Assembly (NCBI RefSeq): GCF_009663395.1
Contig: NZ_QKNW01000001.1
Span: 2,294,001-2,358,000 of the forward strand
From: Halosegnis longus
GTDB taxonomy: Archaea; Halobacteriota; Halobacteria; Halobacteriales; Haloarculaceae
DNA length: 64,000 nt
Reading direction: 5' to 3'
In this document: positions 1-64,000 of the stretch, in pieces
Position numbering within the stretch: position 1 is the stretch's first letter
Layout: each line of letters opens with the position of its first letter
Translations under genes and position numbers: made by a program
Notes under the pieces: model-generated
Databases searched by the model: none
Seen by the model: only the letters and a program-made list of their open reading frames with translations
What the model was told of the DNA's origin: nothing

Positions 1-319
1 GTCCCCAGTACCGCTTCTCGATGAGTTCGACGGTCAGCGGCTCCGTCACCGACAGCTGACACGAGAGCCGAGGATAGCCGTAGCGTGCCGCCAGCCTGTC
101 GTGCCAGTGGTCGGCCGCCGGCTCGGTGTCGTCGGCGGTGTGAACGCGCACACCACAGGTCGCACAGAGACCGCGCCCGCCGCAGTTGGCTACCTTCGCG
201 GCCGGCGCGTACACCTCGAACCCTGCATCGAGCAGGAGTTCGCGCAGATTCTGGCCATCGGCCGCCGTGAGCTCCGTCGCGTCGCCGTCATCGAGCACCC
301 GGACGGTGTGGTCGGTCAT
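1..319 (-). CDS. [2Fe-2S] ferredoxin, C-terminus cut by window edge
   Basis: The reverse strand reads from an ATG at 317-319 through 106 codons without a stop and runs off the left edge. The product carries the ligand motif CGGRGLCATC (C-x5-C-x2-C, residues about 46-55) and a fourth Cys in the LSCQL segment near residue 87, the layout of adrenodoxin/bacterial-type [2Fe-2S] ferredoxins. It would carry single electrons to an unknown partner in the cytoplasm. The typical family length is about 100-120 residues, so probably only a few residues are missing. The tRNA-Trp gene lies divergently upstream. Confidence 0.85.
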   Translation of the reverse strand, partial: MTDHTVRVLDDGDATELTAADGQNLRELLLDAGFEVYAPAAKVANCGGRGLCATCGVRVHTADDTEPAADHWHDRLAARYGYPRLSCQLSVTEPLTVELIEKRYWG

Positions 320-370
320 ACCCGGCCGTTCGGTCCCGAGGGGTATAGTCGTCCCCCGAATCGAAACCCC

Positions 371-377
371 TTTACAG
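371..377 (+). promoter_or_regulatory. TATA-like box of tRNA-Trp
   Basis: An A/T-rich stretch (tttacag) is centred about 27 bases before the first base of tRNA-Trp, the usual archaeal TATA distance. Confidence 0.45.
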
Positions 378-400
378 CGAATCCGTGTACGAATTGGCGA

Positions 401-579
401 GGGGCTGTGGCCAAGCCAGGCATGGCGACTGACTCCAGAGGCCACGCGCCCGGTGACGAGACTCCAGACTGATATACCGAGCGACCGACTGATCATCGCT
501 CGCGATGACGACCCTCTGGAGGACCGAGGCGCACACCGGAGATATCAGTCGATCGGGGGTTCAAATCCCTCCGGCCCCA
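401..579 (+). tRNA. tRNA-Trp (CCA anticodon) with 103-nt intron
   Basis: The acceptor strands 401-407 (GGGGCTG) and 572-578 (CGGCCCC) pair, with one G-U pair, followed by discriminator A579. The anticodon CCA is at 435-437, and the T-loop sequence GGTTCAAATCC is at 558-568. The anticodon stem closes only if about 440-542 is removed, leaving GACTGACTCCAGA joined to TATCAGTC. CCA is not encoded. The intron size and place match the tRNA-Trp introns known in haloarchaea, which are cut by the archaeal splicing endonuclease at a bulge-helix-bulge. The exact splice sites could shift by a base or two. Confidence 0.93.
440..542 (+). ncRNA. tRNA-Trp intron, box C/D-like guide RNA
   Basis: The intron holds a box C-like GGTGACGA near 452-459, CTGA box D/D'-like motifs near 469-472 and 489-492, and a GATGACG box C'-like motif near 504-510. 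In Haloferax volcanii the equivalent intron is a box C/D RNA that guides 2'-O-methylation of C34 and U39 of the same tRNA. The role here is inferred from that homology and the visible boxes. Confidence 0.6.
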
Positions 580-875
580 TACTCAGCTTAAACGAACGCA
601 AACGCATCGAGAGCCGTTCGTGTCACGCTTTTGTACCTGATGTGAGCGTTAACCACCAGGCGAAATCGTCGTCATATTGTTGATGCCCGGCCTAGTCTCA
701 CTGGGGAGGGTAGCACGGTCCTCATTGGGACAGCCCCCAGCGCCAGCAAGTACGGTCGCACGAGAGAATCCAGCCGACGTGTTAGTGGAACTTTGTCTGT
801 GGTGTCAGGATTTTCGAGCAGTTTGCAGTATCTGTTAAGTAGGAGCAAGTCAGTACCAACATTTGAACTGTACCG

Positions 876-3524
876 ATGGGTGTCAGCGACCAACCAATTC
901 ACGTTCTCCACGTGGAAGACGACGCCGCGTTCGCGGAGCTGGTGTCCGTCTATCTCGAGCGCGACGAGGACGCGATATCGGTACACACTGCGGCGACGCC
1001 CGAGGAGGGACGCGAGTTGTTGACAGCCAGGGAGATAGACTGTATCGTCTCCGACTACGACATGCCCGAGATGAACGGCATCGAGTTCCTGGAACGGGTC
1101 CGCGAGACGTATCCGGACCTTCCGTTCATTCTGTACACGGGCAAGGGGTCAGAAGAGGTTGCGAGCGAGGCGATCTCCGCCGGCGTGACCGATTATCTGC
1201 AAAAAGAGCGTGGGACGAGCCAGTACACGGTCTTGGCGAACCGGATTCACAACGCCGTCGAACAGTACCGGTCGACCCGGGCGCTCGAATCCAGTCGCCA
1301 GCGGCTCTCGCTGCTCTTCGAGGAGTCGCCACTCGGCATCATCGAGTGGTCGGAGTCGTTCGAAATCGCGCGCGTCAACGATTCCGGCAGGGAGATTCTC
1401 GGCTACGAGGAGGGCGAACTCGCCGGAACGTCCTGGGAGACAATCGTCGCCGACGCGGAGCGAGACGAGGTCGGCGATATCGTCGAACAGCTCCAGTCGG
1501 GCGACGGCGGCTTTCACAGCATCAACGAGAACGTCCGGGCCGACGGTGAGTCGATTATCTGCGAGTGGCACAACCGTCTCGTGACCGACGACGACGGCAA
1601 CGTCGTCACGATATTCTCACAGTTTCAGGACATCACCGAGCGACAGACACGACAGAGAGAGCTAGAACAACACCGGGCGCTCATCCACGCCGCGAACAAC
1701 GCGATTATCACCGTCGACGAGTCGAATCGCGTGCAGTCGGCGAACGCGGCGGTAGAAGAGATGTTCGGCTACGAGCCGTCGGAGCTCATCGGCGAGCCGG
1801 TGACGACGCTGATGAACGACGACACCGCAACGCGCCACGAGGCGATGTTCACGCGGTATCTGCAGACGGGCGAACAGACCCGAGCGTGGAACGACATCGA
1901 GGTCGAAGGGCAACACAGAGACGGGTCACGGGTTCCGCTTTCGGTCACGTTCGGCGAGGTCGTCCAGGGCGGCGAACGGCTGTTCGTCGGCATCATCCGC
2001 GATATCACCGAGGAAAGCGAGTACAGACAGGAGCTGGAGTGGACGAACGCGGTGCTCTCGAAGCTGTTGGAGACGCTGCCAATCGGCGTGCTCGCCGAAG
2101 ACGAGTCGCGTGAGATTCTGGCGGCAAACGACCACCTGCTGGAGCTGTTTGATATCCCCGAGGCCGCGGACGACCTCGTCGGCGACGACTGTGAGCGGGT
2201 CGCCAGCGAACTCAGCGAGCAGTTCGCCGACCCCGACGGCTTCCTCGAACGCGTCAACGAGATCGTGGGAGAGGATATCCCGGTCGACGGCGAGGAAGTG
2301 GAACTCGCGGACGGTCGTACGTTCGTCCGGACTCACGAACCCGTGGAGCTGCCGGACGGGAACGGCCACCTGTGGACCTACCGTGACGCGACCGCACAGC
2401 GGCGGCGAGAAAACCGCCTGGAGGCGCTCAACCGGACGGCCCAGGAGCTAATCAACGCAGAGAGCCGCGAGGCGGTCGCGGAAATCGGTGTCACGGCCGC
2501 ACAGGAGGTACTGGGGTTGAACGCGAACGCGATTCACCTCGTCAACGCCGACGGGACCGCTCTCGTTCCGGCTGCAGGAACCGAGTCGGTATACACGCTC
2601 ATCGGTGACCCCCCGGCGTTCACAGAGGGAGACAGCATCACCTGGCGTGTGTACGAGACGGGCGAGGCGGTCGCGATTGACGATATCCACGACGACCCGG
2701 ACATCTACAACCCCGACAGCCCGATTCGCAGCGAACTGTATCTCCCGCTGGGCGAGTACGGCATCCTCATCGCTGGCTCGCCGACGCCGGACACTTTCGA
2801 CGAGGCGGACCTCGCGCTCGGGCGGCTGCTCGCGGGAAGCATCGTCACCGCGCTGGAACAGATCGAGCAACTGGAGCGGCTCCGGGACCGCGAGCAGGAG
2901 CTATCGGAGCAGAACGAACGGCTCGACGAGTTCGCCAGCATCGTCTCACACGACCTTCGCAACCCCCTGAACGTCGCAGTCGGGCGGGTCGAACTGGCAC
3001 GAGAGACCGGCGAGTTGGACCACCTCGACGCGGTCGAGCGAGCCAACGAGCGGATGAGCGCGCTCATCGACGACCTGCTCACGCTCGCCCGCCAGGGGAG
3101 CCGCGTGAGCGACGTCGAAGCCGTCGACCTCCGCGGGCTCGCGAGCGGGTGTTGGGCCAACGTCTCCACCGCGGACGCGACGCTCGACCTGCAGACCGAC
3201 CGGTCGATATCAGCCGACCGGAGCCGACTCCAGCAGCTACTGGAGAACCTGATGCGGAACGCCCTCGACCACGCCGGCGACGACGTGACAGTCACCATCG
3301 GTGACCTCGACGTTGGGTTCTACGTCGAGGACGACGGCCCGGGCGTTCCCGCCGAGATTCGCGGCGAGATATTCGACGCCGGCTACTCGACGGACCCGAG
3401 CGGGACCGGCTTCGGGCTGAGCATCGTCGAACAGATTGTCAGCGGCCACGGCTGGGATATCACGGTGACCGACGGGACCGACGGCGGTGCGCGCTTCGAG
3501 ATAACGGGCGTCGACTTCGCGTGA
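876..3524 (+). CDS. REC-PAS-PAS-PAS-GAF sensor histidine kinase
   Basis: A cytoplasmic hybrid two-component protein of 882 residues with no membrane segment. Order: receiver domain (1-125; acidic pocket E14-D16, phospho-acceptor D60 in SDYDMPEMNG, K110), three PAS-type segments (about 140-255, 265-380, 390-505), a GAF domain (about 520-665), then HisKA with the H-box SHDLRNPLN (H692) and HATPase_c with N-box NLMRNALDHA, G1 DDGPGVP and G2 GTGFGLS. All catalytic motifs look intact, so autophosphorylation is likely. The N-terminal receiver is a common haloarchaeal arrangement and implies input from another kinase or an internal relay. The ligand is unknown. It converges with the 7TM kinase gene only 9 bases after its stop. 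Confidence 0.93.
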   Translation: MGVSDQPIHVLHVEDDAAFAELVSVYLERDEDAISVHTAATPEEGRELLTAREIDCIVSDYDMPEMNGIEFLERVRETYPDLPFILYTGKGSEEVASEAISAGVTDYLQKERGTSQYTVLANRIHNAVEQYRSTRALESSRQRLSLLFEESPLGIIEWSESFEIARVNDSGREILGYEEGELAGTSWETIVADAERDEVGDIVEQLQSGDGGFHSINENVRADGESIICEWHNRLVTDDDGNVVTIFSQFQDITERQTRQRELEQHRALIHAANNAIITVDESNRVQSANAAVEEMFGYEPSELIGEPVTTLMNDDTATRHEAMFTRYLQTGEQTRAWNDIEVEGQHRDGSRVPLSVTFGEVVQGGERLFVGIIRDITEESEYRQELEWTNAVLSKLLETLPIGVLAEDESREILAANDHLLELFDIPEAADDLVGDDCERVASELSEQFADPDGFLERVNEIVGEDIPVDGEEVELADGRTFVRTHEPVELPDGNGHLWTYRDATAQRRRENRLEALNRTAQELINAESREAVAEIGVTAAQEVLGLNANAIHLVNADGTALVPAAGTESVYTLIGDPPAFTEGDSITWRVYETGEAVAIDDIHDDPDIYNPDSPIRSELYLPLGEYGILIAGSPTPDTFDEADLALGRLLAGSIVTALEQIEQLERLRDREQELSEQNERLDEFASIVSHDLRNPLNVAVGRVELARETGELDHLDAVERANERMSALIDDLLTLARQGSRVSDVEAVDLRGLASGCWANVSTADATLDLQTDRSISADRSRLQQLLENLMRNALDHAGDDVTVTIGDLDVGFYVEDDGPGVPAEIRGEIFDAGYSTDPSGTGFGLSIVEQIVSGHGWDITVTDGTDGGARFEITGVDFA

Positions 3525-3533
3525 GCCGGCCGC

Positions 3534-5219
3534 CTATCTCTGGTCGGGAAGCGTAATCGTGACGACGTTGCCGTCGTCGTAGTCGAAGTCGATGTCGGCG
3601 TTCATCGCGGTGACACTCCAGGTCACGATCCAGAGACCGATGCTGCTGCCGTGTTCTAGCTGCGTCTCGTCACCGGCGCGAATGGGGGCGAGCTCGGCCT
3701 CGTTGATGCGGTCGTTTCGGTCGGCGACGACACACTCCGCGCGGCCGTCTTGCGTCTGTGAGATACTGACCGACGCGTACGATTCGTCGCCGTGGTCGAG
3801 CGCGTTCTCGACGAGATTCGAGAGCGCGACGGTGAGCAGCCCGGGGTCGGTCTGAATCTGTGTGTCCTCGCGTACGTCGAGGTCGATGGTCGCGTCGGGG
3901 AACCCGTCGAGGAGCTCCGCTCGAATGTCGGCGAGGAGGTCGACCGCGTCGACCTCGACGACCTGGGGGTCACGCCGTCTGAGTCGGTCGAAGTCCTGTG
4001 CCTTCTCGGCGATGGAGAGGAGACTCTCGCTGGAGTCGATGATGGCCTCGGCGGGGAGTTCGAGCCGCTCGTCGTCGATTTCATCGCGGATGAGGTTCGC
4101 GTGGCCCTTGATGACGGTCATCTCGTTGCGCATGTTGTGTCGGAGCACGCGGTTGAGTACCGTGAGCTGCTGTTTCTGCTGGCGTTCCGCCGTCACGTCG
4201 TAGAGGACGACCAACCCGCCGACGACGGTGTCGTGGGTGTCCGTCAGCTCGGTGTAGGAGACGGCGAAGATGCGGCTGTCGGGACCCCCGACGGTGATTT
4301 CGCCCACTTCGCGCATCACGTCGAGAGAGGTCCCGACCAGCGTCTCGACCGGGACCGGAAGCAGGTCGTCGTCGGTGACGCCGAACAGCGTCTCGGCGCG
4401 GTCGTTGAGGTTGACGACCTGTTGTTCGGTGTCGACCGCGAACAGCGGGTCTTCGAGGTCGTCGAGCGCGCTGCGCTCTGCGGCCCGCTGTGTGGTCGGA
4501 TTCGTCTCGAACATGTGGGTGCCGACGAAGGCGTACGCGTCGAGTATCGAATGTGGTAACAGGAGGGCGGGCGTCAGATTCAACTCGGGATACGGCCCGA
4601 TGCGGAGCACCCACGTGACGATACCGATGGCCGGGAAAACGGTACTCAACGCGATGGCGGCCGCCTCTCGCCGGTAGAGCGTTCCGTACGCGAGCGTCGT
4701 CTCCACGAGCAGGAGCACGCCGACGGCGGCCGCGGCGAAGGTGACGGCGACGGCGAGATACCCCCACGGCTGGATGGTGTACAGCGCCCCCGACAGCCCG
4801 AACGGGGAGAGGAGTTCGAACCCCTGCCAGAGCAGACCGTGATACGGGTGCGTGAGCGCGAGCGCCGTCGTCACGGTCGGGACGAGGAGAATCAGCCCGA
4901 ACCCGTAGGTGTGGACGAACCGCTCGCGGCCGGTGTACTCGAGCGCGAACCCCATGAACAGCGGTCCCATCCACGCGAGTCCGGTCCACGTGAGCGCCTC
5001 GAGATACGCGCGCGCCGTCGGCTGTGAGACGAGCATCGCGACGGCATACGAGAGCGTGACGAGGACCTGCGCGGTGAGCGTGGCGATGAACCAGTTTGCG
5101 CCGGCGCTGCCGCGGTGGCGGTCGAGATACCAGACGAGACCGATAGTCCCGACTCCCGCCGCGAGCGTGGCGAAGACGAACACCGCGGCGACGAGTCCGA
5201 ACACGACTAGCCGAAACAC
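3534..5219 (-). CDS. Membrane histidine kinase with N-terminal 7TM region
   Basis: The first 225 or so residues form about seven hydrophobic segments, matching the histidine kinase N-terminal 7TM region of haloarchaea. A PAS domain follows (about 245-345), then an H-box VLRHNMRNEM near residue 360, and an HATPase domain with N-box NLVENALDHG. The first glycine box is degenerate (VADRNDRIN rather than DxGxG), but GSSIGLWIV resembles the second; this variant is common in the haloarchaeal RHNMRNE kinases. It probably senses a membrane or extracellular cue. No response regulator lies beside it. It is convergent with the upstream-numbered REC-PAS-GAF kinase. Confidence 0.9.
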   Translation of the reverse strand: MFRLVVFGLVAAVFVFATLAAGVGTIGLVWYLDRHRGSAGANWFIATLTAQVLVTLSYAVAMLVSQPTARAYLEALTWTGLAWMGPLFMGFALEYTGRERFVHTYGFGLILLVPTVTTALALTHPYHGLLWQGFELLSPFGLSGALYTIQPWGYLAVAVTFAAAAVGVLLLVETTLAYGTLYRREAAAIALSTVFPAIGIVTWVLRIGPYPELNLTPALLLPHSILDAYAFVGTHMFETNPTTQRAAERSALDDLEDPLFAVDTEQQVVNLNDRAETLFGVTDDDLLPVPVETLVGTSLDVMREVGEITVGGPDSRIFAVSYTELTDTHDTVVGGLVVLYDVTAERQQKQQLTVLNRVLRHNMRNEMTVIKGHANLIRDEIDDERLELPAEAIIDSSESLLSIAEKAQDFDRLRRRDPQVVEVDAVDLLADIRAELLDGFPDATIDLDVREDTQIQTDPGLLTVALSNLVENALDHGDESYASVSISQTQDGRAECVVADRNDRINEAELAPIRAGDETQLEHGSSIGLWIVTWSVTAMNADIDFDYDDGNVVTITLPDQR

Positions 5220-5298
5220 CGTCGATTAGCCCAATAACTGTTGGCCTTCGCGACCCCGTTGCTGGGGTGTTTTTGTCTCGCTGGTCCCTCAACGTGGT

Positions 5299-6918
5299 AT
5301 GACCGATGGCGGCGACCCTCCGCTCGACACGATGCCGCTTGCGCCACACATTCCGTCCGTGCCGGACGAGGAGACGGGGGTCGTCGTCTGGCACCGCGAC
5401 GAACTCCGGACTGCGGACCATCCCGCACTCACCGCCGCGGCCCGCAACGCCGACGTACTCTTGCCGCTGTTCGTCTTCGACCCGCAGTTTTACGCCGACA
5501 GCGGACTTGCCTGTGACGACCGACTCCGCTTCCTCCACGAGTCGCTCGCCGACCTCGACGAGCAGTACCGACACGCGACCGCAGACGAGACGGGGCTTTC
5601 GTTCGCCCACGGCGACCCCGTCGAGGTGTTGTCCCGGTTCCACGACGCGGGCTGGGACGTGTTCGCCGCGCGCGGCCCGACCGGCCGATACGGCCGCGAC
5701 CGCGACGAGCGCGCCCGCGAGGCCGCCGACGTGTTGTTCGTCTCCGGTGACGGACTCGTGCGCGGGACCGACGAGACGCGCGACGGCTGGGCCGACCACG
5801 TCGAGTCGTGGTTCACCGACGAGACGCTGACCTGGGACCCCGACGGCGTCGAGTTAGACCACGTCCCCGCGGAGCTCGCGCCCGATGCTATCGAGGACGC
5901 GTACGGAATCGACCCGACGAAGACGCGCGTCCCGACCGGGGGCCGAGAAGCCGGCGTCGAGACGCTGCGTTCGTTCACCGACCGCATCGAGTCGTATCCG
6001 GAGAGCATCTCCGCCCCCCTCGCAGCGCGTGAAGGGACGAGCGGTCTCTCCCCGTATCTCCGCTTCGGCTGTCTCTCCGTGCGCGAGGTGTACCAACACG
6101 TCGCTACGAACGCCACCGCAGACCGCGCCCGCGAGATGTTCACCTCTCGACTCTACTGGAACCGCCACTACAAACAGAAGCTCGAAGACTGGCCCGGCTG
6201 GCTGGACGAGGCCGCCAATCCGGTACTCGCGGGGTTCAACGCCGACCGCTACGACCCCGAGTTCGTCACGGCGTGGAAGGAGGGAAAGACGGGGTATCCG
6301 ATGGTCGACGCGGCGATGCGGTGTCTCGCCGAGACAGGGTGGCTGAACTTCCGGATGCGCGCGATGTGCGTCTCCGTCTACTTCCACATCCTCCAGCAGC
6401 CGTGGAAACCCGGCGCCGACTGGTATCACCACCACCTCATCGACTCGGATCCGGCCATCAACTATACGCAGTGGCAGTCCCAGTGCGGGCTCGTCGGGAA
6501 GCCGACGCTCCGCTTCTACAATCCGCGCAAGCAGGTGCGCGACCACGACCCCGACGGGAAGTGGATTCGCCGCTGGGTGCCCGAACTCGCCGACCTGCCC
6601 GCCGACCACTTCCCCCGGCCGGAACGCACCCCAATCCACGTGCAGGAGTCGTGTGGCGTGAAAATCGGGGAGACGTATCCGTATCCGCTGGTGGAGTACG
6701 AATCAGCGAAAGAGGAGTTCTGGCAGCGGTACGACGCGGTCAAACCCGAGGCCGCGGCCCGACTCGGCGACGAGGAGATTGCACGGCGCGTCTCGCTTTC
6801 CGGCGGCGTACCGGGTGCGAAACGCATCGCCGACGAGCACGGGGACCGCGAGCGCGACCGCGACGGCGACACGCCGCGTGACAGCCCCCGACAGACCGAC
6901 CTGACGCGCTTCGAGTGA
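5299..6918 (+). CDS. Cryptochrome/photolyase family protein
   Basis: 539 residues. The N-terminal Rossmann antenna domain contains VVVWHRDELRTADH (about 28-41), the classical photolyase start motif. The C-terminal FAD domain shows TGYPMVDAAMRCLAETGW, NFRMRAMCVSVYFH and NYTQWQSQCGLVG, equivalents of the FAD/substrate-binding motifs. The final 35 or so residues are a charged tail (RERDRDGDTPRD). A light-driven pyrimidine-dimer lyase is most likely, but the NYTQWQ segment differs from the E. coli-type NNGGWQ, so a cryptochrome-like signalling role is possible. Translation could also begin at an internal Met at residue 12. The start is only about 80 bases from the divergent 7TM kinase start, so they share a promoter region. 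Confidence 0.93.
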   Translation: MTDGGDPPLDTMPLAPHIPSVPDEETGVVVWHRDELRTADHPALTAAARNADVLLPLFVFDPQFYADSGLACDDRLRFLHESLADLDEQYRHATADETGLSFAHGDPVEVLSRFHDAGWDVFAARGPTGRYGRDRDERAREAADVLFVSGDGLVRGTDETRDGWADHVESWFTDETLTWDPDGVELDHVPAELAPDAIEDAYGIDPTKTRVPTGGREAGVETLRSFTDRIESYPESISAPLAAREGTSGLSPYLRFGCLSVREVYQHVATNATADRAREMFTSRLYWNRHYKQKLEDWPGWLDEAANPVLAGFNADRYDPEFVTAWKEGKTGYPMVDAAMRCLAETGWLNFRMRAMCVSVYFHILQQPWKPGADWYHHHLIDSDPAINYTQWQSQCGLVGKPTLRFYNPRKQVRDHDPDGKWIRRWVPELADLPADHFPRPERTPIHVQESCGVKIGETYPYPLVEYESAKEEFWQRYDAVKPEAAARLGDEEIARRVSLSGGVPGAKRIADEHGDRERDRDGDTPRDSPRQTDLTRFE

Positions 6919-7158
6919 CCCTCAAGCTGCGTGCAGACCGAACTGTGGGGCCGACTTGCCACTACAGGACTCCTGTGTGGCTGTCGTCACTCGTCACCGC
7001 TCAGTCGCAGAGCCGGTGCGCGATGAAAACGACCAGAGTAGTCGCTCGGACAGTGCGTCACCGCGTGTCCGTCGTCTCAAGATCGTCGGCCGGGCTGGCG
7101 AAGTCGGGCGCAGCGCCCACGGAGCGGGTCCCCGCGAGTCAGGTACCGGACCGCCGTC

Positions 7159-9846
7159 TCAGGAGTAGAAAATCGACGGTCGCCGCTCGCCGCCGTACTC
7201 GTCGTCGGGCAGGTGCGCGTCGAGGGAGTCACCCTCCCCGAGCAGATGGTCGAACACGTCGACGGCGGAGCCACGCAGGAGCGGCTTGTTGTCGTTGCCG
7301 CAGTTGCGGTCGAAGGTGCAGGCCGGACAGCCGTTCGGGCGTCCACAGCCGCAGTCGCGCAGGGAGTCGCGGGCGCGTTCGGCCAGCGCCTCGAACTGCT
7401 CGTAAATCGCCCGCGAGAAGCCGAGTCCACCCTCCACGCCGTCGTAGATGAACCACCCCGAGGACACGTCGCCGTCGAGCGCCCGCGTCCGTTGTTCGAT
7501 GACGCGTTCCGTCGCGGCGATGGTGTCCGTGCGCGTCGGTTCGTCCTCGCGCGCGATGTGAGTATCGAGCACATGCGTCGAGAGCCCCCCGAGGTCGTTC
7601 TTGTCGACCAGCAGCTCCAGCGGCGCGGTCTTTATCATCGCGTGCTCGGCGGCGTGGAGGCCGGCGACGTAGCCCAACTGCGGCGGGTGGTCGCCGTCCA
7701 TCCCGGTCTCGACGCCGTACTCGCGGTACTTGTGGACGAGCGCCGTCTCGATGCGGTCGGGGACCTCCAGCCAGCAGAGCTGGGTCTGCATCTCCACCGG
7801 CGGGCGACCGGTCGGGATGTTCTGGGCGAGGGTTTCGCCGTTGCCGACGTGGACCTCGTCGTAGCTCCCGTGTTCGACGAGGACGGTTCCCGTCCCGTAG
7901 TGGAGGGTGTAGCCGTTCACCTCGCGGCTGCGCTCGCTGTCGGCGTCGACGACGTTCACCGTCGTCCGGGTCTGCGTGTAGTAGTCCACGTCGACGGGGG
8001 TGAGTTCCACGAACGGTTGGGGGTGGTCGTCCACGACGCGTGTCACCTCGAACTGCTGGCCGTCGTGGAGTCGGACCGCGCCCTCGTGGTAGTCGCGGAA
8101 CGCCCGCGACTTCGCCACCGGCTCGATGTCGAGGTCGTCCGACAACCCCCACTCGTGTGGGTTCGCGTCCTCCGCGAGTCGGACGTGGTACTCGTCGTCG
8201 CCGGTGCCGTAGATGCTCACGTCGGCCTGCGGGCGCGGGGAGCCGACGTAGTGGACCGCCGCGTCGAGATACCCCTCAAGCTCGCCCGCGCGGCGCAGCA
8301 TCTCGACGGCCCGCTCCAGCCGGTCGCGCTCCGCGAAACGCCCAGCGTCCTCGTCGGTCAGGGCCAACTCCTCGGCCGCACACCGGAGGTGTTGGACGAA
8401 GACGGCGTTGTTGTCGGTGTCGACGACAGCGTCCTCCACGTCGGATTCGAGCAGGTAGTCCGGGTTCGCGATGACGTACTGGTCGAGGGTGCGGTGGTCC
8501 GCGACCATGACCGCGAGCGAGCGGCTGGTACCCCGGCCTGCACGACCGATGCGCTGCCAGAAGGACTGACGCTGGCCCGGATACCCCAAGAGGACGGCCG
8601 CGTCCAGCCCCCCGATGTCGATGCCGAGTTCGAGCGCCGAGGTGGTCGCCAACCCGGTGAGCGTCCCGGATTTGAACTCCGTCTCGCGGGCGTGACGCGT
8701 CCGTTTCCCCATCCCCGCGTTGTACGGTTCGACGCGCGGCCGGGCGTCGTAGCTCGCGGTGTTCTCGGTGTAAAACTCGTTGACGCGCTCGACGGCGAGT
8801 TCGGTCAGCTTCCGGCTCGGGCAAAAGAGGAGCGTCTGAATCTGGCTGGCCGTGAGGTGGGCGAAGACGCGCGGTGCCTCGATGGATGCGGGGACGCGCT
8901 CCGGGGCGGGCTCGTCCCCTTCCTCGTCGTCGGCTCCCCCGGGCAGCGACGCAGACGTGGTCTCCGCGGGAATATCCCCTCGCGACTCGTTGGGACCCTG
9001 TTTGTTCCGCGGCGGCGGGTTCCAGAGCACGAGGTCGCGTGCCCCTCGGGGAGAGCCGTCCTCGTCGACGACGGTCACGTCCTCGCCGACGAGGTGCGCC
9101 GAGTGTTCACCGGGGTTGCCGACCGTCGCGGAGGTGAGGGTGTACTGCGGGTCGCCGCCCCAGTAGGCGACGACGCGGCGAAGTCGTCGGAGAATCCACG
9201 CCGCGTGCATCCCCTGCACTCCGGTGTGGGTGTGGGACTCGTCGATGGCGATCAGTTCGAGGGCGCTGAACAGCCGGCTCCACTTGTCGTGGTGACCGAG
9301 GTACACGCTGATGGCCTGAAAGTTCGTCAACACCACGTCCGCCTCCTCGCGGATGGCCCGGCGGTCGGCCTTGGGCGTGTCACCGTCGTAGATGCGCACC
9401 CGGATATCGAGGCCGAGCGTCTCGTACAGCTCATCGAGATTGCGCTTCTGGTCTTTCGTGAGTGCCTTCATCGGGTACAGCGCCAGCGCGGTGGAGGCGT
9501 CGTTTCCCTCGCTTGCGCGCGTCCCGTCGGGGTTGAGCACGCCGGCGTCGAGGAGGTTCCGCGCAATCTGGAGGCCGTAGACGGCGGTCTTCCCCGACGA
9601 GGTGGAGGTGGCGACGGTGACGTTCTCTCCCTCCGAGAGGGCATCGAGCGCCGCCGCCTGATGCGAGTAGGGGTCGTACGGGAGGGCGCGCGCGAGCCGC
9701 GGGCGAAGCGCGTCCGCGGCGGGAACGTGGCTCCCCTCGCGGGCCGGAAGTTCGCGAATCGTCACGCGCTCGGTGTCGGCGGTGAGACTCACGCGGGGAA
9801 ACGAGTCCACCAGGCCGCGGCCGGTCGTGCGTGGCGCGTCGGTCAT
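7159..9846 (-). CDS. MrfA/YprA-like DExH helicase with Zn-binding C-terminus
   Basis: 895 residues. Superfamily 2 motifs are clear: motif I ATSTSSGKTAVYG (about 77-90), motif II AIDESHTH, and motif VI QRIGRAGRG. The C-terminus has the four-cysteine cluster CGCGRPNGCPACTFDRNC, the mark of the DUF1998/MrfA Zn-binding domain. In Bacillus subtilis MrfA (YprA) acts with the exonuclease MrfB (YprB) in repair of mitomycin C damage. The gene directly upstream here is a YprB-like exonuclease ending 39 bases before this start, so the pair is probably co-transcribed. Hrq1-type helicases are close relatives, but the partner favours MrfA. About residues 285-320 form a charged insert between motifs. Confidence 0.88.
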   Translation of the reverse strand: MTDAPRTTGRGLVDSFPRVSLTADTERVTIRELPAREGSHVPAADALRPRLARALPYDPYSHQAAALDALSEGENVTVATSTSSGKTAVYGLQIARNLLDAGVLNPDGTRASEGNDASTALALYPMKALTKDQKRNLDELYETLGLDIRVRIYDGDTPKADRRAIREEADVVLTNFQAISVYLGHHDKWSRLFSALELIAIDESHTHTGVQGMHAAWILRRLRRVVAYWGGDPQYTLTSATVGNPGEHSAHLVGEDVTVVDEDGSPRGARDLVLWNPPPRNKQGPNESRGDIPAETTSASLPGGADDEEGDEPAPERVPASIEAPRVFAHLTASQIQTLLFCPSRKLTELAVERVNEFYTENTASYDARPRVEPYNAGMGKRTRHARETEFKSGTLTGLATTSALELGIDIGGLDAAVLLGYPGQRQSFWQRIGRAGRGTSRSLAVMVADHRTLDQYVIANPDYLLESDVEDAVVDTDNNAVFVQHLRCAAEELALTDEDAGRFAERDRLERAVEMLRRAGELEGYLDAAVHYVGSPRPQADVSIYGTGDDEYHVRLAEDANPHEWGLSDDLDIEPVAKSRAFRDYHEGAVRLHDGQQFEVTRVVDDHPQPFVELTPVDVDYYTQTRTTVNVVDADSERSREVNGYTLHYGTGTVLVEHGSYDEVHVGNGETLAQNIPTGRPPVEMQTQLCWLEVPDRIETALVHKYREYGVETGMDGDHPPQLGYVAGLHAAEHAMIKTAPLELLVDKNDLGGLSTHVLDTHIAREDEPTRTDTIAATERVIEQRTRALDGDVSSGWFIYDGVEGGLGFSRAIYEQFEALAERARDSLRDCGCGRPNGCPACTFDRNCGNDNKPLLRGSAVDVFDHLLGEGDSLDAHLPDDEYGGERRPSIFYS

Positions 9847-9885
9847 ACGGAGAGGACGTGCGAGCCGGCTATCAATCGTTCGCCG

Positions 9886-11379
9886 TCAGAAGTCACCGAG
9901 CCCGGCCTGCGTGCCGCCGGAGTCGGTCGCCGCGTCCGTCGTCGCGCGGCGGCCGGCGTCGCGAATCGCGGCGTAGACGTGCCACAGCGCGCGACAGTCG
10001 TCCTCGCAGTAGCGCTCGTGGCGCTCCCACGCAACGGTCGAGGGGTCGCCGGTGCGCATGAACCGCTGGTAGGCGGCGGCGGTCTGTGCCCCCGACAGGC
10101 CGGTGTCGGCCCCCTCGAAGCCGAGGGCCGCGGCCACGTCGTCAAGCTTGTTCGTCCGGCCCGGCAGGAGCGCGTTCTCGTCGCGCACGGCCCACTTGTA
10201 GAGGTCGTAAGTCCACACGTCGTCCCACGCCTCGGCGTAGTGGGGGGCGTACTTCTCGATGAACCGCTCCAGTTCGGGGTAGTCGAACCGGTAGCCGTTC
10301 CAGGTGAGGACGGTCCGGTCGGCGTGGGTCGCGAGAAACCAGTCCAGAAACGCCTCGATGATGGTGCCGGGGTCGTCGGGATTCTCCCGTTCGACGAACG
10401 ACTGGTAGCTGTCGTCGTGAGGGTCGTAGACGCCGATCTGCCAGATGATCGTCGGCGACAGCCCGTCCGTCTCGATGTCGAGACAGACGGGCGGCCGGTC
10501 GTCCCGCGTGACGGGGAGCGTCTCGTTCGTCAGGCGGAGCGGGTCACCCGTCGCGAGCACCTCGGCGTGGGCGTGCATCCGCTCGGCGTTCGCCCGCGAG
10601 ACGCCCGACACGTCCACGAGGTCGCGAACGGGCGTCTCGCGCACGTCGGTCCGCGACTCCAGCCCGCGGTCGCGGAGCCGTGTCGCCGTCGTCGCGCCGA
10701 TACCGGCGAGCGCGCGGAGCCCGAACTGCGAGGTCCGCATCGGCGTCGCGGCCACGCTGCCGGCCGGGACACACCGGAGCGCGGCGAACGTCGGCGTCTC
10801 GCCGTGACCCGGCGGTGGGCCACAGCCGTACACCGGAACCGTCGTTTCCTCCAGCGTCCAGTCGTGGTGGTAGCCAGCGGGGAGTTCGCCGGCGAGGACG
10901 GTCATCGGCGTCTCGGCCGCGCGCTGCACTCGCGCCAGCTCCTCGCCGGCGGTGAGGGTCGCGGCCAGACTCGTCGCGTCCGTCTCGACGCCGAGTCCGG
11001 GAACGACGAGGAGCGTGCGCTCGCCGGCTGGCCGGCGTTCGCCCGTCTCGACGGCCGCCGCGAGGTCGTCGAGAACGGCCGAAGATTGGACCGTGAGCAC
11101 GTCGAAGTCAGGCGTGGCATCCGGACCGACCGCGGTGAGTTCACCGTCCACGCGGGCGTGGCGGACGACCGAGTCGCCGTCTCTCCCCAACTGCGGGTGG
11201 ACGACGGGAACCGAGACGGCGTCGCGGACGGTCGCGTACGCGCGCGCCTCCGGCGTCGAGTCGGGGAGCCAGACGCCGTCGGGGTCGGCGTACGCGACCG
11301 CGTCGGCGAGGGCAGACCCGTCGAGGGCACGCGCGGCTCGCGCCGACAGCGACAACAGTTTCAGGGGCTCATCGCTCAC
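9886..11379 (-). CDS. MrfB/YprB-like 3'-5' exonuclease (RNase H fold) with HhH
   Basis: 497 residues. The C-terminal half has DEDD-type exonuclease motifs: CLDIETDGL (ExoI), LTWNGYRFDYPELE (ExoII) and HERYCEDDCRALW (ExoIII). The middle (about 230-290) contains a helix-hairpin-helix-like stretch, LAGIGATTATRLRDRG and VSGVSRANAERM, expected to bind DNA. The N-terminal 220 residues are unrecognised. It is the first large gene of an operon with the MrfA-like helicase downstream. In bacteria MrfB is a metal-dependent nuclease working with MrfA in mitomycin C-damage repair; the same job here is inferred from pairing and motifs. Confidence 0.85.
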   Translation of the reverse strand: MSDEPLKLLSLSARAARALDGSALADAVAYADPDGVWLPDSTPEARAYATVRDAVSVPVVHPQLGRDGDSVVRHARVDGELTAVGPDATPDFDVLTVQSSAVLDDLAAAVETGERRPAGERTLLVVPGLGVETDATSLAATLTAGEELARVQRAAETPMTVLAGELPAGYHHDWTLEETTVPVYGCGPPPGHGETPTFAALRCVPAGSVAATPMRTSQFGLRALAGIGATTATRLRDRGLESRTDVRETPVRDLVDVSGVSRANAERMHAHAEVLATGDPLRLTNETLPVTRDDRPPVCLDIETDGLSPTIIWQIGVYDPHDDSYQSFVERENPDDPGTIIEAFLDWFLATHADRTVLTWNGYRFDYPELERFIEKYAPHYAEAWDDVWTYDLYKWAVRDENALLPGRTNKLDDVAAALGFEGADTGLSGAQTAAAYQRFMRTGDPSTVAWERHERYCEDDCRALWHVYAAIRDAGRRATTDAATDSGGTQAGLGDF

Positions 11380-11424
11380 GGACGCCGATAGGCGAGTCGG
11401 GCGAAAAGAGCTTCCGGCGCGGGG

Positions 11425-11631
11425 TCAGTAACCGAACGCCGCGCGCACGGACTCGATTTTCTCGACGTCCGCGCGGCCGTGAACCAGGCCCCGAAAGTAC
11501 AGCTCTTGGGCGACGTTGAGCCGGAGGTCGTAGCGCTCCTCGCTCAGGTCGTCGCCCAGTACGCCAACGTCGCGCAGCGACTGTTCGAGCTCGTCGGCTC
11601 CGTACCGCTCTTTTACGATGGGAAGCGACAT
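11425..11631 (-). CDS. Small conserved haloarchaeal protein upstream of mrfB-like gene
   Basis: 68 residues, starting MSLPIVKERYGADELEQSL; acidic, no cysteine, no membrane segment, predicted mostly helical. It ends 45 bases before the start of the exonuclease gene on the same strand, so it is likely the first gene of that operon. Family not recognised with certainty. Its steady presence beside the nuclease/helicase pair in other genomes would suggest a small accessory protein. Confidence 0.65.
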   Translation of the reverse strand: MSLPIVKERYGADELEQSLRDVGVLGDDLSEERYDLRLNVAQELYFRGLVHGRADVEKIESVRAAFGY

Positions 11632-11719
11632 ACCAGTCGTTAGCTCGCGTCACTGAACGCTGTTCGGGCGAACGGGTTCGGCTCCCAAGCGTTTAGCGGC
11701 CGTCGCTCGAAGCCCGGCC

Positions 11720-12205
11720 GTGAGTCGACTCGTCGCGACGCTCACGTTCGGTCGGCGACCGACGCTCGGTGCCGGCATCGAACCGGTCGCGCTCGCCCAC
11801 GGCTACGCCGAGCCGATGGCTCGCTTTCTCGGCTACGACCTCACCGACGACGGGAGTCTCAATCGAATTCCGGGCGCGTACGCTCCCGTGCTCGACGACC
11901 GGCCGTCGGTGGTGACGGACCTGTTGCTCGCGCTCGCGCCGGAGCTATCGAGCATCGCCGACCGCATCGAGACGCTCGACACCAAGTCGCGGGTGAACTA
12001 CGGCGTCGACTTCCGCGAGAAGGCGTTCGACTCCGCGGTCGGCTGGGGGTCGGACGGTTACGGTCGCCACTTCGAGGCGCGGTCACAGTTGGAGTCGCAT
12101 CCAATCGACGGCGCGGTCGCAGTGGCCTGCTACGGCGACGGCGGGCTGTGTCAGGCAATCGGGGCGAACCTCGACAGACTGGATATCGACGTGATACGGG
12201 GGTAG
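11720..12205 (+). CDS. Conserved haloarchaeal hypothetical protein
   Basis: 161 residues from a GTG start (11720); acidic and soluble, with a Gly-rich tail CYGDGGLCQAIGANLDRL. The divergent operon (small protein, exonuclease, helicase) begins 88 bases away, and it converges with the LOV kinase, whose stop lies two bases past this stop. No family recognised. Codon use matches the GC-rich neighbours, so it is very likely a real gene. Confidence 0.7.
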   Translation: MSRLVATLTFGRRPTLGAGIEPVALAHGYAEPMARFLGYDLTDDGSLNRIPGAYAPVLDDRPSVVTDLLLALAPELSSIADRIETLDTKSRVNYGVDFREKAFDSAVGWGSDGYGRHFEARSQLESHPIDGAVAVACYGDGGLCQAIGANLDRLDIDVIRG

Positions 12206-12206
12206 A

Positions 12207-14000
12207 CTACTGCGGGGCGGGAGCGGGAGGCGTCAGCCGTTCGATGCCGGTGAACTCGAAGCGTGCACCGCCCGACTCAGCCTCCGTCGCCTCGACCTGC
12301 CACCCGTGGGCGGTCGCGATACTCTCCACGATAGCCAACCCGAACCCGGTGTTGTTCTGCGTGCTGGTCTTGCCCGGGGGGAACAAGTCACCGCGCACGG
12401 CTTCGGGGATTCCCTCGCCGTCGTCCTCGACGTAGAAGCCGTCGTCGAGGTCGCCGACGCGGACGGTCACGTCCGGTCCCCCGTGTTCGACGGCGTTGCG
12501 GATGAGGTTCTCGAAGAGGCTCCGGAGCCGTGCGGGGTCCGCCGGAATCGTCTGGTCCGTCTCGACGGACAGCGTCGCGTCGGCGGTGTCGACCGTCTCC
12601 CAGCTATCCGTGACTAACTCCGGGAGCGCGACCGACGCCACCTCGCCAACGGTTTCGCCTTCCCGCGCGAGCGTGAGCGTCTGTTCGACGATGCTCTCGA
12701 TGCGGTCGAGCGCGGTCTGGAGGGCGTCGAGGTCCTCGTTGTCGCCGATGTCCTCTTGGAGGAACTGCGCACGCGCCTGTGCGACGTTGAGCGGGTTCCG
12801 GAGGTCGTGGCTCACGATGCCGGCGAAGGATTCGAGCCGCTCGTTCTGGCGTTCGAGCGCGACCTCTCGCTCTTTGAACTCCGTGATGTCGCGCTGGAAG
12901 CCGACCCAGTGGGTGACGCTGCCGTCGGCCGCCCGGATGGGAGCGATGCTGACACGGTTCCAGAACTCGGTGCCGTCCTTCCGGTAGTTCAGCATCTCCA
13001 CGCTCGCCGGCTCGTCGGCGTCGAGTGCCCTCCGAAGCGTCTCGACTGCTTGCGGGTCGGTGTCCGGCCCCTGCAGGAACCGGCAGTTGACGCCGATGGA
13101 GTCGCTCCGGTCGTAGCCCGTCATCTCGACGAACCGGTCGTTGACGTACACCATCGGGTTGTCATCCTGCTGGGGGTCGGTGACGGTGATACCGACGGGA
13201 GCTTCATCCAGCGCGCGCGTCTTCATCTCCAGTTCCCGCTCCCGTCTGCGCTCGTCGGACACGTCACGGAGGATGCCGACGCTCCCCTCGAACTCCTCGC
13301 CGTCGTACGGGAGCGCGGCCATGTGGTCGCGACACGGTATCGGCTCACCCTCCTTCGGCTGGATGTCGACCGGGAACCGCTGCGCGTCCGGACCCTCCGA
13401 GGAGAGAATCTGGCCGAGTCGCTCCTCGGCCTCTGCGACCGCGGCATCGTCCTTGATGAAGCCCGGCGTGCTACCGATAATCTCCTCGCGGTCGTACCCC
13501 GTCAGCTCCGCGAACGGCTCGTTCACGAACTGGAACACGCCCGTCTCGTCGACGACGTACACCGGGTAGTTGAGCGCCTCGATGACCGTCGAGTACCGCT
13601 CGGCGATGACGCGGGTCCGTGCGTCTTCGACGGCCTGTTCGACCCGGTTCGCGAGTCGCCGCAGCTGCTCGGGTCCGCCTTTCTGGAAGTAACCCGTGAC
13701 GCCGGCGTTGAGCGCCTGGCTCGCGATTTCCTCACTCCCTTTCCCGGTGTAGAGGATGAACGGAATCGCGGAGTCGTCCGCGCGCAGACGCTCGAAAAAG
13801 TCCAGCCCGGTCATCTCGGGCATGTCGTAGTCGCTGATGACGCAGTCGAACGTCTCCTCGGCGAGCCGGTCGAGCGCCGTCTCCGGGTCAGTGACGCTCG
13901 CCACGTCGACGGCGTCGAGTTCGCGGTCGAGATACGCCGTGGTAAGGTCGAGAATAGAAGGGTCGTCATCGACGTGTAACACATCGATTCTGTCGGTCAT
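12207..14000 (-). CDS. REC-PAS-LOV histidine kinase, likely blue-light sensor
   Basis: 597 residues. Receiver (1-125; D57 in ISDYDMPEM, K107), a PAS domain (about 135-252), a LOV domain (about 262-375), HisKA (H398 in SHDLRNPLN) and HATPase_c (FENLIRNAVEHG, DDGEGIP, NTGFGLA). The second PAS carries the LOV signature GVNCRFLQG with adduct-forming C306, plus the usual flavin contacts N338, N348 and Q369 (LNYRKDG, EFWNR, VGFQRDI). LOV domains bind FMN and form a cysteinyl adduct in blue light, so light-gated kinase activity is expected. No dedicated output gene is adjacent, but the photolyase and polymerase IV genes lie within 8 kb. Confidence 0.92.
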   Translation of the reverse strand: MTDRIDVLHVDDDPSILDLTTAYLDRELDAVDVASVTDPETALDRLAEETFDCVISDYDMPEMTGLDFFERLRADDSAIPFILYTGKGSEEIASQALNAGVTGYFQKGGPEQLRRLANRVEQAVEDARTRVIAERYSTVIEALNYPVYVVDETGVFQFVNEPFAELTGYDREEIIGSTPGFIKDDAAVAEAEERLGQILSSEGPDAQRFPVDIQPKEGEPIPCRDHMAALPYDGEEFEGSVGILRDVSDERRRERELEMKTRALDEAPVGITVTDPQQDDNPMVYVNDRFVEMTGYDRSDSIGVNCRFLQGPDTDPQAVETLRRALDADEPASVEMLNYRKDGTEFWNRVSIAPIRAADGSVTHWVGFQRDITEFKEREVALERQNERLESFAGIVSHDLRNPLNVAQARAQFLQEDIGDNEDLDALQTALDRIESIVEQTLTLAREGETVGEVASVALPELVTDSWETVDTADATLSVETDQTIPADPARLRSLFENLIRNAVEHGGPDVTVRVGDLDDGFYVEDDGEGIPEAVRGDLFPPGKTSTQNNTGFGLAIVESIATAHGWQVEATEAESGGARFEFTGIERLTPPAPAPQ

Positions 14001-14078
14001 AGTTCATATATGTGACAGACAGGTAAACCCGTGTCGACCATCTGTGCTAACCGGGACGGGCGGACGGGTCACAGACGC

Positions 14079-14086
14079 TTAAGTTC
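14079..14086 (+). promoter_or_regulatory. TATA-like box of dinB
   Basis: The sequence gcttaagt lies about 26 bases before the ATG of polymerase IV, consistent with a leaderless transcript. Confidence 0.4.
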
Positions 14087-14108
14087 GCGAGGCACCGAGA
14101 CGGCGCTA

Positions 14109-15380
14109 ATGGCGGGCGGAACCCTCCCGGTTCGCGGCGACGACGACCAGTCGGGCGACCGGGTGGTGTGTCACGTCGACATGGACTGTTTTTACGCGGC
14201 GTGTGAGCGACTGCGCGAACCCGCGCTCGCGGGAGAACCGCTCGTCGTCGGGATGGGGTACGAGGCGGGCGAGGACATCGGCGCGGTCGCGACGGCCTCC
14301 TACGAGGCGCGCGCGTTCGGCGTCGAGAGCGCGATGCCCATCTCCGAGGCGTTAGAGCGGCTACCGCGCAAGCGTCTCGCTGCCCGCGACGACGACCTCG
14401 ACGTGAGCGAGGCCGGCTTCTACCGCTCCGTCGATATGGACTACTACAAATCCGTGAGTGAATCCGTCGACGAGGTCATCGAGCGGGCAGTCGCCGACGC
14501 CGACCCGGAGGGCGTCATCCGGTCGGTGTCCATCGACGAGGCGTATCTCGACGTGTCGGCCGTCGGCTGGGAGGGCGCACGCGCGTTCGCCGCCGATCTC
14601 CGGACTGCTATCGAGGACGAGGTCGGCGTGACGGCGAGCGTCGGCGTCGCCCCGAACATGTCGGCCGCGAAGGTCGCCTCCGACGCCGACAAGCCCGACG
14701 GGCTGGTCGTCGTTCCGCCGGACGAGGTTCGGGGGTTCCTCGCCGACAGGCCGGTGGAAGAGCTACACGGCGTCGGACCGGTGACGGCCGACCGGCTCGC
14801 CGAGATGGGTATCGAGACGGCCGCGGAGCTCGCGAGCGCCGACCCCGACGCCCTCGAATCGACGTTCGGCTCGCGGGGTCGCCAGATTCACCGCCACGCC
14901 CGCGGCATCGACCGCCGCGAGGTCGAACCCGTCGGGAAACCCAAGTCCATCTCCTCGGAGAAGGCGCTGTCCGTCACGGACGACGACACGACGAAACGCG
15001 AGATTGCCGCGCGGCTGGCGACGGACGTAACCGAGCGCGCGAGCGCGAAGGGGGCACTCTACAAGACGATCGGCGTGAAGGTGGTCCGGCCACCGTTCGA
15101 CGTGAACACGCGCGCCCGGTCGCTCTCCGGGCCCGTGGACGACCCCGCGCTCGTGGAGGAAATCGCCCTCGACCTGTTGGGGGAGTTCAGCGACGACCGA
15201 GTCCGGAAGCTCGGGGTGCGCGTCTCCAATCTGGACTTCGCCGAGGCCGACCAATCCTCGCTCGACAGTTGGGACTCGGACGGTGAGCAGTCCGGCGGCT
15301 CGGAGCGACGGCGACCGCGTCGACACACGCGCGACCGACAGGGGCGCGGGCAGACCACCTTCGGCGACTTCGACGAGTGA
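14109..15380 (+). CDS. dinB: DNA polymerase IV (Y-family translesion polymerase)
   Basis: 423 residues from the ATG at 14109; an upstream in-frame GTG is less likely because the TATA-like box fits 14109. Catalytic motifs HVDMDCFYAAC (metal site) and SIDEAYLDVS are present, followed by the thumb HhH (ELHGVGPVTADRLAEMG), and the little-finger domain. The last residues GQTTFGDFDE look like a PCNA-interacting peptide. The protein copies past damaged bases at stalled forks. An acidic/basic linker precedes the PCNA peptide, as in other haloarchaeal Dbh/DinB proteins. Confidence 0.95.
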   Translation: MAGGTLPVRGDDDQSGDRVVCHVDMDCFYAACERLREPALAGEPLVVGMGYEAGEDIGAVATASYEARAFGVESAMPISEALERLPRKRLAARDDDLDVSEAGFYRSVDMDYYKSVSESVDEVIERAVADADPEGVIRSVSIDEAYLDVSAVGWEGARAFAADLRTAIEDEVGVTASVGVAPNMSAAKVASDADKPDGLVVVPPDEVRGFLADRPVEELHGVGPVTADRLAEMGIETAAELASADPDALESTFGSRGRQIHRHARGIDRREVEPVGKPKSISSEKALSVTDDDTTKREIAARLATDVTERASAKGALYKTIGVKVVRPPFDVNTRARSLSGPVDDPALVEEIALDLLGEFSDDRVRKLGVRVSNLDFAEADQSSLDSWDSDGEQSGGSERRRPRRHTRDRQGRGQTTFGDFDE

Positions 15381-15417
15381 CCGGCGGCGTTTTGTGGCTC
15401 GTCCCGCGAGAGGCGGT

Positions 15418-15687
15418 ATGAACAAACTCGCCTCGACCGGCGACGACCGGTGGCAGCTGGCGCGCCACGCCCACATCGTCGTCTACGAGGCCGACGACGG
15501 CGGGGAGCTGCTCACCATCTACGACTGCGGCGCGAGTCAGGCCCCGCCGCGCGCGAAGCTCGTCGGACACCTCGCCGGCGTCGAGGCCGACCACGAGCGC
15601 ACGCCACAGCCGACGGGGAGTATCGTCTCCGTGCGCGAGCCGGCCGAACTCGTCAAGGAGGAGGACGGCTACGTCGTTCGCGCCTGA
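15418..15687 (+). CDS. Small conserved haloarchaeal protein
   Basis: 89 residues from an ATG 37 bases after the dinB stop, on the same strand. It contains RHAHIVVYEADDGGELLTIYDCG and an acidic end; no metal-site pattern or membrane segment. It may be co-transcribed with dinB. Family not recognised. The region upstream of the ATG is open in frame but lies inside dinB and is not needed. Confidence 0.65.
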   Translation: MNKLASTGDDRWQLARHAHIVVYEADDGGELLTIYDCGASQAPPRAKLVGHLAGVEADHERTPQPTGSIVSVREPAELVKEEDGYVVRA

Positions 15688-15754
15688 GTCGTCCGCGGGT
15701 GGTATGCCGCGCGTCTGACGCGGCTTTATTCGAGTCGGAACGCACGTTCCGGTA

Positions 15755-17716
15755 ATGAGTACGGAGACCATCACCGTCGGCGAGGTGAGCGCCGGCGACG
15801 CGGCGGGCCAGTCGGTCGACCTGCCCATCGTCGATATCCTCACGGGCCGGGGGTTCATCACCGGCAAGTCCGGCTCCGGCAAGTCGAACTCCGCGTCCGT
15901 CATCGCCGAGAAGCTGCTCGACCGCGGCTACTCGCTGATGTGCGTCGACATCGACGGCGAGTACTACGGGCTGAAAGAGGAGTACGAGATTCTCCACGTC
16001 GGGGCCGACGACGAGTGTGACCTGCAGGTGTCGGTCGAACACGCCGAGAAGCTGGCGTCGCTCGCGCTCGAACAGGGCGTCCCCATCATCCTTGACGTGT
16101 CGAGCTTCCTCGACGAGCGTGACGCCCGCGAGCTGCTGAAGGAGGTCGCCAAACAGCTGTTCGCGAAGGAGAAAAAGCAGAAACAGCCGTTCCTCATGCT
16201 CATCGAGGAGATTCACGAGTACATCCCGGAGGGCGGCGGGATGGACGAGTGTGGCCGGATGCTGGTGAAGGTGGGGAAGCGCGGGCGCAAACACGGGCTC
16301 GGCGTGGTCGGCATCTCACAGCGGCCCGCCGACGTGAAGAAGGACTTCATCACGCAGTGCGACTGGCTGTTGTGGCACCGGCTCACCTGGTCGAACGACA
16401 CGAAGGTGGCGGGGAGAATCCTCGGGAGCGACTACCGGGAGCGCGTCGAGGAGCTGGGCGACGGCGAGTGTTTCATGATGAGTGACTTCGAGGAGTCGCT
16501 CCGGCAGGTGCAGATGGAGCGCAAACAGACGTTCGACGCCGGCGCGACGCCCGGTCTCGACGACTTCGAGCGCCCGGAGCTCAAGTCCGTCTCCGACGAC
16601 CTGATGGGCGAGCTGGAGACCATCTCCGAGAACGAGCAACAGCGCGAATCCAGGGTCCAAGAGCTCGAGCTCGAACTCAAGGACAAGGAGGAGCGAATCA
16701 AAGAGCTGGAGGCGGAACTGGAGGAGGCGAGGGACCTCTCCGCGATGGCCGAACGGTTCTCGCGGGCGATGCTGGAACACGCCTCGGGGCGCGCGTTCCG
16801 GACCGACATCACCGGCCGACAGTCGGAGCTGAATGAACACGACGAACACGACGAACACGACGAGCGCGGCGAATCCGGCGGCACAGTCGTCACGCGCGAC
16901 GACGGGGTGAGCCGGGAACGGCAGGCCGAAGCCGAGAGCCAGGCCGCAAGCGACGGCTTCGCCCATCTGGAATCGACCGACTTCGGCGCGGGACGGATGG
17001 CCGAGAAGGCGGAAACCGCGGCGGGAGATGGAGGGCACGCGACTGAACGAAGCAGCGACCAGCCCGGCGAAGCAGACGGCTCCGACGGCACGGATGGGTC
17101 GACGGCCGCGAGCGACGGCGAGGACGAGCCGGCTCCGGAGAGTATCGACGCGCCGGGTGACGTGGAGCCGTCTTTCGCCGGCGACACGGAGCGGTCGGTG
17201 GTCGCGAACCTCCGCGAGACGCTGGCGTCGCTGGACCCAATCGCGCGAGGCATGCTCGCTGTCTACCGGACGGAACCGAAGCTGTCGCCCCTCGACGCCC
17301 ACGTCCGGGCCGGCGGCGACGGCGACCGGACGACGGCGTACCGGCGCAACGGCGAACTGCGCGCGAGCGACCTGGTCGAACACGCGGGGCGCGGGGGCTA
17401 CCGGTCGCGGCTGCGCGCCGAGATTCAGACGCGCCACGACGGACGGCTCGGCGACGACGCGCTCGATACGGCCGTCGCGCGAGTGACCGAACTGCTGCCC
17501 ACGATTGAGAACGGTGCGACGGGTGAGTCGACACGGGACTCCACGGAGGAGTCGACCGAGTCGGACGCCGAGCCGGCGGAGTCGGACGCCGAGTCGATGG
17601 CCACGGACGCCGAGATCATCACGGACTCGTCGCTCGTGAACGCGGCAAAATCAGGGGCTGGCGCGGAAGACGAAGCGCCAGAATCCCACGAGCAGACCCA
17701 AACGGAGATTCTATAA
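15755..17716 (+). CDS. HerA/DUF87-type ATPase with coiled coil
   Basis: 653 residues. Walker [12 protein letters not shown] (about 36-46), Walker [12 protein letters not shown] (about 148-158) and an arginine/sensor region [13 protein letters not shown] place it with HerA-like ATP-binding proteins. A strongly charged coiled coil follows (about 290-330), then a low-complexity acidic linker with the repeat [10 protein letters not shown], and a C-terminal domain rich in Arg/Asp. Classical HerA pairs with the nuclease NurA for end resection; no NurA is adjacent, so this is a stand-alone paralog of unknown substrate. It follows dinB and overlaps the tail of the convergent tpiA by six bases. Confidence 0.85.
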
Positions 17717-18352
17717 CCCAGCGACGAGGTTTTCGAGGGCAGCGCGCGGGTCGTCGGCCTTGGCGACCCCGGAGGCGAGCAATACGCCCCGAGCGTCGAG
17801 GTCGCGGGCGGCGAGTACGTCGTCGCCCGTCGAGATGCCGGCTCCACAGAACACGTCGACCGACGGGTCCACGTCGCCGGCGGCGGCGACTGCACCCTCG
17901 ACGATGTCGGGATCGGCCGAGGCGACCGAGACGCCGGTGCCGATGAGTTCCGGCGGTTCGACGGCGACCGCGTCCGGGCCGAGCGCAGTGACGGCGGCTA
18001 TCTGTTCGGGATTGTTCGCACAGACGACGGTTTCGAGGCCGGCGTCGTGGGCGGCTTCGATGCTCGCGTCGATGTCCGCGAGTCGGAGGCGGCGCTCGGA
18101 GTGGTTCAATAGGGTGCCGTCGGCGTACTGTGCGACGGCGTCGGCGAGGGTCGACCCGGTGTGGCTCCCGTGGCCGTTCGGGGAGACGTGTTGCGCGAAC
18201 GTCTCGACGCCCGTCTCGGCGACGGCGGCGAGGTCGACGGCCTGCGGTGCGACGGCGATGCGAGCGTCGGCGTCTGTGGCCACCTCGGCGGCGGCCTCCG
18301 CGATGGCGACGGCGTCACAGTCGTACGTCTTCAGATTGACGAGAACGAACAT
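17711..18352 (-). CDS. tpiA: Triosephosphate isomerase
   Basis: 213 residues, the short archaeal form. NLKTY at the start supplies the substrate-binding Asn and Lys, LLNHSERR the catalytic His, and [11 protein letters not shown] the catalytic Glu with loop 6; the phosphate-binding end is FCGAGIST and LASGVAKA. It interconverts dihydroxyacetone phosphate and glyceraldehyde 3-phosphate in the cytoplasm. It ends inside the last codons of the convergent HerA-like gene. Confidence 0.96.
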
Positions 18353-18397
18353 ACTCCCAGAGCGAGGGGCGGCCGCAAATAGCTGTTCGTTCGCGAC

Positions 18398-19120
18398 TCA
18401 GACGCGCTCGCCGTCGGCGGGGATGGTGACGTTCTCGACACCCTCGTCCTCGAGATGCTCGCGCAGGTCCTCTCGGGTACAGAGACAGTGGTTTATCGAC
18501 TCCATGTGGACGGCGACGACCTCGCCGTCGGTGATATCGGCGACAGACGCGACCCCCGCACGCGACATCGTAATCGGGTCGCCCTCGACGAACTGCGCTT
18601 CGCCGGTGTTGACGACGACGGTGTCGGGCTCGTGTTGGGTGAGCACGTCGCCGACCGGGCCGTACCAGACGGTGTCGCCGGCGACGTAGGTGGTCTCCGT
18701 GCCCTCGAACAGGAAGCCGGTGACGGGCCCCATCTGCTCAGCGAGGTCGCCCGTGCCGTGGCGGGCGGGCGTGGCAGCGATGGTGATGTCCTCGAACTCG
18801 ACGAGCCCGGAGACAGGTCGCACGTCGTCGAAACTTGCTTCGAGGTCGTCGGTGTCCTCGGGTTGACAGAACACCGGGACGCCGTCGATGCGGTCGCGGG
18901 CCGTGTCGTCGATGTGGTCCTCGTGGAGGTGGGTGACGACGACGGCGTCAACGGCATCGAGGTCGACCGACGGGAACGGAGCCGTCGGGTTCCGATCGTC
19001 GGTCGGCGTGTTCTGAATCGGCGGGCGCGCGCCTTCGGGGTCGAGCATCGGGTCGACCAGAAAGCGCGTCCCGTCGATGTCGAGTTCGAGCGTGGCGTGG
19101 CGGACGAGTCGAAGCTGCAT
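18398..19120 (-). CDS. MBL-fold metallo-hydrolase
   Basis: 240 residues with the metal motif THLHEDHID (residues about 62-70), a later GDTVWYGP and HMESINH, matching the UlaG-like/UPF0173-like branch of the metallo-beta-lactamase superfamily. Substrate unknown. The ATG at 19118-19120 shares its A with the TGA stop of the MBF1 gene (TGATG), so translation is probably coupled to it. Confidence 0.85.
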   Translation of the reverse strand: MQLRLVRHATLELDIDGTRFLVDPMLDPEGARPPIQNTPTDDRNPTAPFPSVDLDAVDAVVVTHLHEDHIDDTARDRIDGVPVFCQPEDTDDLEASFDDVRPVSGLVEFEDITIAATPARHGTGDLAEQMGPVTGFLFEGTETTYVAGDTVWYGPVGDVLTQHEPDTVVVNTGEAQFVEGDPITMSRAGVASVADITDGEVVAVHMESINHCLCTREDLREHLEDEGVENVTIPADGERV

Positions 19121-19656
19121 CAGTCCTTCCGCTTGACCACGTCACCGAGCGTGTAGGACCCCGACGAGGAGCCGCCTTCGAACTCGTAGTCGTCGTCGCC
19201 GCTGTCGCCCTCCGTGAGCGAGATGCCGAGTTCGGACTCCAACTTCTCTTGGACCTCGTCTGTCGGCATGATGTCGGCTCGTTCGAGCTTCCGGATGACG
19301 CTCGCCTTCTCGTTGAGCTTCTTGGCGAGTTCCTCCTGTGAGAGGTTGGCGGACTCGCGGGCGTTCCGGATGCGGTCGTCGTAGTCCGTCGCAATCTGGT
19401 CCATCGTGTCGAACATGTCACGGCGGCGGCTCTGGCCACCCGACCCGCCCGACCCCGTCGAACTGGAGGAGGACGAAGACGACGAGGACGACGACGACGA
19501 GGATGTGGAGTATTTGCTCGACGAGGAGGACGAGGACTGCTGGCGCACCTCGGTGCCGAACTCGGTGCAGTCGCTGCACACGTCGAGTTCCGCGCCCTCC
19601 ACCTTCACCGTCGTCGGATTTGCGACTTCACTGCCGCACATCTCACACTGTACCAT
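19120..19656 (-). CDS. Multiprotein bridging factor 1 (aMBF1) with poly-serine linker
   Basis: 178 residues from the ATG at 19654-19656. The N-terminal zinc ribbon has CEMCGSEVAN and CSDCTEFG; a long serine tract (about 40-65) links it to the HTH_3/cro domain (RIRNARESANLSQEELAKKL, about 95-150). The acidic, Gly/Ser-rich C-terminus ends in GDVVKRKD. Archaeal MBF1 contacts the transcription or translation machinery; its exact role is unsettled. An in-frame upstream start would add 12 residues unlike the family. Confidence 0.92.
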   Translation of the reverse strand: MVQCEMCGSEVANPTTVKVEGAELDVCSDCTEFGTEVRQQSSSSSSSKYSTSSSSSSSSSSSSSSSTGSGGSGGQSRRRDMFDTMDQIATDYDDRIRNARESANLSQEELAKKLNEKASVIRKLERADIMPTDEVQEKLESELGISLTEGDSGDDDYEFEGGSSSGSYTLGDVVKRKD

Positions 19657-19711
19657 ACCATCGGATTCGACAGCGGCGTCAATAAAGCACACGCCGTCGG
19701 CTCCTCCGTGG

Positions 19712-21835
19712 CTACTCGTCGGTCGTCACGCGAGTCAGGGCGTGCTCGAACCCGTCGGCCGTCAACACCACCTCGTCGGTGTGTTCGTTCGCCTCCGCCG
19801 GGGTGCGACCGTCCGCGACGGCCCGGATCGCGTGCATCGACGCCTCGCGCACGAGGGAGGCGAGTTCCGCGCCCGAAAACCCCTCCGTGCTCGTCGCCAG
19901 CGCGTCCAGGTCCACGTCGTCGGCGAGCGGCTTGTCGTCGGTGTGCACGCCCAGGATTGCACGGCGGGCGTCCTCGTCGGGATTGGGAACCTCGATGTGG
20001 GTCTCCAGTCGCCCCGGCCGGAGGAGCGCCTCGTCCAGCGCGCCCTGCCGGTTCGTCGCCGCAAGCACCGCGAGCCGCGGATTCGAGGCGGCGTTGTCCA
20101 TCTCCGTCAGCAGTTGCGAGACGACGCGTTCCGTCACCTCGGAGTCGCCCCCGCCGCGCATCCCCGCGAGCGCGTCGATTTCATCGAGGAAGACGATAGA
20201 AGGGGCCGCCTGTCGCGCCCGGTCGAACACCTCACGGACGGCCTTCTCCGACTCACCGACGTAGCGGTCCAGCAGTTCGGGACCGGCGACCCGAATGAAG
20301 TTCACCGCCGTCTCGCCGGCGAGTGCCCGCGCGAGCAGTGTCTTTCCGGTTCCCGGCGGCCCGTACAACAGGACACCGGAGGCCGGCTCGGTGTTCGCCG
20401 CCTCGAACAGCGGGGCGTACTGGACGGGCCACTCGACGGCCTCGCGGAGGGTAGTCTTGGCCTCGTCGAGTCCGCCCACGTCGCTGAAGTCGACGGTCGG
20501 CGTCTCGGCGACGTACTCGCGCATGGCCGAGGGGTCGACGGCCGCCAGCGCGTCGTCGAAGTCGCCCCGGTTCACCCGGAGTTCGTCGCGGTTCTCGCGG
20601 TCGCGGAGGGCGGCCATCGCCGCCTCCTGCGTGAGCGTCTTCACGTCCGCGCCGACGAAGCCGTGGGTGCGGGCCGCGAGGCGGTCCAGGTTCACGTCGT
20701 CGGCAAGCGCCATCGCCCGCGTGTGCACGTCGAGAATCTCGCGGCGACCGGTCTCGTCGGGGGCACCGATTTCGATTTCGCGGTCGAATCTGCCGCCGCG
20801 ACGGAGCGCGGGGTCGATAGCGTCGACCCGGTTCGTCGCGCCGATGACGATGACCTGCCCCCGGGATTCCAGACCGTCGAGGAGAGTGAGCAGTTGCGCG
20901 ACCAGCCGATTCTCCATGTCGCTTTCCTCGTCGCGCTCGCCGCCGATGGCGTCGAGTTCGTCGATGAAGATGATGGCCGGCTGATTGTCGGCGGCCTCCT
21001 CGAACATCGTCCGGAGCCGTTCCTCGCTGTCGCCCTTGTACTTGGAGACGATTTCCGGGCCGTTGATGACCCGGAAGCTGGCGTTCACCTCGTTGGCGAC
21101 GGCGCGGGCGATGAGGGTCTTCCCCGTGCCCGGCGGCCCGTGCAGCAGGACGCCCTTCGGTGGGTCGACGCCGACCTCGCGGAACAGCTCCGGCTCCGAG
21201 AGGGGAAGCTCGACCATCTCGCGAACCAAATCGAGTTCCTCGTCCAGCCCGCCGATGTCCTCGTAGGCGACGCCGGAGGCGGTCGTCGTGGCGGCGTCTG
21301 CTGGCTCCTCGGAGACGGGTATCTCGGTGTCGGTCGAGCCGGACGGCGCGTCCTCACCGGTCTCGTTCCCCTGAACGGAGAGTGTCGTCGTCTCCGTCAC
21401 CATCACGACGCCGTCCGGGTCGGTGGCGGTGACGCGCGCCTCGATGTCGGCGGCGTCGAGATGGACCGTATCGCCGGCGCGCAGGGGGCGGTCCAACAGC
21501 GACCGCTTGAGGAGCGATTCGGCGTTGCCGGGGACCGAGCCGCGCACGTCGAGGGTGACGCGGTTCGCGTCGCTGACGGTGACGCGGCGAACCGTCACCT
21601 CGTCGCCGACGGTGACGCCGGCGTTGGCGCGGGTGTCGGCGTCGATTCGCACCACGTCGTTTTCGGTGCCGGGCCACACCTTCGCGACGGCCTGTCGGTC
21701 ACCCTCGATGACGACCGTATCCCCCGAGAGGACGCCGAGTCGCGACCGCGCCGGCTCGGGGAGTCGGGCGACGCCGCGGCCGGCTTCGCGCTTCTTCGCG
21801 GCGGCCACCGGGAGCCGCACCGTCTCGTCAGTCAT
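19712..21835 (-). CDS. CDC48/VAT-type AAA+ ATPase
   Basis: 707 residues: an N-terminal double-psi barrel substrate domain (about 8-165), an acidic linker, then two AAA modules. Both have Walker A GPPGTGKTL and Walker B IIFIDELDA / IVFLDEIDA, plus Arg-finger regions (ALRRGGRFDRE; LLRPGRLE). It unfolds proteins using ATP, usually feeding the proteasome. The first module has the unusual second-region sequence ALRRGGRFDRE where most relatives have LRRPGRFD, a small oddity. Haloarchaea usually encode several CDC48 paralogs. Confidence 0.94.
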   Translation of the reverse strand: MTDETVRLPVAAAKKREAGRGVARLPEPARSRLGVLSGDTVVIEGDRQAVAKVWPGTENDVVRIDADTRANAGVTVGDEVTVRRVTVSDANRVTLDVRGSVPGNAESLLKRSLLDRPLRAGDTVHLDAADIEARVTATDPDGVVMVTETTTLSVQGNETGEDAPSGSTDTEIPVSEEPADAATTTASGVAYEDIGGLDEELDLVREMVELPLSEPELFREVGVDPPKGVLLHGPPGTGKTLIARAVANEVNASFRVINGPEIVSKYKGDSEERLRTMFEEAADNQPAIIFIDELDAIGGERDEESDMENRLVAQLLTLLDGLESRGQVIVIGATNRVDAIDPALRRGGRFDREIEIGAPDETGRREILDVHTRAMALADDVNLDRLAARTHGFVGADVKTLTQEAAMAALRDRENRDELRVNRGDFDDALAAVDPSAMREYVAETPTVDFSDVGGLDEAKTTLREAVEWPVQYAPLFEAANTEPASGVLLYGPPGTGKTLLARALAGETAVNFIRVAGPELLDRYVGESEKAVREVFDRARQAAPSIVFLDEIDALAGMRGGGDSEVTERVVSQLLTEMDNAASNPRLAVLAATNRQGALDEALLRPGRLETHIEVPNPDEDARRAILGVHTDDKPLADDVDLDALATSTEGFSGAELASLVREASMHAIRAVADGRTPAEANEHTDEVVLTADGFEHALTRVTTDE

Positions 21836-21872
21836 ACAGGCGAGAGGTCTGGCGCGAGTTTCAATCCCCCGG

Positions 21873-22118
21873 TCACGGCGACAGCCGGTCGCGGTGTTCG
21901 CTGGCGAGTCGCTCGGCGTGTTCGCGGTGCTCGGCCGCCTTCCAGCGGACCTGCTCGTGGTCGCCGTAGGTGAGTGCTTCCTTCAATACGTCACGAATCA
22001 TTCCAGCCTCGATTGCCTCGATTTCGCCGTCGGTGCCGAACTCGATGACGCCGTAGCGGTCGGGAGCGCTCCCGATGGTCGCGCGCGTCAGGTCCGACCA
22101 CGCAGTCGGGAGGGGCAT
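21873..22118 (-). CDS. Small conserved haloarchaeal protein (DUF7508-like)
   Basis: 81 residues starting MPLPTAWSDLTRATIG; the middle (APDRYGVIEFG) resembles small haloarchaeal proteins I recall as DUF7508. It has a basic/acidic helix at the end and no membrane segment. Its ATG shares a base with the TGA of the upstream gene (TGATG at 22116-22120), indicating translational coupling. A GTG immediately upstream is an alternative start. Confidence 0.7.
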   Translation of the reverse strand: MPLPTAWSDLTRATIGSAPDRYGVIEFGTDGEIEAIEAGMIRDVLKEALTYGDHEQVRWKAAEHREHAERLASEHRDRLSP

Positions 22119-22546
22119 CACTCCTCCCCGACGATTTCGTAGCTCTCCTCGCCGAGCTCGTCCTCCGCGAAGACGAAGACGCGCCCGCGGGCGGTCTCGG
22201 GGTCGGCGGAGATTTCGGTGCGGTAGCCGGCGTTCGTCGCCTCCACGCCGGGGAAGATGGACTCCGTCTCGTCGCGGTCGATGATGACCCGACCCACGCC
22301 CGTCGCCCGGAGGATGTCGTCGTCGGTCGCGCGGTCGTTCACGTACAGCATGACGCCCTCCTCCTCCGAGGGGTCGGTGACGAGGACGTGCACGTCCTTG
22401 CCCGGTGCGGTGGTGACCGTCTCTTCCACCTTCGTCGGGACGCCGTGATAGAAGACGCTCCGGCCGTCGGCGTAGGTCACCTCGACGCCCTCCGGCTCCA
22501 GCGAGATGTCGATGAGTTCGGGGGCGATGTCGCTGCGGAAGCTCAT
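22118..22546 (-). CDS. Conserved haloarchaeal protein (DUF5796-like)
   Basis: 142 residues beginning MSFRSDIAPELIDISLEPEG, predicted all-beta, acidic. The pattern YADGRSVFYHGVPTKVEETV and GRVFVFAEDELGEESYEIVG matches my memory of the DUF5796 family. The frame stays open for another 200 codons upstream, but that part is the shadow of the shikimate kinase gene on the other strand. It is translationally coupled to the smaller downstream gene. Confidence 0.75.
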   Translation of the reverse strand: MSFRSDIAPELIDISLEPEGVEVTYADGRSVFYHGVPTKVEETVTTAPGKDVHVLVTDPSEEEGVMLYVNDRATDDDILRATGVGRVIIDRDETESIFPGVEATNAGYRTEISADPETARGRVFVFAEDELGEESYEIVGEE

Positions 22547-22634
22547 ACCCGGCCTTCGGCAGGGCGGCGGAAAAACCGTCGTGTTCGTTGTTCGGACCGT
22601 CACGGCTTTACTCGTGCCCGGACTCTCAGGGACA

Positions 22635-23480
22635 ATGCGAGCCACCGCACGGGCGCCCGCGGCGGGGACGGTCCTCAACGCGCTCGCCACCGGCCACGGC
22701 AGCGCGTTCGCCATCGACGAGTACGTCCACGCGACGGTCGAACTCGACGGCGCGGGCGAGGTGACGGGCGAGGTGGCCGACGAACCCGACGCGGACACGA
22801 CGCTCATCGAGGCGTGCGTCGAGACGGTCGCGCGCGAGCACGACCGCGAGGTGGGCGGCCACGTCCGCACGGAGACGGCGATTCCGATGGCCGGCGGGCT
22901 GAAGTCCTCGTCGGCGGCGGCGAACGCGACGGTTCTCGCGACGCTCGACGCGCTCGGCGTCGAGATGGACCGGGAGGATGCCTGCCGACTCGGGGTGCAG
23001 GCGGCCCGCGGGGCCGGCGTGACGATTACGGGCGCGTTCGACGACGCCAGCGCGTCGATGCTCGGTGGCGTGACCGTGACGGACAACACGAGCGACGAAC
23101 TGCTGGCCCGCGAGGAGCCGGAGTGGCACGTCGCGGTCTTCACTCCCGACGAGCGGGCCTACTCCGCCGACGCCGACGTGGCGCGGTGTAAACGCATCGC
23201 CGGCACCGCACGGGTGGTCGAGGAGTTAGCGCTCGATTCCCGCTACGGCGAGGCGATGACGGTCAACGGGTTCGCCTACTGTGGCGCACTGCACTTCGAC
23301 ACCGAGCCGATGCTCGACGCGCTGCCTGACGTACACGGTGTCTCGCTCTCGGGGACGGGACCGAGCTACGTCGCGGTCGGCACGCGCGAGCAGATGGAAC
23401 AGACGCAGACGACGTGGGCAGAATACGAGGGAACAACATGGCTGACGACAACACAACAGGCGGGAGCACAGCTGACATGA
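22635..23480 (+). CDS. Archaeal shikimate kinase (GHMP type)
   Basis: 281 residues from the ATG at 22635. The GHMP ATP-binding motif IPMAGGLKSSSAAANA (about 87-102) and the late SLSGTGPSYVAVG loop identify the archaeal shikimate kinase, unrelated in fold to bacterial AroK. It phosphorylates shikimate in aromatic amino acid synthesis. The 3' end overlaps the chorismate mutase gene, giving an aromatic-pathway operon. The in-frame stretch upstream of 22635 has no family similarity. Confidence 0.93.
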   Translation: MRATARAPAAGTVLNALATGHGSAFAIDEYVHATVELDGAGEVTGEVADEPDADTTLIEACVETVAREHDREVGGHVRTETAIPMAGGLKSSSAAANATVLATLDALGVEMDREDACRLGVQAARGAGVTITGAFDDASASMLGGVTVTDNTSDELLAREEPEWHVAVFTPDERAYSADADVARCKRIAGTARVVEELALDSRYGEAMTVNGFAYCGALHFDTEPMLDALPDVHGVSLSGTGPSYVAVGTREQMEQTQTTWAEYEGTTWLTTTQQAGAQLT

Positions 23481-23758
23481 ACGTCGAAGAGATGGAACTG
23501 GACGAACTGCGCGAGGAGATCCGGAGTATCGACCACGAAATCGTCCAGCTCATCGCCCAACGCACCTACGTCGCGGAGTCCATCGCGGCGGTCAAACGGG
23601 AACACGACATCCCGACGACCGACGAGACGCAAGAGCAGGCGGTGATGGACCGCGCCGGCGAGAACGCAAAGCAGTTCGACGTGGACTCGAATCTCGTGAA
23701 GGCGGTGTTCCGACTGCTCATCGAGCTGAACAAAGTGGAGCAAAGGAGCAATCGGTAG
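23438..23758 (+). CDS. Chorismate mutase (AroQ type)
   Basis: 106 residues; the core LDELREEIRSIDHEIVQLIAQR and VKREHDIPTTDETQEQAVMDRA is the AroQ helical bundle with catalytic Arg, Lys and Gln. It converts chorismate to prephenate for Phe and Tyr. Two starts are possible: 23438, preceded by a good GAGG ribosome site and overlapping shikimate kinase by 43 bases, or 23477, whose ATG overlaps the shikimate kinase stop as ATGA. The residues before MNVEEMELDEL are low-complexity, so 23477 cannot be excluded. Confidence 0.92.
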   Translation: MADDNTTGGSTADMNVEEMELDELREEIRSIDHEIVQLIAQRTYVAESIAAVKREHDIPTTDETQEQAVMDRAGENAKQFDVDSNLVKAVFRLLIELNKVEQRSNR

Positions 23759-23953
23759 CCCAAATCGGGGGTTTAAGCTCCTTTAACGGCGTTTTGTTCG
23801 CGTCAATCCCCTTCCGATTATTCATCTATGGTTCCGGATTCGATGAGCAGTCAGAAGATTCGATGTTCGTCTGCTGCTTGGGCCACGACCACCGTTGCAA
23901 GCAATCCGAATTCAGTATAGATGACTAGATATCGCCAAGTACGGATGCAGAGA

Positions 23954-25265
23954 TTACCGTTCTGCTAGCTTCGCAAGCTCGTCGTAGACCTGTCCGAAGT
24001 TGTCGTATTCGCCGGCTTGATCGTCCCAGACGGCGTCAACTACTGACTCGTCTTCAATCTCGTAGACGGCGATACTTCCCTCGAAGATTCCGTCGTAGTC
24101 GTCGTTTTCGATGCCGGAGTCGATGACGTAGGTGCCGGATTTTATCTCCATGGTTTTCACGATATTAGCGAAATCCCAGAGATGCTGGAAGTCGGCATCG
24201 TTGCTGTTGTACTCCAGTGTTGTCCGGGACAGCTGCTTCACTACCCCGGTAGTAACTGCAAATTCACTTGTTGCGGGTACTGCTCGTTGGCTAACGTCGC
24301 AGCTATCGAGTTACTATCATCTGCAATCGAAGTTATCGATCCAGAGGCGAACCCCTTTGCTTGCCCAAACCCGTCTACGTCGCCGCGATTCCACTCGTCG
24401 GTGTGGAACAACAGCGGATGATGGTGGTCTCCTTCCGTGATAAACGGCCAGTCCTGCACCGGTGTGTGGAGGTGGGCTGATTTCGAACTGTGAGCGCTTC
24501 GCTGGTGGTCGAAGCTCCGAATTGTGTCGTCGTCGGGGCTGTACATGAGGCCGCTCGGGGTGACGCCGCCCTGATTGGGGGTTTCCCATGCGAGAACGTC
24601 AAGTCGTGGTAGCGTTTGTACGCTTCCCGGGTTACAGCCGCGTGTTCAGGTACGTTAATCGGATTGCCAATAGTGAGGACTAAGCCGTGGCCGAGGTCAA
24701 GGGCTTCTTCAACAGTATCCGCGTTCAACCACTTCTCAGTGGAGTAGCTTCGCGGGGCCTCAGTATCATTATAGTGGAAATTCTCTCCGTGTTTCTCGTC
24801 TGCGTAGAGGTCTTCATTAACGAACGCTTCGACCCACCGCTCCAAGGGATTCTGGGAGTCTCGTTTGAGGATGTCGAAGTTGCTGTCGCGGTACAGTTTC
24901 AACGCCTCAAAGTCAATCTCGTGATTGTCGCGCTCGGAGTCCGTCGAATACTCGAAGGCGGGATGTTCCTCGACGACGTTGCCGACCGACGCCTCGACGT
25001 ACTGGCCGAGTTCCTCGCGCAGCAAGTCGTTGCGACCAGGTTGCATATCCCACCGATAGTTTGCTGGCCGATCGATGTCCGGCTGGTCGTCCGTCGTCTC
25101 TTCGGGTTGCTCGGTCGTCTGTTCTGCTTCGGTGGTCGTCGCCGACCCGTCAGTCGTCGTGGGCGGCGCCGTCGGTGAGTCGTCGCTGGTGTCGCTGGCA
25201 CAGCCAGCCAGTCCAGCGACGAGGCTCGCCGTAACGCCGGTTCGGAGGAACGTCCGCCGTCTCAT
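23954..25265 (-). pseudogene. Tat-exported lipoprotein of unknown function, two frameshifts
   Basis: The 5' part (25265 down to about 24607) starts MRRRTFLRTGVTASLVAGLAGC: a twin-arginine signal with lipobox LAGC, then a Thr/Glu-rich linker and a soluble domain. Near 24604-24608 the sense shifts to another frame (LDVLAWETPNQGG, then MYSPDDDTIRSFDH) and near 24260-24268 to the third frame (EFAVTTGVVKQLSRTTLEYN), which runs to the stop at 23954. Each join restores continuous haloarchaeal-like protein of about 437 residues and each needs one missing base. Function unknown. Either a decayed gene or two indel errors in the assembly. Confidence 0.75.
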
Positions 25266-25507
25266 TAACTACCCATCACTTCCCAGCCGACGCTGATAGA
25301 ACTACTGGAAAACCCAACCCAGATATTGCACGGGAAGCCCCCGAAACCTGTTTAGTTCGAACGCCTACTCTACGGTTATTTCGACGATACATAAGTGGAA
25401 ATTGGAATTCGAAGCGATGGATACCCGAACAATATGGGGCTCAGAGGGCTCTCGAATCAGTCGATGCACCGCAAAGCACAATATTCTGTGTCTACAAATT
25501 TTCCTGT

Positions 25508-25738
25508 ATGCCTAGTATCACCGTCAACGTGGACGACGAGCTCAAAGACCGAATGGAGAGACACCCAGAGATCAACTGGAGTGAGGTCACTCGACAGGCC
25601 ATCCAGGAGAAAATCGAGGCCCTCGAAGTGATGGACGAACTCACCAGCGAGAGCGAGCTCACTGAGAGCGACGTGACAGAGATTGCGGATCGAATCAACG
25701 AGCGTGGACGCGAGCGCGTCGAAGAACAGTCGGACTAG
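25508..25738 (+). CDS. Ribbon-helix-helix antitoxin (VapB/CopG-like)
   Basis: 76 residues. The start MPSITVNVDDELKDRMERHP and NWSEVTRQAIQEKI form a ribbon-helix-helix DNA-binding unit; the tail is acidic and helical, suited to bind a toxin. It sits 8 bases before a PIN-domain toxin gene, the usual VapBC order, and would repress its own promoter. The toxin is broken, so this antitoxin may be an orphan. Confidence 0.85.
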   Translation: MPSITVNVDDELKDRMERHPEINWSEVTRQAIQEKIEALEVMDELTSESELTESDVTEIADRINERGRERVEEQSD

Positions 25739-25746
25739 CCTCTTGG

Positions 25747-26163
25747 ATGAAGCTGGTTATCGACGCCAACGTCGTCATTTCTGCGCTCATCGCTGATTCG
25801 AAAACGCGTGAACTCATCGTCACGCTCGAACCCGATTTGCTGACGCCCGCGTTCGTCCACGACGAAATCGGGAACTACGAAGACCTCATCGTCGGGAAGT
25901 CCTGAATGGAACCGCAGCGCGTCCAGCAGTTCATCGACCTCCTGTTCCAGTACATCGAGGTCGTCCCCGCAGACGAGTTCTATCCCCACATCGAGCAGGC
26001 CGACGCGGCGATCGGCGAGACCGATTCTGACGACGTGCTATACGTTGCGTGTGCCCTGGCTAGCGACGCCGGCATTTGGAGCGACGATTCCGATTTCGAC
26101 GAACAGGACGTCGTCGAGACGTACTCGACGAGCGACGTAATCGACTCGTTCGACACGCGCTAG
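25747..26163 (+). pseudogene. VapC-like PIN toxin with in-frame TGA
   Basis: The frame reads MKLVIDANVVISALIADS from 25747, with the first PIN aspartate, through LTPAFVHDEIGNYEDLIVGKS, then a TGA at 25903-25905, then continues in the same frame with MEPQRVQQFIDLLFQ, DSDDVLYVACAL and DDSDFDEQDVVETYS, which supply the remaining PIN acidic residues. Restoring one sense codon gives a 138-residue PIN ribonuclease of normal size; GGA (Gly) to TGA is the simplest change. An ATG follows the TGA directly, so a second half could still be made, but neither half has a full active site. Confidence 0.85.
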
Positions 26164-26580
26164 CCGACCGAGACTGACGGCTACAGGATAGGGCAGGATT
26201 GTTTAAATGTGCCTGCTGGGAGAGCGTTCTCAGCCACGTATTCGCCGGAATAGAAACGCGATCAAGGTTTGATTTCACCGGCTCGCAGTATGGATTTCAG
26301 CTACCTGAACAAAATCGAGTAAAACCGTAACGTCATAAACGACGGACAGCGCGGCGATCGAGACTCTGAGAAGTGACCAATTAAGTAGAGTTTATTACAA
26401 CAAGGATTCGCGCAGACAGGACCGAGCAGCTACAGACCGAAGTTGAAGATATCCGCGCGGTACTCATCTTCAACGTCCGCATAGTCCGTGTGGACGTACC
26501 CGGATACTTGCTACCACGGGCGTGTCTGAGCCGCGCAGGTCAGTCCAGCTAAATAAAGCTACAGCCGTGCAATGAGACGG
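26164..26580. other. Noncoding stretch
   Basis: No gene, tRNA or strong repeat is visible here. The sequence is more A/T-rich than the core genome and contains short fragments without a coding pattern, in keeping with decayed accessory DNA. Confidence 0.5.
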
Positions 26581-26970
26581 TCAGTAGCTTACGCCGGAAC
26601 TACCAGAACCGCCTCCGGAAGAGCCGGTCGATTGCATCGTGTCTGGGCTGACGACTAAGGCGAAGTTGGTGTCAGCCGGTTCATTATCCGGTGACAGGTA
26701 GCCAACAGCGAATGCCGAGTATACTTCGCCACCGCTGAGGCTCACATCGTAGCTTGCGACGACCTCTCCGTCGTTGTTCTCGGTATCGCCACGAATGTCG
26801 AGTGTGTAGTCGCCAGCAGGGACCGTCGCGTACCCGGACTCGCCGTATGCCACGCCGTCAAACACTGCATTGCCGTTGGAGGCGAGCGTGATATCAACCG
26901 CAGGGGCATCTGGCGACGCGTGCACTGCTCGAATCCGGGCGCTGGAGTTCGGCGGGAGTTCCGAATCCAC
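26581..26970 (-). pseudogene. DUF4397 domain protein lacking its signal peptide
   Basis: 129 residues from a GTG: ARIRAVHASPDAPAVDI and AVFDGVAYGESGYATVPAGDY are typical of DUF4397, a beta-sandwich usually found in exported haloarchaeal proteins, ending in a Gly/Ser-rich tail. The normal Tat or Sec signal is absent: the codon just before the GTG is TGA in the same frame and nothing upstream resembles a signal. The gene probably lost its 5' end by rearrangement. It might still be expressed as a cytoplasmic protein, but this seems unlikely. Confidence 0.65.
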
Positions 26971-27233
26971 TCACATTGGACTCCCGCATCTGCACGTCTG
27001 CAGCTTCGGCGTGCCGTACGTCTCACACAACTGGCTGAAGAGCTACTGGTCACAGCGACACGCCGAGATTGTCCACATTCACGGGCTGAACAAGCGAGGT
27101 TCTGTTGAAATACTCAGCCAGTGCCATGTTCTTAGGACCGTGCTGAATACAGAGCCCATATCTTGTATAGCGCAGTTCAATTAGAGTGCCAGACAACGAT
27201 GCACGTCCAAGTACACGAATGTATTAGCGGTAC
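26971..27233. other. Noncoding stretch, possible insertion-sequence remnant
   Basis: The stretch around 27070-27160 resembles the end of a haloarchaeal insertion sequence: on the minus strand a short reading frame (MALAEYFNRTSLVQP) starts soon after the motif gtgctgaatac. A similar gtgctgaatatac motif occurs on the minus strand near 35000-35025. No full transposase is left. This is inference from pattern only. Confidence 0.25.
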
Positions 27234-28458
27234 TTACAACAGGACTGCTTGGGCCAATCCGAGGAAGACCAAGAACCCCAGCACATCGGTCGCCGTGGTG
27301 ATGAAAATCGTCGCAGACGTGGCTGGGTCGTATCCCATTCGGTCGAGCAACAGCGGCGTGATGGCACCAAAAAAGCCCGCGATGACGAGATTTGCGACCA
27401 TCGAGATACCAATCACAGCCCCGAGTAAGAGGCCGAACTCACCGAATGAAAAGGCGGTAGCAATCACGGCGACGAGCACACCGGTGATCATCCCATTGAC
27501 AGCACCGGCAGCGGCTTCGTTGAAGATGACACGCTTGCCGGTGTTGAGAGATACTTCACCCAGTGAAATTCCACGAACTGTCACCGCCATCGCTTGTGTC
27601 CCGGCATTTCCACCCATTCCGGCCACGACCGGCATGTATGCCGCCAAGATGGCGACGGCAGCGATGGTTGACTCGAACAATCCTACGACCGCTGCAGCCA
27701 TGAACGCCGTGCCGAGATTGAGGATCAACCACTTGTACCGCCGACGGACCTTCGTTCCAATCCCATCGAGCACGCTCTCTTCTTCGGCGACACCAGTGAA
27801 CTCGTAGAGCGTTTCACCCTGCCTCTCTTCGAGCAGCCCTAACAAGTCCTCGGCGTGAATCACACCGAGGATGTCTTCCTCTTCATCGAGTACGGCTACT
27901 GAACGTTCGCGGTTTTGCTTGAACACCTCAAGAACCTCTTCGTCATCGCGGTCGTACCGGACATACGGGGTCTCCTGGACGAAATCGCTGATCGCCTCAG
28001 TCTCGGGGTCGGCCACGGACAGCGCTCCTCCAGGGAGCTCGCCACGTAATTTCCCATTCGAAGTAACGAAAATCGTCGGAACCTTCCCCTCTCTCTCTCT
28101 CTTCGAACTGACGAACGCGTTCGATCACTCCCTGGAAGTCCCGCCGTTCATCGACAGTGACGTAATCGAGGCTCATCACTCCGGCTGCACTTTCAGGGTC
28201 AAACGAGAGGAGGAAGTTGATTTTCTCGCGGCGCTCGCTATCGAGCGTTGTGAGCAGTGCCTCACGTGCCCCCTCATCTGTGTACCCAAGAACGTCCGTT
28301 ACCTCGTCCGGATCGAGTTGATTAATAAACGTCACCAGCTCAGACCGGGACAGATCAGTAATGAGGTGTTCTCTCACGTCTTCGGATAATGAGAAGAACA
28401 CGTCTCGCCACTGGTCCCGTGGAAGATTTGTAAACGAGTCCGATGGCTCCGGAGCCAT
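27234..28458 (-). pseudogene. mgtE: Mg2+ transporter MgtE, frameshifted in a (GA)7 tract
   Basis: From the ATG at 28456-28458 the protein reads as an MgtE N-domain (LPRDQWRDVFFSLSEDVREH, DPESAAGVMS) to QFEERER, where a (CT)7/(GA)7 repeat (28089-28102) puts the frame out. In the correct frame it continues KVPTIFVTSNGKLRGEL into the CBS domain (EEEDILGVIHAEDL) and five hydrophobic segments with GGNAGTQA and the conserved membrane core, ending at 27234. One extra GA unit (or one fewer base) restores about 408 residues. The second part is open from an internal ATG at 28016 (MADPETEAI), so a partial protein could be made. MgtE imports Mg2+ and gates by Mg2+ binding to the N and CBS domains. Confidence 0.85.
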
Positions 28459-28460
28459 CG
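28441..28460. repeat. Perfect 20-bp palindrome over the mgtE start codon
   Basis: CGATGGCTCCGGAGCCATCG is its own reverse complement and covers the start codon and the first five codons (M-A-P-E-P) of mgtE. In RNA it would hide the start in a hairpin. Confidence 0.75.
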
Positions 28461-28809
28461 AAATCGATTCCTGTAGTTCTGTAGAATGCTGAGGCACGTG
28501 CGGGTTGTATAAGACAACTACAAAAGCGTTACTGGTAGCATATCGTGGAAAGACGCTATCAACTGTCGCTGTTCCAACAGCATCGAGCAGCCAACTCATG
28601 AGAACAACCTCGGAAAGGAGTGAGTTCCCCTGTTGACTACATCCTCCGTATCTCGCACGCCGATCATATCAGTTCTTAATCATTTCAACAGAGTTAACTG
28701 GTATGTAAATGTTTGACCCCTCCCGGGTGGGTGAACTAGTGATTATCATCCCCCTACAAAGTGGAGTTGCAATGGCAGCACAGGACAAATCCGGTTTCGA
28801 GAAGGCTGA

Positions 28810-29000
28810 ATCGCCACAAATGGTGACGACCTCGATGACGATGCTGTCTGGATTGAACGTCCCGATGAGGGTGAGTCGGTTCAGGGCATCCTTCTCGACC
28901 GAACTCCCGAGGCGGGTGACTACGATTCGGCGCTGGACAAACTCCGTCGCACCGACGATCACGCCGAAGATGAAGGCCCAGTCGTGATGATGTGGAGATC
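28810..29000 (+). pseudogene. Fragment of an acidic haloarchaeal protein
   Basis: After a TGA at 28807-28809 the frame reads NGDDLDDDAVWIERPDEG, then SVQGILLDRTPEAGDYDSAL and DEGPVVMMWRSS, which has strongly haloarchaeal composition but no start and no natural end; it runs into the 3' end of the opposing kinase gene. It looks like the middle of a lost gene. Family not recognised. The rest of 28459-29073 shows nothing else. Confidence 0.4.
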
Positions 29001-29073
29001 GTCGGCAGGCGCGATGTTGTATCGGGGTGTGTACCCGCTGTCTGTTTTGAGTAACAATGGCGACCAGTCGAGG

Positions 29074-31236
29074 CTACGAGTTGGTGATCTCGAATCGGAC
29101 TCCATCGAGGTCCGCACCGTCTTTGATACGAATCGCCCACCCGTGGGCGAGCACGATCTGACGAACACTCGCCATCCCCATCCCGATACCTTCTTGACCG
29201 TTCTTTGTCGAGAACCCCGGTGTAAAAATTCGGTCCCGGAGTTCCGGATCAATACCGGGGCCGCTATCCTCGTAATAGAACCCGGATTCGAACTCTCCCA
29301 TCTGAATCACAACGTCGTCGGGCCCATGTTCGATTGAATTGCCCACGAGGTTCTCGAGCACCCGCTGGAGTGCATCGGTATCAGCCTCAATCTGTGTTCC
29401 TTCTTCCACCGTTACCGAGGCCGTCTGTGGCGGATCGACGGCAGTCCAAACGTCATCGATTATGGATGCTAACTCGATGCGTTCCGTCTCCGAAACGATT
29501 TCTCCCGTTCGAAGCGTCGTCACGAAATCATCGCGTAACTCGTCAACGCGGTCGATCGCTTCAGCGGCCTTTCTCACGTGCTCCATCTCCCCCGTTTGGA
29601 GAGCCAATTCCAAGCGTCCCTGGACTGTCGAAATCGGGCTTTGGAGGTCATGTGAAACGAAGCTTGCGAATTCATCGAACTGCTCGTTGCGTCGCTTCAA
29701 TTCGCGTTCTCGGCGCCGTCGTTGTGTTACATCCTTTGCAGAGACGATAATACGAGAGACTGCCCCATCATCGTCCATAACTGGCCGGAAATTCCCTTCG
29801 ACAGTGGCCTTTCCGCCGTCTTCTGTCGGATGGTCGGCCTCGTACTCGACGTACTCGCCGTCGGCAGCTTCAGCAACCCACTGTTTGATCGCTGCTCGAT
29901 AATCTTCAGTCCACCATGGCGTTTCCCAGAACGGGTCGCCGACGATATCTTCTCGTGAGACGTCGACGTATTCGAGCGCTTTCTCGTTTACGTCCTTGAC
30001 CGTACCATCGGTGTCAAGAAGACCGACGAGGAGGTTTGGGTCGTTAAAAACCGCCTCAAATTGGTGTTCCTGTTCGCGCAAACTCTGTTCACGCTGCTTC
30101 AATTCGGAGATATTCCGTCCTTCTGGAATAAGTAATGTGACATCGCCGTCGTCGTTGGTTATCGGTCGAACGGAGAAGTCGATGAAAGCTTCTCCGTCAG
30201 TCCCTTGAATCTTAATCTCATCGCGGAACAGCTCACCGTCTCGTGCTGTTTCGACTGCCTCGCGAACCACATCCCGAGCTTGCTGGCCTGATTGGAACCA
30301 CTCTGCTTCCCACAGTGGCATCCCAACGACCTCGTCACGTTCGACGCCTGCGAACGAGAGTGCCGCCTCGTTAGCTTCGATGACCGTTCCGTCTGGTTGG
30401 AGGAGACCCGTCAACTGATAGGTGTTGTTGAAGATAGCCTCGAAGCGACGCTCACGACGTTTGGATTCTGTAATGTCCGTGATGAACCCCTCAAGCGCGA
30501 TAATCTCGCCATCGGAATCCGTGACGTTTCGGCCACGCTCCCACACCCATTTTATCTGGCCGTCTTCTGTTTTGATCCGATACGTTAGCTCGAACGGCTC
30601 GCCATCTTCAATTGCCCCCTGAACGTCATCCCAGACTTTTGCCCGGTCGTTTGGATGAATCACGTCTTCACCCCATGAGACAGCCCCCGATTCGATTGTG
30701 TCAGGAGAGTACCCAACGAGCTTTTCGCACTCGCCGGCGACCTCGCTCATCGGCCACCCCGGTTCGTTTTGACATCGATAAATCAGCCCGGGAACGTTAT
30801 TTATGATTGTTTCGAGCCGACGCTTCTGCTCTTTGACAGCTTCTTGTGACTGCTGGCGTTCAACAGCGTTTTCGATACGATTCGCGAGTATTGCGTACTG
30901 GTCAGTGCCACTCTCTTTTTGCAGGTAATCCGTGACACCTGCCGAGATAGCATCGCTTGCGACTTCCTCAGAGCCCTTGCCAGTAAAGAGGATAAAGGGC
31001 AAGTCGGGATACTCGTCACGGACTAATTCGAGCAACTCGATCCCTGTCATTGAGGGCATGTCGTGGTCTGAGACGATACAATCGAGATCTCCGTTCCGAA
31101 TCCGTTCAAGCCCGTCTGTTGCTCGCGTTTCAGTGACCACGTCAAAGTAGTCACACTCGCGTTCTAGAAAATTGGACGTCAGACTCGCAAAATCCGGCTC
31201 ATCATCAATATGAAGAACTCGAACAGAGCCAGCCAT
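29074..31236 (-). CDS. REC-PAS-PAS-PAS histidine kinase
   Basis: 720 residues, soluble. Receiver (1-125; DDE at 16-18 region, phospho-Asp in VSDHDMPSM, K in LQKE), three PAS domains (about 140-260, 265-385, 395-515; the first has the Trp-rich PAS_3 look WVWERGRNVTD), then HisKA with SHDLQSPIS and HATPase_c with ENLVGNSIEHG, EDSGPGI and GIGMGMA. Catalytic motifs are intact. Same architecture class as the kinase at 876-3524 but with a more divergent H-box and lower GC, which suggests separate acquisition. No output regulator is adjacent. Confidence 0.92.
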   Translation of the reverse strand: MAGSVRVLHIDDEPDFASLTSNFLERECDYFDVVTETRATDGLERIRNGDLDCIVSDHDMPSMTGIELLELVRDEYPDLPFILFTGKGSEEVASDAISAGVTDYLQKESGTDQYAILANRIENAVERQQSQEAVKEQKRRLETIINNVPGLIYRCQNEPGWPMSEVAGECEKLVGYSPDTIESGAVSWGEDVIHPNDRAKVWDDVQGAIEDGEPFELTYRIKTEDGQIKWVWERGRNVTDSDGEIIALEGFITDITESKRRERRFEAIFNNTYQLTGLLQPDGTVIEANEAALSFAGVERDEVVGMPLWEAEWFQSGQQARDVVREAVETARDGELFRDEIKIQGTDGEAFIDFSVRPITNDDGDVTLLIPEGRNISELKQREQSLREQEHQFEAVFNDPNLLVGLLDTDGTVKDVNEKALEYVDVSREDIVGDPFWETPWWTEDYRAAIKQWVAEAADGEYVEYEADHPTEDGGKATVEGNFRPVMDDDGAVSRIIVSAKDVTQRRRRERELKRRNEQFDEFASFVSHDLQSPISTVQGRLELALQTGEMEHVRKAAEAIDRVDELRDDFVTTLRTGEIVSETERIELASIIDDVWTAVDPPQTASVTVEEGTQIEADTDALQRVLENLVGNSIEHGPDDVVIQMGEFESGFYYEDSGPGIDPELRDRIFTPGFSTKNGQEGIGMGMASVRQIVLAHGWAIRIKDGADLDGVRFEITNS

Positions 31237-31360
31237 ACTTCGACTATCTGAGATAGAGGATAAAAGAGGTTACCATGAACCTTCTCTCTCTTTTTCAATA
31301 CTGCTATTTAATATTGGATTAGGCACCCAACAGTCGTGGGTTTGATCTATACTGCTGTGA

Positions 31361-31552
31361 CTACGTGGTTGTCGAATGGCAACCTCCCCGCTGAGCGAGT
31401 TCGAGGTCGTCGGTCACGTCTCGGACAGTCGCCTCGCCCTCCCGAGCGAGGTACGCGTACAGCTGGGAAAGCTGTGGCTCCTCAAGGGGGTCCGCGACCG
31501 AGGGGAAGTCCCGGACAATGTCGCCGTCGGCGTGGTTTGCGGTGCGTGACAT
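31361..31552 (-). pseudogene. Truncated HTH regulator (DUF7437-like N-terminus)
   Basis: 63 residues beginning MSRTANHADGDIVRDF, then LEEPQLSQLYAYLAREGEAT and VRDVTDDLELAQ, the N-terminal wing of a haloarchaeal HTH family I recall as DUF7437. After LELAQ the sense is lost (RGGCHSTTT) and the gene ends, so about two thirds of the normal protein is missing. Relatives often sit beside PIN toxins or insertion sequences. Confidence 0.6.
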
Positions 31553-31733
31553 GAACCGTTCTTGATTACAGTGAAACAGTAAACATTGTTTGGGATCGCT
31601 CTACCGACGTCGAGTATCGTGACCAATTGAGGTACTGTGGCCGCAGAAAGTGCTACGGTGCTGATAACTATCGGACTAGAGTTGATTCCCAGTAGGATAC
31701 GTAGTTGGTCAACTGGTTTGTCACGTCTTCGGA

Positions 31734-31877
31734 ATGTTCGTCGACGAGCCGATGACCGTCGACGAACTGGCCGCGAAACTAGAGTTGGATGATGAAGAGG
31801 TTCACGACCGGATTGTGTATCTCTCAACGTTCGACCGGGTCAGTCGGGATGGCGACACAGTCCGTCACGTGGACTAG
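31734..31877 (+). pseudogene. Small winged-helix fragment
   Basis: 47 codons: MFVDEPMTVDELAAKLELDD then EEVHDRIVYLSTFDRVSRDG. It reads as a helix-turn-helix of the ArsR/winged-helix kind with no clear own start (the frame is open upstream as CHVFG), so it is either a very small regulator or the surviving end of a longer one. The rest of 31237-31979 has no other recognisable gene. Confidence 0.4.
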
Positions 31878-31979
31878 CTCAATCGCTATCCGAGGGAGAG
31901 GAAAGCCACCCTATCGGTGAGCGTTGTCAGCGACCAACATCGGCGACAGACATAGGACGACTCAGCCAGAGTGACATCC

Positions 31980-33422
31980 ATGACAGACCCCGCTGATTAC
32001 CGCGCCGGCCTCCGCACACAACACGAGGAGGTCGACGACAAGGCGCTCCCAGTCGATGGGGCCTTTCCGGACTGGCTGTCCGGTGACCTGATTAGCAACG
32101 GACCGGGACAGTTCGAGGCCGGCGACACGGCGCTGCGCCACTGGTTCGACCCGTTCGCGATGCTCCGCCGCTTCCGGATCACCGACGGCACCGTGACATA
32201 CACCAACCGATTCGTCGAGAGCCGTGACTACGCGTTCGCGCGCGACGAGGGCGGCGTTCGGACCCCGTTTCCGGGAACGCCGCCCGACCGGCCGCTCAGA
32301 ACGCGGCTCCGACAGGTCCTCGACGGGACCTTCCCGGACAACCCCGTTATCGGCGTCCAGCGGTTCGGCGACGAGTACGCGGCAATCACCGAATCACCGA
32401 CGGCGCTGACGTTCGATCCCGACACGCTCGAAACGACCGGCCGGATCGACCTCACCGCGGGACTCGACAGCGACCTGACGCTCGCGCACGTCCACTACGA
32501 CGGCGACGAGGATGCTTTCTACAATATAGGCGTCGAGTACGGCCGCGACACCGTGTACACGCTATTCAAGCGCCCGGGGAACGGCGGCGAACCGACCGCG
32601 CTGACGCGACTGCGCTTCGATGAGGCGCCGTACATTCACTCATTTGCCGTAACCGACCGATACGCCGTAGTCACGGTGAACGCGTTCGGGCTCGACACTG
32701 GCCAGCTGCTCAAGGGGACGGTGACGAGGGAGACGTTCCTTGATGCGTTCCGGCCGCTCGACGCGCCGTTGCGGTTCGTCGTTCTCGACCGGTCGACTGG
32801 AGAGCACGTAACGACCGCGTCGGCGCCGCCGGCGTTCGTCTACCATCATGCGAACGCATACGAGCGCGACGGGGAGATCGTCGTCGATTTGGTGGCCTTC
32901 GACGACGAGCGGGCGGTCACCGGACTCGCGCTCTCGAACCTCCGGAGCGACACCCCCGACCTGCCTCGCGGCGACCTGCGCCGGTACAGCGTCGCGCTGT
33001 CCGATGGCGAGGTCGCATCGGAGACGCTGTATCAGGGGCCCGTCGAGTTCCCGACGATCAACTACCGGGCGGTGAACGGCCGGCACTACCGGTATGTCTA
33101 TCTCGCTGAGACGGACGGCAGCTCAAGTCTCCCGACGGGCATCACAAAGGTCGATGTCGAGGCGGGGACCGTCCGGCAGTGGCGCGAATCGGGCACCCAC
33201 CCAGGCGAGCCGCTGTTCGTGCCGTCGCCGGACACGGACGACGAGGATGACGGCATCATTCTCTCGGTCGTGTTGAACCCCGAAGCCGACCGCTCTCAGC
33301 TCGTCTGTCTGGATGCCACTACGCTGAGCGAGCTGGGCCGAGCACATCTTCCCCACCGGCTCCCCTTCGGATTCCACGGGCAGTTCTACGGGCCCGGCGC
33401 TCCGGGGCGGAGCATGGCCTGA
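31980..33422 (+). CDS. Carotenoid oxygenase family protein
   Basis: 480 residues from the ATG at 31980. Iron-ligand histidines fit the family: LAHVHYD (about H172), PYIHSFAVT (H220), VYHHANAYE (H289/290) and GFHGQFY (near 468), spaced along a seven-bladed propeller. Such enzymes split carotenoid double bonds; in haloarchaea this may give retinal or apocarotenals, but Brp/Blh is the usual retinal enzyme. No rhodopsin gene is in the window. Its GC content is much higher than its neighbours, hinting at different origin from the surrounding decayed DNA. Confidence 0.92.
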   Translation: MTDPADYRAGLRTQHEEVDDKALPVDGAFPDWLSGDLISNGPGQFEAGDTALRHWFDPFAMLRRFRITDGTVTYTNRFVESRDYAFARDEGGVRTPFPGTPPDRPLRTRLRQVLDGTFPDNPVIGVQRFGDEYAAITESPTALTFDPDTLETTGRIDLTAGLDSDLTLAHVHYDGDEDAFYNIGVEYGRDTVYTLFKRPGNGGEPTALTRLRFDEAPYIHSFAVTDRYAVVTVNAFGLDTGQLLKGTVTRETFLDAFRPLDAPLRFVVLDRSTGEHVTTASAPPAFVYHHANAYERDGEIVVDLVAFDDERAVTGLALSNLRSDTPDLPRGDLRRYSVALSDGEVASETLYQGPVEFPTINYRAVNGRHYRYVYLAETDGSSSLPTGITKVDVEAGTVRQWRESGTHPGEPLFVPSPDTDDEDDGIILSVVLNPEADRSQLVCLDATTLSELGRAHLPHRLPFGFHGQFYGPGAPGRSMA

Positions 33423-33611
33423 GCGTCGCTCCCAGGGAAGCGTGTTCGGACTGCGGGGTCGCCTCTTGGGAGGCACCGGCACTATCGAAGCGCAAGCCTG
33501 GGGTGGAGGCTCGTCGTAATAAGTGGGTAGTGGCGTGACCGGCTTACCTCGTCCCGATGCGTGGACGCGGTTACCCAGCCGTATTTACGAATTCGGCGAC
33601 ATATAGCGTGT

Positions 33612-34031
33612 GTGAATCGGCGTTCCCTGCTTGTGGCCCTCGCTCCCGGGCTTGCTGGCTGCTCGCTCGCACCAAGTGGCCCCTCAACGGAGTCTTACCC
33701 GACCAGTGCTCCGAACATCTTCGCTTCCTTCGATTGGGACTCCGACCAGTCTGCACTCATCGTGACATTCGACCGTGGTAATCCCGTGACGCCTGAGAAC
33801 ACCGGGCGACTTGTCGTAGTCACACCAGATGCCGATGGCGTTGAAACGGTGTGGGTCGACCGGGGCGATACCGACACAGCCGCGGCGTTTCCACTCACCC
33901 CCGGAGCGACGCTCCGTCACGAGATTCCAAGCCCAGCGACGACTCGTGTGGTCTGGGAGGGCCCAGAGCAGCACACCCGGATGGTCGGAGGGTGGCAGCC
34001 GGCGACGACTGCTTCAGCGGGTGCCGAATGA
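33612..34031 (+). CDS. Small exported lipoprotein
   Basis: 139 residues from a GTG at 33612: NRRSLLVALAPGLAGCSLAP is a signal with lipobox LAGC. The mature part is a small beta-rich domain (LIVTFDRGNPVTPENTGRLV, VVWEGPEQHTRM) resembling the haloarchaeal proteins with an immunoglobulin-like fold that bind nothing known. The stop overlaps the next ATG (ATGA), so the two products are probably made together. The frame is open upstream but those residues would precede the signal. Confidence 0.7.
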   Translation: MNRRSLLVALAPGLAGCSLAPSGPSTESYPTSAPNIFASFDWDSDQSALIVTFDRGNPVTPENTGRLVVVTPDADGVETVWVDRGDTDTAAAFPLTPGATLRHEIPSPATTRVVWEGPEQHTRMVGGWQPATTASAGAE

Positions 34032-34972
34032 ACCGCCGGCGGTTCCTCGCCGGAGCAGGGATCGCAACCCTCAGCACGATTACGGGGTACGGTGGGATTC
34101 GGGTTGCGGACATCCGTCCATACGACCCAGCGCTCCCAACGGGTGAGTCACCGCGGGCGCAGATTATCGCGGCAGCTCGACACCGGCATGCCGCCGATCA
34201 CCGCGCCGTCACGAGGGTCCGGGTGCTGGACGACTGGACTGGTGAAGCTCCGTATGCTCTCGATATCCGTCGACTGTGGCACAAACCCTCTCGGCGGCGG
34301 CAGCTCCACACGCTGACGACGTTCGAGACGCCATTGACACGCAGCAACCGTCTCACGGACGTCCCCGACAGAGAGTACATCGCGCCACACCAGACCCTGT
34401 GGGCGCTACTTCACTACAATCGGGTATTCAACGACAACTACGCCCTTCCACTGACGAACGTCCGGTACATCACCGACGGAGCCGTCATCTATGACCACGA
34501 CGAACCAACTCCGGCTGGGAACACCGTACGCGTGTCGGACGAACAGAGCGGACGGTTCGTCAGTGGTGACTACGAGCGGGCCTCCGAACCGGTCCGTCGT
34601 GACCTCATCCGTCCCCACCGGACCGACTGGACGCGAATCGCTGCCGACGAAGCGACCGTCACGTACCGCCTCTCCGGCGCGGACGCATACGCACAGGCCG
34701 TCCCACTACCGTTTGCTCCTATCTCGGGGTTCGGTGACTGCTGGATCGAGGTGACGCTGCATCGTGAGACAGGACGACTCCGACGAATCGTCGACAATCG
34801 TGCCGTGGTCATTGACTTTCAGAATGGAGTTGGTGAATGGTCGTTGACCTATCGCATCGAGACCGAACTCAACCAGTACGGCGACGTACGCGTACGCCGG
34901 CCGACCGGGGACGTTGACGGCGGACTGCAATCGCGTCTGCGAGCACTACTCTTCGATCTGGTGAACTACTGA
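34028..34972 (+). CDS. Tat-exported protein of unknown function
   Basis: 314 residues starting MNRRRFLAGAGIATLSTITG, a twin-arginine signal without a lipobox. The mature part is mixed alpha/beta, with NYALPLTNVRYITDGAVIYD, a central TVTYRLSGADAYAQA and GFGDCWIEVTLHRETGRLRR. Family not recognised; the pattern resembles haloarchaeal exported proteins built of a repeated beta-sheet (DUF7537-like), a comparison from memory only. Coupled to the lipoprotein gene by an ATGA overlap, so they may form a surface complex. Confidence 0.7.
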   Translation: MNRRRFLAGAGIATLSTITGYGGIRVADIRPYDPALPTGESPRAQIIAAARHRHAADHRAVTRVRVLDDWTGEAPYALDIRRLWHKPSRRRQLHTLTTFETPLTRSNRLTDVPDREYIAPHQTLWALLHYNRVFNDNYALPLTNVRYITDGAVIYDHDEPTPAGNTVRVSDEQSGRFVSGDYERASEPVRRDLIRPHRTDWTRIAADEATVTYRLSGADAYAQAVPLPFAPISGFGDCWIEVTLHRETGRLRRIVDNRAVVIDFQNGVGEWSLTYRIETELNQYGDVRVRRPTGDVDGGLQSRLRALLFDLVNY

Positions 34973-35082
34973 GTTCGTAGAAGTCGAAGACGCTGCTGCA
35001 TAGAGCGCGTATATTCAGCACTGTGCCTTATTGAAAGGCTCGTTTGACCTCCCGGCTGTGCTACTGAGACGGTCGGAAAGAT

Positions 35083-35946
35083 CTACGGGTCGTACACCCG
35101 GGTCTCGGAGTCTCCACTTGCCCCCGTTTGAGCCCCGCACTCTGGGCAGAAATCCACACGACCGTATTCGGACAGATTCGCGCCACACCCTGAGCAGCGC
35201 GTACTATCACCACCGGTTCTGTTTATACGTCCAATCGCGATGGTCATATTCATATCATGTACTGTGAAGACACCCAGTTCAGGAACCGTTGTCGCTGTCT
35301 CAACACTGATAGGGCGTTGTGGCCGAACCGTGACTAATGCGGAATCTCCGGCTTGAATGTAGTCCGGATCGTCTACGCCTGCATCACGTATATCGCCGCT
35401 TGACGGATCGAGCTTCCAGTCGATCGACTCGATAGCACAGGCGGTCCGTGACGTGTGAATCTGGAAGTCTGGAGTGTACCCTTCTGTGAGCACAGACGGA
35501 TGCTGCTTCACGGCAATCTGGGCCTGAAATCTCTTGACGACGCTGGGGGGACTATCAGCGGGGCCACCGACATCCCCGCAGTTGAATTCCTCTTTTCTTA
35601 ATCCGCGTATGCCGACGAGCGTGTTGTCGAAAGGTATGTTCTCGGGAATCTTATCCGAATGTTCATTTACACTTTTGATTTTACCGTTGGCATCTGATGG
35701 TTGGAAGACGACTTCATCGCCTACAGAGACAGTCCCGTTGTGGATTTCTACAGACGCGATAGTTCCGATTCCGGGAACACTGTAGATATCTTCAACCACG
35801 AGACGAACAGGATCTGCTCTGGAAACCGACGAATCATCCTCTTGTTGAAGAAACCACTGCTGCTGTACATGGTCCATATCGGAAAAATGGGGCTCTACAG
35901 ACCGCTGAATTCGATTTTTGATATTTCTGTCCTCAAGGTTACCCAT
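35083..35946 (-). CDS. EF1A domain II-III protein without GTPase domain, plus zinc ribbon
   Basis: 287 residues. After about 45 unrecognised residues it reads like EF1A/EF-Tu domain II (RLVVEDIYSVPGIGTIASVE, VSVGDEVVFQP, VGIRGLRKEEFNCGDV) and domain III (FQAQIAVKQHPSVLTEGYTP, ACAIESIDWKLDP, LGVFTVHDMNMTIAIGRI). None of the GTP-binding motifs (GxxxxGKT, DxxG, NKxD) is present, and the length leaves no room for them. The C-terminus carries a zinc ribbon CSGCG...CPECG (about 251-272). In EF1A these barrels hold the tRNA and touch the G domain. Function unknown; a translation-linked adaptor or EF1A mimic is conceivable. Divergent flank to the REC-PAS gene. Confidence 0.85.
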   Translation of the reverse strand: MGNLEDRNIKNRIQRSVEPHFSDMDHVQQQWFLQQEDDSSVSRADPVRLVVEDIYSVPGIGTIASVEIHNGTVSVGDEVVFQPSDANGKIKSVNEHSDKIPENIPFDNTLVGIRGLRKEEFNCGDVGGPADSPPSVVKRFQAQIAVKQHPSVLTEGYTPDFQIHTSRTACAIESIDWKLDPSSGDIRDAGVDDPDYIQAGDSALVTVRPQRPISVETATTVPELGVFTVHDMNMTIAIGRINRTGGDSTRCSGCGANLSEYGRVDFCPECGAQTGASGDSETRVYDP

Positions 35947-36162
35947 TTGAATTACGCATGTGTCATGCTACCACATGCAATTAATTGTTATTCTGTTCGT
36001 TCCTATTTGACTCATCAGATGAAGGGTAGGGAGACGATCCTGCGTACGACCGATTTGAGTTTGAGAGTTACATCGGTGACCGGCTCTCGCTTGACGGTAA
36101 TCTGTTGAGATCCTCGGTCGGGGACACGTGCTCGGAACTGTACTGATTACAGAACCGGTCGC

Positions 36163-36918
36163 TCACACAGATGCGTCAGACTCTTGATCGGCGTCGATAA
36201 CGACGACAGCAAACCCGCCGTTTGGCATTTCCGAGATCGATTTCGACTCCGGAAACTCGGTGTCGTCTGCTCGGAGCCCCGTGCCACTTCCGTGCCACTC
36301 ACCGGATAGCTCTACTGCGGGCAACACTTCTGCACGAATCGTATTTACGTCGCTGTCTGGGTGAAAATCCGTCCACGATGTTCCCACTGCCTCCTCCAGC
36401 GTGTATCCGTACAGGCGCTGGTGGGCTGGATTCGCATACACTAACTCGCCGTCGGGCGAAAACACTGCGATACCCTCTCGCACAGCCTCTAACGCGGCAA
36501 GTCGAAGCTCCGCGAGTTCCTCGGCCTCGGCCCGGTCGATAGCGTTCCGCAGGGTGTTCGACAGCACCTGCACGTGAGATTTACCGTGGTCCTTCTGGAT
36601 GTAGTCGGTGACGCCGGTACTGATTGCTTCGGCGGCCACCTCTTCGCTCCCAAGCCCGGTGTAGAGGAGTACCGGCAGTCGCTCGTCCAGTTCTCGGACG
36701 GCTTGCAGTAATTCGAGCCCGTTCATCTCGGGCATATCGAAGTCAGTGACGAGCGCCTCGATGCTATCGTCGTCCGATTTGACTCGAGCAAGTGCCTCGT
36801 GTGGGTCGTTCGTGGTTTCGTAAACGATATCCGGTGCTACACTGTACATATACGCCTCGATTAGATCGAGAAACTCTACTTCGTCATCGACGTGAAGTAC
36901 ACGGTAAGTCTGAGCCAT
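36163..36918 (-). CDS. Response regulator with single PAS domain
   Basis: 251 residues from the ATG at 36916-36918. Receiver (1-125; DDE triad, phospho-Asp in VTDFDMPEM, K in IQKDHG) followed by one PAS domain (about 140-245, DGELVYANPAHQRLYGYTLEE). No kinase and no DNA-binding part, so it may relay a signal to a partner kinase. Its 5' end overlaps the 3' end of the large Zn-ribbon/wHTH gene by 43 bases; an in-frame TTG 12 bases upstream is a weaker start. Confidence 0.85.
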   Translation of the reverse strand: MAQTYRVLHVDDEVEFLDLIEAYMYSVAPDIVYETTNDPHEALARVKSDDDSIEALVTDFDMPEMNGLELLQAVRELDERLPVLLYTGLGSEEVAAEAISTGVTDYIQKDHGKSHVQVLSNTLRNAIDRAEAEELAELRLAALEAVREGIAVFSPDGELVYANPAHQRLYGYTLEEAVGTSWTDFHPDSDVNTIRAEVLPAVELSGEWHGSGTGLRADDTEFPESKSISEMPNGGFAVVVIDADQESDASV

Positions 36919-38519
36919 TGTTCGTCGCAATCGGAGACCTTGGTGCGGGTATGTTGTCCAGTAAAGTCCACATCGAAGGTCGACTGGGGGGGGGGGTCAC
37001 GGAGGCTCCCATCCTTGCTGTCGATGTGTGCGCGTGCAACCTCACCGAGCGACGTGAGCGACACCACGTTGTAGTTGGCGTCCGACTCCTTGCGAACGAG
37101 CGAAGCGCGTTCGAGCGTACTGAGCGCGCGTGAGACGCCGGAACTGCTGAGGTTGACGACCGTCTCCAGCAGCTCCTGTTGGCGCATCGCGCGGTCGTCC
37201 GGAAGCGCGAGCAGCACGCGACCGTAGCCGTTCTGCCAGTTGTCGATGGCATCCAGGCGGTCGCGAGCTTTCTCCTGTTGGCTTCGCGATTGTGTGGCCT
37301 CGGCCTGAGTAGGGGGGGTCGCCTCGAACGGCTCAGTCAGGTCGGCCGTGATGTCGTACGCCGCCAACTGCTCGGCGAGCCCGCGCGACGACACGACGAT
37401 CTTCACCGTCGACGTGCGTGCAAGCGCGTGGAGAAGGTCGATGGACCGCTGCCCGGTCCGTGTGTCGGCGGCGGCCCACGCGGCAGCGTCGAAGCGAATC
37501 GAGATGTCGAGGAGGTCGTCGAGGATGGTGAGCGCCGCAATCGGCCCCCGCACGACCTGCTCGACCGACCCCGACGGTGTCCCGCCCGGCACAGCGACCT
37601 GCGTCAGCGTCTCACGGCGCGCCCGCTGCTGCGCTTCGACGGCCGCGCGCGTTCGGACCTCTTCGGCGTCGGCCATGTCGTCGTACTGCGACTCGTCAGG
37701 CCGGTCGAGCGCAAACTCCGCGAACTGGTGCGCCCACGTCTCGTCGAACGCGGAGACGCCGGCGACGCGGACCAGCCACGTCGCGACCGCCGACACGTCG
37801 CGCCGGGACGGCAACTCGTCATCACGACGGAGGCGGTCGCGAAGCGCGTCGGCTGCGGGTTCGAGCAGCTTCTCGACGAGCGTCGGCCCCCACTGCGACA
37901 TCTTCGGCCCGATCTTGAGCTCGATATCGTTCAGCGCGGTGTCGTCGCCGGGGAAAATCGGAGTGAGTGACCCCTCGTCGCGCGGCCAGTCGGGGTCGGG
38001 AAGCGTGGTGTCTTCGTCGATATCTGTCGCGACCGTGTTGAACGCGAACGGCCCGTCCTCAACGAGCGCCTCTTGCACCTGCTCGGCACGGGTTGGTTCG
38101 AGAAGCCCGCCCTGTGCCGCGAGGTCGGCCCACACCGCCTCATTCCACTCCTCGTGGCCAACCTTCGGAATATCGAGCGTCGGGGCGTCGCCGGTCGCTC
38201 GGGCAGTCTCTGCGCTCTGCTCGGCGAGCGAGAGTGCCTCGACGCGGTCGCGTGCCGAGGCGAACGACTCCATCGCGACGGGCTCGTCGGTCGCGCCGCC
38301 CGTCGAGCGGGCAGTCTGCATCAGAAGTTCAGCACGCTTGTCGGCGGCCTCCTGGTCCGTCGCCGCCGTTGCGAGTGGCTGCAGCTTCCGACGGAGGTGT
38401 GTACGCCCGCAGCGAGGACACTCCGCAGTGACGGTGCGCTCGCTGTTCTCAAGCAGCCAGTGTTCGCGACAGTCCGTGCAGGCGACGACGATCCACTGCG
38501 CGCGGTCCGAAGCGGTCAT
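36876..38519 (-). CDS. DUF5817-like Zn-ribbon and winged-helix protein
   Basis: 547 residues. The N-terminus has a zinc ribbon (CTDCREHWLLENSERTVTAE, CPRCGR), typical of a haloarchaeal virus/plasmid family I recall as DUF5817. The middle is an ATPase-free region with RGLAEQLAAYD; the end (about 440-510) is a MarR-like winged helix (QQELLETVVNLSSSGVSRAL, NVVSLTSLGEVARAH). Past residue 510 the frame crosses an 11-base C run and ends inside the REC-PAS gene, so the last 35 residues are doubtful and the gene probably once ended differently. First ATG overlaps the stop of a 40-residue gene. Confidence 0.8.
   Translation of the reverse strand: MTASDRAQWIVVACTDCREHWLLENSERTVTAECPRCGRTHLRRKLQPLATAATDQEAADKRAELLMQTARSTGGATDEPVAMESFASARDRVEALSLAEQSAETARATGDAPTLDIPKVGHEEWNEAVWADLAAQGGLLEPTRAEQVQEALVEDGPFAFNTVATDIDEDTTLPDPDWPRDEGSLTPIFPGDDTALNDIELKIGPKMSQWGPTLVEKLLEPAADALRDRLRRDDELPSRRDVSAVATWLVRVAGVSAFDETWAHQFAEFALDRPDESQYDDMADAEEVRTRAAVEAQQRARRETLTQVAVPGGTPSGSVEQVVRGPIAALTILDDLLDISIRFDAAAWAAADTRTGQRSIDLLHALARTSTVKIVVSSRGLAEQLAAYDITADLTEPFEATPPTQAEATQSRSQQEKARDRLDAIDNWQNGYGRVLLALPDDRAMRQQELLETVVNLSSSGVSRALSTLERASLVRKESDANYNVVSLTSLGEVARAHIDSKDGSLRDPPPQSTFDVDFTGQHTRTKVSDCDEQWLRLTVYFTSMTK
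36986..36996. repeat. G11 homopolymer run
   Basis: Eleven G bases on the plus strand (C11 on the coding strand) in the tail of the Zn-ribbon/wHTH gene. A single added C would put this gene in frame with the downstream REC-PAS gene. Such runs slip readily and are also common sequencing error sites. Confidence 0.9.
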
Positions 38520-38638
38520 CGCGACCCCTCCGTGACTGTCGATCGCAGTTGCTCGTCGGTCTCCGACGGTTCGACCCTCGGGGTCGAGACGTGAAGACCG
38601 GCCTGCAGACCCGGCTCTGTGTGGAGATATGCGTGCAT
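38516..38638 (-). CDS. Small 40-residue protein overlapping the DUF5817-like gene
   Basis: A short ORF from ATG 38636-38638: MHAYLHTEPGLQAGLHVSTP then RVEPSETDEQLRSTVTEGSR. Its TGA stop overlaps the next ATG as ATGA, the pattern seen all along this block, which supports real translation. Function unknown. Confidence 0.5.
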   Translation of the reverse strand: MHAYLHTEPGLQAGLHVSTPRVEPSETDEQLRSTVTEGSR

Positions 38639-38759
38639 CGTGGCCTCATGGCCACGCACAGGCTGGTCGCTTCCACTCGCGCGAACGGCACAGCCGCCGC
38701 TAACTGAGGGAAGGTTTAAGATACACCGCGCAGAAGGGTAGAGTACGATTGTGCTCCTT

Positions 38760-38780
38760 CGGGAGGTTCCTACCCTCCCG
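38760..38780. terminator. Hairpin in the intergenic region
   Basis: CGGGAGG (38760-38766) pairs with CCTCCCG (38774-38780) across a 7-base loop. It may shape the leader of the small gene at 38516 or end transcription from the upstream genes. Confidence 0.35.
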
Positions 38781-38878
38781 CCTTCCACACCGGTGAGCCG
38801 TGCGTGTGTCTTACTCGTGCTTGATAGCTGAGAGTGTGCGCGACCCTCTTTAAATCTACTAGCTCCAGTCGAAACAAG

Positions 38879-38896
38879 CGGGGGTGGTTTCCCCCG
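38879..38896 (-). terminator. Hairpin downstream of the 38935-39438 gene
   Basis: CGGGGG pairs with CCCCCG over a 6-base loop just past the stop of the minus-strand gene at 38935. A strong GC hairpin in this place would suit a transcript end; no clear T run follows. Confidence 0.35.
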
Positions 38897-38934
38897 ACGG
38901 CGAAGCCGCCGAGCCGCCGGACGGCAGACGCGCG

Positions 38935-39438
38935 TCAGACATTCGGTCCCTCCACGCACTCAGGCGCGATGAGTCGCGTCCACGACACCTGCTTGTAGGC
39001 CTCTGCGTCGGTCCGGCCCTCACCGGCGTCGAGCCACCCGCCGAGGTCCGCGACGAGCTGTGCGACCGCCGTCGCAGGGACGACGACCATCGCGAGCAGA
39101 TCGGGGAAGCGACCGGGCTGGTAGACCGCGAACAGGACGGATGCGCCCTCCTCAACGAGTGTCTCCAGTTGGCCACGTCGCACATGCCATCGCCCGCGCT
39201 GGCCGCTTGCGAGTCGCTGCTGACAGCCCTTGATTTCGACGTGCGTGCCGGCTTCGAGGATGCAGATGCCGAGCATTCGCATCTGCTTGCTCGGCGAGAT
39301 TGCCGTCTCAACGACGGCATCGTAGTGGCGTGCCGTCGCGTCGGGGACTGACGTGAGTTCCTCAACGACCTGGATGACCTCGGCTTCGACCGCGTCGCCG
39401 GAGGCGCGGGAGGACCGCGCATACGCGTCACTGCTCAT
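38935..39438 (-). CDS. Unrecognised protein of the provirus-like block, possibly nuclease-like
   Basis: 167 residues. The middle (GICILEAGTHVEIKGCQQRL, then WHVRRGQLETLVEEGASVLF) recalls the beta-hairpin E-x-K pattern of PD-(D/E)xK enzymes, where EIKG would carry the key Glu and Lys. That is a pattern guess, not an identification. It overlaps the DUF3307 gene by 11 bases in the same minus-strand operon. Confidence 0.6.
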   Translation of the reverse strand: MSSDAYARSSRASGDAVEAEVIQVVEELTSVPDATARHYDAVVETAISPSKQMRMLGICILEAGTHVEIKGCQQRLASGQRGRWHVRRGQLETLVEEGASVLFAVYQPGRFPDLLAMVVVPATAVAQLVADLGGWLDAGEGRTDAEAYKQVSWTRLIAPECVEGPNV

Positions 39439-39772
39439 CGTCGGTCACCTCAGAGAGGAGCACGCTCGCAGCGAGCGCGATGATGTGGAACGCTTGGTCG
39501 AACCAGATTGGGGCGCTGTCATGCCAGCGCCGTGAGTCAATCGCGAAGTGACTGCCCCAGAGTGCAACGAAGAAGACCGCTCGCTGGCGGCTGGACCAGT
39601 CGCACGCGAGCGCGAATGGAATCAGCGCTGTCGTGTAAATCGAGACATGCGTCGCGCGGACAGACGCATCCTCCAGCTTCTGGGCCGCCATCCCGTCGGG
39701 CTGTAGCGGGAAGTCCCCTGCTGCATGGCCGGCGAGCGCGTACAGCGTCGTGTGGTCGCTCACGCGAACCAC
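39428..39772 (-). CDS. DUF3307 membrane protein
   Basis: 114 residues: ALAGHAAGDFPLQPDGMAAQ, then HVSIYTTALIPFALA and HFAIDSRRW, with about three hydrophobic helices. This is the DUF3307 layout (histidine and aspartate in the first helix, His in the second, HxxxD in the third), a family frequent in phages and mobile DNA. Role unknown; a membrane metal hydrolase has been proposed for it. Overlaps neighbours on both sides. Confidence 0.75.
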   Translation of the reverse strand: MVRVSDHTTLYALAGHAAGDFPLQPDGMAAQKLEDASVRATHVSIYTTALIPFALACDWSSRQRAVFFVALWGSHFAIDSRRWHDSAPIWFDQAFHIIALAASVLLSEVTDDEQ

Positions 39773-40011
39773 CCATCGCGACTCTCCGTCACGGACAGCC
39801 CGTGCGGGCGACCCTCAACGCGCTCGGCGGCCGTCCACTCTGTTGGAATCTCGTCGGTGTCGGCCGACCGCACCTCGTGCAGCACGTCGGTGCCAACACC
39901 CGGCGTGTGGACAACGCGGACGCGGTGCTCGATGGTGTCACCGCGTCGGTCGTGGGCGGTGAACGGTGAGTCGGTCCACTCCGCGACGGTGTGAGAAGTC
40001 TCGTCGGCCAC
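39760..40011 (-). CDS. Small acidic protein of the provirus-like block
   Basis: 83 residues, beta-rich: RRGDTIEHRVRVVHTPGVGT, VLHEVRSADTDEIPTEWTAA. Overlaps the DUF3307 gene by 13 bases. No family recognised; the composition is typical of haloviral early proteins. Confidence 0.55.
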   Translation of the reverse strand: MADETSHTVAEWTDSPFTAHDRRGDTIEHRVRVVHTPGVGTDVLHEVRSADTDEIPTEWTAAERVEGRPHGLSVTESRDGWFA

Positions 40012-40058
40012 GTCAGGCCACCTCCGAGCAGCACGCTACCGACGCCGACCAGCGATAG

Positions 40059-40068
40059 TTATTATACA
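40059..40068 (+). promoter_or_regulatory. TATA box of leaderless wHTH gene
   Basis: ttattataca is centred about 27 bases before the ATG of the wHTH gene at 40091. The transcript would start at or next to the ATG, so it is a leaderless mRNA. Confidence 0.6.
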
Positions 40069-40090
40069 ACAGCGCGCTTTTATTATTTAG

Positions 40091-40333
40091 ATGGTGAATG
40101 ACCCCCCCAGAGAGGAGATTTTGGCCGCGCTGAGAATCATTGACGAGCGGAGTCTGTGCAGTACCCCGATGGAGTGGTTGGCTGAGATTGAACCCGGCAA
40201 CGACCCGGAGCAGACTGTCCAGAAGCTCAGGGAGGCTGGATTGGTAGAGCGGATGGGTATTGACAGAGATCGCCTGTGCCTGACGCCAAAGGGAAAGGCG
40301 ATGCTGAAGATAACCGCCATCCCCGAGCAGTAG
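40091..40333 (+). CDS. Winged-helix transcriptional regulator
   Basis: 80 residues: PREEILAALRIIDERSLCST, then WLAEIEPGNDPEQTVQKLRE, and RLCLTPKGKAMLKI, the typical three-helix plus wing of haloarchaeal PadR/ArsR-like regulators. It is the only plus-strand gene in the 37-42 kb block and has its own leaderless promoter facing away from the minus-strand operon, the usual position of a lysogeny-type repressor. Target unknown. Confidence 0.8.
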   Translation: MVNDPPREEILAALRIIDERSLCSTPMEWLAEIEPGNDPEQTVQKLREAGLVERMGIDRDRLCLTPKGKAMLKITAIPEQ

Positions 40334-40407
40334 CCCCCGATTTACGCTCGATTCGGTACTCGTCTGCTGTGGTGCCTGCTCGGACTCGTCGCAGGGAGTC
40401 TCGTCGG

Positions 40408-40662
40408 TCACTCTGGACACCCCTCGAAGGCACGCGTCTCGTGGACGCGACGCGTCTCGATATGGACCTGTGCCATCCCGTTCTCCTCGGCCTCTTTCGC
40501 CGCCTCGATCGTCCCCTCGCGGAAGTCCGTCCACTCCGAGTAGCACCTGAGATAGCCGTCTTCGACGCTCCCGATCTCGAAGCGAAGTCGGTACTCGTAG
40601 GTCCACTGGCCGTGCATATCGTCCTGCCCGGCGTGGGCGTGGTCGTCGGGGTGGTCGGCCAC
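40408..40662 (-). CDS. Small acidic protein of the provirus-like block
   Basis: 84 residues with a HxDDHAHAGxDD histidine/aspartate-rich start, WTYEYRLRFEIGSVEDGYLR and IEAAKEAEENGMAQVHIE. Starts one base after the stop of the upstream gene. Function unknown. Confidence 0.55.
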   Translation of the reverse strand: MADHPDDHAHAGQDDMHGQWTYEYRLRFEIGSVEDGYLRCYSEWTDFREGTIEAAKEAEENGMAQVHIETRRVHETRAFEGCPE

Positions 40663-40663
40663 G

Positions 40664-40885
40664 TCAGGCCACCTCCTGTACGGGCGCGGTCATGTGCCAG
40701 CGCGGGGTGTAGAGCCACTTGCGGCAGGTTCCGCCGAGCGACCCAGCCGTGCCCGCTCCCCACCGGTCGGGCGCTGGCTCGGCAAAGCACGACCAGCAGG
40801 TGTGGAACAGCCACAGCTCGTACGGGAGCGAGCGCGGGAGTTCTTTCCCGCACGTCGTACAGCGGCGGAGGTCAGCATCGGCCAT
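40664..40885 (-). CDS. Small Cys-rich zinc-binding protein
   Basis: 73 residues from the ATG at 40883-40885, which overlaps the upstream TGA (TGATG). CTTCGKEL, HTCWSCFAEP and GGTCRKW give five or more cysteines arranged as a likely zinc site. Probably a small DNA- or RNA-binding protein of the element. Confidence 0.65.
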   Translation of the reverse strand: MADADLRRCTTCGKELPRSLPYELWLFHTCWSCFAEPAPDRWGAGTAGSLGGTCRKWLYTPRWHMTAPVQEVA

Positions 40886-41226
40886 CAGTACCAACACCCC
40901 TCCTCCGCCCATGACGCCAGTCGGTCGTTCTTCACGTCGCGGCTGTGGCCATCCCACTCGTAGTCGTCGTCACGCGTCACCAGCGATGCCGCCATCTCGC
41001 GCGGAACGTGCCACGACACCTGTCCCGTCGGCGTTGAGGCGTGGACGATGGCCCACTCCTCGGGGTCGTAGTCCGGTGCGGGCGTCCAGCCGCCCATCGG
41101 TGCGAGTTCAGCGAACGCACAGGCGAGCAGATTACGGTCGCGATAGACCGCGTCCATCTGCTCGTGTGGGTTTGTCTGCTCGCTGTTGTCGTGGGATGTC
41201 TCGTCGGGGGACACCTCACTCCTCAC
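40885..41226 (-). CDS. Unrecognised protein of the provirus-like block
   Basis: 113 residues: MDAVYRDRNLLACAFAELAP, GWTPAPDYDPEEWAIVHAST, WHVPREMAASL. Tryptophan-rich and acidic. Haloviral and plasmid genomes carry similar proteins; no function known. Overlaps neighbours by 11 bases and one base. Confidence 0.6.
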   Translation of the reverse strand: MRSEVSPDETSHDNSEQTNPHEQMDAVYRDRNLLACAFAELAPMGGWTPAPDYDPEEWAIVHASTPTGQVSWHVPREMAASLVTRDDDYEWDGHSRDVKNDRLASWAEEGCWY

Positions 41227-41401
41227 CTCGCTGCTGCTCGGCCTCGTTCGTGAGCTCCTTCTCCAGCGCGCCGAGCGTCTCGGCGACCTCGCTGACGGCC
41301 GCGTGCTGGTCGCCCGACAGCGCTGCGGCGGGAATCTGTGTGACGTTAGCGAGTGCCTCGCGCGTCACAGCCAGCGCCCGCTCGGTGGTGTCGTCGGCCA
41401 T
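41216..41401 (-). CDS. Small helical protein of the provirus-like block
   Basis: 61 residues, all-helical and acidic: ERALAVTREALANVTQIP, SEVAETLGALEKELTNEA. Its ATG touches the stop of the upstream gene and its end overlaps the next gene by 11 bases. Function unknown. Confidence 0.55.
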   Translation of the reverse strand: MADDTTERALAVTREALANVTQIPAAALSGDQHAAVSEVAETLGALEKELTNEAEQQRGEE

Positions 41402-41793
41402 CAGACGGACACCTCCCCAGTAGTTCGGTCGTGGTCACGGTCGCGAACGCTCGGGTGCACGGGACCAAGCACGTCGAAGGCTCCATCGTCACCGATGCGC
41501 GACGCGTCCGTCCACAGCTCGTGTGGCCCGTCGCGATGCTCCTGCACCGCGAGATAGTGTTCCCAACAGCCCCACGCGGTTTCGAGTTCGCGCACGAGGC
41601 CGTCGCCGAGCCGGTCGATGACGACGAAGCCGATGCGCGTGGGCTCACACTCGGGGTCAACTTCGGTAACGAGACACCACTCGGCGTCCTCGTATTCGAG
41701 AATCGTCCCGCGCGTGACGCCGTCGACGTGTGCGTGCGAGCTAATCCACTGTCGCTCTTTGCTCCGTTGGCGGCGGCTGGCGACGTTGTTCAT
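41401..41793 (-). CDS. Unrecognised protein of the provirus-like block
   Basis: 130 residues from the ATG at 41791-41793, which forms an ATGA overlap with the upstream stop; an earlier in-frame ATG would extend it 10 residues into that gene. Contains RGTILEYEDAEWCLVTEVDP, RIGFVVIDRLGDGLVREL, a beta-rich core. Function unknown. Confidence 0.6.
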   Translation of the reverse strand: MNNVASRRQRSKERQWISSHAHVDGVTRGTILEYEDAEWCLVTEVDPECEPTRIGFVVIDRLGDGLVRELETAWGCWEHYLAVQEHRDGPHELWTDASRIGDDGAFDVLGPVHPSVRDRDHDRTTGEVSV

Positions 41794-42245
41794 ACCGACG
41801 CCCACCTCGTTGGCGTCGCCCACTCGCCGTCTTGTAGCCGCCGGCGCATCTCGGCTTCCTCGTCTTCCGAGACGACGCGGAACGGGCCGTCGTCGTCGAC
41901 AAACGCCTCCAGTGCGGCACGGCTGCCCTGATAATCGTAGCCGAGCGAGCCGCCGCGAAGGAACACCAGCTCGCCGTCGTCGATCTCGAAGTGGTGAATC
42001 TCGTGGTTGGCGTCGACGAGCATCAGCACCGCGTCGTGCTCGCGGAGGAACGTTTCCCAGCGGTCGGCCGACCAGTCAGTGCGGTCGTCGTCGCTAGCCG
42101 GCTGGTCGATGCCGCCGTCAGTGACAATTTCCTCATCACGAATCCCGCCCAGACGCTGCCGAAGGCTTTCGAGGTGCGCCTCCGGGTCGCTGTGGATATC
42201 ACGACCCATGACAACCGCGCGAATCTCGGGGTCACTGAACTTCAT
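41790..42245 (-). CDS. Unrecognised first gene of the provirus-like operon
   Basis: 151 residues: MKFSDPEIRAVVMGRDIHSD, ETFLREHDAVLMLVDANHEI, HHFEIDDGELVFLRGGSLGY. It is the most upstream gene of the overlapping minus-strand chain and marks the right edge of the GC-rich block. Function unknown. Confidence 0.6.
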   Translation of the reverse strand: MKFSDPEIRAVVMGRDIHSDPEAHLESLRQRLGGIRDEEIVTDGGIDQPASDDDRTDWSADRWETFLREHDAVLMLVDANHEIHHFEIDDGELVFLRGGSLGYDYQGSRAALEAFVDDDGPFRVVSEDEEAEMRRRLQDGEWATPTRWASV

Positions 42246-42546
42246 CGACCACTTTGCGTCGGCAGACCGCTCACGAACCCACGAGTGCAGTAGTTGAGAC
42301 TGGTCATCTCAATGCATACGATCTCATCGAGATCGATCGAGTCCAAGAACCACTAAGCGAACCTACGGTGAGAGGGTCGTCATTTTCTGCAAGCGTTCAG
42401 GTATTGGCCAGTATCCGATTCGTCGAGAGTGTCCGTGTCAATATGCCCTCCTTACTAAGCTCTCATATTGGCTATTCGACGAGATATTAACTGCTGTATT
42501 GGATATGGCCAGATTTAATAGAATAGTCCTTATTATTGATAACACG
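42246..42546. other. Boundary between provirus-like block and cobalt transporter
   Basis: About 300 bases with no gene. The GC content falls sharply here. No direct repeat, tRNA or att-like core is obvious by eye, and no cobalamin riboswitch box was seen. The last 35 bases hold the cbiM promoter. Confidence 0.5.
42514..42520 (+). promoter_or_regulatory. TATA box of cbiM operon
   Basis: tttaata lies about 30 bases before the ATG at 42547, supporting that start and a leaderless or nearly leaderless transcript. Confidence 0.5.
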
Positions 42547-43227
42547 ATGGCACACATTCACCTCGGAGAAGGCTCGTTCCCGCTATGGGCACTGGTACTC
42601 TGGACGCTGCTTGGCGCCGGACTGATCAGTGCCGTCATCTACCGAGTCCGGAAGGGCGGCATCAAGACACACCAGATAGCGCTCGCCGGCATCGGTGCGG
42701 CCGCGAGCTTCGCGATCTTCCAATTAAATATCCCCGTCTGGGGCGGTATCCACATGAACCTCACCGGGCTCGTGGGGATTCTTGCTGGGCCGCTGCTTGG
42801 AGCGCTCATCGCACTGGTCGTGAACATCTTCTCGGCAGCACTCGGCCACGGTGCAGTCGGCCTCCTCGGCGCGAACACGCTCGTCAACGCGAGCGAAGCT
42901 ATCGTCGCCTACTACGCGTTCAAGACCCTGGTGAGGATGGACTGGGACGTCTTCCCCGCCGGCGCCAGTGCCGCAACGCTCGGCCTTTCCGCAGGCGCGT
43001 TCCTGATGGGAGCGATCATCGTCATCAGCGGCGTGAACGGAAGCGCGCTCCCCCGTGGTGATCTGACGATTGCCGTCGCTGGGCTCGTTGGTCTCAACCT
43101 CGGCGTCGCAGTCATCGAGGGTATCCTGACGGGCTTCATCGTTCAGTTCCTCGCGTCCGTCCGCCCCGACCTCGTCGGCCTCGCCGACCGTGACACCCAG
43201 GAGGAGCCGACCGGGGTGACGGCCTGA
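42547..43227 (+). CDS. cbiM: Energy-coupling factor transporter substrate subunit CbiM (cobalt)
   Basis: 226 residues from ATG 42547, start MAHIHLGEGSFPLW: the N-terminal His residues coordinate Co2+ (or Ni2+) in CbiM/NikM, so this start is preferred over one 16 codons upstream. About six membrane segments with GGIHMNLTGLVGILAGP and GANTLVNA. First gene of a cbiM-cbiN-cbiQ-cbiO operon; its TGA overlaps the next ATG (TGATG). Confidence 0.93.
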   Translation: MAHIHLGEGSFPLWALVLWTLLGAGLISAVIYRVRKGGIKTHQIALAGIGAAASFAIFQLNIPVWGGIHMNLTGLVGILAGPLLGALIALVVNIFSAALGHGAVGLLGANTLVNASEAIVAYYAFKTLVRMDWDVFPAGASAATLGLSAGAFLMGAIIVISGVNGSALPRGDLTIAVAGLVGLNLGVAVIEGILTGFIVQFLASVRPDLVGLADRDTQEEPTGVTA

Positions 43228-43550
43228 TGCAGCGCTGGAAGCAGTACGGTGGTCTTGCTGCCCTCTTCGTTGCCTTTCTCGCCGCTGGGTACTGGGGCTT
43301 CACCGCAACCGGCGGTGCCCTGCCGTGGGCCAAACGCTCCGCACAGGCGCTCCAGCGCGGTGTGCAGGAGGGTGGCGGTTCGCTTATCGACTTCGGCCGC
43401 GGTATCGTGGTGGCCGGCCCCATTCGGAAGGGCGGAATGATGCTCGAATTCGGCGCGCTCGTCCTCGTACTGGTTGTCCTCGGTATCGGACTGTACGTCT
43501 ACGTCGACCGCTACGGTGGCTTCGAGGACGGAGAACGCCCAGCTCAGTAA
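43227..43550 (+). CDS. CbiN/PDGLE-like subunit of the cobalt transporter
   Basis: 107 residues with two membrane segments (about 5-27 and 73-92) flanking an extracytoplasmic loop, the CbiN topology. Loop ALPWAKRSAQALQRG. CbiN is needed for transport with CbiM. Sequence similarity is low, so the call rests on topology and gene order. Confidence 0.75.
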   Translation: MQRWKQYGGLAALFVAFLAAGYWGFTATGGALPWAKRSAQALQRGVQEGGGSLIDFGRGIVVAGPIRKGGMMLEFGALVLVLVVLGIGLYVYVDRYGGFEDGERPAQ

Positions 43551-43552
43551 CC

Positions 43553-44365
43553 GTGACAACACTCTCGAACCACGTTCCCGATCCGCGGCTCATCACGGCG
43601 TTCGCCGAACGGCGAGACGGACCGTTACACCGCGTCAATCCATGGACGAAGGTCGGTGTCGTCGGTGCACTCGTCCTCGCCGTCACGGTGTTCGACCGCC
43701 TTGCGCTCTTGGCCGGACTATACGGAGCCGTACTATTTGTCTATGGACTCGCGGGACTGCCATACCGACGACTCGCTGGGTGGTACACGCTCCCGATGCT
43801 GTTCATCGTCTCGGTTGCCGGGCCGCTGGCGTTTCTCGAACCGGGGACGCCGATCGGTGGCGCGCTCTCGACACCGCTCGGTGAACTTTCTGTCACGTGG
43901 GCAGGGCTCGTGCTCTTCGGGGAACTCACCTGTCGGTCACTCACGGTCGTCACGTTCACGCTGACGGCCTCAATGACGACCAAATACACGGACGTCGCCT
44001 ACATGCTCGGCCGGTTGCTCCCACGACCGATTGACCAGATCGCGCTGCTCACCTATCGGTTCACATTCGTCATGATCGAGACGCTTGAAGACCTGGTGAA
44101 AGCCGCACTCTCCCGAGGTGCGAACTTCTCAGAGTTCTGGGCGAACAAACGGCTGTACGCCAGAATCCTTGGCATGACGATGTTGTCGGCAATCGAGCAG
44201 TCAGAACGGCTCGTCAAGTCGATGGAAGCCCGTGGCTACAACGGCGACATCACGCTGTACGGCGACGTCTCGCGGCCACCGACCCACGAACTATTCATCG
44301 TGGTGGGTTCGTACGTTGCCGTCGTCGGCTACGCAGCGGTCGCAGTCTACGGGGTGAGACTGTGA
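43553..44365 (+). CDS. cbiQ: Energy-coupling factor transmembrane subunit CbiQ (EcfT)
   Basis: 270 residues from a GTG three bases after the cbiN stop. Five or so membrane segments and the coupling-helix motifs SMEARGYNGD and SRGANFSEF, of the Ala-Arg-Gly type that docks on the ATPase. Transmits ATP hydrolysis to CbiM. Overlaps cbiO by four bases. Confidence 0.92.
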   Translation: MTTLSNHVPDPRLITAFAERRDGPLHRVNPWTKVGVVGALVLAVTVFDRLALLAGLYGAVLFVYGLAGLPYRRLAGWYTLPMLFIVSVAGPLAFLEPGTPIGGALSTPLGELSVTWAGLVLFGELTCRSLTVVTFTLTASMTTKYTDVAYMLGRLLPRPIDQIALLTYRFTFVMIETLEDLVKAALSRGANFSEFWANKRLYARILGMTMLSAIEQSERLVKSMEARGYNGDITLYGDVSRPPTHELFIVVGSYVAVVGYAAVAVYGVRL

Positions 44366-45237
44366 GTCGAGACGATTCACCGCTCGTCGATCTTCAGTGT
44401 GAGGCCCACACCTACCCCGACGGCACGGTCGGCATGCACGACGTCGACTTCTCGGTGTACCCCGACGAAGTCGTCGCACTCGTCGGCGGCAACGGCGCCG
44501 GGAAGTCGACACTCCTCGAACACCTCAACGCGACACTCGTTCCCGACGACGGCGATCTCGTCGTCAACGGCACCCCAATCACCGAAGATAACGCGGCACA
44601 TGCGCGGAGAGAAGTCGGCTTCGTCTTCCAGGACGCCGATACGCAACTCGTCGCGCCCACGGTCCTCGATGACGTGATGTTCGGCCTCCAGAACTACGGC
44701 GTCCCCGGTGACGAAGCGAGAGCGCGCGCTCGTGAGGCGCTCGCGACCGTCGACGCGAGCCACCTCGAAGACCGAATCCCACACTACCTGAGCGGTGGCG
44801 AAAAGCGCCTCGTTGGCCTCGCTGGCGTGCTCGTCCTCGAACCAAGTGTGGTCGTGCTGGACGAACCGCTCGCAGGGCTCGACCCCGAGCGGTCCCAACT
44901 GGTCGCCGAGCGAATCCAGCAGATTCACGAGGACGGTATCAGCGTCGTCCTCTCGACGCACGATCTCGAATTTGCCGCTGAAGTCGCAGACCGAGTCTGT
45001 GTGATGGCCGACGGCAATGTCGTTGGAAGCGGAACGCCCCGAGCGGTGTTCTACAATAACGCGCTGTTGGCAGACGCGAACCTGCATCCCCCGAGTGCAG
45101 TGCGTGTTGCTCGTGATGCAGGGCTTGGGACGACGGCACAGCCGGTGACTGAAGCAGATCTCGTGTCGCTCCTCACAGAAGTCAACAACCTGGAAGCCAC
45201 ACCGACACCCTCACCAGATGGTAGCAGACACGACTGA
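44362..45237 (+). CDS. cbiO: Energy-coupling factor ATPase CbiO
   Basis: 291 residues from a GTG. Walker A GGNGAGKST (about 42-50), Q-loop VFQDADTQL, signature YLSGGEKRLVGLAG, Walker B VVVLDEPLAGLD and the switch His in STHDLEFA. It powers Co2+ uptake with CbiMNQ. The C-terminal 50 residues are an extension found in ECF ATPases. Confidence 0.95.
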   Translation: MSRDDSPLVDLQCEAHTYPDGTVGMHDVDFSVYPDEVVALVGGNGAGKSTLLEHLNATLVPDDGDLVVNGTPITEDNAAHARREVGFVFQDADTQLVAPTVLDDVMFGLQNYGVPGDEARARAREALATVDASHLEDRIPHYLSGGEKRLVGLAGVLVLEPSVVVLDEPLAGLDPERSQLVAERIQQIHEDGISVVLSTHDLEFAAEVADRVCVMADGNVVGSGTPRAVFYNNALLADANLHPPSAVRVARDAGLGTTAQPVTEADLVSLLTEVNNLEATPTPSPDGSRHD

Positions 45238-45360
45238 GTGCCTTTCTCGATATCTCCGCGAGACAGCCCAGAAAGCAATTTGAAACCGTTTCTGCTGAAT
45301 CGCACAACCTCGGAGGGTGGTTTTTGATATGTGGCTTCTGTGCAATCACGCGCGTATTGT

Positions 45361-45430
45361 GTGACATCCTCCCCGCCGTGAACGGCGGGGCTTCCCGTAC
45401 TGCGGGTGGGATATTTGCCGGTCTACGACA
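45361..45430 (-). ncRNA. Candidate reRNA (omega RNA) 3' end of tnpB element
   Basis: Minus strand after the tnpB stop: a short linker, the hairpin at 45371-45390, then ggatgtcac, ending near 45361. In IS200/IS605 elements a guide RNA overlaps the tnpB 3' end and takes its guide from sequence just outside the element, here lower than about 45360. This is inference from layout. Confidence 0.5.
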
Positions 45431-46673
45431 CGACCTGTTCTCTCGTGGTGAACGTCCCGCTCTCGCGGTCGAATAGGTGTGTCGAGGGCTGTGCCACACA
45501 GCCGTTACTCCTATCCTCGCCGTGAGGACTCGGAGTTATCTTCTGACGCATGTTTTCCGCCCCGTTGCAATCCGCGTTCCCGACTAACCCGCACGACGAG
45601 CAGACGTACAACCCACGGTGTTTGCGGTTCGACTTCGTGGCGTCACCACATCGTGAACACGTTTTCGAGGTGTTCCACTCGTTCTCTTTCCGTACCTCGA
45701 CACCGCGAATCTCGCCTTTGTAGTCAAGGTACTGGTAGATACGGTCGAACGCCCACGTATGCAACTTCTTATTGCCCGTCTTGCCCCAGTCTGAGTCACG
45801 AACCTTCTCGGGCCAGCTCACCGCGAGCGTTCCAACATCGCGCTCGACACATTCTGTGATGATTGCGTCTGAGAGGACGTGGTAGAAGTGCGTCTCGCGC
45901 TCTGTGAGTTTTCGACGCGCCCACATCGACTTTTCAGATGGGCCGTTCTCACCTTCCGTATCGTATTCAGCACGCTTGAAGTAGTGTTTGTCCTGCTTAA
46001 CTGAGTTGCCGGGGTATAGGACGTATTCGTTAGGGAACGCGACTGTAGCGATGTTCGTGATACCGAGGTCGATACCTGCCACGCCGTCGCCCGCTGAGTC
46101 GTTGGTTTCGAGGTTGACTTTGCAGACGAAGTGCAGTTCCCACTCCCCACCATTCCAGACGGCACGAACGTTCTGCACCGAGTTGACTTCTGAGAGGTCA
46201 ACGTCGGGACGAGTCTGATACTCACAGAGGATGAAGTCCGAGAAATGCTCTTTCAGATTGGAGCCTTTCGAGAGTCGAACCCGATTGGTCTCTGGGTCAT
46301 GTTTGAACCCGTCTTCTTTGAACGTGACTGTACTTCGGGGTCGTCTGTCGCTGTGTTTGCGGTAGCCGGGCGGATTCGCCTCGCCGTCTTTGTGTCGCAG
46401 TTCGAACCACGACTGGAAAGCGTCGGAAAGTTCTTCGATGACTTTCTGACTGGATTGTGCGTTCAGGTCTTTCCAGCACTCCCGGTTCTTCATGTACGCT
46501 TTGAGCGTTCCTTCGTCTGGGATTTCGCCTGTTTCGTCCCAGATTCGGTCGGCTGTCCAGCGTGCGACGTTCCATATCTTCGAGGCAGAGTCTCCGAGCG
46601 AATCGAGGCCATCGCGTACCTGTCGCTGGTTCTGAATGGACCCAACGTAGGTTCGCGTGACCTTAATCGCCAT
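45423..46673 (-). CDS. tnpB: TnpB RNA-guided nuclease with unusual RuvC-II motif
   Basis: 416 residues, full length. RuvC-I GIDLGITNIATV (D202), zinc finger CSRCG...CSSCG (C339, C342, C358, C361) and RuvC-III GNADCNGAEN (D368) are present. At RuvC-II, where TnpB normally has a Glu in an E-D/E-L context, this protein reads GTLAVSWPEKVRD; the only nearby Glu is E289 a few residues later. TnpB cuts DNA matching its reRNA guide and helps the element persist. Activity here is unproven. Confidence 0.92.
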   Translation of the reverse strand: MAIKVTRTYVGSIQNQRQVRDGLDSLGDSASKIWNVARWTADRIWDETGEIPDEGTLKAYMKNRECWKDLNAQSSQKVIEELSDAFQSWFELRHKDGEANPPGYRKHSDRRPRSTVTFKEDGFKHDPETNRVRLSKGSNLKEHFSDFILCEYQTRPDVDLSEVNSVQNVRAVWNGGEWELHFVCKVNLETNDSAGDGVAGIDLGITNIATVAFPNEYVLYPGNSVKQDKHYFKRAEYDTEGENGPSEKSMWARRKLTERETHFYHVLSDAIITECVERDVGTLAVSWPEKVRDSDWGKTGNKKLHTWAFDRIYQYLDYKGEIRGVEVRKENEWNTSKTCSRCGDATKSNRKHRGLYVCSSCGLVGNADCNGAENMRQKITPSPHGEDRSNGCVAQPSTHLFDRESGTFTTREQVVS

Positions 46674-47141
46674 ACATAGCCTATGTAGACGAGCTTACTT
46701 AATGATGTGGATGAGCGTTGAATATCCGGCCTGCCATCGACAGTGGGTTGTGAGGGAGTTGTCGGATTCACTCCCGCCCTGAAGGGCGGGATTCTCTCCT
46801 CGCAGAAAGATAGAGTTTGGCATCTAACCCTCGCAACTATCCGGGGTGAGACCCAATGCGGAAACACAATTCTCGGGACTCGTTGCAGATACCTCTCGAT
46901 TTCCGATTTCTGCGGTTCACCGTCTGTCCATATGATTGAATAATGACTACCCAACCGGCGACTTACCCCGAAGAAACCACTAGCAGCGAACCGCAACAGA
47001 CGCATTAGTCGAGCTAAATAATCGTCCTCAAGCGAGTCTCATCTCGACAACATTGGTTGCCTAAGAGATTGTTCCAGCGAGAGGCACCCTGCCCATACCT
47101 TTCCGGACACCGGTCGCTCACATGAAAATTGTCAACTAATC
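46674..47141. other. Element left flank and noncoding stretch
   Basis: Contains the upstream hairpin (46773-46790) and about 300 bases without a coding pattern. Nothing else recognised. Confidence 0.5.
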
Positions 47142-47522
47142 TTATTGTGTGAGTATGTTGGGATCTACTCGTTCAATTCCCGCGTCAGCGAGTTCGATTT
47201 TCACCGCCGGGGGAAGCGTTTCGAGCGTCTCGTCTACTTGTGGATCGACAGCTATACCGTCGACTCTCAGTGCCACTAATTTTCCACGGTTGCCCTGTGC
47301 GGCAACCTCGAATTCGAACGGGCGATCGCGTTCGTCAAGTGCATAGACCCAGACTTTCGAGAGGCCGTTTGCACTCTCCCAGTAACTGCTGTTGAGGACG
47401 TTGAGACTCCCCGCAGGGGGAACAGCCGGTGAGTTACATGCCTGGCACTGGCCCGGATGTGGCGAGGTACCGATGTACTCGTAGTCGGTCCCGCACCGAT
47501 AACACTGTAATGTCAGAATCAT
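47142..47522 (-). CDS. Zinc-ribbon protein of unknown function
   Basis: 126 residues from the ATG at 47520-47522: MILTLQCYRCGTDYEYIGTS, then CQACNSP gives C-x2-C...C-x2-C, a zinc ribbon. The rest is a small domain with LNSSYWESANGLSKVWVYAL and a helical tail. No catalytic pattern. Shares direction with the ferredoxin and sufB and may be in the same transcript. Confidence 0.65.
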   Translation of the reverse strand: MILTLQCYRCGTDYEYIGTSPHPGQCQACNSPAVPPAGSLNVLNSSYWESANGLSKVWVYALDERDRPFEFEVAAQGNRGKLVALRVDGIAVDPQVDETLETLPPAVKIELADAGIERVDPNILTQ

Positions 47523-47546
47523 CGTCAGCACTCTTCCTCTCGGGGG

Positions 47547-47885
<339 letters not shown>

Positions 47886-47929
47886 TGATGTATCCTATGA
47901 TGTCTTGTTTAGCAATGCCGAACCGGTCA

Positions 47930-49360
47930 CTACCCGAGGCTCCCCTCCATCTCCAGTTCGATGAGTCGGTTCATTTCGACTGCGTACTCGATGGGCAATT
48001 CCTCTGTCAGCGGCTCGATGAAGCCGGCGACGATCATCTGCTTTGCGTCGTCGTCGTCCAGCCCACGTGATTCGAGGTAGAAGACGTCCTCATCGCCGAT
48101 CTTCCCGACCGTCGCCTCGTGGGCGACGTCGACCTTGCTCTCCTGAATCTCCATGTACGGCATCGTGTCGCTGGTCGACTCGTTGTCGAACATCAGCGCG
48201 TCGCACTCCACGCTGGTCGAGGAGTTCTCGGCGCCGTCGGCGATGTGGACGAGGCCGCGGTAGTTTGTGCGGCCGCCGTCTTTCGAGATGGACTTCGACT
48301 CGATAGTCGACTTGGTGTCAGGCGCGTTGTGGTAGACCTTCGCGCCGGTGTCGATGTTCTGTCCTTCGCCAGCCATGGCGATGGTGATGTGGTTGTCCGT
48401 CGCGCCGGGGCCCTTGAGAATGGTTGACGGGTACAGCATCGTGGCTTTCGACCCCATCGACCCCGACACCCACTCCATCGTGGCGTCCTTTTCTGCGATG
48501 GCGCGCTTGGTGTTGAGGTTGTAGGTGTTTTTCGACCAGTTCTGCACCGTCGAGTACTGGACGTGAGCGTTTTCTTTGACAAACACTTCAACGCCACCGC
48601 TGTGCAGATTGAACGCCGAGTACTTCGGCGCGGAACAGCCCTCGATGTAGTGCACTTCGGAGTTCTCCTCGGCGACGATGAGCGTGTGTTCGAACTGGCC
48701 CATCCCCTCGGAGTTCATGCGGAAGTACGCCTGGACGGGCATGTCGACGTTCGTGTCCTCGGGGACGTATACGAACGAGCCGCCCGACCAGATTGCGCCG
48801 TGGAGCGCGGCGAACTTGTTGTCGCTGGGCGGGACGGCCTTGGTCATGAAGTACTCCTTGACGATCTCTTCGTGCTCCTGAACGGCCTTGTCCATGTCAC
48901 AGAAGATGACGCCCTGTTCCTCCCACTGCTCCTGCATGTTCTGGTACACAATCTCGGACTCGTACTGGGCACCGACGCCCGAGAGGGCGTTCTTCTCCGC
49001 TTCAGGAATGCCAAGTTTGTCGAAGGTATCCTGAATCTCCTCGGGAAGGTCTTCCCAGTTCTCGGCACCGCCGCGCGTCTCGATGTCCGGGCGAATGTAG
49101 GGGACAATTTCGTCGATGTCGACTTCCGAGAGGTCAGGCTGACCGGGCCAGTCGGTTGGCATCGGCATCTCCTGAAACTGCTTGAGTGCACGAAGACGGC
49201 GTTCAAGCATCCACTCGGGCTCGTTCTTGTCTTCCGAGATCAGGCGGATGGTCTCCTCGGTCAGCCCCTTCTCAGCCTCGAATGCCGACTTCTCCTCTTT
49301 CTTGAATTCGAAGCGAGCTTCGGTATCGGTGTCCTGGAGATGGTCTTGTTCTGAACTCAT
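47930..49360 (-). CDS. sufB: Fe-S cluster assembly protein SufB
   Basis: 476 residues from the ATG at 49358-49360. Characteristic segments: GVGAQYESEIVYQNM, WSGGSFVYVPEDTNVDMPVQ, GCSAPKYSAFNLHSGGVEVF, GSMGSKATMLYPSTILKGPG and VAHEATVGKIGDEDVFYLES. SufB with SufC and SufD forms the scaffold that builds Fe-S clusters. Here it stands alone: sufC and sufD are not adjacent, so it is probably a second copy or an incomplete operon. The neighbouring broken ferredoxin is a possible client. Confidence 0.95.
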   Translation of the reverse strand: MSSEQDHLQDTDTEARFEFKKEEKSAFEAEKGLTEETIRLISEDKNEPEWMLERRLRALKQFQEMPMPTDWPGQPDLSEVDIDEIVPYIRPDIETRGGAENWEDLPEEIQDTFDKLGIPEAEKNALSGVGAQYESEIVYQNMQEQWEEQGVIFCDMDKAVQEHEEIVKEYFMTKAVPPSDNKFAALHGAIWSGGSFVYVPEDTNVDMPVQAYFRMNSEGMGQFEHTLIVAEENSEVHYIEGCSAPKYSAFNLHSGGVEVFVKENAHVQYSTVQNWSKNTYNLNTKRAIAEKDATMEWVSGSMGSKATMLYPSTILKGPGATDNHITIAMAGEGQNIDTGAKVYHNAPDTKSTIESKSISKDGGRTNYRGLVHIADGAENSSTSVECDALMFDNESTSDTMPYMEIQESKVDVAHEATVGKIGDEDVFYLESRGLDDDDAKQMIVAGFIEPLTEELPIEYAVEMNRLIELEMEGSLG

Positions 49361-49689
49361 GAATCCATGTTGAGGCTCTGGCCGCATAACTTTGATTGAT
49401 AACCATCTTTGGTTTCGGCCTAAGCAAATAATCTCCTGAAATTCCTGCTCTGAAACTCAAAATTGGTAATGTATTTTTGCGATATAAAAACTTACTATCA
49501 CTCAGGCTCAAACGCGGTATATGATATTATTATCCACTGCTCGTCAGTCCAGTAGGCAATCTAACAGCCAACTTCTGTCTAGAGCCAGTATACCCAGCTT
49601 GTATACTACTTTTGTGAGTTGCCAGGCTTGGGATATCCGCTTGTCCCGCCGGCAGCGATCCTCCCGCTGTATCATCGGGGGAACCGAAC
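49361..49689. other. Noncoding stretch between sufB and TFB
   Basis: A/T-rich, divergent promoter region for sufB (minus) and TFB (plus). Near 49530-49540 there are several T/A runs but no single TATA box stands out. Nothing else seen. Confidence 0.45.
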
Positions 49690-50682
49690 ATGACTGATTC
49701 ATTTACCACGCCAAAGGTTCATCAAGAAAGCTCTCCAGAAGAACACGACGAGACGGACGAGGAAGAGCAGAATAACCTGTCGGGCAAAACGTGTCCAGAG
49801 TGCAGTGGACGTATCGTCCACGACGAGGCACAGGCCGAAACTCACTGTGAAGACTGTGGTTGCGTAGTTGAATCAGATAAGATTGATCGCGGACCTGAAT
49901 GGCGTGCGTTCGATTCGCGCGAAAAGAATGACCGGTCACGGGTTGGGGCTCCTCAAACCCAGCAATTACACGATCGTGGCCTATCGACGGTTATCGACTG
50001 GCGAGACGAAGACGCGTATGGACAGTCGCTTTCGTCTCGTCAGCGAAAGAAAATGCAACGCCTCCGGACATGGGATGAGCGATTCCGGACAAAAGACAGC
50101 CAAGAACGGAATCTAAAACAGGCGCTGGGAGAGATCAACCGGATGGCCTCCGCGCTTGGATGCCCCGATCCGATCAGGGAAACGACGAGTGTGTTATATC
50201 GGCAGGCGGTAAAAAACGACATGCTCCGGGGCCGGTCGATCGAGGGGATGGCGACAGCAGCCCTCTACGCCGGATCACGTCTGGAGAATGCACCCCGGAC
50301 ACTCGATGAAGTTGCTGCCGTGAGTCGTGTGGATAAAATCGAGATAGAACGCACCTATCGCTATCTGGCAGACGAGCTCGAACTGAAAATGGCGCCAACG
50401 AACCCTGAATCATACATTGCTCGGTTCGCTTCCGAGCTGGGGTGTCCCGATGAAACGGAACGTCGAAGCCGTAAACTGATTCAAGCTGCCGTTAAAGCGG
50501 GTGTTCACAGTGGGCGAAACCCTGTCGGGATTGCAGCATCAGCGCTGTATGCGGCTGCCAAACTCACAAATCAAGACGTCATCCAAGATGATCTGTCCAA
50601 AATCGCTAATGTGAGTAAGGTCACGATTCGGAATCGGTACACAGAAATCCTCGAAGCGGCAGACGAGATGTCAAGCGAGTGA
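49690..50682 (+). CDS. Transcription initiation factor TFB
   Basis: 330 residues. N-terminal zinc ribbon CPECSGRIVHDEAQAETHCEDC (about 35-56), B-finger/linker region, then two cyclin-like repeats (about 130-225 and 230-325) with SIEGMATAALYAGSRLE and NPVGIAASALYAAAKLT. TFB recruits RNA polymerase to TBP-bound promoters. The acidic first 30 residues and lower GC suggest an accessory paralog, as haloarchaea have many TFBs. Its stop overlaps a small zinc-finger gene. Confidence 0.95.
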   Translation: MTDSFTTPKVHQESSPEEHDETDEEEQNNLSGKTCPECSGRIVHDEAQAETHCEDCGCVVESDKIDRGPEWRAFDSREKNDRSRVGAPQTQQLHDRGLSTVIDWRDEDAYGQSLSSRQRKKMQRLRTWDERFRTKDSQERNLKQALGEINRMASALGCPDPIRETTSVLYRQAVKNDMLRGRSIEGMATAALYAGSRLENAPRTLDEVAAVSRVDKIEIERTYRYLADELELKMAPTNPESYIARFASELGCPDETERRSRKLIQAAVKAGVHSGRNPVGIAASALYAAAKLTNQDVIQDDLSKIANVSKVTIRNRYTEILEAADEMSSE

Positions 50683-50840
50683 CTATATCTAAGCGGAAAG
50701 CAGTCCTCTTCTGTTCGTCATGTGGGCACGAAAGCCATATTAAAGATGATTGGAACGTCCCCCCCGATAGTGGCCAGTACCAGCTCGAATGCCCAGACTG
50801 TCGATCTCGACTATTCGATTTTAATTGGAGTCAGCTGTAA
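50679..50840 (+). CDS. Zinc-finger microprotein overlapping TFB
   Basis: 53 residues from a GTG whose last two bases are part of the TFB stop (GTGA). Sequence AVLFCSSCGHESHIKDDW then CPDCRSRLFDF gives C-x2-C...C-x2-C, a small zinc ribbon of the type I recall as DUF8106 in haloarchaea. It is too short for simple gene finders. The overlap means it is co-translated with TFB. Confidence 0.7.
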   Translation: MTISKRKAVLFCSSCGHESHIKDDWNVPPDSGQYQLECPDCRSRLFDFNWSQL

Positions 50841-51056
50841 TGGAAACATTCACAACCGATCTACTGCGGTAGGACTCGAAGTAAGAAATGTTGGGATAAG
50901 TATAGGTGTAGGGAGCGTCGCAAGAGATAGGGCATCTATTCAGCAACTCAGATGAGAGTAGAGATACTTTGTCGAATATGGGTTAGTTCGTTATATTTAA
51001 TCCCAAACAAATTCCGATATATAACATATTTTTGTTTTCGGTCGGATGTTCGCGAA

Positions 51057-51439
51057 ATGACTGAGGAGGCCCTGTACGACCGGCTTAGAAGGGATCAAGC
51101 GATTCGGAGGGTCGTTGACGACTTTTATAATCGACTTCTTGCGAACGCCGAGTTGGGTCCGTTCTTTGGGGAGCGGATATGGAGAAACTCCGACAAACGC
51201 AGATGGGTTTTTGTCCGAGGCAGCTGGTGGCCCAGAAACATATGACGCTGAACTAGTCCGTGAGACACGTCCCCACATTTCGTTCATCCCTCGATTACAT
51301 CCAGCGAGCCGTTGAGTTACTGCGTGATAGTTTAGACGCGTTTGACGTGCCTGGGGAAGATGCAGACGCCGTCGTTCAGCCAATCGCCGCATACGAAGAG
51401 AATCTATTGGCAAGACCCGATGACACCGAGAAAGAGTGA
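51057..51439 (+). pseudogene. Truncated hemoglobin, several frameshifts
   Basis: The start MTEEALYDRLRRDQAIRRVV and DDFYNRLLANAELGPFF is a group I/II truncated hemoglobin. The rest appears in other frames: DMEKLRQTQMGF, then LSEAAGGPETYDAELVRETR, then LDYIQRAVELLRDSLDAFDV to the stop at 51439. At least three frame changes are needed, so it is decayed. A functional copy would have bound O2 or NO with heme. Confidence 0.8.
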
Positions 51440-51591
51440 GTCCAGAAACTGCAACAAGCCCGCCTCACATCCTGCATGTGAGCCTCACCAATATTTGGAC
51501 AGATAGTACGTGCGAATCTTTCTATTACACCTGGGGTTTCATAGAAACAATTACACACGGGGCTTTTTATTATGGACCACACTCTATCGGT

Positions 51592-51981
51592 ATGCCCGAA
51601 CGAAATGTTCTTGCCGAGAAACTTGCCACATGTAATACTGATCCAAGGACTGGTTTCAACCGCGATGGCTGCTGTGGAACTCATCCCAACGACCGAGGCA
51701 GGCACGAGCTCTGTGCGGTCATGACCGAGGAATTTCTGTCGTTCAGTAAAGAACACGGCAACGACCTTGTGACGCCGCGTCCGGAGTTGGATTTTCCCGG
51801 TCTTGACCCGGGCGACCGCTGGTGTCTCTGTCTCGGACGGTGGGTCGAGGCACTTGAGACCACGCGAGCCAGACATCTCCCGGAGACGACCGTCCCCCCT
51901 GTAGTTCTCGAAGCAACCAACGAGGCAGTGTTAGATTCCGTGAATCTGGAGACGCTCGAAAGCCACTCCTACGACGCGTGA
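51592..51981 (+). CDS. DUF2237 family protein
   Basis: 129 residues from the ATG at 51592: KLATCNTDPRTGFNRDGCCG, ELCAVMTEEFLSFSKEHGND, PGDRWCLCLGRWVEALET and VPPVVLEATNEAVL are the conserved blocks of DUF2237, with several invariant cysteines that probably bind a metal. Function unknown across the family. The frame is open upstream but without family similarity. Confidence 0.9.
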   Translation: MPERNVLAEKLATCNTDPRTGFNRDGCCGTHPNDRGRHELCAVMTEEFLSFSKEHGNDLVTPRPELDFPGLDPGDRWCLCLGRWVEALETTRARHLPETTVPPVVLEATNEAVLDSVNLETLESHSYDA

Positions 51982-52217
51982 GCGTCCAACCGACCCTGAG
52001 ATCGTGCGATTATACACGACAACTTCGACTGCTCCTGCTTCGGTGTTTCTCCTCACTGGTGTGAAGCCATCGAATATGGGCAGAGAACGAAGCCACTCCG
52101 TCTTACAGTAGTTCGAGGCGAAAGCCCACGGCTTTAGCCGTGGGATGAAGCCGACAACCGGGAATCTATCCACGCTCGGACGCTCGGCTGGATATTCCAC
52201 TCCCTGAACCACCAAAA

Positions 52218-52225
52218 CTTATAAG
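52218..52225 (+). promoter_or_regulatory. TATA box of second tnpB
   Basis: cttataag, itself a short palindrome, is centred about 30 bases before the tnpB ATG. Confidence 0.55.
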
Positions 52226-52250
52226 TCGACAATATTATGTTACACGCGTA

Positions 52251-53303
52251 ATGGTCGAGGTGAGCGTGGAAACTACGTTCCGCAACCCCAGCCGCTCTCG
52301 CCGCGAAGAGTGGCAACGCGCCACCCATATCCTCCGCGAGTGCAAACAATGGCTCGTGGACTGCTGGGAAGACGGCACGCTCACCTCGTCCGTGACAACT
52401 GGCGACATCGACAACCCACTCTACTCAGCACTCCAAAACCAAGCTATCCGTAACGCGAAGAGCGACTACGACGACGAACCCATCAAGTACACAGGAGAAC
52501 AACCTATCGGGGTTAACAACCAGAACTGGGAAATCAACACGACGGAGAACGACTCTGTCGTCATCGGGTTCCCATGCATCAGCGATTGGTGGTACACGCC
52601 AATCCACGTCCACGACAGCATCAAAGAACCCGTCAAAGCTCTGCTCGATGGTGACGCTGAGAAGACGAAACTCAGTGTGTGGCGAGAAGGTGACGATTGG
52701 TATTGCTCGTTCACCGTTGAGTACGACGAGCAACAAGACGGCGAGGAAACACCCATCGGGGTTGACGTTGGCCACAACTACATCCTCGCCGCTACGCCAC
52801 ACGATGCGAGTGCTGACTCGTTCCTTGTGAGTGGCAAGGAACACAAGTTCGTGCGGCGGTACTATCGTTCCCTGCGTGACTCGCTACAGGAAACTGGGGC
52901 GCATCGCGCCCGAACTCGCGTAGGTAACAAGGAGTACCGTCGCATCCAACACATGAACCACACCCTCTCCAAACGACTCGTCGAATACGCCAGTCAGTTC
53001 GAGAATCCCGTCATCAAACTCGAAGAACTCAAAAACATCCGTGACGGTAGCGAGTGGAACGGCGTCCACTCGTGGCCGTTCTACGAACTGCAACAGTTCA
53101 TCACGTACAAAGCCGAGAAAGAGGGAATACGGGTCGAAACGGTAGACCCCGAGAACACGAGTCAGGAATGTAGTCAGTGCAATGAACTTGTGGGTCGTGA
53201 CGGGAGTAAGTTCGATTGCCCGCATTGTGGGTATGTTCGGCACGCGGATTTGAACGCGGCTGAAAATATCAGCCAACGAGAGGGTGACCCATGCACGGCG
53301 TAA
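52251..53303 (+). CDS. tnpB: TnpB RNA-guided nuclease with canonical RuvC triad
   Basis: 350 residues. RuvC-I TPIGVDVGHNYILA (D172), RuvC-II PVIKLEELKNIRD (E258), zinc finger CSQC...CPHC (C307, C310, C323, C326) and RuvC-III RHADLNAAENI (D333) are all present, so the nuclease should be active. Shorter than the usual 400 or so residues but with no missing motif. Downstream hairpin at 53527-53546 fits the reRNA end. Confidence 0.93.
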   Translation: MVEVSVETTFRNPSRSRREEWQRATHILRECKQWLVDCWEDGTLTSSVTTGDIDNPLYSALQNQAIRNAKSDYDDEPIKYTGEQPIGVNNQNWEINTTENDSVVIGFPCISDWWYTPIHVHDSIKEPVKALLDGDAEKTKLSVWREGDDWYCSFTVEYDEQQDGEETPIGVDVGHNYILAATPHDASADSFLVSGKEHKFVRRYYRSLRDSLQETGAHRARTRVGNKEYRRIQHMNHTLSKRLVEYASQFENPVIKLEELKNIRDGSEWNGVHSWPFYELQQFITYKAEKEGIRVETVDPENTSQECSQCNELVGRDGSKFDCPHCGYVRHADLNAAENISQREGDPCTA

Positions 53304-53439
53304 CACTTCGGATGACGCGAACCGTGCGGCCCAGCACGCTGAAGACCGTGCCGACCGCTTCGCGGTCGCCTGCCACGTGCAGGTGGGAAGGCCGATTTGA
53401 CCTGGCTACACGCGCTGGAACGCACGCCCTCGGTCACAA

Positions 53440-53556
53440 TTGGGCGGCAACCTGCGAGGCTGGCCACGCGAAAGCGTATTTGAGCTGCTGAGGAAACGCG
53501 CAACTCTAATATCCCCGTCGGGGAATCCCACCCCTTCAGGGGTGGGAGGAGGTCAA
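53440..53556 (+). ncRNA. Candidate reRNA 3' end of element 2
   Basis: Downstream of tnpB, the hairpin 53527-53546 is followed by aggaggtcaac; the guide would begin about 53557. By analogy with IS200/IS605 reRNAs; the 5' end lies inside or just past tnpB and cannot be set. Confidence 0.45.
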
Positions 53557-53624
53557 CTCCGAGAGCACGGCATAGAAATAGTTGCTGCCGACAACTTATT
53601 TCAATCGGCATCCAAGATTGGCTA

Positions 53625-53864
53625 ATGCTCACCATTGATCTTGATGAGTTCATGATTGAGATTCAGGACGGGACAATCAAGCACGTCGGTTCGTCCACAA
53701 CGAGTGTAGACGCGAAACTCTATGACGTGACCGAGGCCGAGGCACGACACTTTGGCGATCAGATCAAGTTCGCGTTTGAAGACGGTGAGGGTAATATGAT
53801 TGAGGTCGCACTCAACGGACCAGAGGTGCAGTCGATTGTTGGAGACCTCAATGGGATGGAGTGA
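53625..53864 (+). CDS. Small acidic protein of unknown function
   Basis: 79 residues: MLTIDLDEFMIEIQDGTIKH, KLYDVTEAEARHFGDQIKFA, MIEVALNGPEVQSIVGDLNG. All-beta with helical end, no cysteine. Its promoter could be within the end of the adjacent element. Family not recognised. Confidence 0.6.
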   Translation: MLTIDLDEFMIEIQDGTIKHVGSSTTSVDAKLYDVTEAEARHFGDQIKFAFEDGEGNMIEVALNGPEVQSIVGDLNGME

Positions 53865-54120
53865 TAAGGGTTGGCTGACCGACCGGACGAGTGATAGCGC
53901 GGAGGCCATTGCCGGTCATCTGTCTTCGTAACACTCACACCGTGCTTGGGTGGCGGCAACGAGTCTCTGTTATACGAGCAGCCGCTGCTGATGGATCTTC
54001 TGATCATCTTCGATTAGCCGGTCGAGAATTGGTGGCGGTGAGTAGCCGAAGTAGAGAGCGCGAATGTGGTACGAACGGAGGCCGGTCAACGGGTGATAGT
54101 GATCGGTCCGTACAGAGGAA

Positions 54121-54579
54121 CTAGGCATCAACTTCCAGATTTGAGACAGGATTACGGATAATAGCTACATCGCAATCCTTCTCGAAAAGGACGCGACCGC
54201 CGACACTCTCTGTTCCAAGTAAAGCCTGTCCAGCGGCGTCACTTCCAATGAATATGGATGTAACGTCACGGTTACGGGCTACGCGGCGGAGCCGGTTTGC
54301 CATCGTGCCACTTGATGCGTACCTGCCCACAGAAAAGTGTTCGAAAATTGCACTAGAAACGCAATCTTCGACCTGTTGGCGAAGTCGAGAGATGATTCGT
54401 TTTTTATCGAACTCTTCGTCACTCGTTATCCACCCCTTCTTGTCGGCATACTCTGTGTTGTTTACTGGAATTACCGTGGCTGCGAGCAGTGGAGTCCCAT
54501 CAAGCTCCGCAGCTCGCCCTCCGTGGAAAAGAGCGCTTTTAGCCAGTACAGACCCATCGAAAGGCACGAGAACGGCCAT
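54121..54579 (-). CDS. Universal stress protein (UspA fold)
   Basis: 152 residues: MAVLVPFDGSVLAKSALFHG (start strand with ATP-site Asp), FIGSDAAGQALLGTESVGGR and VAIIRNP at the end; the GxxGxxxxxxxGS-like loop is degenerate, so ATP binding is uncertain. A stand-alone soluble stress protein, one of many in haloarchaea. Confidence 0.85.
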   Translation of the reverse strand: MAVLVPFDGSVLAKSALFHGGRAAELDGTPLLAATVIPVNNTEYADKKGWITSDEEFDKKRIISRLRQQVEDCVSSAIFEHFSVGRYASSGTMANRLRRVARNRDVTSIFIGSDAAGQALLGTESVGGRVLFEKDCDVAIIRNPVSNLEVDA

Positions 54580-54824
54580 ATCGAAAGTAACGAACGTCGG
54601 CTCATAGCTGTTTCGCTATTTCACTATCTATCCAACACACCGAAGACTCATCGAAAGTTCGCACGTGTAGTGACCGAATCGCCCTGATCCAGTTTCGCGG
54701 AGGATTCTGAATAAAGAAACCGCGCTACTATCTACTGTTACATCGTCCAATATGATTGTTCATGAAAACGTTTGATTCCGGTTACCAATCACTATTGTGT
54801 GCTAACCTCCTGTTTTTGGACAGA

Positions 54825-55034
54825 ATGGACAAAGATACGCTTACACAGATTGAACAACTACTTACCGAAGTTCAGCAGGATATCGACGATCCAGACACCA
54901 GTTACAAGCTCAGAACTGCGAGGCAACTCCTCAGCATCCGGAAACAGCGCAACGAAGCCTTGGATGAGGCAACTGACGAGGCGATTTCAGACGAGGAAAT
55001 CCTCGAGAATCTCAGAGAGTTAGGCTATATGTAA
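54825..55034 (+). CDS. Small helical protein
   Basis: 69 residues from the ATG at 54825: MDKDTLTQIEQLLTEVQQDI and LRTARQLLSIRKQRNEALDE, a predicted helical pair; a start 23 codons earlier is open but rich in Leu/Phe and less likely. Function unknown. Confidence 0.5.
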   Translation: MDKDTLTQIEQLLTEVQQDIDDPDTSYKLRTARQLLSIRKQRNEALDEATDEAISDEEILENLRELGYM

Positions 55035-55627
55035 GCCGCCTCGGAATGAGATAGTCACATACGAGGCATTATCGGGCTTACAGAAGGTATAGCCCCAAAT
55101 TCAGCTAAGGTGCAGCAAACCCGGTGGTGGCTTCTAATAGTTCCTTATTCTGAGAATGCGTTTATAATACAGCTATTTTCCGGATAGAAGTGCGGATTTT
55201 AGCGATTTTCAAAAGCAACGTAAGCCGCTCGCTTGGATTATTCATCCACGACCGCTTGCAACGAATCGGCCCAAATACGGCTCAAGAGTGGAATTCGGTC
55301 GAACTGCCTGAACCTTGGGCACCAGAAAGAAACTCATGCCACAGCCGATGACAACGGCGTCAACGAATCAGCGTCATCATTGACGCACCCTCTGCGTGTA
55401 TCGGCATCACCGTGCCCTCGATAGAGTCACTCATCAACCAGCGCTCACAATTCGCTCAGTCCTCATCATTATCAGTGATGTACAGCTCGCTCGGAGAATA
55501 ACAAGGGCTACTCATTCCGACCGGAGAATCGCCCTCAAATCAGCTAGAGAGAGTCACCAGCAACTATGGGGGTAACAACGTAGCAACCTGTGATTCCGAC
55601 TCAGTAGGACTCTTTCATAACGGACAG
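55035..55627. other. Noncoding stretch
   Basis: Nearly 600 bases of A/T-rich sequence with no convincing gene, RNA or repeat; short plus-strand frames here have no family pattern. Probably decayed DNA. Confidence 0.5.
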
Positions 55628-56540
55628 CTATTGGGCCACGTCTGAAATTTCGAACCGGGCCCCACCAGCTTGGCTTTCCTTGACTGCGATTTGCCAGCCG
55701 TGTGTCTCTACGATTTGTTCGACAATACTTAGCCCAAATCCGGTGCCGTCCGTGGCTGTCGAATAGCCCGCGTCAAAAATTGATCCCAGATTGTCTTCTG
55801 GGATTCCCTCGCCATCGTCCGCGATATAGAACCCATCATCGAGATCTCCGACAGTTATCGTGACGTCACTACCACCGCGGTCGACAGCGTTGCGAATTAG
55901 ATTCTCGAAAACCTGCTGGAGCTGATTACGGTCGGCATGAACCGTACGGTCGGTCTCGATTTCGAGTGACGCATTCTGTGTTGCCACCGTCTCCCAACAG
56001 GTCTGCACAAGCGTTTTTAGCTCGACTGCTTCACGTTCCATCGCTGTATTCCCATCTTGTGCGAGAGTAAGCAGATCCTCAATCAGTGCATCCATCCGAT
56101 TCAGCGCATGCTCAATGTCTTCAATATGCTCGCTGTCACAGTCTTCTTTGAGGAGTTCTAATCGACCTCCCGCAACCAGTAGTGGGTTCCGGAGGTCATG
56201 ACTTACGACACTAGTGAAGCAATCCAATCGTTCGTTTTGTCGTCTGAGTCTTTCTTCCCGTTCCTGCTGGTCGGTGATATCACGGTCCATTGCCACAAAT
56301 CGATCATTACCGTCCAGATCTAAGCGGATGAGATGAATCTCGATTGGGAATGTCGATCCGTCCTTTCGTTCCAGCTTCCCTTCAAATCGTCGTGGGGGGT
56401 CTATCGAGAGGCCCGTCCAGAAGGATCTCGCCTCCGAGGACTCAACTGTCGGGTCCAGTTCCCAGACTCTCTTCCGATTAACTCTGACTCCGTATAGCCC
56501 AACTCATCACACTGTGGTTCGTGCGGTGGATGGCGACAAA
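55628..56540 (-). pseudogene. Remnant of a PAS histidine kinase
   Basis: The 3' part (55628 to about 56455) is an intact HisKA/HATPase module: SHDLRNPLL, FENLIRNAVDRG, DDGEGIPED, GTGFGLS, preceded by the end of a PAS domain (GKLERKDGSTFPIEIHLIRL). Above about 56470 the PAS continues only in other frames (DELGYTESELIG, then VAIHRTNH), so at least two frameshifts have broken the sensor part and nothing remains before it. The kinase core could be expressed from the ATG at 56296 but would lack its input domain. Confidence 0.75.
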
Positions 56541-56663
56541 TAGTGGTGGATCAATGAGTATCAAAGATAACGAACCGGAAGGGGCGGTCGTTGAACTTCG
56601 ATTCTTGCGGGGGTAGCGAAAGGCCCGCACGGTGATTAACTCGACGGATTAATCTGGGCTAAA

Positions 56664-57950
56664 TTAATCTTGAGAGATGGTTGAGGGCGCTTCCGAAGCA
56701 GGTGAAGGTGGCTCGTGGGTCCCGAACTCGGGGTGGGTCTCTTCCATCCAGACATACACGACTGCACCAGACACGAACATCAAGAGTGCGGTCATATAGA
56801 ATGCAGCCTCGGCATTCACAAACTCCATCGAGAGTCCGATTAGGATGGCTCCGACAGCATAGCCGGAGTCACGCCACATTCGGTAGACGCCCATCCCTTC
56901 CGACCGCCACGTCGGGTGGGCGGCGTCGCTCGGCACAGTCATCAGGTTCGGATACAGCAACGCCATACCGAGACCGGAGATGGCAGCCAAGACAGCCCAC
57001 GCGATGTACCCCTCAACGAGTACCATTCCGAGGACGCCGGCTCCTGCGAGAAACATCCCCCAAACAACAGGCGGACGGCGACCAATACGGTCAGCAAGTC
57101 CCCCGGTCGCAATCTGGAGGAAGTACATCGCGCTGTGGACACCGATGACGACACCGACAGCCGCGATACCAAGACCCTGGCTTACCAGATACAACGGGAC
57201 GGCGATCCAGAACAGCGTGTCTACAAAGTTCTCAATGTGTCCAGCCTGAGCCGCAGCGAACAGCGTCTTGTCACCGTAGGTCGCCCGCTTCACTACCTCG
57301 TTGAACGGCAGGTTCGCGTCGTGGTGGTCGTCGTCACCTTCGGCTTGGGCGTACTGGACAGTCTCGTTAATCAGGAAAATCGAGATGAGGAACGCCAGCA
57401 CGACGACGACAGCCAAGAAGTAGAACGGCTCTGGCCGGAGACTCCACTGACTGGCAATAACGCCTGTGAGCCATGCCCCAACGGCGACACCAGTGTAGCC
57501 GAACGATTCGTCAATGCCGACTGCAAGGCCACGCTGGTCAGGTCCTGCGAGGTCGATTTTCGCGTTGATAGCCATGCTCCACGTCAACGCTTGGTTGATA
57601 CCCAGCAGAATGTTCCCGACGGTAATCCACCCCCAGCTCGGAGCGAAGATGAGGATAATTGGCAGGGGGAGTGCCGTCGCCCACCCGGCGACGAGTACCG
57701 GCTTGCGACCGTACTCCTCCCCCCATTTGCCAGCGTAGAGATTGAGAATCGATTTCACGATTCCGAACGAGACGACGAACGAACCGATAAGTAAGAACGA
57801 CTCAACGCCGAGTACCTCTTCGCCCAGAACGGGAACGACAGTCCGTTCGGACCCGATGGTCAGGCCGGTGGCGAATACCAGCAGGACGTGGAGTGAGAAC
57901 TGTCCGAAGTGCTCGCGGATTCCTTGTTTGATTTGTGTTCCCGTACTCAT
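56664..57950 (-). CDS. MFS transporter
   Basis: 428 residues with about 12 membrane segments and the motif GKWGEEYGRKPVLVAG between helices 2 and 3, the major facilitator A-motif (a second copy, GLADRIGRRPPVV, follows helix 8). A histidine/aspartate loop (EGDDDHHDAN) lies in the middle. Substrate unknown, but it starts 4 bases from the stop of the rhodanese-MBL gene on the same strand, so it may move a sulfur compound. Confidence 0.9.
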   Translation of the reverse strand: MSTGTQIKQGIREHFGQFSLHVLLVFATGLTIGSERTVVPVLGEEVLGVESFLLIGSFVVSFGIVKSILNLYAGKWGEEYGRKPVLVAGWATALPLPIILIFAPSWGWITVGNILLGINQALTWSMAINAKIDLAGPDQRGLAVGIDESFGYTGVAVGAWLTGVIASQWSLRPEPFYFLAVVVVLAFLISIFLINETVQYAQAEGDDDHHDANLPFNEVVKRATYGDKTLFAAAQAGHIENFVDTLFWIAVPLYLVSQGLGIAAVGVVIGVHSAMYFLQIATGGLADRIGRRPPVVWGMFLAGAGVLGMVLVEGYIAWAVLAAISGLGMALLYPNLMTVPSDAAHPTWRSEGMGVYRMWRDSGYAVGAILIGLSMEFVNAEAAFYMTALLMFVSGAVVYVWMEETHPEFGTHEPPSPASEAPSTISQD

Positions 57951-57954
57951 AGGT

Positions 57955-59067
57955 TCATTCAGCAGCGCAGTTGTTAGGGCCCAGTTCCAGTTTGGCTAGT
58001 TCGTCGGTCGGGACCGATTCCTGTCCGACGTTCGTCCGTTTGACGCGCTCGAAATTCGGCGGATGATCCGGGATATCCGCTGCGAGGTCGCGGACGAACC
58101 CCTCCCGGTCGCGACCAAGGTCGTCGTTCCGTCCCTTGACCTCCGCAAGCGTCGCGGTTACCGGTGGTTCAGGTGAGCCAGGGTCGTGTGCTGGCAAGAC
58201 AACTGCATCGTTCGGTCTGTCCAACAACCGCTGGAGGCTTTCGTAGAGCGTCGCAGCGTTTTCCTCGATGTCAGAATCTTCAATCCCAGCTTCAACGCCA
58301 AGTTCGACACGTCCCACGCTCTCGTGAAAGAGCGTATCGCCCGTCATCAGGGCAGCGCCGTCAATGTCGAACGAGACGCTCCCCTCGCTGTGTCCCGGCG
58401 TGTGAATGACCTCGATGTCGAGACTGCCGACTGAGACGGTCTCTCCATCCTCGACCGGCGTCGCGTCGACGGCGAGTGCATCCTTCGAGTGGAGATAGTA
58501 GGGGACGTTGTGACGGTCGGCGAGTTCCGCCGCACCCGAGACGTGGTCGGCGTGGGCGTGCGTGTCGAACATCCCGACGAGTTCGGCGTCGTATTCGTCC
58601 AGGATCGCCTCGTATTCGTCGAGATAGTGTGACGGGTCGAAGACGACTGCGTCACCATTTGAAACGAGAACGTGCGAGAGGCAGCCCTTCCCCGGGCGTG
58701 CAATTTGAATGAGCGTGTCTTCGAGATCAGCGGGCACCTCTGCGTGCCGGTGAACACGGCTCCAGCCGTTCATCCCATCGGTGAGAGTCACCGCATCATA
58801 GTCCAGCTCTTGGAGGACTTCTGTCGCGGTTTGAGAAACGACGCCTGCGGCACAGACAGTGACGATTCGCTCGTCACGGGGAAGATCTGAGAGGGCTTCC
58901 TTGGCTTGTTCAGGATCGTCTGTTAATTGCTCGTAGATATCGACGTTGATGCTGCCGGGGATATGCCAGTCCTCGAAATCCGCTTCGTGGCGAATATCGA
59001 GGATGACCGGCTCGTCATCATCATTTCGCAATTGTTCGCTGAGTTCTTCCGGTGTGATTTCCTGCAT
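57955..59067 (-). CDS. Rhodanese-MBL fusion, persulfide dioxygenase-like
   Basis: 370 residues. N-terminal rhodanese domain (1-110) with active-site C72 in TVCAAGVVSQ; C-terminal metallo-beta-lactamase domain with FDTHAHADHVSG (H170, H172, D174, H175), THTPGHSEGSVSF-type second site and GDTLFHESVGR. This is the composition of persulfide dioxygenase-like (ETHE1/Blh-like) enzymes that oxidise glutathione- or other persulfides to sulfite. Haloarchaea lack glutathione (they use gamma-glutamylcysteine), so the carrier differs. Divergent from the bat-type regulator gene. Confidence 0.9.
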   Translation of the reverse strand: MQEITPEELSEQLRNDDDEPVILDIRHEADFEDWHIPGSINVDIYEQLTDDPEQAKEALSDLPRDERIVTVCAAGVVSQTATEVLQELDYDAVTLTDGMNGWSRVHRHAEVPADLEDTLIQIARPGKGCLSHVLVSNGDAVVFDPSHYLDEYEAILDEYDAELVGMFDTHAHADHVSGAAELADRHNVPYYLHSKDALAVDATPVEDGETVSVGSLDIEVIHTPGHSEGSVSFDIDGAALMTGDTLFHESVGRVELGVEAGIEDSDIEENAATLYESLQRLLDRPNDAVVLPAHDPGSPEPPVTATLAEVKGRNDDLGRDREGFVRDLAADIPDHPPNFERVKRTNVGQESVPTDELAKLELGPNNCAAE

Positions 59068-59114
59068 CGGTGTTCCTGAATAGTAGGTATATTAGTATAT
59101 AGACACTGCAGGAC

Positions 59115-59867
59115 ATGACCGGCACTGTTAATTTAGACCAGCTCAAAGTTGGTCGTATGAGCCTGTACGAGGCCTCGATACGGGTCAAACACGAGTGTCC
59201 GTACCGAGAAATCTCAGAGCGCCATCCGGATTTGACGATACGCGAGTGGCCGCTGAGTGACTGCCAAGTGCTCGAAATTAGCTCTGAGGCAACGCCGACT
59301 AACGAGCTACTCGATGAAATCAATCAGTTAGGGACCGTCCTCCACGAATCGGAGGACGAAGACGGGTATCATGTCGTCACGCAGTCGTGTCTCTGTTCAC
59401 TGGAAGAGTCCATCATCGACCGATTTGAAGAGCACAACTGCCTGTATCAGTCGCCGACCATCTACCGCCAAGGCTGGGAACACTACACGGTAGTCGCATT
59501 CGATGGTGAAGACATCCGAGAGCTACTCGATAGTCTGCGCTCCGACAGGGAGATCGAACTGCTCTCGAAGACCTCGATTTCGGAGACCCAGATCCCCCAC
59601 AGCATGCTGGCACCGGCAGGTCAACTGTTTGAGGACCTCACCGATCGACAGCTAGCGGCACTCCAGTTAGCACTAGAACGTGGGTACTACGAGCAACCGC
59701 GGAAGACCTCTCTCCGAGATTTGGCCGAACAGACAGCCGTCGCTCGTTCCACCTACGAAGAACACCTCCGGAAGGCCGAAAACAAACTCCTCACGAACGC
59801 GGGGCAGTTCTTGCGACTAGTCACCGCTACCTCGACATCTGATCCGTTACAAATGGAAAAGACATAA
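59115..59867 (+). CDS. bat-type HTH regulator
   Basis: 250 residues from 59115. An N-terminal sensing region (MSLYEASIRVKHECPYREIS, CQVLEIS) is followed by the C-terminal HTH_10 domain (LTDRQLAALQLALERGYYEQ, SLRDLAEQTAVARSTYEEHL). Start 59115 is preferred because a TATA-like tatattag lies 25 bases upstream; 59157 is an alternative. It is divergent from the rhodanese-MBL/MFS operon by 47 bases and probably controls it, sensing sulfur or redox state through the Cys cluster (CPY, CQV, CLCS). Confidence 0.9.
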   Translation: MTGTVNLDQLKVGRMSLYEASIRVKHECPYREISERHPDLTIREWPLSDCQVLEISSEATPTNELLDEINQLGTVLHESEDEDGYHVVTQSCLCSLEESIIDRFEEHNCLYQSPTIYRQGWEHYTVVAFDGEDIRELLDSLRSDREIELLSKTSISETQIPHSMLAPAGQLFEDLTDRQLAALQLALERGYYEQPRKTSLRDLAEQTAVARSTYEEHLRKAENKLLTNAGQFLRLVTATSTSDPLQMEKT

Positions 59868-59956
59868 CAAGCCAAACGAGCTCTCGATTAGAGCCGCCGA
59901 GTCAAGTTTGGTGGTGGGCGGCAAATCACACATCAAGACAAAAATACGAGCACAAT

Positions 59957-60562
59957 ATGAGTGATGTCGAGAGCTTCATTCGATTCTGTGAGAGTGATTT
60001 CGGGACGGCAGTCATGGACCACGAGGCCGCGTACGTGAAACAGTATGTCGGGGCCGACGACCGATCTTTGGACGTTGGATGCGGCATCGGCTCGCTCGAA
60101 CAACGTCTTCCCGAGCATGAAATAATCGGAGTGGATTGCTCGGAGGCGATGATTCAGGCAGCCCAAGAACGATTTTCTGCACCGTTCGTACTCGGCGATG
60201 CGACCACGCTCCCCGTTACAACGGCGTCGGTTGATACCGTCGTTTTTGTATCAACACTCGAATTCATTCCCGATACTGATGCAGTCCTTGCAGAAGCGAC
60301 ACGCGTACTCGCTCCTGGAGGAACGCTCATCGCACTCGTGTTGAACACCCGTTCCGAGTACGTTCAATCGAATCTGGAGCGAGAAGGTTCCTACTTCCAG
60401 CGGATGGTCCACCAGGATTCTGAAGCATTGGTGGGCACAATTCTGGAATACGTTGAGGGCGAGCAGGAGTTCTTTTTAGGTATTTCCGACGAGCAAGTCT
60501 TTGAGAGCACAGACCCATCGAAAGCTGCAATCTCAGCGGTAGTCGGGGCTCTGCCTGAGTGA
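59957..60562 (+). CDS. SAM-dependent methyltransferase
   Basis: 201 residues. Class I Rossmann motif LDVGCGIGSLEQRL (about 39-52), acidic residue in IIGVDCSEAM, and LPVTTASVDTVVFVSTLEFI for motif IV; ends with VLAPGGTLIALV. Substrate unknown; it may methylate thiol or sulfide compounds given the setting, but this is guesswork. Shares strand with the regulator and follows it by 89 bases. Confidence 0.9.
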   Translation: MSDVESFIRFCESDFGTAVMDHEAAYVKQYVGADDRSLDVGCGIGSLEQRLPEHEIIGVDCSEAMIQAAQERFSAPFVLGDATTLPVTTASVDTVVFVSTLEFIPDTDAVLAEATRVLAPGGTLIALVLNTRSEYVQSNLEREGSYFQRMVHQDSEALVGTILEYVEGEQEFFLGISDEQVFESTDPSKAAISAVVGALPE

Positions 60563-60650
60563 CGATGATACCCGTTCCCAGATTCCGTGAACACGAACTA
60601 AATAACGGACTCAGCGGTACTACGGACGAGTACCGTAGAAAACTTGGAAA

Positions 60651-61697
60651 TCATGGTGCGGATTGTTCCGGGCGAGCTGGTGCGGTAGCGGACGATTCAT
60701 CTAAATTCTGTCGCGTCTCGAGAAACTCCTCGGCATCGAGGGCAGCCATACTCCCGGTGCCGGCGGACGTGATCGCCTGCCGGTAGCGGGGGTCAGCAAC
60801 GTCGCCAGCAGCGAACACCCCCTCAACGGTTGTCTGGGCTGTGGGCCGCCCAGCCTCGTCAGTCTGTGTGAAGACGTAGCCGTCCTCATCTTGTTCGACG
60901 CCGGTGCCGTCGAGGAACTGCGTGTTCGGCGTGTGGCCAACGGCGTAGAACACGCCGCCGACGTCGACCGTCTCGCGTTCGACACCGATACTGGACTCAG
61001 CCTTCTCTCTGGGATATCCCTCGGGATGGGAGACGAGCGTGGCACCGGTCACGCCCTCCTCTTGGGAACCGTGGATGGCTTCGAGCTCCGCGTTCCAACG
61101 GAACTGGACGTCGTCATGGTCACGAGCACGGTCGGCCATGATCTCCGATGCCCGCAGCTCTTCGCGGCGGTGGACGACCGTCACGGAGTCGGCGAACTTC
61201 GCGAGGAACAACGCTTCCTCCATTGCGCTGTCGCCGCCGCCGACCACGAGGACGTCGTTGCCGCGGTGGAACGCGCCGTCACATGTCGCACATGTCGAGA
61301 GGCCTTGGCCCATCAGTTCGCCTTCGTTCTCGGCGCCGACCCAGCGAGCGCTCGCGCCAGTGGCGACGATCAACGCCTGCGTGTAGACTGTATCCCCGGT
61401 CGACAGCGACAGCTCCAGCGGCTGGCCGTCCAAGTCGGCGGCCTCGATGCTTCCATGCTGGAACTCGGCGCCGAACTGCTCGGCCTGCTCCTTGCCGCGC
61501 TGAATCAGCTCCATCCCACCGACCCCCTCGGGAAATCCGAGATAGTTCTCAACATCGGTCGTGAGCGTGAGCTGACCGCCCGGCTCGTCACCCTCCAGCA
61601 CGAGCGGATCGAGGTCGGCCCGCGCGGCATAGACCGCCGCCGAGAGCCCGGCGACTCCCGAACCGGCGATGACGAGATCGTGGGTATCCTGAGTCAT
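60651..61697 (-). CDS. trxB: Thioredoxin reductase
   Basis: 348 residues. FAD site GSGVAGLSAAVYAAR, redox-active CATC in GLSTCATCDGAF, NADPH site GGGDSAMEEALFLA, and FAAGDVADPRYRQAITSAG. It reduces thioredoxin with NAD(P)H. The extra C-terminal tail of about 25 residues is rich in Pro/Ala/Glu. Its ATG directly follows the trxA stop with no gap. Confidence 0.95.
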   Translation of the reverse strand: MTQDTHDLVIAGSGVAGLSAAVYAARADLDPLVLEGDEPGGQLTLTTDVENYLGFPEGVGGMELIQRGKEQAEQFGAEFQHGSIEAADLDGQPLELSLSTGDTVYTQALIVATGASARWVGAENEGELMGQGLSTCATCDGAFHRGNDVLVVGGGDSAMEEALFLAKFADSVTVVHRREELRASEIMADRARDHDDVQFRWNAELEAIHGSQEEGVTGATLVSHPEGYPREKAESSIGVERETVDVGGVFYAVGHTPNTQFLDGTGVEQDEDGYVFTQTDEAGRPTAQTTVEGVFAAGDVADPRYRQAITSAGTGSMAALDAEEFLETRQNLDESSATAPARPEQSAP

Positions 61698-62057
61698 TTA
61701 CTCGGTGTAGGTGTCGATGAGCGTTCGGAGTTGGTCTTCGCCCTGAAGACCGACAATTTCCTCAACCTGTTCACCATCGGCAAACAGGACAAGGGTGGGA
61801 ACCCCTCGAACGCCGTAAGCCGCAGCGAGTTGTTGGTTTGCATCGACATCAACTTTCGCGACGGTAGCACCCGTGTCGGCGGCTAACTTCTTGACAATCG
61901 GTTCGAGCATCTGGCACGGCCCACACCAGTCAGCGTAGAAATCAGCAAGGACTACGTCATGTTCCGCGATGATCTCGTCAAGTTCGGACTTGCCACTAAT
62001 GTGGAGTGATTCATTCGCAGTCGATGCGCCAGTCTCGGCACTTGTCTCTATCGTCAT
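61698..62057 (-). CDS. trxA: Thioredoxin
   Basis: 119 residues with the active site FYADWCGPCQML and cis-Pro loop RGVPTLVLF. The first 20 residues are a low-complexity extension. It and the reductase form one operon supplying reducing power to thiol and sulfur enzymes. A GTG one codon earlier is open but the ATG is preferred. Confidence 0.95.
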   Translation of the reverse strand: MTIETSAETGASTANESLHISGKSELDEIIAEHDVVLADFYADWCGPCQMLEPIVKKLAADTGATVAKVDVDANQQLAAAYGVRGVPTLVLFADGEQVEEIVGLQGEDQLRTLIDTYTE

Positions 62058-62218
62058 CACCAGTTAGTATGCACTGGTATGAATTAAGACTTGTGTGTAG
62101 TAATCACAATACTATACACATTCAATCGGTTCAATCAACTTCTGCGGATATCTCTGAATCGGGAGTGAGATGTATGCCCACCGCGCGCCTCTGTTAACGT
62201 CCAAGAGAAAGACAGCGA

Positions 62219-62623
62219 TTAGCTCTCAGCAGCAGGGACCGCCGTTTCAGACTGCTCATACTTCGTTTCAAACTCCTGAATGAGCTGGCCCATCTTGGCA
62301 TACCAGTCGTTAAGCAGTCGCTGCATGTCGTCTGCGATTTCCGACGGGTCCGTCGGCGAGTAGACGTGATAGTAGCCGCCTTGGTCGTAGTTAATCTGGT
62401 TCTTCTGAATGAAGCCGGTTTGCAATAGCCGCTGAACTGCCCGATAGGCGGTCGAACGCTCCCGTTCGACAGCGTCTGCGATTTCATCAACGGTTAGTGC
62501 ATCGTCGGATTCGACGAGCGCCCGGAAGCAGTCCTTGTCAAGCTCTTTCAGTCCGTGGAAACATTCGAGGAGTCCCTCACACTCCATGTCTCGACGGAGT
62601 TGTTCAGACATTGAATCTGGCAT
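62219..62623 (-). CDS. Winged-helix regulator of the sulfur/thiol island
   Basis: 134 residues from the ATG at 62621-62623; the frame is open far upstream but that part is Arg/Leu-rich shadow. Helix-turn-helix DDALTVDEIADAVERERSTA, then RAVQRLLQTGFI and a helical dimer end (MQRLLNDWYAKMGQLIQEFE), the TrmB/GbsR-like pattern. A strong inverted repeat lies 39-71 bases upstream of its start, so it probably represses itself and perhaps the exporter gene upstream. Confidence 0.85.
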   Translation of the reverse strand: MPDSMSEQLRRDMECEGLLECFHGLKELDKDCFRALVESDDALTVDEIADAVERERSTAYRAVQRLLQTGFIQKNQINYDQGGYYHVYSPTDPSEIADDMQRLLNDWYAKMGQLIQEFETKYEQSETAVPAAES

Positions 62624-62651
62624 TGTTATCACTGTACAGTACGTCTCACGC

Positions 62652-62659
62652 CAATAAAA
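62652..62659 (-). promoter_or_regulatory. TATA box of winged-helix regulator
   Basis: Minus-strand ttttattg, about 30-35 bases before the regulator ATG; the inverted repeat operator sits right behind it. Confidence 0.5.
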
Positions 62660-62661
62660 GA

Positions 62662-62694
62662 CTTGTGCGCAGACTGCACACATACGCGCACAAG
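62662..62694. promoter_or_regulatory. Inverted-repeat operator candidate
   Basis: CTTGTGCGC (62662-62670) and GCGCACAAG (62686-62694) are perfect 9-base inverted repeats separated by 15 bases, centre spacing of about two helical turns. The position at the upstream edge of the regulator TATA box suits a repressor dimer covering the promoter. The spacer holds TGCACACA, a partial third copy. Confidence 0.75.
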
Positions 62695-62729
62695 CCGTCA
62701 GGTGAGAATAGCTGCGGTGAAATTTATTC

Positions 62730-63761
62730 TTAGTCTGCCGCGTTAGGTGTTGGCGTTTCTTCTGAACGAAGTGCCTGAATCGAACTGACAACGACGGCAC
62801 CAGCGACCAGTGTGGCAGCACCAAGGATGATAACCAGCGAGACAGTCTGCAGGACTGGTATATCCATGACGTTCCCAACCTTGCGGACGGCAACGGCGAG
62901 TGCTCCCAAGAGTAACATCACCCCGAAGTAGACCTTGATTTCGTCTTCGTTGACGAGGCTCGTTGCTCCTGCACCAAGTCGCGCACCTAGCGCACTCCCT
63001 GCGAGTAGCGGTACAACAATCGAGAGGTTCACTGCTCCGTCCATTGCATAGAGGAAGCTCCCGATCCCTCCCGAGAAGACGATCTCGAACAGGTCTGTGC
63101 CGACTGCAATCGGGACGGGGACCCCGATGAGGTAGAACAGAGCTGGCATCCGAATGAAGCCACCACCGACACCGAGGAATCCGGAAAGGAGTCCGGTTAC
63201 GAATGCAACACCCAGAATCATCCATAGGGAGACGGTGATGCCACCTCGAAGACTCATCATCGGGGGAACCCGATAGGATTGAATCTTCTTGGCAATCTCC
63301 GGGATATCCTCTGCGTCAGCCTCAGCGTCGGCATCGTGACTGATGCCACCACTACTGTCCCCCTTGGTCGCCTGATAGGTGATGAACGCACCAATCCCGC
63401 CCAATAACCCGACGTAGATGATGCTCACAACAGTATCAGCGAGGCCCATTCCTTGGAGGAAATGAAGGCCGATTTTGCCCACTTCAATGCCGGCTGTGGT
63501 TCCAGCAATCATGAGCACACCGAGCTTGTAGTCCACCTGCCCGAGATCTCGGTGTTTGAGTGTTGCAATGACGGACGTTGCAAACACGAACGCGAGCCCA
63601 GACGCGACGGCGACATCTGTCTTGTACCCCATCACCAGCAGTGCAGGGGTCACTAAGAATGAGCCACCCATGCCAAAGAAGCCGAATAACAGCCCAATGA
63701 GAACGCCAAAGCCTACAAACAGGGCGAGCAGAGGCGCTGGGCTTCCGAGTAATTCAATCAT
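62730..63761 (-). CDS. TauE/SafE sulfite/sulfur-compound exporter
   Basis: 343 residues with eight or more membrane segments and the paired motifs GFFGMGGSFLVTPALL and GFLGVGGGFIRMPALF, the internal repeat of TauE/SafE. The loop between the halves (about 140-165) is acidic. It would export sulfite or related anions made by the dioxygenase. Its ATG overlaps the stop of the upstream microprotein gene as ATGA. Confidence 0.92.
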   Translation of the reverse strand: MIELLGSPAPLLALFVGFGVLIGLLFGFFGMGGSFLVTPALLVMGYKTDVAVASGLAFVFATSVIATLKHRDLGQVDYKLGVLMIAGTTAGIEVGKIGLHFLQGMGLADTVVSIIYVGLLGGIGAFITYQATKGDSSGGISHDADAEADAEDIPEIAKKIQSYRVPPMMSLRGGITVSLWMILGVAFVTGLLSGFLGVGGGFIRMPALFYLIGVPVPIAVGTDLFEIVFSGGIGSFLYAMDGAVNLSIVVPLLAGSALGARLGAGATSLVNEDEIKVYFGVMLLLGALAVAVRKVGNVMDIPVLQTVSLVIILGAATLVAGAVVVSSIQALRSEETPTPNAAD

Positions 63762-63910
63762 TCTTGGCGACTCACCGCGTTGATGATAGTCTTGCCAAAG
63801 ACGCGCTCAAGTAGGCCATAGCCCAGATACAGGACAATAGCCTCTAGCAATACAACTCCGACGACAAGCATGGCACCGTCAATGCCACTTGCAGTTTCAA
63901 GTCCGAACAT
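63758..63910 (-). CDS. 50-residue membrane microprotein coupled to TauE (DUF7512-like)
   Basis: From ATG 63908-63910: MFGLETASGIDGAMLVVGVV then LLEAIVLYLGYGLLERVFGK, a single membrane helix with polar ends, which I recall as DUF7512 in haloarchaea. Stop at 63758 overlaps the exporter ATG. Such microproteins upstream of TauE are found widely in haloarchaea and may be a subunit or stabiliser. Confidence 0.7.
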   Translation of the reverse strand: MFGLETASGIDGAMLVVGVVLLEAIVLYLGYGLLERVFGKTIINAVSRQE

Positions 63911-64000
63911 TCGCCACCACCGTTGGCAGTATTGTGCATTTCATGGTTTACTACTCATTTCCGCGTAACCGGTGGTAGGGTATAACAGTTTTGGAACTTT

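Follow-up and report, generated by a model that had tools for sequence, protein, structure and literature searches.

A GTPase-less EF1A double-barrel protein of Halosegnis longus with a zinc ribbon and a candidate phosphothreonine tag, a possible client of Ser/Thr-kinase/FHA signaling

Introduction

The barrels of EF1A are usually thought to be functional only together with their GTPase. Among the described departures from this arrangement is Tsr1, an inactive translational-GTPase mimic with an EF-Tu-like architecture and no GTPase activity, which according to an excerpt of the published account keeps an inactive G-like domain and acts in ribosome assembly (PMC4895721). In addition, Kaur et al. 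2020 reported that the variable domains found at the C terminus in a caspase/EACC1 system include EF-Tu domains; this system, their system 4, occurs mainly in actinobacteria (PMC7159879).

Two phosphosignaling systems are also relevant here. Binding by FHA domains requires phosphothreonine (PMC8786283). In the GarA/OdhI-PknG/PknB system of Actinobacteria, OdhI/GarA is phosphorylated within the ETTS motif of SDEVTVETTSVFRADFL (PMC8546545). GarA and OdhI carry an FHA domain of their own and regulate 2-oxoglutarate dehydrogenase. In Sulfolobus, as described in an excerpt of the source, ArnA contacts the vWA protein ArnB through its own zinc ribbon in the unphosphorylated state and through its own FHA domain in the state phosphorylated by the kinase ArnC (PMC12852372). 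The system controls archaellum genes.

Here we describe a haloarchaeal protein, encoded in a 64-kb stretch of the H. longus genome (the window), that can be compared with these systems. It resembles archaeal EF1A in domains II and III but lacks the G domain and GTP motifs and has an additional zinc ribbon and a C-terminal tag. Unlike Tsr1, it has no G domain. As in system 4 of Kaur et al., EF-Tu-type domains would belong to a varied set of effector domains that can replace one another, but no caspase is found among the five annotated window genes. Its terminal SETRVY resembles the short phosphorylated ETTSVF site of GarA/OdhI (PMC8546545), whereas it lacks an FHA domain and its effector part is an EF1A barrel. 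A kinase, a vWA protein and an FHA protein with zinc ribbons, the components of the Arn system of Sulfolobales, are encoded in an island of the same genome; the excerpt of PMC12852372 mentions no EF1A-barrel client. Further counterparts are haloarchaeal proteins annotated only as “protein kinase,” which likewise carry G-less domains II and III and are encoded in accessory DNA with other kinases; there the barrel is covalently joined to the kinase, often in tandem, with no ribbon or tag, whereas the window protein stands alone. Our search for literature on EF1A or EF-Tu barrels attached to kinases found none.

Results

The gene opens with an ATG and comprises the following parts (window coordinates).

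35083..35946, minus strand: complete gene (287 aa) for a G-less protein of EF1A domains II and III that ends in a zinc ribbon and a T-x-V-Y tag
35815..35946, minus strand: N-terminal segment, aa 1-44, no similarity to the EF1A G domain
35551..35814, minus strand: EF1A domain II barrel, about aa 45-132 (Pfam PF03144, NCBIfam PRK12317, alignment of 30 EF1As)
35221..35550, minus strand: EF1A domain III barrel, about aa 133-242 (Pfam PF22594 and PF03143, alignment)
35134..35196, minus strand: zinc ribbon CSGCGANLSEYGRVDFCPECG, aa 251-271 (tail comparison with proteins of the same genome)
35086..35109, minus strand: SETRVYDP at the C terminus (aa 280-287), a tag of the form T-x-[VI]-[YF] and a candidate motif for Thr phosphorylation (T282) and FHA docking

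A preliminary description of this DNA, made from the letters alone, had noted a match of about 200 residues to EF1A domains II and III, followed by a CxxC-CxxC zinc ribbon, and both observations were borne out. Pfam placed GTP_EFTU_D2 at aa 61-126 (4.3e-7), GTP_EFTU_D3 at aa 135-242 (1.1e-16) and GTP-eEF1A_C at aa 139-241 (2.2e-23), and chains of solved EF1A structures matched aa 45-241 (1e-44). The NCBIfam EF1A model PRK12317 (212 bits, 9.7e-63) aligned aa 42-242 with profile positions 222-419 of 426 and therefore covers domains II and III only. The ribbon, CSGCG-x11-CPECG, has four cysteines; curated zinc-ribbon models matched it weakly (0.02 to 0.3), and a similar tail ends a PQQ-propeller protein of the same genome. 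Pfam annotation detected neither a kinase nor an FHA domain in the window protein. Single-sequence structure prediction was uninformative (pLDDT, 30). The architecture given in the preliminary description thus stands; what it missed was the informative SETRVYDP beyond the ribbon and the links to kinases.

The G domain is absent from the protein and from its surroundings. The EF1A profile match begins only at position 222, and a tblastn search of the 64-kb window with the G domain of the genome's own EF1A returned chance matches only (best E value, 0.34). When aa 1-45 were aligned with the EF1A G domain, the local score of 18 fell below the shuffle mean of 24.7. These results agree with the earlier statements that GTP-binding motifs are missing and that the N-terminal 45 residues do not resemble a switch region. 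A truncated copy or misread start was ruled out by the lack of any G domain in the window, upstream or elsewhere, and a G-domain remnant at the N terminus by the shuffle comparison. Judged by its sequence, the window protein is not an EF1A, as the defining G domain was tested for and is absent, and it is predicted neither to bind nor to hydrolyze GTP.

The normal EF1A of the genome (a 424-aa frame) is located elsewhere and is 51% identical to the barrel over about 197 residues. An alignment of 30 haloarchaeal EF1As has 138 invariant barrel positions, of which the window protein retains 77, by which measure the EF1A fold is kept, and many of the 61 alterations are conservative swaps (V/I, E/D, K/R, F/Y). 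In the tree, the window barrel was placed weakly inside haloarchaeal EF1A on a branch of 2.87 changes per column, about 100 times the median of 0.029. Because the barrel retains these 77 positions on so long a branch, we discount a recent truncation: on alignment and tree evidence, the barrel is not a recently shortened EF1A. Relative to EF1A, it is altered at E94 (to N), R122, R123 (to C), R230 (to H), G233 and Q234, while D53 and N108 of the EF1A pocket are preserved. We take the altered positions, by an assumed mapping onto EF-Tu that serves as a lead only, to be tRNA- or G-domain-facing, with E94N, R123C and R230H presumably at the contacts to the CCA end, the 5′ end and the T stem. Most barrel modules fused to kinases in other haloarchaea retain the E94, R123 and R230 positions.

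The gene has a GC content of 52% (GC3, 0.52) in surroundings of about 66%, which agrees with its earlier assignment to accessory DNA. Its immediate neighbors are response regulator/PAS, DUF5817 and RPE65-like genes, none of them a toxin or defense gene by Pfam. The RPE65-like carotenoid oxygenase gene (31971-33422; Pfam, 7.6e-109) lies a few kilobases away. Farther along, at 45423-46673 and 52251-53303, are ORFs with CxxC pairs that look TnpB-type or transposase-like by eye, which suggests mobile DNA in the right half of the window, where GC is lower.

The C-terminal tail of the window protein recurs elsewhere in the genome. Over the last 69 residues (aa 219-287), it shares 49% identity with the end of a PQQ-propeller protein that is encoded on another contig and has NTKVYERC ahead of its zinc ribbon. 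An island at C1:2.38-2.43 Mb encodes three Ser/Thr kinases, one carrying an FHA domain, together with vWA, FHA (one with zinc ribbons), DnaJ, PQQ-propeller, HEAT-repeat, cold-shock, pentapeptide and wHTH proteins, and the zinc-ribbon tail is common to many of its products, including PQQ, cold-shock, pentapeptide and wHTH proteins. The genome of the window protein therefore encodes both kinases and FHA readers. Of 15 tail proteins, 10 have a T-x-[VI]-[YF] motif adjoining the ribbon. In total, these proteins contain 15 such motifs, compared with 0.82 expected by shuffling and a maximum of 5 in 2000 shuffles, an enrichment that partly reflects the post hoc definition of the motif by inspection. 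The strict motif occurred 25 times in the island (2.4 expected) and once in the window (1.7 expected), the control set being the window and two other 20-kb stretches. The single occurrence in the window is SETRVYDP of the G-less barrel protein. We consider the zinc ribbon plus T-x-[VI]-[YF] a candidate client tag of haloarchaeal phosphosignaling.

A search for relatives of the barrel covered 97 related genomes as well as 391 genomes of the class, and those with at least two matches were followed up. Nearly all second EF1A-like copies were full EF1As, and the G-less cases were fusions to kinases. Plasmid pLC1Hm-01 of Halomicrobium sp. LC1Hm (G029) encodes a kinase with two barrels (L043:10234-12699), genome G380 a kinase with one barrel (L053:8423-10228) and, from the plasmid search, a plasmid of Halarchaeum sp. 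CBA1220 again a kinase with two barrels (L044:10072-12609). In all three loci the G-less barrels sit C-terminal to the Ser/Thr kinase. Pfam supports the kinase domain and the barrels in both plasmid proteins; the G380 kinase is backed by PADLOC kinase models and by 38 to 43% identity with the two plasmid proteins across some 600 residues. The loci hold additional kinases that carry HEAT or PQQ domains, and a PP2C (50% identical) is present in two of these loci. HEAT, PQQ and EF1A-barrel domains look like interchangeable recognition domains on related haloarchaeal kinases.

The stand-alone, ribbon-tailed form was found only in the window genome across the relatives, class and plasmid searches. 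A query of the N-terminal 70 aa matched only its own genome among 146 genomes of the family and returned nothing from 391 genomes of the order, in a search run without a positive control. Searches for a full-length orthologue found none in genome contigs, where one distant match to aa 46-93 came from a Verrucomicrobia MAG, and none in viral contigs or phages, where one distant, unannotated match came from a Listeria phage record. Plasmid records gave 28 matches, mostly full EF1As, plus the two kinase fusions and fragments; one fragment, from a plasmid of Natrinema sp. SYSU A 869 (L045:6001-6440), contains a stop codon and is a real pseudogene. Whether the G-less form extends beyond this strain, a point raised in the preliminary description, has a divided answer: the barrels recur in other haloarchaea, and the exact stand-alone architecture was found in the window genome only.

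Discussion

The suggestion that this gene puts the EF1A fold to another use is supported by the absence of the G domain and by the recurrence of G-less barrels in other haloarchaea. As to what that use is, the evidence points to Ser/Thr-kinase/FHA phosphosignaling, which was not among the options put forward in the preliminary description. We favor, with some reservation, the reading that the window protein serves such a haloarchaeal network as a sensor or adaptor, a target-binding module derived from the EF1A domain II-III double barrel. The double barrel would have lost its GTPase and then been recruited to the kinase network. It may bind another protein or an RNA, perhaps one retained from the partners of EF1A, while a network kinase would phosphorylate Thr282 of the SETRVYDP tag and an FHA domain, on the kinase itself or on a separate FHA protein, would read phospho-Thr282. 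The zinc ribbon may supply another contact that does not depend on phosphorylation, much as the ribbon of ArnA touches the vWA protein ArnB. Other haloarchaea would reach the same end through one or two barrels fused straight to the kinase. The ribbon and T282 tag, together with potential kinase, FHA and vWA partners in the genome, would be consistent with a client that makes two contacts, and because EF1A barrels are recurrently fused to kinases elsewhere, the link to kinase signaling is supported independently of the motif.

Several observations argue against a signaling role. The gene (C1:2329086) lies in a separate neighborhood, 50 to 100 kb outside the kinase island (about C1:2380000-2430000). 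In addition to the post hoc component of its enrichment, the motif showed no significant overall enrichment near the kinase orthologues in other genera (6 versus 3.1), where single membrane or ribbon proteins bear TRVFSP and TSVFTP. Y/F at +3 falls outside both FHA classes in ELM (pTxx[ILV] and pTxx[ED]). Finally, the kinase-fused barrel proteins have neither zinc ribbon nor T-x-V-Y tag, and a single origin with them is neither supported nor rejected by the tree (p-AU 0.155).

Alternatively, the protein could be a translation-side adaptor or sensor whose barrel still binds aminoacyl-tRNA, a ribosomal protein or EF1A partners independently of kinases. Domains II and III bear most of the tRNA-binding surface of EF1A and EF-Tu, and the fold is intact, with the pocket residues D53 and N108 kept. 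Nevertheless, we regard this as unlikely: E94N, R123C and R230H fall at what we take to be tRNA contacts, which the kinase-fused modules mostly keep, and the tail and the genomic relatives indicate kinase signaling instead. The same presumed contacts bear on the tRNA/EF1A adaptor, or subunit of another translation GTPase, proposed in the preliminary description, for which we found no evidence.

It is rather improbable that the protein is a decoy or sensor, a kinase-wired bait for attackers of EF1A such as toxins, phage factors or host-targeting enzymes. The patchy, plasmid-borne distribution and fast evolution would suit such a role, kinase clusters with variable domains look like conflict systems, and EF-Tu domains occur in the caspase/EACC1 system of Kaur et al. 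2020 (PMC7159879). However, PADLOC defense models did not match the window protein, the kinase matches are to generic kinase models, and adjacent toxin or defense genes are absent, which leaves the toxin decoy suggested earlier without support. A bait should also preserve the attacked surface, whereas many EF1A-invariant positions have been lost.

A decaying, functionless EF1A fragment acquired horizontally is very unlikely: low GC, a GC3 of 0.52, the long branch, presence in a single genome and the plasmid pseudogene in L045 would fit, but the gene is a 287-codon open frame with its own start, no G-domain remnant lies nearby, domain boundaries are preserved, and ribbon and tag are joined in frame to the end of domain III.

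Returning to the phosphosignaling reading, we tentatively raise a broader idea, which we consider possible but doubtful: haloarchaeal kinase networks may have recruited the EF1A double barrel, perhaps repeatedly, either fused to the kinase or linked through a zinc ribbon and phospho-Thr tag, thereby coupling translation status to phosphosignaling. The barrel would then be interchangeable with PQQ propellers, HEAT repeats and cold-shock domains, and its cues would be EF1A partners or charged tRNA. Freed EF1A barrels wired to Ser/Thr kinases, by fusion in some haloarchaea and apparently through the tag in another, would offer a direct way into the question of what these networks sense, and a haloarchaeal client tag of zinc ribbon plus T-x-[VI]-[YF] would allow substrates and partners of these little-understood kinases to be listed from sequence.

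The kinase loci have further features of their own. L043:3443-24678, L044:3511-23862 and L053:1-12750 each contain several Ser/Thr kinases, variously fused to HEAT repeats, PQQ propellers or EF1A barrels. A protein of about 690 aa (L043:4688-6757 and L044:1342-3507) is 65% identical between the plasmids of the two genera; it has no Pfam match in L043 and weak PADLOC matches of coiled-coil type. A cassette of vWA and kinase-FHA genes, traced through kinase orthologues, recurs in 13 of 59 related genomes (L065-L068, L070), at some sites accompanied by additional FHA/zinc and membrane-protein genes, and resembles the Arn system of Sulfolobales.
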